Under the pieces are notes generated by a model that saw only the letters and a program-made list of their open reading frames with translations, did not search any database and was not told the origin of the DNA. The translations under genes were made by a program, and so were the position numbers. DNA of 64,000 bases, taken from the NCBI RefSeq assembly GCF_011745365.1, contig NW_024468914.1:1634001-1698000 (forward strand), read 5' to 3'. Positions 1 to 64,000 of the stretch are shown in pieces. Numbering within the stretch: the stretch's first letter is position 1; each line of letters opens with the position of its first letter. The stretch comes from Cryphonectria parasitica EP155. Lineage: Eukaryota; Ascomycota; Sordariomycetes; Diaporthales; Cryphonectriaceae.

Positions 1-2
1 CC

Positions 3-431
3 CCAATCCCGCACGAGGTGCTCAACATCAACCTGGCCGTGTGCCCATTCGTACCGCTGGCAGGGCTGATTAGTGGGTTTGGTGTGCAGTAACTTGCTGC
101 TGTCCTGGCTGTGCTGGACGCATACGAAGCGCGTGTCCAGGAGACATACATCTGGGCCCATCATGGGGCGTCTGAGCAGGATCTTGACTAGAGAAGTGGA
201 GTCCTGTACGCACTGTCTCTTGCGGCCGAGCTTATGGTGACGCCGGCCTGGAGGAACCAATACATCCGCGAGGTGGTGCCTTTACTGCATAAAAGCGTCA
301 CCAAGGTGCGCAGACGAAGTTGGCCAGGTGTCGGCGGCGGCGACGGCGACCAGGCCCCCGAAGAGCAGGCCGCCAAGGTCAAGGCTCTGGATCAATGGTG
401 CCTGGATCACGGTGTGAGCGAGCTGATGTAA
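3..431 (+). pseudogene. C-terminal fragment of an unrecognised protein, two in-frame stops
   Basis: One reading frame runs from the left edge to TAA at 429-431 and reads like real protein, but is broken by TAA (90-92) and TAG (189-191). Both fall where a glutamine codon (CAA, CAG) is the simplest ancestor, which fits C-to-T decay. The tail holds a Gly/Asp-rich linker and a Glu/Ala/Lys-rich helix. The 5' end lies outside the window. I do not recognise the family; a transposon protein is likely from the surroundings, but this is inference. Confidence 0.4.
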
Positions 432-527
432 ACGGTCCCATTGGCGCTAGAAATTCAACACTTACTAGTACAGTTTCGGACAAATGATTACATAACCCAT
501 GACAGGATTGTCCGAACTAATCAGGAA

Positions 528-611
528 GGGACCGCAACGATCGCACAGCGGTTCTTACGGTCCAAGGATGGGACCGCAACAGTCGCACTGCGGCAGCCAC
601 GGTCCAGGACT
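528..611. repeat. Two tandem copies of a 42-bp GC-rich repeat in an LTR- or promoter-like segment
   Basis: Copies begin with GGGACCGCAAC at 528 and 570 and each ends in a CGGTCCA segment. A TATATAA box lies near 620 and a run of GTTT repeats near 675. The 432-671 segment has no coding potential and resembles the upstream half of a retrotransposon LTR, but no second copy exists in the window to prove it. I see nothing supportable in 672-1090. Confidence 0.4.
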
Positions 612-1090
612 GAAGAGACGGATATATAACTACACAGTCCTTACCAATGGAAAGATCTTGTACATAGCTCTTTAGTTTGTTTGTTTGTTTGTGTTATTTG
701 ACGCCAGAGGGAAAGGAAGCGTAGCTATCCTTTCCAGACCTCCCGAGGGGTATAAGGCGCGCTGAGCTAGGTTGCCTTCAAGCTTGGTTATAAGTCCAAG
801 GCCAACAAGGACCTGATTGCGGCCCTCGCCCAGGTCTCTGGTGAATCCGCACTCGTCCATTAAGACAGCTGCCAGCAGGGCAACGGCCTGTGGCGAGGTT
901 GCGTGGTGATATGGAAGGGGGTTGTTGAATCGGCGACTGCAGTCTGTGCCAACTGCTACTACAACGGAGGCGCCTCACTGTGCCACTGGCCAGAGCGATG
1001 CCTGGTGCATATATCCAATATATGCCGGCGACTCAGAGCAATGGCCGGTGTATATGAGAAAGACGAAAGAGGGACTCTACCTGAGCTTCA

Positions 1091-2060
1091 TCAACATTGG
1101 CCAATATCTGCAATAATCGGAGCGGCTCTTCGAGGGCCATGCCTAGGTTTCGAGATATGGATCCCTGCTTTCTTTTGAATCCGGCTAGCCCAGCTGCCAG
1201 CGGTCTGGCTGGAGATCTTCTCGTTGCGCTGCGCTGTGGAGCGCCGGAGAAGTCGGATCTTATACCATAGCCGGCGGTCTGAGAAGTCCGGCAGAGGCTC
1301 CTTTTCGCATCCGAAGCGCCAGAAGTACCAGAAAGCCACAGCGCTGACTACACAGCTGAGAGGGTCGCGATGCCGAAGCGCGCCGCCATACTGGATACGC
1401 GCATCTGTATTCTTTTTGCCCTGTCTCATTACAGCCACAAGACAGCGTGGCGGCGGCAGCCCTGATCGTCTCTGGCGATATGCCTCCGGCAGCGTGAAGC
1501 TGAACAGGTCTGGCATCTCGAGGGCCGAGCGCTCGCCAGGCCTCTAGGCAAGATGTGTGCCCAAGAGAAAGTCCCTATTGGTCCGCAGCGCCTGGCCTAT
1601 GGATCGGCTATAGCCCCAAGTCCAAGCTGCGCGCGTATGGTTAGGTATCTCGAGCTGCGAATACACATCTCGAAGAGTAAGGTCCAGGCGGTCTGCGTAT
1701 TCGTCGCGCTGTCTGGCGTACGTCTCGTCGCTGGGTTCTTTCAACAGATCCTTGAGCAACATAGTCCTGGGGTTCGGTGCCGCATTCATATTAACAGAGG
1801 TCTGGAAGGCCCAGAGCTTGACGATGGCTGAGATATAGCTCTTGACGGAGTTAAGGTGAAGGAGGAGCCGGATGCTTGGGTGCAGCGACGTGGCCCAGTC
1901 CGACTGGTATCTCCCCACAAAGGGGAATCAGCCTCGCATCAACATTCATCTGCCTTTTGGAGGCTTCTAGGGCGCTGTGGCCGTGGCGGTAGGGCTAGAT
2001 CGCGAGGAGGGATTCTGATGCTGGAGGACACGATGTCGGCCGCGATACCCCGCGCGCATA
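1091..2060 (-). pseudogene. Crypton/Ndc10-like tyrosine recombinase remnant
   Basis: Read right to left, fragments of one protein appear in two frames. The first (about 1918-1544) has the SVKSYISAIVKLW helix and an NPR motif followed by a Tyr/Ala/Asp-rich helix. The second (about 1516-1091) has CLVAVMRQGK, a GALRHRDPL motif, AVAFWYFWRF and a PDFSDRRLWY-type segment, then a degraded basic His/Arg-Gly motif near 1120-1150. This order is that of fungal Crypton proteins related to the centromere protein Ndc10 (GCR1-like domain), which rearrange DNA through a catalytic Tyr and R-H-R residues. The two parts are out of frame, in-frame stops occur, and the catalytic Tyr end is not recognisable. Family match is from memory of the motif order. 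Confidence 0.6.
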
Positions 2061-2115
2061 CAGCACCTTGAAATCCATAAGATCTGGCCATTTGAAGAAG
2101 CGGTGTGGTCGGCCA

Positions 2116-2160
2116 GGGTGGCCGATAACCCCGGGTGGCCGATAACCCCCCCCCCCCCCC
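2116..2160. repeat. Direct repeat GGGTGGCCGATAACCCC x2 plus poly-C tract
   Basis: The 17-bp unit occurs at 2116-2132 and 2133-2149 and runs into an uninterrupted run of C up to 2160. It lies between the broken end of the LINE reverse transcriptase and the start of the Crypton remnant, so it may be a terminal repeat or a junction scar. Confidence 0.6.
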
Positions 2161-2300
2161 TGCGACTTATATCCTTGCCACGAGCCAGACCCATGCTCCT
2201 ATATGAAGAGAACCAAGACGCGCTGGGCAGCAGTAGGGCCAAGGTCTTTACTGGACCAAACATATGAAAGATAGCAGCATAAGAGACACAGATGATGGAG

Positions 2301-4160
2301 CTATCGAGTTCGTAAAAGCCAAGACGCTAGCGCTAAAGGGAAGAGGAGAAATTCTGGCCAGCCTTGCTGTCGTAGCCTTCTTGCTAGACGATTCTTGAGT
2401 ACTGCATCAAAAGCCCCTTGTACGTCCATCGTCAGAAGGGAGGCCCTCTGTCCCCTGATGGAGAGCTTTTTTGATATCGTGGGTGAGGCATGTTGCCAAG
2501 TCAACCGCTGACCTTTTCGGGAGAGCTCCGAAATGCTGGCTGCTGAGGAGGCCTCGCGTGACTGCGAGCGTTGACATCCTTCTTGCCACCAGTCGCTCGA
2601 GCCCCTTTCCCAATGCAAGAGAGCAGAGCTATGGGACGATATGCCCGATAGGTTGAGTAGTCTGACTTTCCCGGTTTTGGGATCATTGTGACCTCTGCCT
2701 TTCGGAAAGCTCTGGGGTGGTATCCAGCTCGTAGGCATCCCCCATATAAGGCTGCTATAGGCTCAGCAATCCACGACCAGGCCGCTCTGAGGAGCCTGAC
2801 AGTAATGCCGTCTATACCTGGCGCAGTATTGCTTGTGTGCAGGCAGCAGTGTTCTGCTTCTTGAGTCGTTACTGTCTCGTCCCATGGGATCGCCTCTGGC
2901 GAGTCCTCTATAGCCAGTTGTTCCCAAGGGTCTTCGATGTCGTCCTCTGCTGAGAATCGGAAGAGCACTTTGTCCCTGAGCAGGCTAGCCTTGGCTGTCG
3001 GTTCTGTGATCATCCGTCCTTGGTCCACGAGAGGCGGCGGCTGGTACGAACCGGGACTTTTGTGCCAGGCTGTAATCTTGAATATGTCCTTCGAGGTAGT
3101 TGCTTTTCCAATCATTCCCTCCCAGTATGATCGCTTTGCCTTTCTCGCTTCGGTCTTAAGAGCTTTGTTGGCCATCCTCAGCAGCTCTGTATCCCCTTCT
3201 CTCTCTCATAGCCTCCTTGGCTCTCTGCTGCGCTTGGCGACATCCCTCTGTCCACCACACAGCTGCGTGCCCTCTTCGTTTTACCCTTTCCCCTGTGGCT
3301 CCCATTGCCCCCTGTAGGAGTTCTGAGAGTTCTTGTGCTAATATATCCAACAACTCTGGAGTACCATCCAGTGTTCGGATCCGGCTGCTGTGTCGTTTTA
3401 CCATCTGCGCGAACTTATTCTCCATGGTTTCCTTGACCTTTAGGCGCCCTTCTCTTCGAGGCAGCGCCTGGTCTCCCGTGATCTCCGTCTATAGCGTATA
3501 GTGGTCAGATCCTGTATACAGCTCTTGGAGCACATTTGTGCGTATATCTGTCAGCGAGGTAAACACTAGGTTGATAGTATTTCCTGCTTTGTGCGTGGGT
3601 TCCTCTGAGTTGGCAGCATACACCTGGTGATCCTCTGCCCAAGCTGCTATCCTGTTCTCTGGCCCGCAGTGTCGTTGATGCCCCCGGCTGCCATGTCTAG
3701 TGGCAGCGCGTTGAAATCTCTGGCAACCACTATTCTGTCGGGTAGTTCCCACTTCTCCAGCGCATCTAGCACCTCGTGGCTCCTAGGGTTCACGTATATA
3801 TTGGCGATCGTGATTCCCTGGACAAATACAGCATAGAAGTCATGCGATCCGAAAGGCCTTTCCTGGTATACTGTTCAGTTCCGGCCCCTTCTTCATATAT
3901 GTAACCACCCCTGGTCTGCTCGTTCATATGTCTATCGGTATATATATGTCGTAGCCCGGGTGGGTTTTCGTAAGATTGCGGCTGCCTCTGCTCTGTGCCC
4001 AGGGCTCTTGGATCAAGATTACATCTGCCCTTGCTTCCCAGGCCACATTCAATGCAATATCGTGTACTGGCCCGCTCTTTCCGCAGTTCACCGGAAGGAG
4101 CCGGAGCCTACACCCTTGTCTGTCGCTCTGCCTTGTCTGTGGTGTATTCACGATATTAGG
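2301..4160 (-). pseudogene. Tad1-like LINE ORF2: endonuclease and reverse transcriptase, frameshifted and 3' truncated
   Basis: From right to left: an exonuclease-endonuclease-phosphatase N-terminus (NCGKSGPVHDIAL...ILIQEPW, about 4130-4010); its C-terminal GSDHYTL motif near 3490; a linker with WWTEGCR (about 3260); then reverse transcriptase block APGIDGITVRLL (about 2830) with FRKAEVTMIPKPGK and YRPIALLS, and in another frame TMDVQGAFDAV (about 2420). These are landmarks of Tad1-clade non-LTR retrotransposons, which nick DNA and copy their RNA at the nick. The catalytic FADD-type box is absent: the element stops being recognisable at about 2300, beside the Crypton remnant. At least three frame changes are needed, so it is dead. 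Confidence 0.85.
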
Positions 4161-4295
4161 CGTTGGTGTCCATCGGGGTCCTCAGCAGACTCCAGGAGTT
4201 CCGTTGATGCCACAATGATTGATTTCCTCCGCCATGATCGGGTCTGGCGAGGATGTGGGTGGAGGGGGGCCTTTCCTCTGTCCGCTGAGGCTGTC

Positions 4296-5498
4296 CTATT
4301 TCTGGTGGGGAGTTCGGCGTGGAGGCTTGCTGGGGGGGGGGGGGGGGATTTCCTCTCCTCTCCTCTCCTGCTCTGGCTTGTCCCTCGTGTCCTGCGGCTC
4401 CTTTGGGGCTTGGGCGTGAGCTGCTGCATACTCCTTTTCCCCTAGCTTTCTGATCGCCTGGAGCTGTCTCTGTGTAGGTCTGTGGATCTTTCCGTGTTTC
4501 CTCTTTGGGCGGGCCGGGCAGCTCGGGAAGTTGGACGGGTGAGGACCTTTACAGTTGGGGCACCGAGGATGTCGTGTGCACCTCGGGGTGCACCGCGTTT
4601 TGTCTCCGCAGTTTTGGCACTTCTCAGGGCGCAAGCACTGCCTGGGGTCGTGGAAGTCGAGACATCGGCTGCACTGTGTAACCTGTTCCTTTTCCTTCAG
4701 CCTCCTGGCTGGCGGGGAAACTCTCAAAGATCCCGGAAGCCTGGCTTGACCGTGTTCCGGAAGGAGATGACCCAGTTTCTCCTCTGTCCCTCCTCTTGGT
4801 GTCCCGAGGGCTTGCACTGGACTGGTACTGATCCTGTGGGCGGCGTTGACCTCCGCTGGGATCAGCTCTTCCGTTCGGCGCTCTCCATTGTGTGTCTTGA
4901 GGGAGTTCGGGACGCTGTTGACAATGTAGGTGTACCATTTCTCCGCTTTCTCCACAACTGCTCCGTGATCCTCCAGGAAAGACCATGGTGCACATAGCTT
5001 TGTCTCTGCTTCCTTGGACGCGGTACGGACAGCAAAAGCCACTTCGTACTTGTTGGACCTGCTTAAAATCCGCTAGCCGTATGCCGGTTTGGTCGCTGAG
5101 GCTGACCTTGGCTTCCGGCGCCGTAAGGCTACGCCATGGGTGCCAAGTTGGCAGCAGCCGGATGAAGATCCGGTCGTCCGCTTTCGCCTCCTCCCTTCCG
5201 CCTTTTGCCGCCTTGCGTGTTGGCTCGAGGGCCAGGTTTTGCTGCTCGTCTTCTTTCTCTGGACAAGCGTCCATTGGGATTCGTCGCTGGTTGCCTTGGA
5301 TTGGCCTTCGCTGTGGGCTTTGCTACGTGGCTCACGTTGTTGGGGGGGGGCGGGTTCTCGTCCAGTCTTCTGGCCAATTTCCTTGTCTTGTAGTTCGGCC
5401 CGGGCCCGTTGTTGCGGGGCGGGTGGAGTGAGTCTCGTCTTGGTTGGGTCCGGAGTTCCTATATTGGTTCCCCCCTGTGGGGTGGATTCAGCGCTCAA
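4296..5498 (-). pseudogene. Tad1-like LINE ORF1 (gag-like nucleic-acid-binding protein), frameshifted
   Basis: The upstream frame (to about 5050) carries a basic, Gln/Lys-rich N-terminus and an RRM-like segment beginning DDRIFIRLLPTWHPWR. The downstream frame (5042-4296) continues it and contains cysteine knuckles CSRCLDFHDPRQC, CQNCGDKTRC and CPNCKGPHPSNFPSC (about 4680-4560), followed by a Lys/Arg-rich tail and a proline run. This is the usual ORF1 plan of Tad/MGR583-type LINEs; the product coats the element RNA. One frameshift near 5040 separates the halves. ORF2 follows on the same strand after about 150 bases. A G homopolymer near 4331-4347 (plus strand) lies in the proline-coding tail. 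Confidence 0.85.
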
Positions 5499-6131
5499 CT
5501 GTCCCGCCCCGCTGGCCAGCTGTAAGAGCGCCCTCCCTCCTCAGCACTGCGCCCGCGTTTTTGGCCCAGGTCTTCTGGAACCCTGTGCTGAATTCGCTGA
5601 GGGGCGAGGTCGAGCGCTTTCGATGTTGTAGTGAGAACTTGGCGGCGAGCCCGTCGTTCGCTCTCCTCCCCAAGGAGAGAGAGTTCGACCGCTTCTTGGA
5701 GCGGTCCTTTCCCCGGTGCTGTCTGCTTCGCGTTGTTGGCCGTGAAGACGAGGTTCCGTGGGACAGAATTGTTGCCCCAGGCAAGGTCGCGCAAGGGCAA
5801 CTCCTGTGGCGATGTTGGGAGTGATGTCTGTTGTCGCCGCGAGTGAGGACAGGACCTCGACGGGCCTTTTCTTTGCCGGTCGAGGTGCTTCGGGGGGGAA
5901 GCCCGCTGGCCTCCTGTAACTGTACGTCGCTCCTCCGCAAGCATACTTAGCCCTCCTGCACACAGTGCAAGCAGTTTCGTTGTACTGTGATCCCCAGCAA
6001 TCCGTTCCTTCTTTGCACAATGCGAGAGGTTTGCGGGACTGTGTTGTCTAGAAGGAAGGAGACCCTCTTCGCCAGCGGGTCCCTTTCCCTGCTCTGCCTA
6101 TCCATACCCTGTGGCCTGCTCCGCGCCTTTT
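5499..6131 (-). other. GC-rich stretch upstream of LINE ORF1, probably its 5' leader
   Basis: Several short overlapping frames are open on both strands because of base composition. None shows a recognisable domain. It lies between the tail of one LINE and ORF1 of the next, so the 5' untranslated region of the second element is the simplest reading. Confidence 0.35.
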
Positions 6132-6410
6132 TTACTTCTGCGTCGAACAACCTCCGCTCGCCAAAGAAGATGTCCGTGCGCCGAGCCGGCTATTTCTTGG
6201 CCCCCTGTAGGCGACAAACCACCACCCCAGCACCCCCTTTGTCGGTTTTACTAACCATAACCCCCGGGCCTTCTTGGCGCTCGGTTTAGCGTGCCCAGGC
6301 CACCACCAGACCTCCCCGCCGTAAAGAGCGACCGGGAGTACGCAGGCCGAGGTAGCGAGTGCCGTGAGGTTGGGGGGGGAACCGTCCGAGACCCGGTTGG
6401 AGAGATTCAA
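6132..6410 (-). pseudogene. C-terminal end of a second Tad1-like LINE reverse transcriptase
   Basis: The frame contains TSACVLPVALYGGEVWWWPG, the conserved segment after the RT domain of Tad-like LINEs (usual form AVLPVALYGAEVWWPG). It lies upstream of ORF1 of the LINE at 4296-5498 on the same strand, so it must be the 3' end of a different copy. RNase H and poly-A tail are not visible. Confidence 0.65.
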
Positions 6411-6552
6411 TAGGTGGCTTCTCTACACATGAAGATTATATATATGCCCAATGCAGTTCATACAGCGCCTTGTTCACAGCCGCGTTTTGTATTCCTCCTA
6501 CTGTATCTGTATTACGGGATCATTACACATTAAGTCGAGAACACGCTGTTGT

Positions 6553-6595
6553 GGCCGCCGAATTTAGTTGGCGCGGGCCGCTAAATTCGGCGGCC
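6553..6595. repeat. Perfect 15-bp stem hairpin
   Basis: GGCCGCCGAATTTAG at 6553-6567 is matched exactly by its inverse complement at 6581-6595, with a 13-base loop. The surrounding 6411-6860 segment otherwise shows no gene. It sits about 265 bases upstream of the DUF3435 start, where an element border or regulatory site could lie. Confidence 0.75.
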
Positions 6596-6859
6596 CTGGC
6601 AGTGCGGCGCAACTGTCACTACTAAGTACTTACTACCTCCTCCACTGCAGAGGAGGATCGCCATCCCTGCAACTGCGCCGCTCGTCACTTTCCTGAAAAT
6701 AGAACCTGCCAGTTTCGCGTTTTCTCTTTTGGACCCGTGCATTGAATCCTTGAGTTACAAAATGGCCAGTGCTCACACCGTTCGGCGCTCTAGCCTCGCC
6801 GACTCGCTTTGCTCGAGTCAAAGACCCTTTACCCCCTACGAGCACGTAGTAGTGTCGGT

Positions 6860-9357
6860 ATGGCACCGCGTCGCCCTTCACCCCCGTACACAAAGCAGAC
6901 CCCATCGTCAGCATGCGGATTTCATCCAGCACTTCACGCGGCGCGAAGCCCAGAAGCGGCTTGCGCGACGCCCAGATGCGCTGACGGCTGCACAGCATGC
7001 AGCACTTCGCGAGCAGCTCAAAGAACGTTCACTTCCTCAAGCCCGACTACGCCGACAACACTAAAGTGAATATAGCAGGTATTCTGCGAAAGCGGAAGAG
7101 GTAATCGGCCGCCCTGACCCTGTTCCTATCCGTCTTATCGCTAACTTGGGCATGGAGATATTGCGAGTCCGCCGAGCTTACCAACGAGTGGCGAGACGTG
7201 ATCCAGGGCGGCGCAGATCGATCCATGGCGATGGATTTTCTGTTCCACTTGTGTGAATCCTACAAGATCAAGTCGTGGGGGACATCGTGGGAGTATTTTC
7301 GCCAATACAAGCAGCTGTACGCCAGCGTTACCGGCCAGTATATGGACAGGAACGATAGCAAAGAAATCCTCAAGGTGCGATACTATACGCCTTCCGTCAT
7401 GACAGGTACTGACTGTCCTATTCAGTGGCATGACGCGGTCCTCGTTCACCGCTTTGGCCTAGTAGCTCCGAACGGCGGCGGAAAGGACGTGGCCGATTCC
7501 GGCGACTTGCTTGCCCTCCAGACCTTCAACATCGCCTACGACACAGGCGTCTTCTCGGGAGAAAGGCATCGCATACAATTAGCAGGGTGCTACCTCGGTC
7601 TCGCCTTCACGGGGGCGCGACCGGCAGAGTTTGTAGACGGGGGAGCGAAAGAGCGGCAAGGATGGGTGCCTAGAGGAGCTGTTCCCGCGGAAACCGCGAG
7701 TAGCCCATGAAGAAGACGGTACAAAGGCGCTGGAGCCGAGCTCCGGACTACTTGAAGACATTCTCGCACAAGAATATGCCAGCCGGGGGCGTCCGAAAGC
7801 GCTCTGCTACGAAAGACATCCTACTGATGGTCGTGCGCCATCCGAACACTAGCGAGGACGTCCTGGCGATGTCGATCAAATTTGCGCATCACAAGGGAGG
7901 GGGCAGATAACAAGCCGAAGCCGTAAGTCGTTCTATCTCGCCCTTGGGCCTGGCGTCTTACCTAACATATGCTGGACCTCCAGGACTGTCTTCTTTTTCA
8001 CGCCCACCAGGAGGTTAATTTTTCTGTCTCATCAGCGTCGTTGTCAGCCTAGCGGTACATGACGGCGCATTCGCTGCGTCGAATCTCACCAGTGCCAGAC
8101 AGGTCTTTCAGGTCAAAAATCGAGGTCCAGTCAAATGCACTCCTTTACGCTGGAAGGAGGAATGGCTCAAGCGACCCATTTTCCGCCGTTGCGGTGATTT
8201 GCCAGACGACTCGGGCGGTGCTCAATACCAACCGCTCCCATACCACAAGCTCAGAGACGACATGGCACGACAGTCATTGGATAGTGGATGTGAAAAAGCA
8301 ATCGAACCAAAGGCCTGGCGTAGAGGAGCCGCAAACTCTGCTAATGGTATGTCAAATCGGTTCCCTCGCCGGCATGTTGGTTCTGACAGCGCACAGGCCA
8401 CGCTCCTGATGCTGTCCGCGACCAGATGATGATGCGACACGACCCGAAGTGGGCTACTTTCAACAGCGCGTATATCAACGAGAAGGTCCAGTTCCATCTT
8501 CAAAACGCGTTTTTAGACGAACCCACTGAAGACAGCCTAATTGGAATGCTGTCGCATATCGGACTGATGCGCGACCCCCGTGCGAGCGAGGATATGGTCC
8601 CCGATGAGGTTTGGGAGAAAATGCCGCCCAATCCAGAGATTATCGAGCTCCGAGGCAGAGCGAGCGCAGCTGAAAGACGGTCAATACAGAATCAGAGGCA
8701 CGGAAAACGAGACACGGGTGCGGGAGCTTACCCGGAAAATTGCAACGAAGCAAGCGCAACGCGACAAGGCCATCCGGCGAGAATTCCGGGCTCACCATTT
8801 CCATAACCGCCCAACCTGGGATATTGAAAGGCACGCCAGCGGGGATGAAGAAGAGGACAGATACATTGAACCGACGATGGACTTGCACCCACCCGAGAGG
8901 GCTCGGCTCGCTGAGATTCTTTGTAATCAGCCGGACGATTCCGAATCCCTTGGAGCTGCTCGAACTCCGCATCGAGGCTACTGAGCTGATGATAGCCTTG
9001 TGCGGAAAGACGGAAACAGTGAAGCGGCATCGCACTCGGCGCAAGGCAGCAGGGGGAATTCTGATCAAGGAAGAGTCTCCTGGGCCAAGATCCTTTCCCG
9101 CTACTTATGCACAGGACGCAATGCCCTCGCTGCATCGGGGGACAACAGGCTGTCGTACGAGGAACGAACATTCCAGTATTGTCGACCTGCGGTGATGCAC
9201 GATCATTTTGACACGAAGCACGCAGGACGGATGAGCGGTTCCAAGCAGATCACATGCTGTCACCCAAGGTGCCATGGAGGAAGAGCTGGAGTTCAAAGAC
9301 TTGGGCCATTTCAAGAACCATGTAGAGAGGATCCATGGCGTCAAATTGCGGCCTTGA
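6860..9357 (+). pseudogene. DUF3435 tyrosine recombinase (Starship-captain superfamily), introns retained, multiple frameshifts
   Basis: Conserved family blocks appear in order: VHFLKPDYADNTKVN (about 7029), TSWEYFRQYKQLY and VTGQYMDRNDSKE (7283-7371), WHDAVLVHRFGL (7426), HRIQLAGCYL and TGARPAEFVDG (about 7570-7640, with the expected recombinase Arg), KALCYE (about 7795), MVVRHP, IKFAHHKG, TPLRWKEEWLKRP (about 8140), KLRDDMARQSLDSG, RRGAANSANG, RHDPKWATFNSAY, MVPDEVWEKMPP, RPTWDIERHASG, ELRIEATELMIALCGK, and a C-terminal zinc-finger-like end (YCRPAVMHDHF...HFKNHVERIHG) stopping at 9355-9357. Four introns with consensus ends fit the protein: 7101-7157, 7375-7425, 7923-7983, 8347-8396. About eight single-base shifts break it, mostly one extra base in a short run (near 7021, 7642, 7812, 7900, 8020, 8650, 8953). 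Start uncertain (ATG 6860 or 6761). Some shifts could be sequencing errors. Confidence 0.85.
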
Positions 9358-10099
9358 ATATCTCTGGACCAGGAGCGTTGCGCGTACTCTCATTGACTGT
9401 ATTGCAGCCCTACATAGCGCGAAATCCCACTTCGCGCACAAGCCGGAGTGCAAAACGACGGCCGATTCGGGCCGCAAATTCTGATTGATATCCGAGCCAC
9501 TTCATATCCCTAATCTCCAATCACAAAGCTGCTGATAGCAGCGAATTGTGCCCGAAGAAGAACATTTACACGCTCGGCCAATGTCTGGCCGCATGCGGTT
9601 CCAGAGTTATTCAAACTATATCCATTCACCTGCCACGCCGAGGAGAGATTATCTCTCTCTAATCTCCAATATTATCTTTGATGTAAAGGCAGGACAGACG
9701 TCCCCCAGCAGGCTGTCTATGCGTACTTTGTTTTCTTTCGTTAACAACCCTGTAGTAACTCGTCGTCATCAGCCTTGTGCGACACCAAGGGCAGTATCGC
9801 GGGCAGCACGGAGATGTGTGTGACAATGACCACTTGCAGCCACGCAAGTTTCAGCCACTTCTTTATCAAGGGTTAATATGTGAATCTGTCCGAACTTGCA
9901 GCGTCGATTGAGAATATTGTCGTGAGATGTTATGATAGAGAATATATTGAATTCCTATCCGGGCCTGTTCTTCCGCAAAATCACAAGCGTCAAGGATCAA
10001 ATATGAACCACAATCCCCCTCAAGATACTGTTGTTATTACGATGGGTCGTGGATAGCGGTGTTCCTGTCAAAAAGTTAGAATCGACCCACTATAGTTGA
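9358..10099. other. Intergenic, no gene seen
   Basis: Short frames on both strands lack recognisable motifs. Composition becomes AT-richer toward 10 kb. Confidence 0.5.
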
Positions 10100-10390
10100 A
10101 CGCCCAGAACTCTTACAATATCACTTCCTATCAGGGGAAGATAGTTCTGTCTAGATCGACACACGTAATCTTGGCGATATCTGCTGATAGAGATGTGGAA
10201 CTCGGCTCCATACACCTCGTGAAGCTGCCTTAAAAGTTTTCACCAATGTGCGCCATCTCTTTCGAAAATTTTCGCCGCTTCTGTCTCTTTTCCTCGGTCG
10301 TTTCGCAAGACCGTTCTTGCGCCCTGCGGTAAGATCTTGCAAGGGTTGTTCAGGAATGCCACCAAGACGTTCAGCTTCGGCGTTAGACAT
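10100..10390 (-). pseudogene. Small MADS-like (SRF-type) orphan gene, frameshifted
   Basis: One frame reads FRKRWRTLVKTF (about 10265-10230) and a neighbouring frame continues QLHEVYGAEFHISISRY (about 10230-10175). Joined, this is a basic helix followed by a hydrophobic strand, like the SRF/MADS fold seen in short fungal orphan proteins. A single-base shift separates the halves. A related-looking but open frame lies at 17876-18124. Family assignment is tentative. Confidence 0.35.
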
Positions 10391-11199
10391 AACGTAGGCC
10401 GGTTTTCGTCACCAAAGGATGGAACGGAGGCGTATTCCGGGGATAGAGAGCCACTGAAAGACAGCGAGATTTCAAAATTCATGCTCGCTTATTATACTAC
10501 AGGAGAACAATAAAGGGCCAAAAAAAAAACCAGAATCCTGTCGTCCATGATACCATTTACTGTAAATGGTAAATTCTCTACAGTCAAGCTTTGATATGTA
10601 CTAAATTTGCGTTTTCCTATGATCGCGCGACTCCGGCAGGCGGAGCTTGGCTGGTGATAGGAAACGATCAAAGGTCGGTATTAGCGTATGGACGGGATAC
10701 CAGCAATAATAAACGAAAGAAAGAACCTATCTTCCCAATGAAACCATGTCTGACTCCGCCTATGCTGAGGTCACCAAGGTACGTACCGCACTCAACCGGC
10801 TTCGTGGTCTGGAACGTTTACCATCTTTACAAGTATCAGCGCTGACGTTTCAGTGAGAAAACTGATCCGGTAGCCGCGCTGCCCAAAAATACACACTTAG
10901 GATCCCTGTACCTTGGTACCAAAAAGATGCCAGAAACCAGAAACATGACAACCGGAAACCAGAAACAGCTCTGCCGGCACGGTAGCACACTCAGCCCTCC
11001 TGGGGAGATCTCTATGGGAGAAGACAGGGTACTTTGCGAGGTTGGTGAGCCCATGTTTGTATATCTAGTAAGATTGCGTAAAGAAATGCTAGTGTTACTT
11101 TAGAACCTGGATGCAGAAACCTCTGTGTTAGAAAGACGGAGCAGCTTGTAAATTTATGCCATCGTATGTCCTACTACCATAACTAGATTCTAGAAACCG
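10391..11199. other. Intergenic, no gene seen
   Basis: Contains a short A run near 10520 and a small inverted repeat, CATTTACTGTAAATG, near 10553-10567. No coding region or known element is supportable here. Confidence 0.5.
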
Positions 11200-11319
11200 T
11201 ATCCATTCAAACCCCCGTTTGCAATTGACCCCTGTCTGCAAGTGGGCAACATGGGAAGTCCGGCATATTCAAATCATTATCATACACCTAATACAGCACC
11301 ACAATCAATATATTATTCA

Positions 11320-13151
11320 TCTTCATAATGCTGCATAGCTACAATTACCTCCTGTATAATCTCTTCTATCTCGTCTAGTAATTACATCCTGGGCGCAGTG
11401 CCTGGCGCAACCCTCTTCCTTTTGGCAGAGACTACCTTTGCCTCTTCTTTTTGCCTTTTCATAACATCGTCTAAATCTATAAAGAAAGAGTTGGCATCCC
11501 GATTCACAGTCCTTTTAGCCTGTGGCTTAACAAAATCAAACTAAATTTCCAACGCCTCTAGGCAGTACTACAAGGTCGCATTCTCCATATTGCCTCAATT
11601 AATCGCCTTCCCTGCCTTACCCCATAGCAGTCTGATCGCCCTTTCCTGTCCCTTCAACTAAACCAATTAGTCTCTGACGTCTTAAGACTTATACAAGGTC
11701 CATACCTCTCCATATAGATCGTTTTCAGGCTTATGGGAGATAATCAAAGAGGGCTGATCGGCTGTAAGAATATCTCCTTCTTTCTCTCCCACCTCTTGCA
11801 CTATAGAACGGTTGAAAGGACAGATTCCCGTCTTGTCTAAAGCCTAACCATATATTTTTATCAGTAAACAATTGAGTGCGCGCAGCTTCATAAGCTTAGA
11901 TAAATCTCTGCTTATTAATTAGGGCGCTAGCGGTAAGGGATATAAACCAAGCTGTATACTGATAATAGTACTCCTTCAATGCTAAAAACACAGCCACATC
12001 CAAGGGCTGTATCTTTTAAGACGAGTATACAGGTAAATAGAAAGGGCGGACTTTATTCTAGCAACATTTAAACATAAAGTCAACGCCTATGTAAGTGTAG
12101 TAACCATCAAGTATAAGCAGTCGCCACTCTCGAAGGTCATCCGGCTTAGTAGAGGGCAAGTAGATCTTTTCGAGCCATTCTATGGCAATCTTAGTATTAG
12201 ACCAGCCGCTAAGGCTATAAGTGTATTTCCAGTAATAAGGGAAGTTACCATTAGGCGGAAAGTGTTAAACTTAAGGGGATTAACCCGTGAAGATAACCAG
12301 TGGATCAAGCAAACCTCCCTCTGCTTTAATACACTCCAATATTGACACCCATGTGCGCGCGCCGCTGGTAATCTTCATAGAACGTTTCGTCAAATTACTT
12401 CCAACCACTTTGCCAGCTTTAAACTCTCCCTCCGCAACTCCGTTCTCGTCCAAGTTGGCAATATTCTTCGGGAGGATCTTAAGCTCTTCAATAACGGTAA
12501 AAAGACGATTAAAATGGCTCGTTCATGGCCTTTTAAGAGGTATAGTATGCCCTGTCTGATGCCAGCAGTCTTGATCCCTTCGTTTATAAGCGCAGATTTC
12601 AATTCACAAACTTCCTTACCCAGTTCTTGCCCACGGGAGTAGTACTACTGCCAGCGTACATGTCAGGGCCGATTGTGCCAGCAAGGCTCAGAGCCAGCTA
12701 AGCCAGCTGGATTACGGATGATTAAGCAATATGCGGCTATAAAGCGGCTTTCTAGCCACATCAGCACTGCTGAGCAGAACTTAGTTCCTTAGGCCTCAAT
12801 GTCATTTCTGGTTGTATGCCCTTGAAAGAGAGGAAAGACCTCGCCACATTGCCTTTGCAACCTTTCCACCTGACAGTACATAACCAACTAGGCAAAAGCG
12901 CATAATTCCTTCAAGGTAATGGCTCTCCCGCACCTTTCTTCTTGCAAAATCCATTCCGCCAGGTCATATTCTTACTCGGAGGATAATTTTCGGTTGTTAA
13001 TACCGTCTTAGGCATTACTGTTTTGGCCGTGGAGGTGTCTCGAGAATGTAGACGGGTCGATTCCGTATAGTGCAGCGGCATCCTTTTGCAACAACCCGTT
13101 TCGAACGGCCGAAATGGCCTTAGCCATGAGTTCATCTTCATAAACAGGCAT
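11320..13151 (-). pseudogene. Fot1/pogo transposase remnant (HTH, CENP-B-like and DDE domains)
   Basis: ATG at 13151 opens a frame with a Psq-type helix-turn-helix (about residues 6-35, AISAVRNG...DAAALYGI). A CENP-B/Tc5-like segment (DLAEWILQEE...ALTLKELCAFA type) follows after an in-frame stop. Beyond the inserted LTR, DDE transposase landmarks remain in pieces: GKNWVRKFV, LDENGV (first Asp), LILDGYYTYI (second Asp) and QPLDVAVF. Many stops are TAG or TGA where Gln, Arg or Trp is expected, consistent with C-to-T decay. The enzyme would have cut and moved the element; it is not functional now. Confidence 0.75.
12661..12875 (-). mobile_element. 215-bp solo LTR inside the Fot1 transposase
   Basis: The segment starts TGTCAGGGCC and ends CCACCTGACA, and is flanked by an exact 5-bp duplication GTACA (12656-12660 and 12876-12880). 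It is the inverse complement of the LTRs at 24894-25106 and 27563-27775. Solo LTRs form when the two LTRs of an insertion recombine. Its presence shows that the LTR family moved after the Fot1 copy had landed. Confidence 0.9.
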
Positions 13152-13489
13152 AATGAATCTAAAGACGAGAAGAAAAAAAAATTCATTAAGTAATAGGGGG
13201 TAAAAGTGGTCGTGTTGACTGGATTTGCATCTGAAACTCGCTTGCAGGCAGGGGTCAATTGCAGACGGGGGTTCGAATGAATAAACGGCGATACTTTCCT
13301 GAATGACCAAGAGCGCGCTGCAAAGTACCTGAGTACCTGGGTAACTGCAGGTATGGGAGATCTGCGAAATACTATTTACGGAGAACCGTAATTCAGCATC
13401 CACCAAGCCCAGGTCTCGAAACCCGTCCACCAAAAAACAGAAAGCCACTGAATTCTACGATCCACCCGAAACAAGAAATCTACCACCCA

Positions 13490-13810
13490 CTGAGAAGTAA
13501 ATCTACCATCCACCTACAGCTGAACTAAATCTACATTCCACTGTGAACTAAATCTACCATCCACTCACAGCTGAACTAAATCTACCATCCACCTGGTTCA
13601 GCCCTCTGAGGTTCATCCCTCCCTCTCAGATCCAACCCTTTTATTTGAGGGTCAACCCTCTTTTCAGGTCCAGTCCTCTTTTCAGGCCCAGCTCTTTTAC
13701 GTGAGGGTCAACCCTCGTTGCAGGTCCAACCCTCTTTTCAGGTCCAGTCCTTTTATTTGAGGTTCAACCCTCTTTTCAGGCCCAGCCTTTGTATTTGAGG
13801 GTCAATTGAG
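13490..13810. repeat. Two adjacent minisatellites
   Basis: 13490-13590 holds about four imperfect units of the form CTAAATCTACCATCCACTC with spacers. 13620-13810 holds units of the form GAGGGTCAACCCTCTTTTC / AGGTCCAGTCCTTTTATTT, about 30-60 bp apart. GAGGGT...ACCCTC pairs are self-complementary. No coding frame is apparent. Confidence 0.7.
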
Positions 13811-14345
13811 GTGCAGCTCTCTTTGAGGGGTAGGATTAGAGGGTTGGCCTTGAGAGGGCTAGACATGAAAAGAGGCCTGACCCCTTGTCTTCTTAAGTCT
13901 AGCTCTCCTTCTAGATTATCTACATCTAACTAAGCTTTATACCTCTTACTTCTGGTCTTTATAGTTCTATTATTAGGTAGTTAATCAACTGGTCATATTT
14001 TACGCAGAGATCGAATCTTCTTCTCTCGGTACGAATGCACTAACGGGGAGCTTAGTTTACAAGTTGACTAAATAGTCTCTGGCAAAAGTTTTCAGAAAAC
14101 CAGATTCATTTTCGCTTTTCCAGAAATCTGCATTCCTCGCACAGCAAACATAAGGGCCGCTTAAGGTTGTTTAGATAATTGGTAAGTTGATAAGTTTGAA
14201 AAGAGTTTCCGCTTTTCCAGATTTCTGCAAAGCACAGACACATATAAAGAGCGTGCCGTTCCTCTAATACTGGGAATTCTCATCCAACGCAATTCTTTAA
14301 CTCGGCGTCTCTGATACCACCAAAGCATAATATCTTGTCTTTACT
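13811..14345 (+). other. Upstream region of the DUF3723 gene
   Basis: No gene seen. Near the ATG there is a TATAAA-like sequence (about 14243) and pyrimidine-rich, CAA-containing leader sequence typical of fungal promoters. Two copies of a short AT-rich block with GCTTTTCCAGA lie near 14115 and 14211. Confidence 0.35.
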
Positions 14346-16379
14346 ATGATCGATTATTTTGTTGGCTCCTGCCAGCTGGCACTGGGCCGATTGACATTCG
14401 ATTCTAGTCGAGAACCAAATCCTAGTGCCATTCACCGGCTCTCGGAGGTGCTTAGATTGTCATGCGATCCCATGAGTCACCAGATTCCAGCTGTGGTGTC
14501 GCCTGAGGAGCTCCAGACAGTACTCGATGATTCAAACGTCTCCAGGGAAGCTCTTGTGGAGAATCGTCAACCACATCCAGAATTATTCCCATCGGCCAAG
14601 CTGAGGGGCATCCATGGGAGACAGCGATTCGAAGCCGCGCTGCGTGTTTACGGTTCTCGGAAGTTGTGGACAGTGCAACTATACTGTATTCCCGCTGAAA
14701 GCGATGTATATCGATTGTTGCAGCCAGAAGTCGACCAGTACTTCTATCAGACGCCGCCCTCAGATGGAGAGATCTTCCTGAAAATACGCGAAAACAAAGG
14801 CCCTGGCCAAGTTGATATCGCTAAACTCTGGCGCTTGAAGTTGAGCAGTTATAAGCAGAAAGTTTTGGGCACCGTTGAGCGGCAATCAGGCCTGCTCGAG
14901 AAGTTAGATCAACTACGTGCCTTCCCCGGTCTCTGGAACGGCTTCCAGTTGGGCAATATAGAGAAGCATCTGAAGCTGCACACCCCTGAAGAAGTTTCGC
15001 ACTACCTTCAACATGTGCACAAGACCTGGCAGTTGATTACCCTGGACGATCCCACGATACAAAAAGCAACAGATTTTCAAACTGTCAAGCGATTGGAACT
15101 ACTTGCGCCAGCTATTTTTTCAGCTGATGGTGCAGAAGTACGGAGGTTGATCAGCGACGGGACGCTCTTCCCAAGCGTCTCGGCACCGAGTGTACGGGCC
15201 AGGATACAAGATGCGATGCTTCAGATTGTCGGCTTAATTCCCAGCATCACGACTTTCCATCAGAACATGATGTTATTGAGTATCGTTGCGAAGATCTTGC
15301 GAAGGCATATCGTCGGTGATGCAAGAAGTGGATCGCTACGCTCTGCTATGATGGGCTGCTGGCAGGCACCGGAAAAGATGCTCATAGAGGAAGCCGAGAA
15401 CTCTTTCTATAAGCTCCATTTCCCACCGTCCTTCGACCTAGCATACCGCCAAGTCTTCATGTCAGCCCTACGCCACTTTTCACGCCTCTCAGTTGTAGGC
15501 CCTCGTTGTGAGAGAGGCCAAAGTATGAATGCGGCCATGGTTGACGATCAATACTTGGCCCAATTCTTGCGCGGAGCTTGGAAGCAAGGTTTCCGCTCGG
15601 TAAAGATTGAGGCCACACTTGCAAAGTTGCGCGACTGCCTGCCTCCGCAAGCAAAGGTAGACCCAGGAGCCCCTAGCCCTGAGAAAGCACTCGAACGGAG
15701 ATCCGGCAGGCCGTTCTCAAACTCAGCCGCTGTATTGTCGTCGTCATTCTTTCTGCCCAATACCTTCACTGCAGAACAAAGCGAATACCCTTCCACCATT
15801 TTCGTTCTGGAGGACTTCATGCGTTCCTTTTTCGAGGGAGGATCTTCGGAGATGCGTCCTATCGCCACGGCGGTACGGGAGCACGAGCAGTCCTATGCTC
15901 CAAGCTCAAGGACTGCGCAGGAGACTGGAGAACATTGTGATATGGAAATCACTCGATACAGTCCGGCGGCTGAGAGCTCAGACTCTCAACCCACTCAGTT
16001 GGCGACGCGCCTCCGTCGTCTTGCAATGGGTCGCGGATTTCAGACCGCACTGCAGTCCCCGCAGAGCATTGACGCAGGTCTTCATCAACAATCTCGTCCT
16101 CTCCCACTTTACATACGACAGTCTCCAGACTCGTCCACATATCCAAGCAGCCCGGAAACGTCTGTGACTAGCACAAGCATGTCGTTTGCCACACGTTCTC
16201 TGATCTCTCCAGGAGATATGCTCCCCAGCCATGCCGGAGTACGGCAAGCTACGTTACGGGTGCTACAGGGACACAGTGGACAGAGCAGAAGTCAATCAGC
16301 CGGTAGCGTGTCCGCAGACACTGACATAATACGGACTCTCTTCGCTCCAAAGGACTTGCGATTTGGTAGAAGAGCATAA
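14346..16379 (+). CDS. DUF3723 family protein, 677 aa, intact
   Basis: An uninterrupted frame opens with the family start (ATG; GSCQLALGRLTFDSSREP at residues 8-25). It continues with an IPAVVSPEELQ block, LRGIHGRQRFEAA (about 86-98), a DVYRLLQPEVDQ block, SDGEIFLKIRENKG (about 140-153), and GLWNGFQLGNIEKHL (about 198-212). These are conserved in DUF3723, a fungus-only family of unknown biochemical role often carried as an accessory gene by giant Starship elements. The C-terminal third (after about 430) is Ser/Thr/Pro-rich and probably disordered. No intron is needed. It is the only uninterrupted large single-exon gene left of the retroelement nest and stands among dead transposons, so recent constraint or recent arrival is likely. 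Confidence 0.85.
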   Translation: MIDYFVGSCQLALGRLTFDSSREPNPSAIHRLSEVLRLSCDPMSHQIPAVVSPEELQTVLDDSNVSREALVENRQPHPELFPSAKLRGIHGRQRFEAALRVYGSRKLWTVQLYCIPAESDVYRLLQPEVDQYFYQTPPSDGEIFLKIRENKGPGQVDIAKLWRLKLSSYKQKVLGTVERQSGLLEKLDQLRAFPGLWNGFQLGNIEKHLKLHTPEEVSHYLQHVHKTWQLITLDDPTIQKATDFQTVKRLELLAPAIFSADGAEVRRLISDGTLFPSVSAPSVRARIQDAMLQIVGLIPSITTFHQNMMLLSIVAKILRRHIVGDARSGSLRSAMMGCWQAPEKMLIEEAENSFYKLHFPPSFDLAYRQVFMSALRHFSRLSVVGPRCERGQSMNAAMVDDQYLAQFLRGAWKQGFRSVKIEATLAKLRDCLPPQAKVDPGAPSPEKALERRSGRPFSNSAAVLSSSFFLPNTFTAEQSEYPSTIFVLEDFMRSFFEGGSSEMRPIATAVREHEQSYAPSSRTAQETGEHCDMEITRYSPAAESSDSQPTQLATRLRRLAMGRGFQTALQSPQSIDAGLHQQSRPLPLYIRQSPDSSTYPSSPETSVTSTSMSFATRSLISPGDMLPSHAGVRQATLRVLQGHSGQSRSQSAGSVSADTDIIRTLFAPKDLRFGRRA

Positions 16380-16924
16380 GCAGACATGCGATAACGGATT
16401 TTGGAGGAATGGATATACTTGACCAAGAGCGGCTTCATGGTCTACGATCGACGGAGAATGTTTGTGCGCCAATCATCACAAGCGCAATGATGTATAAACA
16501 CCGCAAATGGAACTTGAAATTATATTCTGCAATGTCGCCTTTATACTGAATCGCCTTTATACTGCAACCTGCACAATTCCTAAGCTGGAGAGTAGTGGAA
16601 GATGTTTCATTTTATCAGTAGAGCTTTTGGGGGGGGGGGGGGCAAGTGAACGGGGCAGTGACTGGTAGAGTCTGCTAGTAAAATGCAGTGGCATTTTACT
16701 GGTAGAGATTCCTATCTTTTAGGCTTGTCTACTCGTAGAATCTATGGGCTGTCTACTAGTCAGGTCTGCAGAACAGGCTGTCCTCTAAATGTCAGGACTC
16801 TACTAGTAGTAGACGACCCCAGAATTCTACTAGCAGCCAAAACATACTAGTAGAATTGTTGTGCGCTGTCTACGGGGGGGATCCTAGGCGCAGTCCACTG
16901 GTAGACCTGAGGCCTATCTAGATC
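16380..16924. other. Non-coding region with G run and repeated TACTAGTA-type palindromes
   Basis: A G homopolymer occurs at about 16628-16641. From 16665 to 16870 variants of CTACTAGTAG recur about every 15-50 bases (near 16739, 16753, 16799, 16827, 16847). No gene is seen. Confidence 0.5.
16677..16700. repeat. Perfect 10-bp stem hairpin, 4-base loop
   Basis: AGTAAAATGC (16677-16686), loop AGTG, then GCATTTTACT (16691-16700). It lies within the TACTAGTA-rich block. Confidence 0.7.
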
Positions 16925-17600
16925 CAAAATCAAACCACGAAATCCAACCACGAAACCCAACAGCCACGAAATCCAACAGCCACGGAACTCCAGCCACGAA
17001 ATCGAGCCCCGAAATCGAGCCCCGAAATCGAGCCCCGAAATCGAGCTACGAAATCCAACTCGAAATCCAACCCCGAAATCCAATTACGAAATCCAACTAC
17101 GAAAGCAAGTACGAAAGCAAGCACGAAAGCAAGTACGAAAGCAAGTACGAAAGCAAGCGCGAAATCCAAATCCAAGCACAAAATCTGTCAGGGTAAAAAG
17201 GGCACACAAGTGAGGTGAAAGGGTGTGAGCTGCTCCTGAGTCGCTCTGTTGACGCTTCCATTCAAAGGGACTACTGAACCTATCTCCCTCCTCCTCTTTT
17301 TCGCTGCTGGACCTGTTGTTCCCCTTTCCCTTATGTACACAATTGGCCTGGACTAGATAAGATAACAATGGCCTGATGGCCACGCTGGCATCGTACGAGA
17401 GCGCTGCTCCAGAGCAGAGCCCTCACCGGGGTCCCAGACCGCCACTGGGGAATGCAAGGGCCACCCATTTCCGCCGTGCGCACACAAGCCCTGACAAAAT
17501 CCAAGCAAGCACGAAAGCAAGCACGAAATCCAAGTACGAATCCCAGGCACGAATCCAGGCACGAATCCAGGCACGAATCCAGGCACGAACTACTAAACAA
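16925..17600. repeat. Minisatellite of 10-14 bp ACGAAATCCAA / ACGAAAGCAAG / ACGAATCCAGG units, split by an LTR
   Basis: Units run from about 16925 to 17185 and resume at 17497-17600, with the LTR at 17186-17496 inserted between. Sub-blocks differ: CGAAATCCAACC, CCCCGAAATCGAGC, ACGAAAGCAAGC, then ACGAATCCAGGC. Both strands stay open in several frames because of periodicity and give low-complexity translations; I do not regard these as genes. Confidence 0.8.
17186..17496 (-). mobile_element. 311-bp solo LTR of the chromovirus family, TSD AAATC
   Basis: It starts TGTCAGGGTAAAAAGG and ends AAGCCCTGACA and is flanked by AAATC on both sides (17181-17185, 17497-17501). Its inverse complement aligns along its length with the 310-bp LTRs at 53990-54299 and 60975-61284, with scattered differences of roughly a tenth of positions by eye. 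The family has therefore inserted at least twice in this window, at clearly different times. Confidence 0.9.
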
Positions 17601-17875
17601 ACCGCACTGGCGAACTGGGTATGCGACGACCGACAAAGCACCGTGAACACTACCCAATTCAGGGAATCAAAATTGAAATAATATGTCTAAATGCCATTTC
17701 TCGCATTACTTGAACACAACCATATTACTATCATCCCTGGCTATAGCATGTGAAAATTCAGTTTCATGAGACTTTCCCTTGTCCTCCTTGAAATCCGTTG
17801 GTGTTCTTTTAATAGGAAGAGGATAGCTTTGGTCCTGAAGACAATCAGCTTTTATCCACAGGGCAGCTCATTATA

Positions 17876-18124
17876 TTAACTTACAATATCCTGACTACCG
17901 GGTCTAAACGAGGGCGAAGAACAGTATTCAAAATACCGCCCGTACTTTGTGCAGAAGTAGATATCGATGTGGTATTTTTTTCGCATGCTATCCATTCTTC
18001 TCATCAAACTCCGGAGACTTTTCGAGAAGTTCTCATTCGTTCTATCTCGAATTCTTTTCCGAGCAGTCACTGTCTTTGGTATTCCCACAGAAGCTGGGGT
18101 TGAGAGCGGAAGGCAGGGAGTCAT
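17876..18124 (-). CDS. Small MADS-like (SRF-type) orphan protein, 82 aa, hypothetical
   Basis: An ATG-to-stop frame carries a basic region (TARKRIRDRTNENFSKSLRS, about residues 20-39), an amphipathic Arg/Lys-rich helix, and the segment YHIDIYFCTKYGRYFEY (about 51-67). The pattern, basic helix followed by a hydrophobic strand ending in GRYFEY, resembles the SRF/MADS core found in short fungal proteins. It would bind DNA if so. No start context or intron evidence helps, and it may be a relic. See the frameshifted relative at 10100-10390. Confidence 0.35.
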   Translation of the reverse strand: MTPCLPLSTPASVGIPKTVTARKRIRDRTNENFSKSLRSLMRRMDSMRKKYHIDIYFCTKYGRYFEYCSSPSFRPGSQDIVS

Positions 18125-18635
18125 TCCGAAGAAAAAGCTGTGGTCAGGGGTTACCGTCTAGAAGGTGGGGGGGGGGGCTAACAAAGCTAGTGGATAAATT
18201 GGTAGGAGCTACTATGCTACCAGCCAGGAATTGGGTTTTTTAATAATTCATTTTCAAGCAGCCCACGTTGATTCGATTTAAAATAAAGGCGCAATTTTAA
18301 AGAGACGACTTTTAGATAACAACTTTTAGTAAGCAGTTTTCGGTAGATAGTTCTTAGCAAACGTTCATCTATAAACAGTTCCTGATCGTTTCGCAGTTGC
18401 GCGCATGGATGACGTCTTCATGGGTGGGGCTAAAATTAGCGGAAATAGTGGCCCGTCAAGCCGATCTGGTTGCTAAATTTAGAAAACTGCCTCTAAAATT
18501 AAACTTGGACAAAGCAAAATTAAATTGGGTAATGTGCATTCCTAAGAAATCTGATTTACGGCCTGCAAGCGATACCAGATAGGTGATTAAAGCGAAACCT
18601 GAGCAGAGTGTCTGCTTTATACCAACTGAGAAAAT
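18125..18635. other. Intergenic, no gene supported
   Basis: Contains a G run near 18169 and AT-rich sequence with repeated ACTTTTAG/AACTTTTAG near 18310-18330. A 61-codon frame at 18397-18582 has no recognisable domain. Confidence 0.45.
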
Positions 18636-20288
18636 CTACGCTTTCTTCCTTGGTCGTTTTGCCGCAGCCCCTCCTTGCAGCGAGCTCTGTGGGGTGGCAA
18701 GATGTGGCGCCGCTGGGGCTACCGAACTCTGGCTGGACGTTGCTGCGGACAGGCTTTCCATGCCCTGGGACAGACCGGTCTCAGGCAGCGGGTCGACGGT
18801 AAAGTCGATGTCGGGCGGGATCTGATCGATCGCAGCGCGAATTCTCGCAAAGTGCGATGGCATCCAGAGATCGTAGACATTCTTGGTAAAGCGGTAGGCA
18901 GTCCACTTCTCCCTGCCATCCAGCTCTACGAAGCTGAACTGGCGGATCGGATGGCGGTAGTACTTGACCTCCTTCCCTTCTATGACAGGATAGTAGCCGT
19001 AGATCCGCACAGCCTGATGGTCGTGCGAGACAGAGAAGCTGAGGATCTGCCGGTCGACCTCGGCCTCTCGTCCCACAAGTCGGAAGAGCTCAAAGACTGC
19101 CCGTGCGGCCATCGCCATGCTGTGGGCGTTCTGCCGGTCGGCCACGTCGAGCGCCGCCGCGCTGCACTTGACCTCGCACGCGAGGAACGGGAAGAACATG
19201 TAATACGTGGCCATGAAGAACGACTGGTCGCCGCCAAGCCAGTTGCCGATGAACGGCGCGAGCTTGGCCAGTTGGTCGTCCGAGAAGGCCTTACGCCGGA
19301 AGCCAACAGAGTAGTCGGGCTGCGGGCGAGTCTTGGTCAGAGGGACCGAGTTGTTCCAGCCTTCGTTCGTGCTCTCAATCAAACATTCAAGCTCTGTCGC
19401 ACCGTAGGTAGCAAGGACCTCCGCAGAAGGCACAATCAGCTGAGAGATGTCCCGTATGACCCTGGTTTCGTTCCGGTCTTGGAATTTGCGGCAGGTCGCC
19501 TCGAAAATATCATCCCGAAAAAGCGAGTTCTGAGGAGGCTCCTGCGCCTCTTCAAGGAGAGTGTTGCAAAGGTTCTTGCTAGCATCCGCAATACCTACAG
19601 GCGACTTGTCCATAAAGGCACCCTTGGTTGCAAGTAAGGTTTTGTAGCGCACATCATTATAGTCGGCACTCTTCTCCTCTCTCGGCTTCTGGTCGCTGGG
19701 GGTTACGGACGAAGCCGAGCTGGACCGTTTTCGGCCTAGCGAGGGAGTCGATCTGTTTCTTGCAAGCAAATGATCCATGTCAAGGCAAGCTTCGAAGTAT
19801 TTCTGCGGCCAGCGTCGTTCTCGTACCCAGAAGTCAAGTATGTCGCGCCAGTCCTCGTCGGTATCGTCTGTTGCCTCTTCACCGAGAGATTCCTGCGAGA
19901 TGGACTCGACAGGGCCGGGCCGGTGACGCGTGCGTATAGTCTCGTCTGGATCGAGCTCGGGCAGAGTGACTTCGCGCCACCGCTTGTGTCCTGTACAGGG
20001 CTGTTCCGGATGAAATTAGCTGAGATTCCAGCACGTGTTACCTGTGGACTTTGCGATATAACATACTATGAATGAGTCTATTGCAGGGTCCACAGATGGT
20101 AGTATCTTTAGGGCTCGAGGCGGGCTATTTGTCGCCTGGCGCGCTCGTTTTGCGCGCTGCTCGTCCGCGACTGCAGTGTCTGCACCACGTTTTCGGCGGC
20201 GTGCTTGCGGCGGGGGCTGGGACGGGGTACTGTCTGCGAGACGATGCTGTCGAACTCTGTCGCTACGCCGAAGGCGCTCTATATTCAT
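18636..20288 (-). CDS. DUF7924 family protein with PD-(D/E)XK-like nuclease signature, two exons, 533 aa
   Basis: Exon 1 is 20288-20042 (ATG 20288) and exon 2 is 19990-18636. The 51-base intron (20041-19991) has GTAACA, an AGCTAAT branch-like site and TACAG, and joins the frame exactly. The N-terminus is basic and disordered (ARRRKRG, KRARQ: likely nuclear localisation). The core begins DWRDILDFWVRE...WPQKYFE and HLLARNRS, then TPSDQKPREEKS, SLFRDD, a RPQPDYSVGFRR motif, FLACEVKC, VADRQNAHSMAMA, SHDHQAVRIYGYYPVI and FTKNVYDLWMPSHF. PDYSVGF followed by EVK resembles the PD-(D/E)XK nuclease active site, so a DNA-cutting or DNA-binding role is plausible but unproven. The tail is Ser/Ala-rich and ends in KRPRKKA. 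The gene is intact and GC-rich beside decayed repeats. Confidence 0.8.
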
Positions 20289-21026
20289 TAGCTGACAATC
20301 GTAGATCAACGCGGCCCCCTCCTGCTATGAGCGGGACCTCTGCACAATGTTCTTACCTTTGTCTGGTTGTAGGCAATGTTCCTGGAGTGGTTTTGGGCTC
20401 GCGAGGTTCGCAACCTGCGATGCCATGGATGGAAAGGATTGATGTGGGTTGGGAGGAGGAGTATGTAGTGATGGGCGAGGTGGAGAGGGGCGTTCGGGCA
20501 CGAAGCTTGTTGCGCCTAAGGTGTGATTCTTCCAAGGCATGCATCTCGGGCTTGGCGGATTCGGTGGGCGCCTAAATGGTTGGCTGGGGAGCGACAGACG
20601 CCAACAGCTTCCGCGCTTCAGTGCAGTACAAGCATTCGAAGAACCCACTATTTGCCGCCTGGTTGCTTAGTACCAGGCCACAGTAGCCGCCAACACGTCC
20701 TGCATGTGTGTTCCCATTACTAATAGACCATCACCAGATACGAAGCTTTACTAGCAAACATCTACTCACAAAACCAAAATTATTCAATAGTTTTAATAGT
20801 TATTTGAACACTCCCTTGACTAGTAAAAATCTATGAATAAGAATATATAACCAGAACCGCTTCCTACCACAGTGTTACTGGTCCCGCTGACCGGGCAAAG
20901 AGCTTGCTGTCTTGGTAAATGCACGTGACTCCACTTATAGTAAGCGTGGGGATCATGGTACTGAGACGCGCACACAGCGTCACGTAATAGACTTGATCGC
21001 TAGTGATATTGGAGCATCGCTCAAAA
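20289..21026. other. Upstream region of the DUF7924 gene, no further gene seen
   Basis: GC-rich to about 20700 and then AT-rich (20740-20860). Open frames here are overlapping and proline- or serine-rich without domains. Confidence 0.45.
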
Positions 21027-21150
21027 CTAGCTCTTGTCTCGTTCGCCTTGAATGCCTTGAATGCCTCGCTCGCCTTGTACGCCTCCCTCGCCTTGTACGC
21101 CTCCCTCGCCTTGTACGCCTTGCTCGCCTTGTATGCCCTGTACACCGCGC
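21027..21150 (-). pseudogene. Second collagen-like Gly-X-Y tract, detached
   Basis: The minus strand reads about twelve Gly-X-Y triplets (GVQGIQGEQGVQGEGG pattern) ending at TAG 21027-21029. It uses the same 9-base coding unit as the collagen-like gene just upstream but has no start of its own. It may be a lost 3' exon or a duplicated remnant. No splice solution that keeps the Gly-X-Y frame was found by eye. Confidence 0.45.
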
Positions 21151-21227
21151 AAGCATTAGCTTTCTGCAGTGCAATAATACTGTTTCATGACTTCCCAACT
21201 CATAGTCTCTTCCAATATGACAGTCCA

Positions 21228-21698
21228 TCAGTGAGCCTCCACCTCGATTCTGAGTCTTCCTCCAGCCCCTAAGCCCAAACCTCTTTCACCTTGTTCACCT
21301 CGCATGCCTCGCTCCCCTTGTATACCTTGTGCCCCTTGTATGCCTTGTTCACCTTGCATGCCTTGTTCACCTTGCATGCCTTGTTCACCTTGTACTCCTC
21401 GCTCGCCTTGTATGCCTCGCTCGCCTTGTGTGCCCTGTACACCTGGAGGTCCTGGGGGTCCTGGAGGTCCACACGCGCCAGCCGCTCCAGGCGAAAGATG
21501 TTCAACACCACGAGCATAGCGTCTTCCGCAAGTAGGACAAACCCGTGTCCGCGCACCTGGAGACACAGCCTGCTGGCGCCTGGTCTGTCGGAAGCATTGT
21601 ATCCACATATAGAAGAGGCACAGACAACCGAGACCACTGCTCAGAAAGACACCGAAAACGACAAGCGCGGTTTGGGCAGAATCGCTATTGGACCCCAT
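21228..21698 (-). CDS. Collagen-like membrane protein, 156 aa
   Basis: ATG at 21698. Residues about 9-33 form one hydrophobic segment ([20 protein letters not shown]), a likely signal anchor, followed by a basic stop-transfer RQTRRQQ. A short [11 protein letters not shown] segment (about 55-65) could bind metal or form a disulfide. From about residue 76, [10 protein letters not shown] leads into some 20 uninterrupted Gly-X-Y triplets ([16 protein letters not shown]...), then a Gly-rich C-terminus. Gly-X-Y repeats form collagen triple helices and imply trimers on the cell surface or secreted. Fungal collagen-like proteins are uncommon. The DNA is a 9-base minisatellite, so copy number may vary between strains. 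Confidence 0.65.
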
Positions 21699-21993
21699 TT
21701 AGACGAATGCTCGGGTGCACGCGTGCTTCATTTGTCCACATCAGCAAAGCTCCGAATCTAGTTGAGTATTGTTCTGTAAAGCTGGGGTGGCTCTGACAGA
21801 GTTTAGGCACCTCTCCTGTGGGGTTTCATATGGCCTTGTGAAGATTCCACAAGCCGCTACACAGTTTAATCAGTAATGGATCATCTTCCCTCCTACCATT
21901 TGTGAACCACCATAGTGTGCCTTCCACACTTCTATTAGATATTTCTCCTATTTCTGATGACTCCTTCTAGTTGAACAAATAGTTTCTCATGCA

Positions 21994-22303
21994 ATGGCTC
22001 CTCCCTTTTCACCATCCCGCGGACCGTGGCTCACGTCCGAACAGATATCCTTTTATAGAGACACAGCATTCAAGTGGTATTACAATGCCAAGGTCGACCA
22101 AGAAGAAACGCCTATCTTCATAGAGATGAAGCTGCGATTGGATCAAATGGAACACATATTGAAGGTAATTCTTTCAAAAGTAGTACGTAATTAGTCGCAT
22201 TCATATTATTGAGCGCTGCTTACTCTAATGATAGGCAGACTCTGAGGCAGATGCTGCAACGCTCGAAGCCTTCACACTGAGCCAGCGAGAAGCTGAAAAA
22301 TAA
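21994..22303 (+). CDS. Small spliced hypothetical protein, 79 aa
   Basis: Exon 1 is 21994-22164 and exon 2 is 22235-22303. The 70-base intron has GTAATT and TGATAG ends with a CTAAT branch-like site, and the junction keeps the frame. The product starts MAPPFSPSRGPWLTSEQ, has an amphipathic helix EETPIFIEMKLRLDQMEHILK and an acidic/Ala C-terminus rich in Glu and Gln. No transmembrane segment or known domain is visible. The clean splice geometry argues for a real gene; function unknown. Confidence 0.5.
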
Positions 22304-22999
22304 GACAAATGTGCTCATTAGACGGATATAACTGGGCTGGAACTCGATATTGTGTTTCAGATCTGGTAGCATTCTTTCATGCTTTTTACAAGTCAGTGAG
22401 GATGATTGGCTTGAGTATTTGCATGGATTCTTCTATGAAAGTGTACTAATATTTGGGGGTATAATATGTCCAAAGATTTTAAGTGCTTGGGCGTCAATGG
22501 CAAACACTTCGTAAGAATGTACAGACCCCTCGAAGCCTCGACGAGCCCCTTCAACAGCCATCATGTGTGATGAGCCAGTGGTTCAGCCAGAACTAGTGCT
22601 CAGGGAGAACACAGACCTGAAGATAAACTAAAGATATATAAATGATTGGATTAGGGATTGTTTACGCAGAGAGTTTCGATGATTTCCTCACAGATAACAA
22701 GTTATTTATGTCCTAGAATGGTTGAACGATTCTTTCATTGGAATTATCTAAAGAATATGCTAAGCTGAAATATTACTATGCTGATCGCCTATCAGATACT
22801 CTTCTTCCTCAACATTACCACGACTGATACATATCAAACAAAAAGGCAACACACAAATCTGAATCTGATAAAACTCTTCATATGTGTAAGAGTTATAACG
22901 TGGACAAACAAAGAAAGCCCAGAATCCGAAAGGATCTCGTATACTCCACAACTACTATCTGATTTCTGTTTCAACATATAGTAGCATAGGTCGCATGGA
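22304..22999. other. AT-rich intergenic, no gene seen
   Basis: Short frames on both strands lack domain signals. Confidence 0.5.
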
Positions 23000-23901
23000 T
23001 TATGCTGTTGTGGTACTCGTGGCTCTACCACAGGATATCATGGTTGTACATGATGCTGGATTAGCAACCCCTGTCTGGGAGCATACTACACAATCTTTCG
23101 TCCATGTCTCTCCGATCGCAAGCAGGCTTGTTTGACTCGGAGCGTCTGTGTAGTCGCAGGATGGTACAGCAAAAGTGCTTGATCCTGATGTATACACGGG
23201 CAGCGGATACGTAATTGTTCCGCTGCAGACACATCCATCTTGGCTGATGCCCGTATCAGGACTCACAGCTTGGTAAGTGCAGGGGAGGCTGCTTGCTGTT
23301 ATATCTGCAGCTGACATCGGAGGAGTGGATTCTGCCGAGGATGCTGTGAGCAATGATGTTACAGGCGAGGCTCGAACTGCGGGCGATATTCCGCTTTTAG
23401 CTGTATACTGGATCGCAGATGTTGATAAAGGGAGCTTAGAGGAGACTGAAAATCCATAGGATTGGGTGATTGGTTGGGCTGTGGAAAATGACGAAGAAGA
23501 TCCGGCATAGTCCTTGGAATTGTTGGATTGAACTGCTGACTGAATTGAGGATAAGGTCGAAAGGGGCACAGAGCCTGTCCGGCCCCCGGATCCAGATATA
23601 AATGGGTAGGTAGACTGCGAAAGAGACTGCTGCTGGCTGCGGGAGATTGATGTCGAATACAGCTTTGTTCCAGAACTTCTCGGCGCGCCTCCATAAATAA
23701 CCACAGAAGCACAGGTTTCATTGCCAGCACACCACCTAGTTTGTTAGCCCCAGTGCACCAGTAAAGAAAGGAAAAGCTTTCAGTATACGAACCAAGCAAT
23801 ATCTGCATCCCCATTGGGAGCATCATAAGGGATTATAAAGTGTGCGAGGCCAGGTGGGTCACTGGCCCCACTATCGCCAGCCAACCTAGCTATAGCTCTA
23901 G
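23000..23901 (-). pseudogene. 3' part of a secreted Ser/Thr-rich, cysteine-containing protein gene, cut by an LTR element
   Basis: The last exon (23735-23000) encodes a long Ser/Thr/Gln-rich stalk and a C-terminal Cys block (GCVCSG, SCDYTDAP, DCVVCSQTG, SCTTMISC). A 57-base intron (23792-23736; GTTCGT, branch GGCTAAC, ACTAG) joins in frame to an upstream partial exon (23901-23793) reading GLAHFIIPYDAPNGDADIAW. The joined segment then gives WCAGNETCASVVIYGG. This arrangement resembles the end of fungal cell-wall or chitin/polysaccharide-acting secreted proteins with a glycosylated tail, but the catalytic part is missing. The frame is open right up to 23902, where the LTR of the retroelement nest begins, so the 5' half was probably displaced beyond the window by that insertion. 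Confidence 0.5.
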
Positions 23902-24195
23902 TATTATGACCCATTCAACATGCAGGTCGCGGAACGGACCCGCCAAACAAAGAGCCAGGTGTCACAACCCAACGTCGGATAACCACGGTGATTACGTAAT
24001 CCAGAACAAGGATTACAGCAGAAATGGATCATTGGATTATTAGATGATCCAATGAGCCTGGATCACTTGGATTGCTAATAATCCAGGATGAGCTATAATG
24101 AAAAGCTGGATATATAAGAATATATTCATTACTGTTGGATAAATTTAGTATATAGCTCTTCAGTTATTAATCTAAGTATCAGATTATTCTTCTAC
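23902..24195 (+). mobile_element. 5' part of a plus-strand Gypsy LTR, broken by the next insertion
   Basis: It begins TATTATGACCCATTC, a decayed form of TGTTATGACTCATCC that starts the LTR at 40176, and follows that LTR for 294 bases before the inverted LTR at 24196 interrupts it. It marks the left edge of the nest against the host gene at 23000-23901. Its other end is outside the window. Confidence 0.75.
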
Positions 24196-24893
24196 TATAA
24201 TGAGCACTGCAGTAATCCGAAGATTCCAAAGTACACAAGGGGTTTATGCTAACAAGAGCAGTGCTAAGTATAAGCCTTGAATACGGAAATACAACTGAGT
24301 AATCGTACAAGTATTCACTGCTTTTAGGGCTATCAGAATAAGAGAGTAATCTGATACTTAGATTGATAACTGAAGAGCTATATACTGAATCTATCTAATG
24401 GTAATGAATGTGTGATTATATATTCAGCTCTTCAGTATGAATATATTGAATAGCAATATATTCAAGTTATTCTGCTAGCTCTGAATAGCATATATTCAAA
24501 GCTATTCTTTCTGATTAGTTATATTTATAATTCTAATTCTGAATTATATAATTAATACTTTATTATAAATATTAAGTTCTTAATATCTGATTCTTATTAC
24601 TTATAATCTGTTTCATAATCTGTATATTAGATGAATTATAACATTATCTTTCTTCTATCAGTTATTATTCTCAATAATCTTTTATAAGTATTCTAGCAAG
24701 TTTTTCATATGCATAATCTTGCTTTCCTAATTGAGATATTGAACAGAATTAACAAATCTTATTCTCGTGCTAAGAAGACTAAACAAAAGAATTCTCTTCT
24801 TTCTTTGATTCTTACAAATGCTGTTATCATGCCTTTCTATTCTTTCTGCAAGAGTTGTAGTATTCAGTTTTATTAAGTCTCTATTGAGAATTT

Positions 24894-25106
24894 TGTCAGG
24901 TGGAAAGGTTGCAAAGGCAATGTGGCGAGGTCTTTCTCTCTTTCAGGGGTATACAACCAGAATAATATTGAGGCCTAAGGAGCTAAGTTCTGCTCAGCAG
25001 TGCTGATGTGGCTAGAAAGCCGCTTTATAGCCGCATATTGCTTAGTCATCCGTAATCCAGCTGGCTTAGCTGGCTCTGAGCCTTGCTGGCACAATCGGCC
25101 CTGACA
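24894..25106 (+). repeat. 5' LTR of the 2.9-kb element
   Basis: TG...CA bounded, with TGTCAGG/CCTGACA terminal inverted repeats. Nearly identical to 27563-27775, and the inverse complement of the solo LTR at 12661-12875. Confidence 0.9.
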
Positions 25107-25139
25107 GATTGTCCCCCCTTATCAGGCCTTGTCCTCAAG

Positions 25140-25915
25140 GCCTTTGAGGCTTCCAAGCTTTCGTTGCTTCCAGGCTTCCGTTGCTCTCAGGCTTCCGTTG
25201 CTTCCAGGCTTTCGTTGCTCCCAAGCTTCCGTTGCTTCCAGGCTTTCGCTGCTTCCAGGCTTTCGCTGCTTCCTAGCTGCTCCTACGCCTTCTCAATGCT
25301 TCAGGCTCTTAAGATCTCTCAGTGCTTCAGGCTTCTCAAAGCTTCTCAAGATCCCTCAGTGCCTCAGGTTTCTCAAAGCCTCTCAGATCTCTCAGTGCCT
25401 CAGGCCTCTCAAGGCCTCTCAAGATCTCTCAGTGCCTCAAGCCTCTCAAGGCTTCTCAAGATCTCTCAAGGTCTCTCAGTGCCTCAGGCCTCTCAAGATC
25501 TCTCAGTGCTTCAGGTTTCTCAAAGCCTCTCAAGATCTCTCAGTGCTTCAGGCCTCTCAAGGCCTCTCAAGGTCTCTCAGTGCCTCAGGCCTCTCAAGGC
25601 CTCTCAAGGTCTCTCAGTGCCTCAGGCCTCTCAAGGCCTCTCAAGATCTCTCAGTGCCTCAGGCTTCTAGGCCACTCAAGGTCTCTCAAGATCTCTCAGT
25701 GCCTCAGGCCTCTCAAGGCCTCTCAAGGTCTCTCAGTGCCTCAGGCCTCTCAAGGCTTCTCAAGGTCTCTCAGTGCCTCAGGCCTCTCAAGGCCTCTCAA
25801 GATCTCTCAGTGCCTCAGGCTTCTAAGCCACTCAAGGTCTCTCAAGATCTCTCAGTGCCTCAGGCTTCTAGGTCACTCAAGGTCTCTCAAGGTCTCTCAA
25901 TGCCTCAGGCCTCTC
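25140..25915. repeat. Minisatellites inside the 2.9-kb LTR element
   Basis: 25140-25290 repeats a 16-18 bp GGCTTYCGTTGCTTCCA unit. 25300-25915 repeats CTCTCAAGRTCTCTCAGTG / CCTCAGGCCTCTCAAGGC units (about 27-36 bp). Because no unit contains a stop in any plus frame, three overlapping frames stay open for hundreds of bases and give Ser/Gln/Leu-rich low-complexity translations. Confidence 0.85.
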
Positions 25916-26357
25916 AACCATCTCCCTCCTTCTCTTCTGGCTTCGTCCCCGAAGCCTGTGAAAAAAAATCTCTTTTTAATCACATTTCAGACATAAGTCT
26001 TCCGAGTGCAATACCCGCGCTATATACGCTGCTCAGTCGCTGCTCCCTCAGCACTTTATCCAGGCACTCTTCAGAACTTAAAGCTGTTTAATATAGATTA
26101 CAAGCCTTCCACCAGAGACTTGGTTTGCAGCCAAGAAGCCCAGCATCCAGAACAGCATCCCTGCAGCTATAACGGATAATTATAGCTTTCCGTTTTGAGA
26201 GTTGCTCTCTAGCAACTCTGAAGCTATTACTACGCTTCGCTCCACCGCTAAGCGCAGAAGAATAATTAGTTTGCAATCTAATATCCAAGCAACTTCAGTT
26301 GCCAAGCAGATACTCCGCTTCAGCTCTGCACTCTTGCTCAAATAGCAAAGAGCACAC

Positions 26358-26650
26358 TCTCGAAAACAGAAGATACTCAGATCTACTGCTTGCTTACTCT
26401 GCTCTCTCGCTCGAATAGCGAAGAATATACTCTCGAAAACAGAAGATACTTAGATCTACTGCTTGCTTACTCTGCTCTCTCGCTCGAATAGCAAAGAATA
26501 TATTCTCGAAAACAGAAGATACTCAGATCTACTGCTTGCTTATTCTGCTCTCTCGCTCGAATAGCGAAGAATACACTCTCGAAAACAGAAGATACTTAGA
26601 TCTACTGCTTGCTTACTCTGCTCTCTCGCTCGAATAGCGAAGAATATACT
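26358..26650. repeat. Four tandem 73-74 bp units homologous (antisense) to the chromovirus pol spacer
   Basis: CTCGAAAACAGAAGATAC begins at 26358, 26432, 26505 and 26578. The inverse complement of a unit matches the 75-bp units at 57670-57819 (shared TCTCCTGTTTTCGAG and TTCGCTATTCGAGCGAG words), with mostly C-to-T/G-to-A changes. The homology extends left to about 26213, matching pol up to about 57910. Confidence 0.8.
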
Positions 26651-27440
26651 TTGTTCTAGCTTAGCAACTCGAATGCTCTGAATCTCTTCTGAATGCTTCT
26701 TGCATGCTGCTTGCATACTGCTTGCTCGCTATTTGCTCTAGCTTAGCAACTCGAATGCTCTAAATCTCTTCTGAATGCTTCTTGCATGCTGCTTGCATAC
26801 TGCTTGCTTGCTATTTACTCTAGCTTAGCAACTCAAATGCTCTAAATCTCTTCTGAACGCTTTTTGCATGCTGCTTGCATACTGCTTGCTTGCTGTTTGC
26901 TCTAGCTTAGCAACTCGAATGCTCTGAATCTCTTCTGAACGCTTTTCGCATGCTGCTTGCATACTGCTTGCTCAACACTGCTTGCTCGCTGTATGCTCTA
27001 GCTTAGCAACTCGAATGCTCTGAATCTCTTCTGAACGCTTCTCGCACGCTGCTTGCATACTGCTTGCTTGATACTGCTTGCTTGCTGTATGCTCTAGCTT
27101 AGCAACTCGAATGCTCTGAATCTCTTCTGAACGCTTCTCGCATGCTGCTTGCATACTGCTTGCTCGCTGTTTGCTCTAGCTTAGCAATTCGAATGCTCTG
27201 AATCTTTTCTGAATGCTTCTTGCACGCTGCTTGCATACTGCTTGCTCGCTGTTTGCTCTAGCTTAGCAACTCGAATGCTCTGAATCTCTTCTGAACGCTT
27301 CTTGCACGCTGCTTGCATACTGCTTGCTCAGCACTGCTTGCTCGCTGTATTCAAGGCTCGAAAGCTCGAAAATCGAAGGCTCGAAGGTTAAAAGCTCGAA
27401 GATTAAAGGCTCGAAGGTCAAAGGCTCGAAGGTTCGAAAA
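26651..27440. repeat. Eight tandem 80-95 bp units and a terminal short repeat
   Basis: Units start GCTCTAGCTTAGCAACTCG and include TCTGAATCTCTTCTGAA and GCTGCTTGCATACTGCTTG; about eight run to 27345. From 27350 a 15-17 bp GGCTCGAAGGTTAAAA-type repeat continues to about 27440. No coding signal. Confidence 0.8.
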
Positions 27441-27562
27441 GAATAGTGGTTTGATCGTTTGCTCTGCTCCTGCTCAGTGTTAGCGCTGCTCCTAGGGAAG
27501 AAAAAAAAAAAAGATAGAAAGCCTCGCCGGATTGCCTCCTTTAAAAGGGCCAGGCCTCAAAC

Positions 27563-27775
27563 TGTCAGGTGGAAAGGTTGCAAAGGCAATGTAGCGAGGT
27601 CTTTCTCTCTTTCAGGGGTATACAACCAGAATAACATTGAGGCCTAAGGAGCTAAGTTCTGCTCAGCAGTGCTGATGTGGCTAGAAAGCCGCTTTATAGC
27701 CGCATATTGCTTAGTCATCCGTAATCCAGCTGGCTTAGCTGGCTCTGAGCCTTGCTGGCACAATCGGCCCTGACA
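27563..27775 (+). repeat. 3' LTR of the 2.9-kb element
   Basis: Matches 24894-25106 and is followed by the AATTT duplication. Confidence 0.9.
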
Positions 27776-28023
27776 AATTTCTTCTATTGTGCTGAATGTA
27801 TTCGCTTGAGCTGCTTTCAGTGCAATATTCAGAGGCTGAATGTAGCAGAAATTCATTGGATAGACATTCAATACTAATGCTTGGAAAACTAATTCAAGAG
27901 TGCTAAGGAGCAGCTGCGCAATGCTGCTGCAGAAGTAGAATGTTTGCAGAAGCAAAAGCGTTTGTAGTTTGAGAGGATGATAAAAGCTGTTCGTTGAAGC
28001 TTTTCTAGTATAAAGAAGCTAGA

Positions 28024-28237
28024 TGTTATGACTCATCCAACATGCAGGTTACGAAACAGGTTACAAGTAACAAGAATCAGATGTTAAGAATCCAATGTTC
28101 TAACAAAGCATTGATTACATAATTCAGAATTAGAGTTATAAAGAAAGAAGGATTGCTAGTGTTGTGGTGGCCAGGGTGGTAGTCCGTGGGACATGGAGTA
28201 CAGTGGGTTAAGAATCCTTATACATATAAAGAATATC
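28024..28237 (+). mobile_element. Start of the outer plus-strand Gypsy: 5' LTR segment, interrupted
   Basis: Begins TGTTATGACTCATCCAACAT, the start motif of this LTR group, and is interrupted at 28238 by a minus-strand Gypsy. The duplication ATATC (28233-28237 and 35659-35663) shows that the sequence continues at 35664. It is less mutated than its neighbours. Confidence 0.65.
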
Positions 28238-28887
28238 TGTAATGAGCACTGCAGCAATCCGAAGATTCCAAAGTATACAAAGGGGATTTATGCTAACAAG
28301 AGCAGTATCAAAATGCTAAGTTCTTGAATACGGAACTGTACAAGTCTCAATAAGCAATGCAAGTATTCACTGCTTTTAGAGCTATCAGAGTAGAGAATAA
28401 TCTGATACTTAGATTAACAACTGAAGAGCTATATACTGAATTCATCTACTAGTAATGAACATATTCTTATATATTCAGCTTTTCAGTTCTAACTAATCTA
28501 ACTATATTATAATTCTTTATAATTATCTCTCTGAATATATTAATTATATTCATAGCTAATATAGTTGCATTAGCAATTCTAATCCGGATTATATAATTCT
28601 GATTAGTATCTAATATTGAATTATAATATTTGATTTCTTAGTTAGTAAGGCTTATTTTGTAATCTGCATATTAAATGAATTATAATATTATTTTCTTCCT
28701 ATTAGTTATTATTCTTAATAATCTTCTATAAGTATTCTAGCAAATTCTTTGTATATATAATCTTGCTTTCCTAATTGAAATGTTGAATAGAATTAACAGA
28801 TCTTGTATTTGCAAACCTTCTTCCGTTTCAAAGAATATCCGAGATTGAGATCTCTTGGTTTCCTGCTTCTTGGAAAATTTTATCGAG

Positions 28888-29400
28888 ATGCTTATCTGTT
28901 CTTATTGCAAGAATTGTAATTTCGGATTCTGCAAGATATCTTTCGAAAACTCTTCTCATTGTATCGAATGCATTCGATTAAACTATTCTAAGTGTAATAT
29001 TATAAGCTCTTCTTTCGAGAAGCTTTGCAATATTATTATTTAATATTAAAAGTTGGAAAATGAGATTAAGAAAAGAAAAATTAAGCTTCTTTATTTATGC
29101 TAATAGAAGCAGATATAGTTTAAGAAGATGAAATATACTTTGTATTATAGTATTACTTATATAGAGAAATTGGATTGTATAAAAGCTGAGAAAGCTGAAG
29201 CTGAGAGAGTGCATATTGCTGCTGAAGTATAGGCTGTAGCAGCAGAGGAATCTGTTATTGTAGCTGAGAATTCTTCCTTTAAAAGTTTTGATTGAAACTC
29301 TGTAGATTTGAGAGATTCTGTAGTAGATTAGTTGAGCTTTCTAGAGAGTGAGATTTTCAAAGCTTCTGAGTTTCGGTTTGGGATGGAGTGATTGTTTTAG
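28888..29400 (+). pseudogene. Antisense Zn2Cys6-like/coiled-coil gene of the 28238 Gypsy
   Basis: ATG 28888 begins MLICSYCKN. Cysteines follow the spacing C-x2-C-x7-C-x9-C-x2-C-x7-C (to about residue 35), close to the Zn2Cys6 cluster of fungal regulators. A degraded coiled coil follows (KLENEIKK, later EKAEAERVHIAAEV and AAEESVIVAENSSF) and an acidic end (SVVD, FLESEIF) before TAG 29398-29400. The frame is constant over 171 codons but holds several TAA/TAG/TGA at Gln, Arg or Trp positions. It is opposite to pol, between the chromodomain and the 3' LTR. Confidence 0.65.
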
Positions 29401-29439
29401 ATACTAGTTTCCTTTCTTTTCTAATATTCAGCTATTCTT

Positions 29440-32400
29440 TCTTGAGCATTCTTAATATTCTTCTGTAATTTCCATGAATTTTTGCTTGCTGAGTAATCTT
29501 TTTATTTGATGAGATATTCCTTTGTATTATTTATGCTTCTATACTTAAGGATTTTTTCTATCTTATATTCTAGTTCGTTATTCTCTACTTCTACTATATT
29601 GTTTATAAGTATTTCCTATGCTGCTAGTTCTAATAATAAGATATGAAAAACTGGATATATTCTTATTTCATAAGATAATACTAATTCGTAATTAATTGGG
29701 AAAATCTATTGCAAGATTTTAAATAGTTCCAACTTTTTGTAATTAAGTTTATTGCTAGATCTGATTATTTTAATGTTTTTTCGAAGTAGATAAGCTTTAT
29801 TTTCCTTCTATAGGATTAATCTTTCAATTCTTTTAAAGTTTGCATAATATGCTATTTATTTCTGAATGAATTATAATTCTGATTGGAATTCTTTCTGAAC
29901 TTTCTTGATCTTCTTAACTTTTTTGTTTGCAGCTTCTGCATCTGCTTCCAGCAGTACTTTATAATAAGCTATTAAATTATATTTATAGAATATAAAGAAT
30001 AGCGATTTCTTCATTGTATTTATATTTATGCTATTATAAGCGAATTATGCGAGAAGCAATAGATTAATCTAGTTATTCTGTTTCTAATTAATATAATATT
30101 AAAGATACTATTCAACAATCTGATTTATTCTTTCTATCTGTTCATTTATCTGCAGATAAAATGCTATAAACATTCTGTAGTATGTTTCAAGCTATTTCAT
30201 AAGTAAAGTTTAAAATTTTAAATTAAACTTTCTATTTTTATTAGAGATTATTTCTTCTAGCATGCTATAATTAGCAATGATTATTCTGAGAAATGCATAT
30301 ATAAGTTCTTCTGCTATACTGCTTTTCTTATAGGAAAGAAAGTAAATATATTTGCTTAATTTGCAAATTACTACTAGAATGCTATTATATTGCATCTTAA
30401 TTAAGAGTTCTTATAAGAAAGATAGCTTAATAATAAAGTTTAGACTAATGAATTGCTAAATAGTTATAGATACTAATAAGAAATGCAATAGTTTATAAAG
30501 CTTGTATCTTTCTGCTTTGTTCTTTTTGCAGCTATTGTATTATTATAGAATATTCCTAATTCTTTTTCTAAAGCTTAATAAATTTCAGTATTTTTTAATA
30601 TATTTGTAAATTGCTTTAACTTTCTGATATTTATATGCTGATATATTATATATATTCTTGATATAGTTATTTTGTTCGTTTGGAGTTATTGATTCTAAGT
30701 TTTTTCCTAAAGATCTAATTCTGAAAGCAGCATTTAATTCTCTGTGCACATTAACAAGATTTTCCAACTTGTCTTAAGCAAAGATGTTCTGTATATCTGA
30801 GGAATTTGTATCTTGATAGTCTAATCTTCTACTAAGAGCATTTGCTTATTCGTTTTCTGAGCTTTTGCAGTATACAATCTTAAAATTGAACTATAAGAGG
30901 AATTCTGCTTATTTGATTTATTACTTATTCAAAACTTTGATTATTATGAATATAGTTAGATTCTTATAATCTGAATAAATTATAATTAAGTATTATATAC
31001 TAATAAGATAGTATTGCTACTTCTTGAAAGCTTTTACTATTGCTATAAGCTCTTGATTAGGAATTCTGTAGTTGATTTCTAAGCTGTTTAACTTCTTTAA
31101 GAAGTTGCTTATAATCCTTAAATGTTCTTAGTTATCTCGCTAACCAAGTTGTTCTCTGAGTATATATTCTAATATATTAGTTTTAATTTTAAAAGGTTTA
31201 TAGAGATCTGCTTTATATAGAATTAGCTCTGAGATAATATACTTGATGATTTTATTGAAAGCTTCTTATGCCTTAGGAATTCATTTGAAGAGCTGCTTCT
31301 TTTTGATAAGATTTGTAAGAGAATATACGATTCAGCTGTAGTTCTTAATAAACTGCTTATAGAAGTTAATATATCTGAGGAAAAATCTAATATTTCTAAT
31401 ATTTCTGAGAACTAGCTAATTTCTAATAGCTTCTATTTTATCTTTCTATAGCTTAATGCATTCTAGCTTGATTATGAATCCGAGATAGTTAATCTTTTGT
31501 ATATAAAAGTGATTCTTTGCAGGTTTTATAAGAAGTTTTGCATCTTGGAATGTTTGCAATACTATTTTTATATATTTCTTATATTCTTCAAGTATTCGAG
31601 AATAGATAAGAATATTATTAAGATAAGTAATAATGAACTGATTCAGATACTTATATAGAATATAATTGATTATTTTCTGAAATAAAGCTGAGATATTTGT
31701 TAAATCAAAGAGTATAACTAAATATTTATAGTATTCGTAGCATATTCTGAAAGCAGTTTTCCATTCTTCTTCTTCTTTTACTTTAATTAGATTATAAGCT
31801 TCTTTTAGATCTAAAACTATAAATCATTATACTCCTTGCAGCTTATCTCGTAATTTCTTAATAAGTAGCAATAAATATTAGTTCTTAATTATAATATTAT
31901 TAAATTGCTTATAATTAATATATAGCTTAAGCTTGCTATTTTTTTTAAATATAAATAAGATGAGATATTCTGCTAATAATTGCAATAATTATATATATTC
32001 TTTCTTAAGATTCTTATCGAGATACTTCTTGAGTATTTCTAGCTATACTTTGTTTAGTCTGTAAATAAAGAAGAATTTGAGCTATTTTCCTTCTTATAGC
32101 GGAATCTTGTAATTGTATAAGCTGTATTCTAGCAATTCTGTATTCAATTCTTTCTGAAACAGTTTCTTGAACTTATAATATTCTTATAGTATATTCGCAA
32201 GTATTAGTTCTGATTCTTATGCTGTTTCTGCTATCTGAAGGAATAGTAGGTATTGTTGAGCGTGCTTCTTTTCGTTCGTTGTTTTTAGCAACGTTTTTAA
32301 GAGCTTTAAGCATTCGCTCCGAGCTAAACTGAGCGCTTAAGAGCCTGGTTTCGAGATTTTTCCTGTATGGATTCATAATTCACATTCTGAAGCTTTTCCT

Positions 32401-33100
32401 TATTGCTTTAAAGCGAACTAACTTGCTGAGAATCTTGCTTTTATTATTTTGCTAACTTGTTAGCGCTCTAGCATTATTTGAGTTCGCTTATTACTAAATT
32501 CTTCTTCTTAAACTACTAGCTCTGCTAACTTGGAAGTATATATAAAGTTATATAAAGCTTCTTTTTCTAAGTATTCTCTAATTACTAGCTTCAATCCTGC
32601 GCTATTAATTATAACTATTTCTCTGAGTATAGCTTGTTTCCATGAGATCTAACCAGTAATCCAATCGATTCGAGAATTGTGCTTCTTGAGCTATAGAAGC
32701 TTCATAATTAGCTTATACTATGCTGTATTCATGATATCAAAAGAAGCTCTAATTATATATTCTTGGATTGAGATAGATAGATGATTAGTTTTCTTATCGA
32801 TTACTTCTTGATTATATATAACAGATTATTCTTCTATAATACTGAAAGTATATAAGCATCTCTTTCATTTTCATTATAGTTATGCTTAATTAATGATATA
32901 TGGAAATATGAAGTTTCTCTAAGCACTATTGTTTAATAATATGCTATATTTATATTCTTGAATGTATATATTAAACTTAATATAAGCATAATTTGTTCTA
33001 AAAGCTTTATATAAGAACTGTTTCAATTTAATTATTTATAGTTTCTTTATAAGCAATTTTGTTCTTTTGAGTTTATTAAGAACTATTTATTCTTTTGAGT
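29440..33100 (-). pseudogene. Gypsy pol remnant: RT, RNase H, integrase, chromodomain
   Basis: From right to left: protease/RT linker near 32350-32170; RT with catalytic box YLNN at 31625-31614 (normally YLDD, so both catalytic Asp codons have become Asn); the spacer with NIYNISAYK near 30640; integrase core at 30395-30210 (SILVVICKLSKY, AEELIYAFLR, EEIISNKNRKF); and a chromodomain at about 29580-29440 (KIEKILKYRS ... EYLIK-KDYSASKNSWKLQ). It copied and integrated the element; now dead. Confidence 0.8.
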
Positions 33101-34789
33101 CTACTTTGCTACTTCTTAAGTAAGCTTCTTAGCTTACTTTTATTCATATCATTATTATTCCTAGTCTTTCTTTTATTAATGCTAGTTACAAATCTTATTA
33201 TTAATATAAATTATACAGAATATTGTTTTGTACTGCTACTATTTTATTTTCTTATTTATGCATTGCATAAAGCAGTTATCTAGTAGCTTGATATATGCAT
33301 TGTAGTACTATCTGTTAAGAATCTTCCTAAAGCGGAATTTCTATTCTTCAATAGCTTGAAGAATTTATTCTGATTTTCTGATAAAGAATCATTTATATTA
33401 TATCTTATCTGAGAAATATATTCTGCAGCTATAATAAGTATAGAAGATTCAAGCTAGTTCGTAGTATAGATTATAAAATGAATTAATCCAAGAATCTTCA
33501 TTTTATTATATCTCAATGTTTTGCAAAGAAATGCAGATAAAGAGCTCTTCTAACTCTATTTCATAAATAAGATATTCAACTTATATTATTTCCTTATTCT
33601 ATTCAATACTAAAAAGGAATCTTTTTATAAGCTTCTTAAATTCATTATTTATAAAAAACTCCAGTAAATTATTAGATTGTTCGTTTTAGCTTAATCTTTC
33701 TATTGCTTGAGAAGCATTTTCGGTATTATTTAGATATTTATACCAATAATCAAGAGAATACTATCCTTTGTTCATTTCTCTGATTATAGTATTTGATGCA
33801 GATAATAAGGAATAGCAAAGAGTATTATTATTAAGCCCTTCCTCCAGCACCTGAATGCTTCATTCAGTAATATCGAAGCAGTTTAAATTATTGCTGCTTA
33901 TAATCATGCTAAGCATATACTCTCACTCTGCTATCACTATCTGCTTATAGCATCTAGATTTCTAAGAAAACTATTCTGAACCTTTCTTACTCAAAAGATA
34001 TATTAAGCAGTTATTATTATAGCAGAATATCCAGCTGAAACTTCCATAATTAATAGAGTCTAATACTTGCTTCAAGAGAATATTTTTGCTTAGTTGATTA
34101 GATTTCTATTATTAAGCAATATTCATTTAGCATTCTTTCTAGATTAGTTGCTATTTGTTCTTTCGGAATTAATAATAGTTGCATGCAATATATTCTTATT
34201 TGTTGCAGTTGTAGCAAGTAATGCTATTCCTCTTGCTATACTGCTTATTAGCAGTATTGAGTTCTATGAAACTGATATGCATAGTATTGCTCTGAGCTGT
34301 GCTGCTTTATTATCCGCTATTCTTATATTAAAGTTTCTTGCTTATATTAGCTAGAAATCTTCAAGTTTAGCTTTCTTTCTTCTTAAACTTCTCTACTTAT
34401 TATTTATATAAATAGTTATTAATGCAAATAGCTTAATTAGAAAATATTATAAAATTCTTTAGCTAATTCTGTTTAGAGATTTCATTTTTAATATTATCTT
34501 TAAATTTCTTATAATAGTATTTTATAAGATTCTTATTTTTTTATAAAAATCTTGCTAAGAGCTGCTTGAATCTAACTATATAAGCAGAAGCTAACTTGAT
34601 TTGTCTGAGGTTTATAAGCTGCTAAGCTATAGTATATTCTTTATTAGGATTATTAAAGATTTCTTTAAAAGCTTTCTTAAAGCTTTTAAAGAAATCGAAT
34701 ATATTCTTGATATTCTGAATATATGCATTGAAATTATTCTGATGCTCTAAATAGTTGTATAGAGAAAGCTTATATTAAATAAGAGCATT

Positions 34790-34985
34790 CTTTTTGAAAC
34801 AAGTTCTTGCAAGAATAATCTTTTCAGATTTTATAATAAACTGAGTTATATAGTGCAAGAAATATACTCTGCAGTAGATAAGAAATTCATGCAGCATTTT
34901 CTGATTACTATTATATATAGTAAGCTTATTCATCTTATATGCCTTTTCAGCACTATTAATAGCTATAGAGATAAACTGCGCTTAT
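34790..34985 (-). pseudogene. Gypsy gag fragment of the 28238 element
   Basis: The minus strand carries the gag segment also seen at 40870-41076 and 52898-52692 (KLAIYNSNQK, FLIYCR-YFLHY, KSEK-ILA). It forms the helical capsid-like domain; many positions are changed by RIP. Confidence 0.6.
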
Positions 34986-35663
34986 TAAGCTTATTAAGCT
35001 AGCTAAGCTTATTAGTTAGCAATAATAGCGCTCTAAGCTTGCTATTATTCATATAAATCCTAAATATGCTAAGTAAGCTAATATATCTAGTTAATCAGTT
35101 CCTTCTAAGTAGAAATATGCAAGAACGAAGAGATTCCTAAAGAAGCTATTATATTTCATATTGCTCAAGAGATAATACTGAACTATTCTTGAACAAGAAT
35201 TATTAAAATATAATAAATACTGCAGCAATCCAAAGATTCCAAAGTATACAAAGAGAATTTATACTAACAAAAGCAGTATCAAAATGCTAAGTTCTTGAAT
35301 ACAGAACTATACAAGTCTTAATAAGCAATGCAAGTATTTACTGCCTTTGGAGCTATCAGAGTAGAGAGTAATCTAATACTTAGATTAATAACTGAAGAGC
35401 TATATACTGGATTCATCTACTGGTAATGAATGTATTCTTATATATTCAGCTCTTCAGTTCTGACTAATCTGACTATGTTATGATTTCTCATAGTTATTTC
35501 TTCGAATATGTTGACTATGTTTATAGCTAACATAGTTGTATTAGCAATCCTAACCCGGGTTATGTAATCCTGATTGGTATCCAACATTGAGTCGTAATAT
35601 CTGGTCCCTTGGTTGGTGGGGCTTATTCTGTAATCTGTATGTTGGATGAGTCATAACAATATC

Positions 35664-38600
35664 ACTCACTTTTCAAATTCTTTAGCTATAAGCAAAAAAA
35701 AAAGCATCCTTTCTCTTCCTTTCAATTTTGAACCCTTTGGACAGATCTAAGACAGATTTTTCACCCTATTCTTGCGCTCATATAGCCTTAGTTTGCTGTT
35801 CTCATCTGTACAGGCATGCTTGGATTGCATAAGCTCTTGCTTATTGCTTTAGCAGCTGTTTGTTCCTTTTTCTTTCGAAAGCGATAGCGCTCTAGTTCTA
35901 GTTCAATAATGCAGTGAATATGAACTTAGCTATTCAGACTGATAGCTTAGAGCTGTTTGCATTATAGTTCGTAAGAATTAGTAAGAGCAGCAAGTTTATT
36001 CTATAAATGAGTATATTCTTTTTCTCTGCTAAGCTCTTTTATTTTCTTTATCTATTATGCTTATATAACAGATTATATATTATATCTAAACTCTGGATTA
36101 TGCTTGAAATCTCTTATAGAAAGAAGATGAGTGAATAGAGGAGGAGTGGTATGAGTTCTGATTGTAAGCTAGTGAATGATGTATTAAGCTTGCAAGCTAA
36201 TATTATAAAGAAACGAATTTCTTTTTTCAATATTTTCCATATTAATTAATAATTCTATATAGAAGCTGATATAGCTTAAATTTATATAAGCTGCAGCGGA
36301 AAGTTTAATTATATTAAATATGGATTTATAATTAAATTATAAAGTGAAATGCTTTTAATAAATAGTATTCTGCAGAGAAAAATAGTATAATTAATAAAAT
36401 CTATGCTTCTTGCAATAATCTAATCAGCATGCTTTATCTGAATATGTTTAGCTATATTAATCCTTTGAATCAAAAGCTTGCTAGTTGTATTATTTCAAAA
36501 GCAAAAAATATAAGAAAGTAAAGATAAGAAACTATTAATATATATAAGAAATAAAAATTGAGAATTATAATAATATTATCTGATATCAAACTTTAATTAA
36601 TACTTTATATCTAATCAGAAATGCTTTTATTAATTAGCAGAACTATTAATAAAGAAAATCTCAGTATAATATAGAATAGCTAATTCAATCTCTTATTATT
36701 CATTATAAGATAGATCTTATATATGCTCTACTTACAAACTGAATCTCCCTTAAGCATCTGAATCTTCTTAATTTCTACAGTATTGTTTTCCATAGAATAT
36801 AGAAAGTATTTCAGCTATAGCACTCTCAACTCAAGAATCTCGAATCAGAAAAGCAAAGAAATATCGGAAAAAGCAACAACTAAGAGGAAAGATAGCTTTT
36901 ATATCTAAGAGCTCTTTCAATCAGATACTTAGTTTAGCTAACTATTTAGCTAATAATTACTATAGTTAGAATTTCAAGTTTCCCTTTTATAGTAAGCTTG
37001 CTAATAGTAAGTTAATATTGTTTACTTATATAGAAGTTTTCTTATAGCTGAAGTGATTTAACTAGTAGCATTAGATTAAAAGAATTGATAATATTCAAGC
37101 ATTCAACTTTATAAAAAGCTTTTATACAGATATAATTATTGCTGAAAAAGTAAAGAGATTCATTATAAGCGCTAAAACTTGAAATGAATAGAAGAAGCAA
37201 CTATTAATTGCTTATTACTCTTGGAATTATCTTTAGATATATATTTCTAAGCAGAAGCATTTAAACATTATTAATAACTATTTTATTATCAATGCTGCTA
37301 GCTTCTAATTATTTATTATGAATTATAATAATGCTCTTACTTATCTTAAGATTAGAAATAATTAATCTGTAGCAGAAGTATGAATAAAGCTCTCTTTAAT
37401 CTAGATTAAGCATTTCCAAGCTAATTATAATATTACTGCTGAAAGCATTAGCAATAAGAAGTAGCTTTATCTTATAAAAAAGCTATTAAAAGTTTATTAT
37501 AAAGCACTTCAGAAAGAGGTTCAAAACTAACTTGCTTTTAGTACTACTAATCTTCAACTTTATTAACAAGCTTAATTTCAAAGTTCTTCTATACTTCCAT
37601 CTCAGCTAGTTCTTAACTAGATACAGCTCATTCCTATTCCATATCTAATATATAATGCTTCTAATCAACTAATAAATCTATTAGAACAAGCAATAGAGCT
37701 ATTATATTATTAACTGCTTCAATAATCAACTTAAAATTAGCAAGCTTAGCTTAAACTAATTAAGCAGATCTTGAAAGCTAAATCTGCTTAAAAAAGCAAC
37801 TAAGAATACAATTAATTAGCTTTAATAATAAAGCAACTCTATATTAATCAAATTATAATAGCAAAATTCTTAAAGCTGCAAACTAATACTTTTAGATAAA
37901 TATAGAATATTTTGTATAATTAAACTAAAGCTTTATAAAAAATCTTATAACTAATTAAGCATTTCTAAACTATTTCTACAAGAAATTCTTTCTAGAAAAA
38001 TACAAATTTCTTATAGATAAGTATTATCTATACAAGTTCGGAGAATGAGAGGGAGCAGTATTCTGAAGTATAGCGAGCAGAGATTAATGAAATTCTGAAG
38101 AAGAATGGAATTCTATATAGATGCTATAATTATAAGTTGAAATTCTATAGAGCTTATGAATATATAGAACTCTATATTATTATGAATTATAGTATTTGCT
38201 ATACTTCAGCATTAGCAAAGCTAGAGTAGCATTTTGGTAATTGCTTGGAATTTCTAAATTTTAGATTAAAACTAGTATTATATAACTAGATTATATCCGC
38301 TTAAGATAATTTCAAAGGCAGTATAATTCGTTTAATTCTCAGTTTCTATAAGAATTAGTAGCTGAAGAATATTAAGAATTCTTAAATCTTTTAATATATT
38401 AGCTTAGTTTAAGAGAATAAGAAATAGTATAAAGATTCTGAAATAGCTAAGAATAAGATATTATAAGAAGAAATTAATTCTGTTCCCAGATATAATAATT
38501 AGTATAGAATTAATAATATTAAGATTCTTAGTAATGCTAGTAAGATTTAAATAAAGAAGTTATATCTTATTTTAGCTTAAGCTGAATTATATCTATTAAA

Positions 38601-40175
38601 GCTTTTTAGTATTAATGCTATAAATATTGGATTTATTCAAGCTTAGGTAAATGCGAATAAAGCAAAGAAGTGCTGTATTGGGAAAGCTAGGTATGATAAT
38701 GGTGAGATTGGAAGAGATGCAAGTGTAAGAATTGTTGAGATTCTTATATATTTCAGGAATATTAAATCAGAGGAATCTAATAAGCAATTCAACAGTCTGA
38801 ATAGAAAGCTAATAGTTTAAGCTATTAATAATAAGCTTCTAAATTAATTTCTAAACTATTTATTAAAGATTTTAAGCTAGAAGATGATAGTTATATTATT
38901 AGAATGAGAAGCTTATCTGATTTACAGTTTTCAAGGAATTAGCTCTGAAGCTCGAAAAGTTGTTAATCTTAATAATCAAACTAGCTTGGATCTGCATAAG
39001 ATAGATACTGCTGGATTAGCTAATTCATTGCAGCATAAATCTGGAATCTTAATGCTTTCTCAGCTTGAAAAGCTTATTAATAATTAGATTATTAATACTT
39101 AGGATATTATTAAGTATTTTTTAAAACTAGCTTAACTATTCGCAATTCAAGCTTTGTTTCTTATTACTAAATCTAGCTATATTAAGCTTACTATTAATAT
39201 AATTCAAGCTTTCAACAAATTCTTATTTCTTTCTATAATAGCTTTTATAACTACTTTCAGCAGCATCTGAGATAGAAGCATCGCTCTAGTAGCATATATC
39301 TCTCTGCAGCTGAAAGATAAAGAAAATGAACTTGTATAAGCAATGCTGAATATAAATATTGAAATAAGCTTAATAGCTTTCTCTCTATATTCGAGCATAT
39401 GCTTATCTTATATGCTAACATTGAATATTATCTTATATATATATAATAAATCAGATATAGCGCTTATTAGAATTCTTAAAACTAATATTTTCTATAGCAG
39501 CTTTTCTAAATAAATAATATTCTATATTATTAATAATAGATTAATATTGCTAAATTATTCTATGCTATTAGAAATGCTATTTGTAATATAAATTAAGCTT
39601 TTCTTTAATTATTTTATTTCCGAATTTCTCTATACAAGCTTCGCTTTTGGAAGAATATAACTAGTTACTATAATTAGCAATCAGAAACTTCTTAAAGAGA
39701 AGAGTTTATATAGAACTATACCAAAAAACTGAGTGCTAGCAGCTATTCTAAGAAATGCAGAGCTATTAGCAGAGAAGTTGTTCCAGAGTGAATATTGTTG
39801 GAAAAGGGAGATATAGCTATAATATTTATATCTGAATGAAATATTGCAGCTATTGTAAATAAGTTAATAGTAGAACTAATAAGAAGAAAGTTGAAGAAGA
39901 ATTGCTCTATAGTAAATAAGAAAGAAGCGATTCGAGAGTCTTGCTTGTATAAAATGCATAGCAGCTAGCGCTATTCACGCTAGCTACATTATATAAAGAA
40001 GGAAAGAAAAGATATCTTAAGCTTAATTAATACTCTTTATAAGCTTAAAGATAAGAAAGTTAAGCTAATTAATAATTCTCAGCTTAATAGTTTAGTATTA
40101 GAAAGGATAATTGAATAGAAGCTTGCTAAGATTGAGAAAATGAAATAAGCTTAGCAATTTACAAAGCTTATCAAG
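35664..40175 (+). mobile_element. Outer plus-strand Gypsy: leader and gag/protease region, RIP-mutated
   Basis: Continues 28024-28237 after the ATATC duplication. 35664-35990 is relatively GC-rich leader sequence. 36700-38200 is a decayed gag. Its zinc knuckle near 38122-38163 reads RCYNYKLKFYRAYEY, that is C-x2-C-x4-H-x4-C with Cys/His turned to Tyr as expected of RIP. The protease region is unrecognisable. The element is interrupted at 40176 and resumes at 62421 (TSD TCAAG). Confidence 0.6.
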
Positions 40176-40869
40176 TGTTATAACTCATCCAACATGCAGG
40201 TCACCAGCCAGGACACCCGGGACAACTGTTCGAAAGACAGGAAAGGATTCAACACTTCAAGAACTAAGGCTTACATAAGCAAGAGTTAGGATTACAGGAT
40301 CAGGATGAATCAGTAGCTAATCCATAGTAATCTGAATCAGTTGAATTACCCAGATGATCCAAGTAATCCAACAACTAATACTACTAACAGAACTGAAAAG
40401 CTAAATATATAAGAATATATTCATTCCTATTAGATAGATCTTATATATAGCTCTTTAGTTATTAATCTAAATATTAGATTATTCTCTATTCTAATAGCTT
40501 CAAAAGCAATAAATACTTGTATTATTTACTAAGACTTGTATAGTTCTGTATTTAAGAATTTGATACTTTGATATCGCTTTTGTTAGTATAAATCCTCTTT
40601 ATATACTTTGGAATCTTCGGATTGCTGCAGTACTTATTATATTTTAATAATTCTTATTCAGAAATGGTTTAGTATTATCTTCTTAAGCAATACGAAATAC
40701 AATAGCTTTCTTAAGAATCTCTTCATTCTTATGTATTCCTACTTAGGAAGAACTGATTAACTAAATATATTAGCTTACTCAGCATATTCAGAATCTGCGC
40801 AAATAATAGCAGGCTCAGAGCGCTATTATTGCTAACTAATAAGCTCAGCTAGCTTAATAAGCTTAGCAG

Positions 40870-41340
40870 ATGCAGTTTATCTCTGCAATTACCAATAGCG
40901 CTGGAAAAGCATATAAGATAAATAAGCTTGCTATATATAATAGCAATCAAAAAACGCTATATGAATTTCTTATCTACTGCAGGATATATTTCCTGCATTA
41001 CAAGATTCAGTTTACCAAGAAATCTGAGAAAGTTATTCTTGCAGAGACTCATTTCGAAAAGAATATTCTCATCTAATACAAGCTTTCTCTATACAATTAC
41101 TTAAAGCATCAGAATAATCCCGATATATATATTCAGATTATTAAGAATATATTTAATTCTTTTAAAAGCTTTAAGAAAGCTCTTAAAGAAATCTTTAATA
41201 ATTCTAATAAAGAATGTATTACAGCTTAGTAGCTTATAAATCTCAAGCAGACTAAATTAGCTTCTGCTTATACAATTAGATTTAAGCAACTTTCAGTGCA
41301 ATTTCTATAGAAAGATAAGAATCTTATGAAGTATTATTAC
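40870..41340 (+). pseudogene. Gag fragment of the 40176 Gypsy
   Basis: The first 69 codons stay open (NKLAIYNSNQKTLYEFLIYC, YFLHYKIQF, KKSEKVILAETHFEKN), followed by helical, stop-containing sequence. This is the capsid-like gag domain; same segment as at 34790-34985 and 52692-52898. Confidence 0.65.
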
Positions 41341-42799
41341 AAAGAACTCAAGAATAATATTAAAGATGAAATCTCTAAGCAGAATTAGCTGGAGAACTTT
41401 GCAATATTCTCTAATCAAGCTATTCGTATTAATAATTATCTATATAAATAATAAATAGAGAAGTTTAAGAAGAGAGAAAGCTAGATTTAGAGATTTCCAG
41501 CTAATATAAGCAAGAAACTCTAAAATAAGAATAGCAGTTAATATAGCAGTATAGCTTAAAGCAATATTATATATGCTGATTCTATGAAACTCAATGCTGC
41601 TAATAGATAATATAGCAAAAAAAATAATATTATTTACTATAATTATAATAAATAAGAATATATTATATACAACTGCTATTAATTCTGAAAGAATAAATAG
41701 CAATTAGTTCAGAAAGAATACTAGATAAATATTGCTCAATAATAGAAACTCAATCAACTAAGCAAAAATACTTCCTTAAAGCAAGTATTAAACTCTATTA
41801 ATTACAGAAGTTTTAGCTGAACATTCTGCTATAATAACAACTGCTTAATATACTTTTCGAGTAAGAAAAGCTTAGAATAGTTCTCTCAGAAATCTAGATG
41901 CTACAGACAAATAGCAACAGCAGAATAAGAATGCATGCTCAGCACTCCTATAAGTAGCAACTTGGATTGCTCTAATATTATAAAATAGAGCATTCAGGCA
42001 TTGGAAGAAGAGCTTAGCAACAATACTCTTTAATATTTTTTATTGCTTATACTAAGCACTATAACTAGGAATATGAATAAGAAATAGTATTCTCTTAGCT
42101 ACTGATATAAATATCTAAGCAATACAGAGAATGCTTCTCAAGCAATAGAAGAATCAAGCTAGAGCAAACAACTTAGCAGCTTGCAGAAGCTCTATAAGAA
42201 TAATATACTTAATAAGCTTAAAGAAAGATTTTCTTTCAGCATTGAATAAAACAAGAAAACAATATAAATTGAATATTTTGTTTACAGAATAGAGCTGAAA
42301 AAGCTCTTTATCTGCATCTCTTTGCAGAATATTAAGATATGAAGAGATAAGAATCCTCAGATCAGCTCACTTCACAACCTATATCACGAACTAGCATAGA
42401 TCTCCTATACTTATCATAGCTGCAGAATGCATTTCTCAAACAAGATGTAATACAAATAGTTTCCTATTAGAGAACTAGAACAAATCCTTCAAGCTATTAA
42501 AGAATAGAAACTCTGCTTCAGGGAGATTCTCAATAGATAGTATTACAATGCATACATCGAATTATCAGATAACTGCCTCATATAATATATAAACAAGAAA
42601 ATAAAATAATAGCAGTACAAAATGATATTCTATACGATTTATATTAATAACAAGATTTGCAATTAGTATTAATAGAAGAAAGATCAGAAATAATGATAAT
42701 ATAAGCAAAAGCAAGCTAAGAAGCTTGCTTAAGAAGCAGCGAAGCAAGCTTAGAAGAATAAGCAGTTCTTGATAAACTCAAAAGAATAGGATTGCTTAT

Positions 42800-45700
42800 A
42801 AAGAGATTGCAGATAATCAGACTGAAATAGTTCCTATATAGAGCTTTCAAAGCAGATTATGCTTATATTAAGTTCAATATATATATTTAAGAATGCAAGT
42901 ATAGCATACTATTGAATAATAATGCTTAGGAAAACTTTATATTTCTATATATTATTAATCAGATATAATTATAATAAAGATGAAAGAGATGCTTATATAC
43001 TCTCAGTACTATAGAAGAATAATCTGTTGCATATAACTAAGGAATAATCAATAAGGAGATTAATTATCTATCTATTTTAATCCAAGAATGTATAACTAGA
43101 GCTTCCTTTGATATTATAGATATAGTATAGTATAAGCTAATTATAAAGCTTCTATAGCTTAAGAAGTATAATTCTCGAATTGATTGAACTACTAGCTAGA
43201 TCTTATAAGAACAAGCTATATCCAGAGAAATAGTTATAATCAATAATATAGAATCGAAGCTAGTAATTGAAGAATACTCAGAAAAAGAAGCTTTATACAA
43301 CTTTTCATATATTTTTAAACTAGCAGAGCTAGCAGTTTAAGAAGAAGAATCTAGTAATAAGCGAATCCGAACAGTGCTAGAATATCAACAGGTTAGCAAA
43401 ACAACAGAAGCGAGACTCTTAGCAAGTTAGTTCGCTTCAGAGCAACAAGAATAAGCTTCAGAATATGAATTGTGAATCCATATAGGAAAAACCTCGAAAC
43501 CAAGCTTTCAAGCGCTTGATTCAGCCTGGAGCGAATGCTTAAAACTCTTGAAAACGCTATCAGAAAAGAAGCATGCTTAATAATATCTACTATTCCTTCA
43601 GATAGCAGAAATAGTATAGAGATTAGAACTAATACTTACAAATATACTATAAGAATATTATAAGTTCAAGAAGCTATTTCAGAAAGAATTGGATATAGGA
43701 TTGCTAGAATATAGCTTATATAATTATAAGATTCTGCTATAAGAAAAAAAATAGCTTAAATTCTTTCCTATTTATAAACTAGATAAAGTATAGCTAGAAG
43801 CACTTAGGAAGTATCTTGATAAGAATCTTAAGAAAGAATATATATAATTATTGCAATTACTAGCAGAATATCTTATTCTATTTATATTTAAGAAAAATAG
43901 CAAGCTTAAGCTATATATTGATTATAAGTAATTCAATAATATTATAATCAAGAACTAATACTTATTGCTACTTATTAAGAAACTATAAGATAGATTATAA
44001 GAAGTATAGTGATTTATAGTTCTGAATCTAAAAGAAGCTTATAATCTGATTAGAATAAAGAAAGAAGAAGAATGGAAAACTGCTTTCAGAATATGCTATA
44101 AATACTACAAATATTTAATTATATCCTTTAATCTAATGAATACTCCAGCTTCATTCCAGAAAATAATTAATTATATTTTATATAAGCATCTGAATTAGTT
44201 CATTATTGCTTATCTTAATAACATTCTTATCTACTTTTAAATACTTGAAGAATATAAGAAATATATAGAAATAGTATTGCAAATGCTTTAAGATGCAAAA
44301 CTTTTTATAGAATCTGCAAAGAATTACTTTTATATATAAAAGATTAACTATCTCGGATTTACAATTAAGCTAGAATGCATTAAGCTATAGAAAAATAAGA
44401 TAGAAGCTATTAGAAATTAGCTAATTCTTAGAAATATTAGGAATATTAAATCTTTCCTTGAATATATTAATTTCTATAAGCAGTTCATTAAGAACTATAG
44501 CTAAATTATACATTCTCTTATAAATCTTATCAAAAAGAAGCAGCTCTTCGAATAAACTCCCAAGGCATAAGAAGCTTTCAATGAGATTATCAAGCATATT
44601 ATCTCAAAGCTAATTCTATATAAAGCAGATTCTTACAAACTTTTTGAAATTGAGATCAATATATCAGAATATGCATTTGGAGAACAACTTGGTTAATGAA
44701 ACGATCAAGAGCATTTAAAGATTATAAGCAACTTCTCAAAGAAGTTGAATAGCTCAGAAATCAATTATAAAATTCTTAATTAGGAATTTATAGCAATAGT
44801 AAAAGCTTTCAAGAAGTAGTAATACTATTTTATTAGCATATAATACTCGATTATAGTTCATTCGGATTATAAGAATCTGATTATATTTATAATAATTAAG
44901 ATTTTAAATAAGCAATAAGTTAAATAAGCAGAATTTCTCTTATAGTTCGATTTCAAGATTATATACTGCAAAGGCTTGAAGAATGAATAAGTAGATGCTT
45001 TCAGCAGAAGATTAGACTATTAAAATGCAGATTTCTTGAATATACAGAATATTTTTGTTCAAAATAAGTTAGAAAATCTTATTAATACATACAGAGAACT
45101 GAATGCTATCTTCAGAATTAAATCCTTAGAAAAGAATCCAGAATTAATAATCTCAGATGAACAAGATAATTATATCAAGAATATATATAGTATATCAGCA
45201 TATAAGCATCAGAGAATTAGAGCAATCTATGAATATATCAAAAGATACTAGAATCTATTAAGCTTTAGAAAAAAAATTAAGAATATCTTACAATAATGCA
45301 ATAGCTGCAAGAAGAACAAAGCAGAAAGATATAAGCCTTACAGATTATTATATCTCTTATCAGTATCTATAACTATTTAGCAATTCATTAGTTTAAACTT
45401 TATTACTAAGCTATTTTTCTTATGAGAACTCTTAATTAAGATGCAATATAATAGCATTCTAGTAGTAGTTTGCAAACTAAGCAAGTATGCTTATTTTCTT
45501 TCTTATAAGAAAAGCAATACAGCAGAGAAACTTGCATATACATTCCTCAGAATAATCATTGCTAACTATAGCACGCTAGAGGAAGTAATCTCCAACAGAG
45601 ATAGAAAGTTCAATTCGAAGTTTTGAACTTTGCTTATAAAACAGCTCAAAATATACTACAGAATATTCACAGCATTTTACTTATAAATAAATAAACAAAT

Positions 45701-46167
45701 AGAAAGAATAAATCAAGTTATTAAACAGTATCTATAATACTATATTAATCAAAAACAGAATAACTAAATTAATCTATTGCTTCTTGTACAATTCGCTTAT
45801 AATAGCACAGATATGAGCATAACGAAGAAATCGCTATTCTTCATACTCTATGAATATAATTCAACAGCTTATTACAAAGCACTGCAAGAAGCAGATGTAG
45901 AAGCTGCAAACAAAAGAGTTAGGAAAATTAAGAAGATTCAAGAAAAACTTTAGTTAGAATTACAATTCATCCAAGAACAAATAATATACTATACAAACTT
46001 CAAAAGAATTGAGAAACCAATTCTACAGAAGAGAAATAAAGTATACTTACTTTGCAAAAATATCAAAATAATCAAGCTTAGCAGCAAACTCGATTATAAG
46101 AAACTAGGATTATTCAAAATTCTACGAAAAATCTTCTTAGTTAACTACGAACTTATACTACCTTACA
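42800..46167 (+). pseudogene. Pol of the 40176 Gypsy, main part
   Basis: RT begins near 43780 and has YLNN at 44211-44222 in place of YLDD. A FLEYINFYKQFIKNYS segment (about 44455) and RNase H follow. SLEKNPEL...YIKNIYSISAYKH is at about 45120-45210. Integrase core is at 45441-45626 (NSILVVVCKLSKYAY, EEVISNRDRKF). The end breaks at 46167 in the ...VNYELILPY segment and resumes at 53587 with RIYSVFYILLLE, proving the nested insertion. Confidence 0.8.
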
Positions 46168-46807
46168 TGTAATGAGCACTGCAGTAATCCGAAGATTCCT
46201 AAGTACACGAAGAGGTTTATGCTAATAAGAGCAGTATTAAAGTATCAAAACCTTGAATACGAAACCATACAAGTCTTAGTAAGCAATGCAAGTATTCACT
46301 GCCTTTGGAGCTATCAGAGTAGAGAGTAATCTAATACTTAGATTAACAACTGAAGAGCTATATACTGAATCCATCTAATAGTAGTGAATATATTCTTATA
46401 TATCCAGCTCTTCAGTATAGATATGTTGAATAGCAATATATTCAAGTTATTCTGCTAGCTCTGAATAGCATATATCCGAAGCTATCCTTTCTAATTAGCT
46501 GTGCTTATAATTCTAATCTCAGATTATATAATCAATGCTTTATCAGAATGTTAAATCCTTAATATCTAATCCCTATTACTTATGCTCTATTCTGTAATCT
46601 GCATATTGGATGAATCATAATATCATTTTCCTTCTATCAGTTATTATTCCTAACAATCTTTTGTAAGTATTCTAGCAAATCCTCCGTATACATATTCTTG
46701 CCTTCCTAATTGAGATGTTGAATAGAATCAACAAATCTCGTTCTCATGCTGAGAAAACTAAATAAAAGAATTCTCTTCTTTCCTTAATTCTTCAAAACGC
46801 TATTACT

Positions 46808-47332
46808 ATGCTTTTTTATTCCTTTTGTAAGAGTTGTAGTATTCAGTCTTATTAAGTCTTCATTAAGAATTTCTCTTACTACGCTGAATATATTCGCCTG
46901 AGTTATTCTCAGTGCAATATTTAAGGATTGAGCGCAGCAGAAATTCGTTGGATAAGTATTCAATACTAACGCCTGGAGGACCAACTCGAAAGTGCTGAGG
47001 AGCAGCTGCGCAATGCTGCTGCGGAGGTAGGATGTTTGCGGAAGCAGAAGCATCTGTGATTTGAAAGGATAATAAAAGCTATTCGTCAAAGCTTTTTCAG
47101 TATAGAGGAGTTGGAATGTAAGAAAGCTGAGGAGGAGCGGGCTTGCGTTGCTGCTAGAGTTCGTTCTGTAGTTGCAGAGGAATCTGCTGTAGTTGCTGGA
47201 GATTCTTCTTTTGAGAGTTTTAACTGGAATTCCATAGATGTAGGGAATGCAGTGGTGGATTGATCGGGTTTCCTGGAAAGCGAGATCTCTGAGGCTCCTG
47301 GATCTTGATTCGGGATGGAGCGATCGTCTTAG
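46808..47332 (+). pseudogene. Antisense Cys-cluster/coiled-coil gene of the 46168 Gypsy
   Basis: One frame of 175 codons from ATG 46808 to TAG 47330-47332. The N-terminus reads MLFYSFCKSCSIQ and continues to a YIRLSYSQCNI segment; several cluster cysteines now read Tyr. A clear coiled coil follows (RLEDQLESAEEQLRNAAAEV, then IEELECKKAEEERACVAARV), then SVVAEESAVVAGDSSFESF and an acidic FLESEISEA end. About six in-frame stops occur, each explicable as CAA, CAG, CGA or TGG decay. It is the best-preserved coiled-coil part of the group and lies opposite to pol, between chromodomain and 3' LTR. Confidence 0.7.
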
Positions 47333-47389
47333 ATACTAGTTTCCTTCCTTTTCCAATATTCAGCTACTTTTTCCTAAGCATTCTTAACA

Positions 47390-50300
47390 TTCTTCTGTAG
47401 TTCTCATGAATTTTCGCTTGCTGAATAATCTTTCCACTTAATGAGATATTTCCTTGTATTATTTATACTTCTATACTTGAGAATCTTTTCTATTTCATAC
47501 TCTGATTCATCATTTTTTACTTCTGCTATATTATCCGCTAGTATTTCCTATACTGCTAGTTCCAGCAGTAAGATATGGAAAACCAAGTATATCCTCATTC
47601 TATAAAGTAATACTAACTCATAATTAATCAGAGAAATCTATTGCAAGATTTTGAATAATTCTAATTTCTTATAATCAAGCTTATTGCTAAATCTAGTTGT
47701 TTTAATGTTTTTTCGAAGTAAGTAAATCTTATCTTCCTTCTGTAGGATTGATCTCTCAATTCTCTTAGAGTTTGCATATTATATTATTCATTTCTAAACG
47801 AATTGTAATTCTAATTGAAGTTTCTTCTGAACTTTCTTAATCTTCTTAATTCTCTTATCTGCAGCTTCTATATTTGCTTCTAGCAATATCTTATAGTAAG
47901 CTGTTGAATTGTATTCATAGAATACAAAGAATAATAACTTCTTTATTATACTTATATCTGTACTATTATAAGCGAATTATGCAAAAAGCAATAGATTAAT
48001 TCAATTATTCTATTTCTAGTTAATATAGTATTGAAGATATTATTCAATAATTTAATTCATTCTTTTCATCTATTCATCTATTTGTAAATAAAATGCTATA
48101 AACATTTTGTAATATATTCTAAGCTGTTTTATAAGCAAAGTTTAAAACTTTAAATTAAACTTTCTATCTTTATTAGAGATTACTTCTTCTAGCATGCTAT
48201 AATTAGCAATAATCATTCTGAGAAATGCATATACGAGTTCTTCTGCTATATTGCTTTTCTTATAGAAAAGAAAATAAGCATACTTGCTCAGTTTGCAAAC
48301 TATTACTAGAATGCTATCATATTGTATCTTAATTAAGAGTTCTTATAAGAAAAATAGCTTAATAATGAAGTTTAAACTAATAAATTGCTAAATAATTATA
48401 AGTACTAGTAAGAAGTATAATAATTCATAAAGCTTATATCTTTCTGCTTTATTCTTTTTGCAGCTATTGCATTGCTATAAGATATTCTCAATTCTTTTTC
48501 TAAAGCTTAATAGATTCCAGTATCTTTTAATACATTTATAGATTGCTTTAACTTCTTAATATTTATATGCTAATATACTATATATATTTCTAATATAGCT
48601 ATTTTATTTATCTGGAATTATTAATTCTGGATTCTTTTCTGAAGATTCAATTCTAAGAGCAGCATTCAGCTCTCTATATGCATTAATAAGATTTCCTGAT
48701 TCATCTTAAGCAAAGATGTTCTATATATCCGAAGAATCTGCATCTCGATAATCTGATCTTCTGCTGAAAGCATCTGCTTATTCATTCTTTAAGCTTTTGC
48801 AGTATATAATCTTGAAATCGAACTGTAAGAGGAATTCTGCTTATCTAATTTATTACTTATTCAAAATCTTAATTATTATGAATATAATCAGATTCTTATA
48901 ATCCGAGTAAACTATAATCGAATATTATATGCTAATAAGATAATATTGCTACTTCTTGAAAGCTTTTACTATTGCTATAAGTTTCTAATTAGGGATTTCA
49001 TAGTTGATTTCCAAGCTATTCAACTTCTTTAAGAAGTTGCTTACAATTCTTAGATACTCTTGATTATTTTGTTAATCAAGCTATTCTCCGAATACATAAT
49101 CTAATGCATTAGTTTCAATTTCAAAGAGTTTGTAGAGATCTACTTCGTATAGAATTGGTTCTAAGATAATGTGCTTAATGATCTCATCGAAGGCTTCTTA
49201 TGCCTTGGAATTCTACTTGAAAAGTTAATCTTTTTTGATAAGATTTGTAAGAGAATGTGCGATTTAGCTATAGTTCTTAATAAATTATTTATAGAAATTA
49301 ATATATTTAAGAAAAAATCTAATATTTCTAATATTTCTAGAAATTAGCTAGTTTCTAATAGCTTCTATCTTATCTTTCTGTAGCTTAATGCATCCTAGCT
49401 TGATTGTAAATTCGAGATAATCAACTTTTTATATATAAAAGTAGCTCTTTGCAGATTCTACAAGAAGTTTTGCGCTTTAAAGCATTTGCAATACTGTTTC
49501 CACATATTCCTTATATTCTTCAAGTATTCGAGAATAGATAAGAATATTGTTGAGATAGGCAATAATAAACTGATTCAGATGCTTACATAAAATATAATTA
49601 ATCATTTCCTGGAATGAAGTTGGGATATTCATTAAATCAAAGAGTATAATTAAATACTCGTAGTATTCATAGCATATTCTAAAAGCAGTTTTCCATTCTT
49701 CTTCTTTTTTTATTCTAATCAGATTATAAGCTTTTTTCAGATTTAGAACTATAAACTATTATGCTTCTTGCAATCTATTTTGTAATTCCTTAATAAATAA
49801 TAGCGAATATCAGTTCTTAATTATAATATTATTAAGTTGCTTATAATTAATATATAGCTTAAGCTTGCTGTTTTTCTTAGATATAAACAGAATAGAGTAT
49901 CCTGCTGATAATTGCAATAATTATATATATTCTTTCTTAAGATTCTCATTGAGATACTTCTGAAATATCTCTAGCTATACCTTATTTAGTTCGTAAATAG
50001 GAAAGAATTTAAGCTGTTTCTCTTCTTATAGCAGAATCTTATAATTGTATAAGCTGTATTCTAGCAATTCTATATCCAATTCTTTCTGGAATAGTTTCTT
50101 AAACTTATAATATTCTTATAATATATTTGCAAGTATTAATTCTAGTTTTTATACTATTTCTGCTATCTGAAGAAACAGTAGATATTATTAAGCATGCTTC
50201 TTTTCTAATAGCATTTTCGAGAGCCTTAAGCATTTGCTCCAAGCTGAACTGAGCGCTTGAGAGCTTGATTTCGAGATTTTTCCTATATGATTCTACAATT

Positions 50301-51000
50301 CACATTCTAAAGCTTTTCCTTATTGCTCCGGAATGAACCAACTTGCTAAGAGTCTTGCTTCTATTATTTTGCTAATCTATTAGCGCTCTAGCACTATTTG
50401 GATTTGCTTATTACTAGATTCTTCTCCTTGAACTGCTAGCTCTGCTAGTTTGAAAGTATATAGGAAATCATATAAAGCTTCTTTTTCTAAGTATTCTTCA
50501 ACTACTAGCTTCAATTCTGTGCTATTAATTGTAACTATTTCTCTGGGTATAGCTTGTTCCTATAAGATCTGGCTAGTAGTTCAATCAATTCAAGGATTAT
50601 ACTTCTTAAGCTATAAAAGCTCCATAATCAGCTCATGCTATACTATATTCATAATATCAAAAGAAGCTCTAATTATGCATTCTTGAATCAAAATAAATAA
50701 ATAATCAGTCTTCTTATCAATTACTTCTTAATTGTATGCAACAGATTATTCTTTCATAATGCTGAGAGTATATAAGCATCTCTTCCATCTCTATTATAAT
50801 TATACTTAATTAATAATATATAAAGATATAAAGTTTCTCTAAGCGCTACTATTTAATAATACGCTATATTTGTATTCTTAAATATATATATTAAACTTAA
50901 TATAAGCATAATTTGTTCTAGAAGCTTCATATAGAAACCGTTTCAGTCTGATCATCTGCAATCCCTTTATAAGCAATCCTATTCTTTTGAGTTTATTAAG
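47390..51000 (-). pseudogene. Gypsy pol remnant of the 46168 element
   Basis: Same domain order as the 28238 copy: protease/RT linker near 50250, YLNN at 49557-49546, RNase H near 48900, integrase near 48350-48150 and chromodomain near 47520-47390. All frames are interrupted by RIP-type stops. Confidence 0.75.
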
Positions 51001-52691
51001 AACTATTTATTCTTTTAAGCTTGCTTTGCTGCTTCTTAAGCAAGCTTCTTAGCTTGCTTTTGCTTGTATTATTATTATTCCTAGTCTTTCTTCTATTAAT
51101 ACTAATTGCAAATCTTATCATTAATATGAATTATGCAGAGTATCATTTTGCACTACTATCATTTTATTTTCTTATTCATATATTGTATAGAGCAGTTATC
51201 TAGTAATCCGATATATACATTGTAATATTATCTGTTAAGAATCTTCCTAAAGCAGAGTTTCTGTTCTTTAATAGCTTAAAGAATTTGTTCTGATTCTCTA
51301 ACAGAGAACCATTTATATTACATTTTGTCTGAGAAATACATTCTGCAGCTATAATAAATACATAAGATTCAAGCTAGTTTGTAATATAGATTGTAAAGTG
51401 AACCAATCCAAAGATCTTTATCTTATTGTGCCTCAATATCTTGCAAGGGAATGCAGATGAAGAGCTTCTCTAATCCTATTTTATAAACAAGATATTTAAT
51501 TTATATTATTTCCTTATTCCATCCAATACTGAAGGAGAACCTTTCTATAAGCTTCTTGAGTTCATTATTCACAGGAGACTCTAGTGAATCATTAAATCAT
51601 TCATTCTAGCTTAATCTTTCCGTTGCTTAAAAAGCATTCTCAGTATCGTTTAGGTATTTATACTAATAATCAAGAAAGTATTATCCCTTATTCATATCTC
51701 TGATTATAATGCTTAGCATAAGCAATAAAGAATGTTGAAGAGTATCATTACTAAGTTCTTCTTTCAACACCTGAATGCTCTATTCCACAATATCAGAGCA
51801 GTCCGAATTGCTACTCGTAGGAGTGCTGAGCATATATCCTCGCTCTGCTATTGCTATTTATCTGCAGCGCTAAAGCTTCTGAGAGAACTATTCTAAATCT
51901 TCTTTACTCAAGAGGTATATTAAGCAGTTATCATTATAGCAGAATATTCAGCTGAAACTTTTATAATCAATAGAATCCGATACTTGCTCCGAGAAAGTGT
52001 TTTTGCTTAGCTGATTGAATTCCTATTATCAAGCGATATTCATCTAGCATTCTTTCTAAACTAGTTGCTATTTGTTCTTCCAAAGCTAATAGCAGTTATA
52101 TACAATATATTCTTATTTATTACAATTATAGCAAATAATATTATTCTTCTTGCTATACTGCTTATTAGCTGCATTAAGTTTCATAGAACCAGTATACATA
52201 ATATCACTCTGAACTATACTGCTATATCAATCGCTATTCTTATTTTAGAATTTCTTGCTCATATTAGCTGGAAACTTTCAAATCTAGCTTTCTCTTTTCT
52301 TAAACTTCTCCACCCGTTATTCATACAAACAGTTATTAATACAAATAGCTTAATTAGAAAACATTGCAAAGTTCTTTAGCTAATCCTGTTTAAAGATTTC
52401 ATCTTTAATATCATCCTTAAATTCCTTATAATAATATTCCATGAGATTCTTATCTTCCTACAGAAGTTATACTAAGAATTACTTGAATCTAATTATATAA
52501 GCAGAAGCTAATTTGATCTACTTGAGATTCATAAGCTACTAAGCTGTAATACATTCTTTATTAGAATTATTAAAGATTTTCTTAAAAGCTTTCTCAAAGC
52601 TTTCAAAAGAATCAAATATATTCTTAATATTCTGGATATGCACATCGGAGTTGTTCTAATGCTCCAAGTGATTGCATAGAGAAAGCTTATA

Positions 52692-52898
52692 TCAGATAAG
52701 AGCATTCTTTTCGAAACGAATTTCTGCAAGAATAACTTTCTCAGATTTCTTAATAAACTGAGTCTTGTAATGCAGAAAATATGCTCTGTAGTAGATAAGG
52801 AATCCATATAGCATCTTTTGATTACTGTTATATATAGCAAGCTTATTCATCTTGTATGCTTTTCTAGCACTACTAATAGTTGCAGAGATAAACTGCAT
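52692..52898 (-). pseudogene. Gag fragment of the 46168 Gypsy
   Basis: Reads MQFISATISSARKAYKMNKL, then FLIYYRAYFLHYKTQF and KKSEKVILAEIRFEKNAL, parallel to 40870-41076 of the host copy. Confidence 0.65.
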
Positions 52899-53586
52899 CT
52901 GCTAAGCTTATTAAACTAGCTAAGCTTATTAGTTAGCGATAGTAGCGCTCTAAGCTTGCTGTTATTTGCACAGATCCTGAATACGCTGAATAAGCTGATA
53001 TACCTAATTAATTAGTTCTTCCTGAATAGAAGCGTATAAGAACGAAGAGATTCCTGGAGAAGCTATTGTATTCCATATTGCTTAAAGAGATAATACTGAA
53101 CTATTCTTGAACAAGAATTATCAAAATATAATAAGCATTGCAATAATCTGAAGATTCCTAAGTATACAAAGAGGTTTATGCTAATAAGAGCAGTATTGAA
53201 ATATTAAGATCTTGAATACGGAATTATACAAATCTTAGTAAGCAATGCAAGTATTTACTGCTTTTAGAGCTATTAGAATAGAGAGTAATCTGATACTTAG
53301 ATTAACAACTGAAGAGCTATATACTGAATTCATCTAATGATAGTAAATGTGTTCTTATATATTCAGCTCTTCAGTATGGATATGTTGGATAGCAATATAT
53401 CCAAGTTATTCTGCTAGCTCTGGATAGCACATATCCGAAGCTATCCTTCCTGATTAGCTGTGCTCATAATTCTAATCCCGGGTTATGTAATCAATGCTTT
53501 GTCAGAACATTGAGTCCTTGACATCTGATCCCTGTTACTCGTGCCCTGTTCTGTAACCTGCATGTTGAATGAGTCATAACATTACA

Positions 53587-53989
53587 GAATAAGGATATAC
53601 TCGGTTTTTTATATCTTGCTACTAGAACTAGCAGTAAAAGAAATACTAACAGATAATACTGTGAAAGTTGAAAACAATGAATCAGAATACGAGATAGAAA
53701 AGATTCTTAAGCATAGAAGCAATAATAATATGCTCGAATATCTCATCAAATGAAAAGATTACTCAGCAAGTGAAAACTCATGGGAACTGCAGAAGAATGT
53801 TGGAAATGCTATGAAAAAATTAATAAAATACTGGAAAACAAAAACTAGCTTTAATCCTACTATCATATTATTAGCAGTTATTTTAGCATTACAACAATAA
53901 CAAAAATCATTACCTAAGATCTCTCCGCTCCGGAATGAGAATCAGATGCTACAGCTTTACTCTTCAGAAGGAAAGGCTAACCAGATATG
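53587..53989 (+). pseudogene. Pol end with chromodomain of the 40176 Gypsy
   Basis: Continues the pol broken at 46167. A chromodomain follows (YEIEKILKHRSNNNMLEYLI, WELQKNVGNA; about 53690-53815). The last bases (53880-53989) run antisense into the end of the Cys-cluster gene that resumes at 61290. The chromovirus is inserted at 53990. Confidence 0.7.
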
Positions 53990-54299
53990 TGTCAGGGCTT
54001 GTATGCGCACAAAGGAAATAGGTGGCCCTTGCGACCCCTGGTGGCGGTCCAGGGCTGCTGCGAGGGCTTCGCTCCGAAGCAGCGCTCTCGTACGATGCCG
54101 CGTGGCCATCAGGCCATTGTCAGCCCATCTAGTCCAGGCCAATTGTGTACATAAGGGAAAGGGGAACAACAGGTCCAGCAGCGAAAAAGAGGAGGAGGGA
54201 GATAGGTTCAGTAGTCCCTTTGAATGGAAGCATCAACAGAGCGGCTTGGGAGCAGCTCACACCCCTTCACCTCACTTGTGTGCCCTTTTTACCCTGACA
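53990..54299 (+). repeat. 5' LTR of the chromovirus
   Basis: TGTCAGGGCTTG ... TTTTTACCCTGACA. A TGTACATAAG box at about 54146 may serve as a TATA-like element. Same family as the solo LTR at 17186-17496. Confidence 0.95.
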
Positions 54300-54348
54300 A
54301 GTCTGAACCTTCTACCCTTTCCCGGGAAGTGAGCCGTCGGGGGTGAGA

Positions 54349-55659
54349 ATGGCTCCGGTTACACGAAGCGGTAGCGCCGCTCCAGAGCGACAACCACAAC
54401 GAGCCGGCGACTCCGACCCCTCACAGACCCTAAGCCAACTCCCCTCTCAGACCCTCCCTCCAAGCTCGAACCCAGGCCCAGCCCACGAGAACCCCTCGCT
54501 CGAGGCACCAGCAGATATGGCCGGGTTGCAACGCCAGGAACGCGAGCTCGATCGTCAGTTGGAAGAAGAGGAGATACGGCAGCGGCTGAGGAGCAAGCGC
54601 GCTCGCTTAACACTACTCCAGAGCGGCGACACCGGCCCGGAGCCCCGGCCAGCTGGCCTCAGCCCTCTCAGCACCCCTCCTGTGCCGACCCCTTCAGAGG
54701 CACCCTCGACAGCGCCTGCACAGCTATATCGCGGCTTGCCAGCCCTCATATACAAGGGGGGATCGTACATGGAGTTGAAGACGTTCCTATACGACCTGCG
54801 GTACCATTTCGACATCTGCCGCTTGACCAATGAAGCGGATAAGGTGGGATATGCAGTGCGCTGCTTGAAAGACGATCCCAAGCGGGACTGGGTCAACTAT
54901 GTCGCCCGCCAGGAGGAGGGACAGCGTGAGCCTGTCCCTATCACCTTTGGAGAACTCGAGTCCTTCCTGGAGAACCAGTTGGCCGATCCCACCACCCGCG
55001 CTGTCACTGCTGCAGCGACGCTTGCAAGCATCGCTCAAGGCAAGGGCGAATCAGTGATAAGCTTCGTGCGCCGGTACCAGGAGGCGGAGCTTGAGTCTCC
55101 CTATCCTGACACCGAGCAACATCGCATAACGGCTGTTCTCACACGCCTCAGACCAGAGATCCGTATCGCCATCAGTGCGCAGACGACGCTCCCGAGCAGC
55201 TGGAATGCCCTGATTGGCTTAGCACGACGTATCGAATCCGCTCAAGGGACGGTTACCAACCCTCAACCTGCTGTCAAGACGCTCCTAAGCAGCAGCCCAG
55301 GAACTGCTACCCCCTCATATCGTGGCTGTTACAGCTGTGGCAAGCCAGGCCATATAGCAAGGGACTGCACAGCTCCGCGTGGTTCTCAGGCACTTCCCCT
55401 CACGGGCACTCAAGCTTCGTCGACGCGCCCTCAGACAGTTGATAACAACTTTGCCCGCTGTTACAACTGTCAGAAGACAGGCCATTTTGCTAACCTATGC
55501 CCGGAGCCTCGACGAAACGTCTGTTACACCTGCAATAAGCCAGGCCACTATAGTTCCAGTTGCCCAGAGGCAGAATGTCGGATTTGCAGGAAGAAGGGGC
55601 ATACAGCAAACAGCTGCGAGCAGGCCAACAAGGTGGCGACAGCCACGCAACAGAGCTGA
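54349..55659 (+). CDS. gag: Chromovirus Gag, 436 aa, four zinc knuckles
   Basis: ATG 54349 (MAPVTRSGSAAPERQ). Residues about 1-75 are Ser/Pro-rich; 70-100 form a charged coil; about 125-300 is the retrotransposon gag (capsid) domain with GGSYMELKTFLYDLRYHF and LADPTTRAVTAAATLASIAQ. Four CCHC knuckles (C-x2-C-x4-H-x4-C) start at residues 327, 371, 392 and 410: CYSCGKPGHIARDC, CYNCQKTGHFANLC, CYTCNKPGHYSSSC, CRICRKKGHTANSC. Most Gypsy gags have one or two, so four is unusual. Gag assembles the particle and packages the RNA. It ends in ...VATATQQS and UGA, and pol continues in the same frame. Confidence 0.95.
   Translation: MAPVTRSGSAAPERQPQRAGDSDPSQTLSQLPSQTLPPSSNPGPAHENPSLEAPADMAGLQRQERELDRQLEEEEIRQRLRSKRARLTLLQSGDTGPEPRPAGLSPLSTPPVPTPSEAPSTAPAQLYRGLPALIYKGGSYMELKTFLYDLRYHFDICRLTNEADKVGYAVRCLKDDPKRDWVNYVARQEEGQREPVPITFGELESFLENQLADPTTRAVTAAATLASIAQGKGESVISFVRRYQEAELESPYPDTEQHRITAVLTRLRPEIRIAISAQTTLPSSWNALIGLARRIESAQGTVTNPQPAVKTLLSSSPGTATPSYRGCYSCGKPGHIARDCTAPRGSQALPLTGTQASSTRPQTVDNNFARCYNCQKTGHFANLCPEPRRNVCYTCNKPGHYSSSCPEAECRICRKKGHTANSCEQANKVATATQQS
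55657..55659 (+). promoter_or_regulatory. In-frame UGA between gag and pol: candidate stop-codon readthrough site
   Basis: Gag ends CAG AGC TGA, and the same frame is open from the next codon (GGA GAC GCC ...) to 59391 with no ATG before the protease. Pol can therefore be made as Gag-Pol by reading through UGA, as in gammaretroviruses, rather than by frameshifting. A downstream stimulating structure was not worked out. Confidence 0.6.
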
Positions 55660-58600
55660 GGAGACGCCGAGCGGAAGCCTCGCCAGCTCACCGTCCACGC
55701 GAGGCTGTCGCTCGGAGACAAAAGGAAGCACACGTATGGGTTGGTCGACTCGGGGGCAGAGGAGAACCTGATCGACCGCCGCTTGGCCGAGGCTCTGGCG
55801 CAGAACCAACCTTTTGAAGCATGCCCCAGGCTCGTCTCAATTAACCAGGGAGCTATCATCACATACGGCAGCTGCTCTATCGATGTGAAGGTCACAGATA
55901 GCCTAGGAACATCCAGGAAGCAGCGCCATCGCTTCGTGGTAGCAGATATTGGCCAGCCCAGCCTGATCCTGGGGTTCCCGTGGCTTGAGGTCGTCAACCC
56001 GGTAATACGATGGGATATGAGGCAATGGAGGTTTCCCCTCCAGCGCTCCCAGATTCGGCTCTGCACTATGGCGAAAGGGCTTGAGGGAGCGAGGGTTGCC
56101 TTTGCGGCATATTACTACCCAAGCCCACCAGACCTACCCCTCGAGGCTAAGCCAGAAGACGCAGCGCCAGAGCTGCGCCTGCCCCCTGAGTACCGCGACT
56201 TCGTCGACCTATGCATGGAGGAGGCATCAAAGTCGCTCGCACCCCACACTGATATCGACCATCGCATCGAGCTCGAAGAGGGGGCAAGACCGCCCTGGGG
56301 GCCCTTGTACGCCCTCTCCGCGGCCGAACTAGAAGTGCTCAGGAAATACTTGGAGGAGATGCTAACCAGGGGATGGATTCGACCCTCGACCAGCCCTGCT
56401 GGCGCACCTATACTGTTCGTGCCAAAGAAAGGAGGCGAGCTGCGCCTCTGCGTGGACTACAGGGCGCTGAATCGGATTACACGCAAGGACCGCACCCCGT
56501 TGCCTTTGATTGCCGAGATCCTCGATCGACTGAGCCATGCACAAATCTATACCAAGCTCGACCTTAAGGATGCGTACCATCGGCTCCGAATCCGTGAAGG
56601 AGACGAGTGGAAGACCGCCTTCCGTACGAAATACGGCCATTTCGAGTACTGTGTTCTGCCCTTTGGCCTCACCAACGCCCCGGCCACGTTCCAGGCATAC
56701 ATCAACAAGGCGCTGGCGGGCCTGGTGGATGTGATCTGCATCGTCTACCTGGATGATATCCTGATCTACAGTGATGATGCCAAGCAGCATACAAGCCACG
56801 TTCGAGAGGTCTTGGAGCGGCTACGGCAATGGGGGCTATACCTCAACCTGAGGAAGTGCGAGTTCAACATACGACAGGTGGAATTCCTGGGCTTTGTGGT
56901 GTCCCCAGAAGGAATCAGCATGGACAAGGGGCGCGTCGCAGCTATTGCGCAGTGGCCGCTCCCGCGCACCGTCCGCGATATTCAGATATTTCTTGGGTTC
57001 ACTGGGTTCTACCGTCGATTTATACGGAACTACTCCAAGGTCGCTACACCATTGACCGACCTTTTGCGAGGCGGCGGCACAGGCGTAGTCGCGCTCTCGA
57101 ACCGCGCCCGAGTAGCTTTCAAGACCCTGATCATGCTCTTTACAACAGCCCCATTGCTACGCCACTACGATGCTGCATTACCAACGAGGGTTGAAACGGA
57201 TGCTTCTGCTTTCGCTATAGGAGCTGTGCTGGCCCAGCTGTTTCAAGGCCGCTGGCATCCAATTGCCTTTCGTTCAAAGAAGCTCTCTCCAACAGAAACA
57301 CGGTATGGCGTGGGGGATATCGAGCTGTTAGCTATTGTGGACGCTGTATCAAACTGGCAGCATTATTTGTTGTATCTGCCTGAGCCTGTACTCGTCCTCA
57401 CGGACCATCTCAACTTGCAGTACTGGGAGACTAAACAGAAGCTATCTGCCCGCCAGTTGCGCTGGCTGGACGATCTCAGCGTGTATAACCTCATCATCCA
57501 GTACCGCCCCGGCAAGTCCAACCCGGCTGATGGGTTGTCCAGGCGGCCAGATCACCAGGGGGGAGAGGGAGCTGAGCAGGAGCTGCGAAGCCCCAGCGAT
57601 TTCGTCACGATGGAGAATCTGGAGGATCAGAGAGGACCTTGTGTTGGTCGTATTCGAAGAGTGAGAGTGGAGCAAGCAGCAGACCTGAGTGTCTCCTGTT
57701 TTCGAGTGTGCGCCCTTCGCTATTCGAGCGAGGGCGCGGAGTTTGAGCAGACAGCAGACCTGAGTGTCTCCTGTTTTCGAGAGTGCGCCCTTCGCTATTC
57801 GAGCGAGGGCGCAGAGTTGAAGCGGAGTGTCCGCTTGGCAACTGATGTTGCTTGGGTGTCGGGTCGCGAACCGACCACCCTTCCGCGCCTAGCGGTGGAG
57901 CGAAGCGTGGCAACGGCGCCGGAGCAGCTTGCAGAGCCAATGAGGGCGCATCTGCTACGACTGCAACAAGAAGACGTTTTTGTTCAGACGGAAGCTTGGC
58001 GCAAGAGGCGAACACGCAGCTCTACAGCCGGTGTGGAGCTATGGCAAGTCATCGAGGGCTTGCTATGCTTCAGGGGACGTGTATTTGTGCCAAACCATCC
58101 ATCAACTCGCAAGGAGCTTTTGGAGGCGTACCATGATGATCCAACAGCCGGCCATCTCGGCATAGCTAAGTCCACTAAGATGATTTCTCGTTACTACTAT
58201 TGGGATGCGTTAGCTAAGGATATGAAGAAGCATATTAACACGTGTGCAGTGTGCCAGCGGATAAAAACGAGGAAACAACGCCCATACGGCCTGCTCAGTC
58301 CCTTACCACCAGCAACTCGCCCATGGGCCGAGATATCAATGGACTTTATCACCGGTCTGCCCGGGTCCATCGGTCTCTACAATAAGGCTTACGATGCTAT
58401 CCTGGTGATCGTCGACAGATACTCGAAGTACGCCCTGTACATTCCGACAACAACACGGCTCACAAGCAGCGGCCTAGCAGATATCATGCTGTGGCACGTG
58501 TATCAGTTCTACGGCATTCCTGAGGGCATTGTGTCAGACAGAGGGAGCCTCTTTACAAGCCACTTCTGGACTGACTTCTGCTTCCACCTGGGGACCAAGC

Positions 58601-59391
58601 GGCGCCTGAGCACTGCGTTTCACCCCCAAACAGATGGACAGACCGAGCGGCAGAACCAGAACCTCGAACAATACCTCCGCGCTTATTGCAGCCTTTCTCA
58701 AGCGGATTGGGCGCGGCGCCTACCCCTTGCACAGGCAGCGTATAACAGCGCAGACCATAGCGGGACAGGATCATCACCTGCTATGTTGCTCTACGGATTC
58801 CAACCAACAAAACCGACAGATATCAACACGCAGCGCCCAAGCTACGTCCCCAAGGTCTCAGAGCGGCTCGAAGACCTCGCCAAGGCTCGTGAGGAGGCTC
58901 AGGAAAGCCTCAACCATGCAAGACAAGCATACACCAGGTGGTACAACAAACGCCATACCGATAAAAGATTCTCCCTTGGCGACCTCGTCCTCGTCTCAGC
59001 CAGGCATTTACGCCAAAAAGGCGTCAACAATAAACTGGCAAACAAATACCTTGGCCCTTTTCGAGTGCTGGAGATCGTGGGAGCGCATGGACTGGCGTAC
59101 AAGCTCGAATTGCCAGCGAAATACAAGGTCCACAATGTCTTTCCAATCGTGGCCCTGAAGAACTTCAATAAACGAGATGGAGAAGAGCTCGAGGCGCACC
59201 CTGACATCGACCTCGAGGAAGAGGCGCGTTGGGAGGTGGAGGCTATTCTGGCACACCGAGGGCCACCTAGGAACCGCCAATTCCTCATACATTGGAAGGG
59301 ATATAGCAGCGATGAGGATTCATGGGAACCACGGGCATTTATTGACGACGGACCATTGATCAAAGAATACGAAGCACGGTTGAAGCGGTAA
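55660..59391 (+). CDS. pol: Chromovirus Pol: protease, RT, RNase H, integrase, chromodomain; 1243 codons after the UGA
   Basis: Numbering from the codon after UGA. Protease: LTVHARL then LVDSGAEENLID (active Asp at 30). RT: LRLCVDYRALNRIT, TKLDLKDAYHRLRI, FGLTNAPATFQ and catalytic YLDD at 363-366. RNase H: ETDASAFAIGAVLAQ (Asp 514) and LLAIVDAVSNWQHY. Spacer (about 670-755) with two 25-residue repeats. Integrase: H2C2 zinc motif (GHLGIAKS ... CAVCQ, 832-865), D895, D960 and E996 (D-35-E spacing), and TAFHPQTDGQTERQNQNLEQ. Chromodomain 1191-1240 (WEVEAILAHR ... FLIHWKGYSSDEDSWEP), which would steer integration to methylated-H3K9 heterochromatin. All catalytic residues are present and no frame break is seen. 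Confidence 0.95.
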   Translation, partial: GDAERKPRQLTVHARLSLGDKRKHTYGLVDSGAEENLIDRRLAEALAQNQPFEACPRLVSINQGAIITYGSCSIDVKVTDSLGTSRKQRHRFVVADIGQPSLILGFPWLEVVNPVIRWDMRQWRFPLQRSQIRLCTMAKGLEGARVAFAAYYYPSPPDLPLEAKPEDAAPELRLPPEYRDFVDLCMEEASKSLAPHTDIDHRIELEEGARPPWGPLYALSAAELEVLRKYLEEMLTRGWIRPSTSPAGAPILFVPKKGGELRLCVDYRALNRITRKDRTPLPLIAEILDRLSHAQIYTKLDLKDAYHRLRIREGDEWKTAFRTKYGHFEYCVLPFGLTNAPATFQAYINKALAGLVDVICIVYLDDILIYSDDAKQHTSHVREVLERLRQWGLYLNLRKCEFNIRQVEFLGFVVSPEGISMDKGRVAAIAQWPLPRTVRDIQIFLGFTGFYRRFIRNYSKVATPLTDLLRGGGTGVVALSNRARVAFKTLIMLFTTAPLLRHYDAALPTRVETDASAFAIGAVLAQLFQGRWHPIAFRSKKLSPTETRYGVGDIELLAIVDAVSNWQHYLLYLPEPVLVLTDHLNLQYWETKQKLSARQLRWLDDLSVYNLIIQYRPGKSNPADGLSRRPDHQGGEGAEQELRSPSDFVTMENLEDQRGPCVGRIRRVRVEQAADLSVSCFRVCALRYSSEGAEFEQTADLSVSCFRECALRYSSEGAELKRSVRLATDVAWVSGREPTTLPRLAVERSVATAPEQLAEPMRAHLLRLQQEDVFVQTEAWRKRRTRSSTAGVELWQVIEGLLCFRGRVFVPNHPSTRKELLEAYHDDPTAGHLGIAKSTKMISRYYYWDALAKDMKKHINTCAVCQRIKTRKQRPYGLLSPLPPATRPWAEISMDFITGLPGSIGLYNKAYDAILVIVDRYSKYALYIPTTTRLTSSGLADIMLWHVYQFYGIPEGIVSDRGSLFTSHFWTDFCFHLGTKRRLSTAFHPQTDGQTERQNQNLEQYLRAYCSLSQADWARRLPLAQAAYNSADHSGTGSSPAMLLYGFQPTKPTDINTQRPSYVPKVSERLEDLAKAREEAQESLNHARQAYTRWYNKRHTDKRFSLGDLVLVSARHLRQKGVNNKLANKYLGPFRVLEIVGAHGLAYKLELPAKYKVHNVFPIVALKNFNKRDGEELEAHPDIDLEEEARWEVEAILAHRGPPRNRQFLIHWKGYSSDEDSWEPRAFIDDGPLIKEYEARLKR
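57670..57819 (+). repeat. Two in-frame 75-bp tandem repeats in the pol RNase H-integrase spacer
   Basis: Units 57670-57744 and 57745-57819 each encode EQ-ADLSVSCFR-CALRYS plus SEGAE. They differ at few positions. Homologous, antisense and RIP-mutated copies form an array at 26358-26650. Confidence 0.9.
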
Positions 59392-59553
59392 CAACGCAGC
59401 GCGGAAGCTGCTCGGTCTTTGATTGGAAAACTAAAAACCCTTATATGGCCCACCCACCCGGGGAGTTAGCGACGCCCCTGCGTCGTGGCAATCAGTGCCA
59501 GTTATTTCCCACGCTGTAAAAGCGCGCCCACCCACCCAGGGTTTTTAAAGAGG

Positions 59554-60482
59554 TTACCCTCCCTCTTCGGGAGCCGCCTCAGAAGGCTTGCGAGCTGCCT
59601 CGGCCAGCGTCTCCAGAGCGCTGACACCGCGCCGAAGCAGCGACATCAACTCCCCGCTCATAACAGGGGCAGGAGACGCGCCGACCACCGGCGCAGGAGC
59701 AGCGCCCACAGAGCGCACCAGCCGGAGGACACCCTGCAAGTCCTCGTCGGTCGGCTCCCGACCAAAGGAGCAGGCATTGTCCAGGGCCAAACCCGCCTCG
59801 TAAGGAAGCTATAGTGGCTTGTGAGCAGCGCGAAAGACAAGAGGGAGCAGGGGTAATACTACTCACGGGCTGGCAGGAGTGGTTGCCGCGAGCACACCGA
59901 AAACAACGGGCACCGGAGCCTATGACGAATCAATATGAGGATTTGTAAGGCAAGGAAACTGGCGCACCTGACTGGTCCCGGCACCGGACCTCAGGCTCCT
60001 GGATGCGGCGACGCACGCACCCCTGGCACCAGCCGGCGGGGGGACGCACCGCACCCGGTCCCTCGGGGACCTTCTTCCTCTTGACGGCCTAGCAACGTCA
60101 GCGCGGCGCTGTATACACGATATATATGAGTACTCACGGAGGCCGTGGGAGTGACGGGAGGCGGGGCCTCCGGGGCAGGAGTCTCGGGAGACTCGAGGGG
60201 GGGCGAGAGAGAGGGCGAGGGCGAGGGAGAGGCCCTCTTGCGCTTCTTGCTGGCGGGGGCCTTGCGGCCACCACGCCGACCGCCGCGGCGGCCACGAGAG
60301 GGAGAGGACGCGGGAGCAGCGGGGGCGCCCGAGGGCAGAGGGTGGCGAGGAGGGGGCACCGCGTCAACAGCGCCGGAGGAGGCATTGCCAGCCTCCGAGG
60401 CCTCAGGGGCGATCTGACCCTCAGAGACCTCAGGGGCCGGCGCAGCCTCCCCAGACGCGTTGACAGCAGTAAAAGGAGACAT
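59554..60482 (-). CDS. Antisense spliced gene in the chromovirus 3' region: Zn2Cys6-like protein, 257 aa
   Basis: Four exons on the strand opposite to pol: 60482-60138 (ATG 60482), 60088-59968, 59919-59867, 59808-59554 (TAA). The introns (60137-60089, 49 nt; 59967-59920, 48 nt; 59866-59809, 58 nt) have GTGAGT, GTGCGC and GTGAGT donors, TAG acceptors and, in the first, a GCTGAC branch; phases match throughout. The N-terminus is Ala/Pro/Ser-rich and acidic, then SRGRRGGRRGGRK and ASKKRKR (likely nuclear signals). A six-Cys motif follows (WCQGC ... RCFRCARGNHSC; C-x2-C-x11-C-x9-C-x2-C-x6-C), resembling Zn2Cys6 with wider spacing. The end is a Leu-rich helix (SGELMSLLRRGVSALETLAE). It may extend upstream in frame through a CAG-rich exon (60583-60535) and an exon starting in the 3' LTR (61094-60817). 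Role unknown; DNA binding or regulation is inference. Confidence 0.7.
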
Positions 60483-60534
60483 CTGCGACGAATCAGCTTC
60501 CACGCGATGCCTCAGAGGATAGGGATACACGTAC

Positions 60535-60543
60535 CGTGCTGTT

Positions 60544-60575
<32 letters not shown>

Positions 60576-60583
60576 TGTGGTGG
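60535..60583 (-). other. Possible additional upstream exon with CAG/CAA run
   Basis: On the minus strand a pyrimidine-rich TTTCCTCAG acceptor precedes a 49-base CCACCACAGCAGCAG... segment ending at a GTACGTG donor (intron 60534-60483, CGCAG acceptor). It fits in frame with the ATG at 60482 and with an upstream segment ending at a GTAAGT donor (60816) whose frame is open from ATG 61094 inside the 3' LTR. If used, the protein gains 109 residues. Confidence 0.4.
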
Positions 60584-60958
60584 CTGAGGAAAGGGAAAAA
60601 CAGAAAAGAGAGGGGGGTTCAGGCGCGAGGGCGAAATAGGGGGCAACAGTGCCCCACTAGCGCGCGCACCCCAGGCAACCCTGTTGTCTGGCCCTAGAAG
60701 CTATTCCGAGATCGCGGTAGCATGGATGACCGCGCCAAGCTGCGCAGTCTTCGTGACCACGCCGCGTCTGCGCTGCGCCAGCGCTGGGGCAACCTTCACG
60801 ACATCACATGACTTACCGGCGGAGGAAAACTTGGCCCTCTAGGGCGAGGCACCCCAACAACAAGGACCAACTGACGAGAGGACTATTGACAAGTATGAAG
60901 GGACCTGTGGGTCTGCGTGGGAGCAGCTCGGGCGCGTAGTTCCTGGGGACAGGAACCT

Positions 60959-60970
60959 GGAAGAGGGAGG
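60959..60970 (+). other. Polypurine tract GGAAGAGGGAGG before the 3' LTR
   Basis: Twelve purines end four bases before the 3' LTR, the expected plus-strand priming site for reverse transcription. The primer-binding site after the 5' LTR (from 54300, AGTCTGAACC) does not match a tRNA end that I recognise. Confidence 0.65.
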
Positions 60971-60974
60971 ATTC

Positions 60975-61284
60975 TGTCAGGGCTTGTATGCGCACAAAGG
61001 AAATAGGTGGCCCTTGCGACCCCTGGTGGCGGTCCAGGGCTGCTGCGAGGGCTTCGCTCCGAAGCAGCGCTCTCGTACGATGCCGCGTGGCCATCAGGCC
61101 ATTGTCAGCCCATCTAGTCCAGGCCAATTGTGTACATAAGGGAAAGGGGAACAACAGGTCCAGCAGCGAAAAAGAGGAGGAGGGAGATAGGTTCAGTAGT
61201 CCCTTTGAATGGAAGCATCAACAGAGCGGCTTGGGAGCAGCTCACACCCCTTCACCTCACTTGTGTGCCCTTTTTACCCTGACA
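60975..61284 (+). repeat. 3' LTR of the chromovirus
   Basis: Read base by base against 53990-54299 and no difference was noticed. Followed by ATATG. Confidence 0.95.
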
Positions 61285-61761
61285 ATATGCTAGAATCAAG
61301 AGCTAAGAAACTCCAATCGATAATCTCAAGATATTTCTGAGATATCAGACAAGTCTTCTCCTTACGAAGACTGCAATTCTTCTCATTAGCGAATCCCTTT
61401 AAGAAATTAAAGCTATAACGAATCATTTTAGCAGCTTGCTTCTCCAACAGCCTTCGCTATTTCCATGTATGATTAAGATAAGCCTGCAATGCTAGCAAGG
61501 CTTGTAAGGCAGCAGCGTTTGCTAACTCTGCCTTAGCTTCTTTGCTTAAAATCTTGCACTTTTTACAAATCAAATGCTTTGCTAAAAAAGAAAATTAGTA
61601 ATTACAGAGAATATTAAGAAACGAAGAAACCAATCAGCAGAAGCTGAGAAACAATCAGTATTACAGCTTTGATTCAGAGAAATACACTCCCTACAACGAG
61701 AAGAGTTTTCGATAAAATAACAGAAAGCTCCCATCTTCCAATAATAAGCACAAGCAAGCAT
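61285..61761 (-). pseudogene. Antisense Zn2Cys6-like/coiled-coil gene of the 40176 Gypsy, split by the chromovirus
   Basis: ATG 61761 begins MLACAYYWKMGAFCYF. Cluster spacing is C-x2-[C to Y]-x6-C-x8-C-x2-C-x6-C, the Zn2Cys6 consensus if Tyr 8 was Cys. A frame change and stops follow, then a coiled-coil part (KEAKAELANAAALQALLALQ, about 61530-61470) and an acidic-aromatic IIDWSFLALDSS end near 61300. The last codons lie beyond the chromovirus at 53989 and below. It is opposite to pol and just inside the 3' LTR. Confidence 0.55.
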
Positions 61762-61949
61762 TTCAATACCAAAAGCAGAAATAAGCTTAGCAAGATAATA
61801 ATGCTCTTGAGTTTTCACCGAACAATTAGAACGAGATTTGTTGATTCTATTTAATATCTTGATTAGAAAAGCATAATTATATATACAAATAACTTACTAG
61901 AATACTTATAAAAGATTATTAGAAATAATGATTAATAAAAGGAAGATAA

Positions 61950-62415
61950 TATTATAATCTATTCAATATGCAGATTATTAGCTAGAATATCCGGAATAAT
62001 TATTCAAAAGATAGAAAAGAATTCAATATCTTAAGAACTAAAGCTTATATAAGCAAGAGTTAGAATTATAGAATCAGGATAAATCAGTAGCTGATTCATG
62101 ATAATTCGAATCAGTTGGATTACTCAGGTAATCCAAGTGATTCAATAACCAATACTATCAACAGAACTGAAGAGCTGAATATATAAGAATATATTCATTC
62201 CCATTAGATAGATCTTGTATATAGCTCTTCAGTTATCAATCTAAGTATTAGATTACTCTCTATTCTGATAGCTCCAAAAGCAGTGAATACTTGCATCACT
62301 TACTAAGACTTGTATGGTTCCGTATTCAAGGACTTGATACTTTGATATCGCTCTTGTTAGCATAAACCCTCTTTGTATACTTTGGAATCTTCGGATTGCT
62401 GCAGTGCTCATTACA
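61950..62415 (+). repeat. 3' LTR of the 40176 Gypsy
   Basis: 466 bp, the same length as 40176-40641, and better preserved at its end (GCTGCAGTGCTCATTACA). Followed by TCAAG at 62416-62420. Confidence 0.85.
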
Positions 62416-62420
62416 TCAAG

Positions 62421-64000
62421 TATAATGAGTAGATTGAATCCAAGTTCAGCAATCTGAATTCTAATTAGCATCTAAGATCTAATTAATAAACTGCTATACA
62501 AGAGAAAAACTATAAAAAGTTTTCTAAAGCTGAGAAGAAAATATTCAAATATATATTAAGAAATAGAATTAAAGCTCTTATATAAAACTTTACTAAGATT
62601 GAAAAGATTATTAAGAAAGTAGCTTTCTTATAAGAAATCAGAATTATATTTTATAAGATCTTTTAAGCAAAGCATATTTCAATTCCTAATACTTTCAAGC
62701 TAAAACTAATAAAGCTTTTGAAATAATATATTAAGCAGAAGATTATTAAGAAAAGCTATATATTATATAGAAATAACTAGTTTCTTATTATTAAAAAGAA
62801 TAGTAGCTTATATCTAATTAATAATATTCAAAAGTATAATAAATATAGCTTTAAGAATGCTTTCATACTGCTTATTTCAGATGAATTCTTGGAGAAGTTT
62901 GCTATATGTAAGATTTTTTCATTGCTTAACTTCTTTTCTAAATATAACTAAATGCAACTGCATTTTAATAGCAGGAATATAATAATCTTTTCAATATTCT
63001 TAAGCTTATTCAGAATATATATTTTATTTCAGAATACTATTAATTCTATTATTCAGTTTATAAGAATAATAATTAGATTTCTATATAATCTTATTTCTTA
63101 TATATATTAGCTTTTTCTTAATAATATTTCTATTTATAGTTCTATAATAATCTATGGAAATAAAGAGATTTCAAGCTTTCTTGAAATGTATAAATATATT
63201 GCTAAGTATATTAGAAATCTTAACAAGATTCTTATAAATGCAAAGCTAGCTAAAGCTACAATCTTAGTATTTAAGTTAGAATAATGCTAAGTAAAAGTTG
63301 ATATAATTAATTATATTATTAGTTTTAGCGAATAACAACTTTAGAACAGAAAGATAGAAAAGCTTCTAGCTTGAATAGAATACAAGAATATCAAAAATAT
63401 TCGCTCTTTCATTGGATTGATTATTTATTATGCAGCTTGGATTTGGAATTTTGCAATCATTATTTGATTACTCTATAATCTTCTTAAGAAAGATATTGCA
63501 TAAAAGTAAGAGAAGAAATAGAAAAAAGCTATTGCTATACTTATTCGAATACTTATATCTTATCTAGTTATTATTTCAATTAATTATAATACTAATACTA
63601 GAAAGATTATTCTTATAATAAATGCAAGCTTATTAAGCTAAAGCGCTATATTAATGCAGATAATAGAAGATAAATAAAAGCTAGCATATTTCATTAGCAG
63701 AATCTGAATAGTTGCAATACAGAAATATAATACTACTAAGAAAGAGTATTGTATTATTCTCTATACTCTACAATTTCTTTAGCAGCATCTTTATAATTGC
63801 TATTTCATTCTGGAAATCAATACTTGCATTCTAATAAATCAACTTAATAGAGAAATGAATAATATATTTAGTATTCTTCTGAATAGATAAATAGCAGTAA
63901 TTAAGATATTTAATTTTATTATTAAATATATTTCTGAATTAAAGAATTCTATAGCTAATACTCTTTTTCAATCTCTATATTTAATGCTATTTAAGAAAAA
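62421..64000 (+). mobile_element. Outer plus-strand Gypsy, resumed: RT and RNase H remnants
   Basis: Continues the element interrupted at 40175. Decayed RT/RNase H landmarks include NIRSFIGLIIYYAAWIWNFA (about 63390-63450, a connection segment after RT), LYNLLKKDIA, IILIINASLL and YNTTKKEYCIILYTLQFL (RNase H, about 63730). The motif style differs from the 40176 family, so this is another Gypsy lineage. It runs off the right edge. Confidence 0.6.

Follow-up and report, generated by a model that had tools for sequence, protein, structure and literature searches.

Antisense genes between pol and the 3' LTR are known from plant retrotransposons, where gene23 of Grande and the frames of RIRE2, Retand (with a TRP28 domain) and PvRetro13 have been described (PMC7264820, PMC11963269, in the portions of both papers available to us). 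These ORFs share place and orientation with the fungal gene described here, they occur in all or most copies of their elements, and some of their products are nuclear or predicted to bind DNA, their role being unknown (PMC7264820, PMC11963269, same portions). The systems differ in that the former reside in plant elements, Retand belonging to a non-chromovirus lineage, whereas we are concerned with a fungal chromovirus and a copia family. Three introns, a six-cysteine core and exchanged versions are features of the fungal gene. In the available text of PMC7264820 and PMC11963269 the word "intron" occurs zero times and no introns are described; "zinc finger" occurs zero times in that of the former, and "zinc" zero times in that of the latter. 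The available part of PMC7264820 does call for a search for spliced antisense transcripts.

A second set of comparable genes is found in retroviruses. HBZ of HTLV-1 and APH-2, APH-3 and APH-4 are antisense genes that start from the 3' LTR, are spliced and have nuclear forms, and HBZ, APH-3 and APH-4 lower transcription from the 5' LTR (PMC10186651, in the excerpts available). The fungal gene resembles HBZ in being antisense, in lying at the 3' end of an LTR element and, to judge from the evolutionary phase of its substitutions, in probably being spliced. HBZ has a bZIP domain, and we liken the fungal gene to it as the nearest working model for function, the plant antisense frames being the closest in kind.

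Additional frames have been noted in other elements as well. For fungal or plant chromoviruses, a figure legend in PMC2864245 mentions one further ORF to which no function is assigned, and the title of PMC5408684, on LTR retrotransposons of bdelloid rotifers, reports ORFs common to diverse retroelement types. The rotifer ORFs differ from the present case, being of the env, DEDDy and GDSL types, and the portion of that paper available describes no antisense spliced cysteine-rich gene. In the available text of PMC4182546, which deals with transposon transcripts of C. parasitica, "antisense" occurs zero times. Our literature search, which covered titles, the beginnings of abstracts and few subscription papers, found no description of a cysteine-rich, spliced gene on the antisense strand of a fungal LTR element. 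Plant elements and retroviruses are known to have antisense genes in this position; the one considered here is fungal, apparently spliced, exchangeable, and represented in two superfamilies.

The host element and its antisense gene

The window, by which we mean the whole stretch of 64,000 nucleotides that was analyzed, comes from Cryphonectria parasitica EP155, the chestnut blight fungus, whose genome (43.8 Mb, 17 contigs) was also searched. It holds a complete LTR retrotransposon of 7.3 kb at 53990-61284, a Ty3/gypsy chromovirus with RT, RNase H and integrase in order, followed by a C-terminal chromodomain, between the LTRs. An earlier, sequence-only reading of the window had called this element a young chromovirus, which agrees with its identical LTRs, with ATATG on both sides and with a pol that ends in a chromodomain. 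The features of the element and of its antisense gene are the following.

53985..53989, target site duplication ATATG, left
53990..54299, plus strand, 5' LTR, 310 bp, TGTCAG...CTGACA, identical to the 3' LTR
54307..55659, plus strand, gag open frame with three CCHC zinc-knuckle stretches
55660..59391, plus strand, pol open frame with RT, RNase H and integrase, and a weak protease-like match at its start
59230..59379, plus strand, chromodomain ending pol (PF00385, residues 1191-1240)
59554..59808, minus strand, exon 4, ending in TAA
59809..59866, minus strand, intron 3, 58 nt, GT...AG
59867..59919, minus strand, exon 3, with the last three core cysteines (residues 161, 164, 171)
59920..59967, minus strand, intron 2, 48 nt, GT...AG
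59968..60088, minus strand, exon 2, with the first three core cysteines (residues 136, 139, 151)
60089..60137, minus strand, intron 1, 49 nt, GT...AG, at the same position in a diverged remnant (L043)
60138..60482, minus strand, exon 1, with the ATG at 60482 and basic stretches, under coding constraint
60483..60974, minus strand, 492 bp from the ATG of the gene to the 3' LTR, with a CAG/CAA repeat and a candidate 5'-UTR intron (60534-60483)
60975..61284, plus strand, 3' LTR
61285..61289, target site duplication ATATG, right

The antisense gene runs from 60482 to 59554, beyond the end of pol (stop at 59391) and short of the 3' LTR. Its four exons join in frame to 774 nt, i.e. 257 amino acids and TAA, and each of its introns, which measure 49, 48 and 58 nt, begins with GT and ends with AG, exactly as the sequence-only reading had claimed; the spliced protein also gave the cysteine spacing stated there, C-x2-C-x11-C-x9-C-x2-C-x6-C. 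A coding frame on the opposite strand between pol and the 3' LTR is the placement of an antisense aORF-3R. The gene and pol are convergent, with 162 bp between them. The 492 bp on the other side are the likely place of an antisense leader or promoter. Within them the CAG/CAA repeat occupies 60537-60578, upstream of the ATG, and several copies of the element differ by 3 or 6 bp at or beside it. Upstream exons reaching into the 3' LTR were considered as well; candidate splice sites are present, but the joined frame fails to enter the 257-aa frame, and exons upstream of that frame would be 5'-UTR exons at most.

Two further observations concern the surroundings of the gene. Inverted arms of 203 bp (53173-53375 and 62166-62368, 85% complementary) enclose the chromovirus, and perhaps represent an older inverted-repeat element into which it was inserted. 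In the pol frame, a 75-bp tandem duplication (94%) is found at 57670-57818, between RNase H and integrase.

The encoded protein was earlier labeled Zn2Cys6-like, and this label we do not support. Proteins of the Zn2Cys6 (Zn_clus) family have the spacing C-x2-C-x6-C-x5-12-C-x2-C-x6-8-C. The likeness consists of six cysteines in two groups of three, of basic stretches and of the fungal host; the second and third cysteines, however, are 11 residues apart here and 12 apart in a copia relative (see below), instead of 6, and the Zn_clus profile (PF00172) did not match the spliced protein at E up to 1, nor did it at E up to 10, with four relatives included. A search of the genome with that profile gave 143 places among the best 150 of 199 candidates, none of which corresponds to these loci. 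By itself this search could miss the gypsy gene, because an intron splits its core; the copia core is unsplit. Sequence searches of Pfam, NCBIfam and PDB named no family. Three protein searches (1678 and 396 candidates, and the best 7991 by shared words) found no homologue outside C. parasitica; they returned only P0001 and P0002, or nothing, the method being limited to proteins that share short words. A structure predicted for P0001 from four sequences has low confidence, with a mean pLDDT of 58.6 and, by tens of residues, 68-81 around the cysteines, and comparison of this low-confidence fold gave nothing usable. The predicted 257-aa protein is basic, has six cysteines and probably binds zinc. 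Its basic stretches, its composition and the analogies above suggest that it may be nuclear, and from composition and analogy it might bind DNA.

Copies of the element and constraint on the spliced frame

The gene region is matched 31 times across the genome. Three copies are near-identical, namely the window element, L009 (100% over 7295 bp) and L010 (99.4%); their target site duplications differ, and each retains all three introns, which directly supports the earlier proposal that the antisense introns survive retrotransposition. A survey based on RT recognized 20 full-length matches of the family (at least 55% identity) among the best 90 of 534 candidates, and in 18 of these the gene lies on the opposite strand, 1954-1969 bp downstream of RT. 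For the other two the fitting gene match is 9267 bp and, calculated by hand, 9279 bp away, and in the latter a nested gene copy lies nearer, at 6175. These distances are as if about 7.3 kb of inserted DNA, i.e. one element, intervened; nesting of this kind is seen in L020/L022 and presumed for the other match. Seven further RT matches, partial or weaker, have the gene at 1954-2351 bp in three cases and at 9655 bp in one, and lack it in three. Judged from RT matches among the best 90 of 534 candidates, all or most members of the family thus carry the gene, as is the case for aORF-3R genes. In L020/L022 (C8:3217162-3229585) one family copy sits inside the pol of another.

Most copies are ruined by RIP and have stop codons in their reading frames, as in their pol. 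In L025, for example, 400 of the 402 differences located after pol are C-to-T or G-to-A, the mark of RIP. The expectation that other copies keep the frame open is borne out by the three intact copies and fails in the older ones, which carry stops in the RIP pattern, as does pol. Throughout L011-L028, C-to-T changes are found at CA, CC and CG, with fewer at CT (raw counts, not normalized for dinucleotide frequency). RIP in Neurospora acts at CpA, and the context in L011-L028 looks broader.

Two lines of evidence, both from comparison of copies, bear on coding and splicing. First, the copies fall into two groups, A (with the window) and B, assigned from transversions among 20 copies fetched (L009-L028); ten of the 31 gene-region matches were not fetched whole, one of them being obtained in part (L043/L044). 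The counts use 13 A copies, 5 B copies and the window, after removal of L015, which aligned in two pieces, and L022, whose best match is the same element as that of L020. We counted a site if all B copies differed from the window there by a change that RIP does not produce, while every A copy equaled the window or its RIP product. With at least 3 B copies required this gave 44 sites, and with at least 2 B copies and another alignment 43. The 44 fixed differences comprise 30 exon and 14 intron sites. In the spliced frame the exon sites fall on codon positions 1, 2 and 3 as 7, 3 and 20 (binomial P 1.9e-4). Introns 1 and 3 shift the phase, so that without splicing no codon position receives more than 12 of the 30 sites. 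Of the 30 changes, 12 are nonsynonymous, whereas the same base changes would lead one to expect 20.4 (P 0.0009). Neutral drift, with dN/dS near 1, had been named beforehand as speaking against a gene; the omega-like ratio obtained was 0.31. The introns diverge more than the exons (14 sites in 155 vs 30 in 774; Fisher P 0.011), and none of the 14 intron sites hits a GT/AG splice dinucleotide.

Secondly, the diverged remnant L043/L044 has introns 1 and 2 at the same places, again GT...AG, and its intron 2 is otherwise dissimilar. In the gap-free pieces of its exons 2 and 3, third positions hold 12 of 20 differences (12/33 vs 8/65, P 0.007). The remnant has lost the first cysteine pair, and its sequence stops within exon 3. 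Intron 1, unlike intron 2, is nearly identical in L043 over its 3' part (60089-60116). The A/B substitutions support both coding and splicing of the antisense gene, in a test made up of 30 exon changes in 5 B copies, 13 A copies and the window. This is evolutionary evidence, independent of RNA data.

Exchange of the gene as a block and its relatives

The differences between versions A and B are confined to one stretch.

59584..60348, minus strand, block differing between versions A and B, which holds every fixed non-RIP difference found over the element

The remaining parts of the element, namely gag and pol, the LTRs, the 492-bp leader and the 162-bp spacer, yielded no fixed A/B difference (7293 of 7295 sites, with at least 2 B copies). 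The B copies used are L012, L017, L020, L023 and L027, and at least 3 further copies are of this version, judged by their length of 941 bp. Outside the gene, non-RIP differences are few per copy, from 0 in L009 to 21 in L010, and RIP may hide some. Several of these backbone polymorphisms are common to both groups; those at 60412 and 60826, for instance, both occur in 5 of the A copies and 4 of the B copies. Since the differences are confined to the gene and the backbone polymorphisms are shared, the gene was exchanged as a block. The same pattern indicates that A and B are older than the spread of the backbone, and that one was exchanged into the element of the other. The two versions were thus swapped between elements otherwise nearly identical, a result that is new here; either template switching in the course of reverse transcription or gene conversion could have brought this about.

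Four places in the genome match the antisense protein distantly (44% over 51 residues, E 0.003). All four belong to a Ty1/copia family, one copy of which (L037/L038) has an RVT_2 pol and 168-bp LTRs that are 99.4% identical. Its gene is likewise antisense, between pol and the 3' LTR, and its three exons give 366 amino acids with the core C-x2-C-x12-C-x10-C-x2-C-x5-C. The 3' end of this gene is uncertain, as two deposited proteins differ there from our reading and from each other. Two proteins deposited from Cryphonectria parasitica EP155 match one element of the genome (100% and 99% identity). The copia gene region is matched 25 times, some of the matches being fragments. A hAT dimerization domain is found near the copia element, at L037 2435-2746.

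The gypsy and copia cores have in common GAVR, C-x-G-C, DQ, ARC-x-RC and a final P-x-P. Their alignment scores 83, against 28.9 ± 5.9 for shuffles with the cysteines fixed, of which 0 of 2000 reach it. This shows homology of the two cores beyond their cysteine composition, a relationship that is new here.

Weaker relatives were also examined. L040 is 41% identical to the copia protein over 58 residues, and its match to the gypsy protein is weak when the cysteines are kept (30 of 2000 shuffles as good); it adjoins remnants that resemble, by eye, a copia pol on the opposite strand. L042, a weak match, fails against shuffles, of which 634 of 2000 were as good, and L041 is a weak match from the same genome search. 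In L045, chosen as the 3' end of a sister gypsy family, no retroelement frame was recognized by eye. At L040 7624-9900 there are two long frames, one with a P-loop-like stretch and the other with tandem repeats, which by eye are reminiscent of a NACHT-type protein.

Possible role of the gene

With its signs of selection, two swapped versions and a copia relative, the gene looks like a working accessory gene. We therefore favor, on balance, the explanation that it is functional and not a passenger, that is, that a spliced antisense transcript gives a 257-aa protein which acts on its own element, and that the gene is an exchangeable block. According to this explanation the transcript would start in the stretch that separates 60482 from the 3' LTR, or in the LTR itself, and would be spliced three times to yield a basic, six-cysteine and presumably nuclear protein. 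New copies would keep the gene because antisense introns stay unspliced in the genomic RNA. The protein would most likely act back on the transcription, copy number or chromatin state of the element, by analogy with HBZ in HTLV-1. Neither the block exchange nor the copia homologue proves that the gene encodes a regulator pressed to alter its specificity, but both are in keeping with one.

The original observation of an antisense gene was accordingly right, and even understated. What emerges is a clear fungal example of LTR retrotransposons that carry an accessory gene, antisense and with introns. The copia homologue suggests that such genes moved between superfamilies or were recruited more than once. 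Moreover, the two natural versions in one backbone make an old question, the role of antisense genes in LTR elements, directly testable.

A more specific form of the accessory-gene explanation, which we put forward tentatively and hold to be rather unlikely, is that the gene serves as a specificity cassette, with a logic like that of the immunity region of temperate phages. A regulator acting on its own element would exist in several versions, and these would pass as a block from one near-identical element to another and also between the Ty3 and Ty1 superfamilies; an element with a new version would escape control by resident copies of the old one.

It could also be hypothesized that the antisense transcript itself is what works, pairing with the genomic RNA and feeding silencing or copy-number control, and that the frame is incidental. 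PMC7264820, in the part available, discusses such roles of antisense transcripts in other elements, and the convergence of gene and pol at a distance of 162 bp would suit such a role. However, the codon-position and nonsynonymous constraint tracks the spliced protein frame, and a homologous protein core, alike beyond cysteine composition, is found at the same place in copia. We consider this explanation improbable, and an RNA role may exist in addition to the protein.

To the same slight degree we credit the idea that the gene is a functionless passenger, a piece of a host gene captured by an ancestral element, in which case the A/B constraint would predate capture and stem from the host gene. 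A host source is conceivable given L039 (C6:1953139), a single-copy relative that is 57% identical to the copia protein and scores 69 against the gypsy protein (shuffles 32.1 ± 6.5, 0 of 2000 reaching it), and near which no RT frame was recognized by eye within about 4.6 kb. Yet A and B occur in the same element with shared backbone polymorphisms, so that two captures or an exchange would be needed anyway; moreover, the family has retained the gene, and the copia elements bear a counterpart in the same position.

Least probable, in our view, is that the gene is a small selfish unit that rides in LTR elements of different superfamilies and spreads between them by recombination, as the block exchange and the homologues in both gypsy and copia families might suggest. 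Against it, an unsystematic inspection showed no terminal repeats at the block edges, and the flanks on both sides of the block are the element's own sequence.
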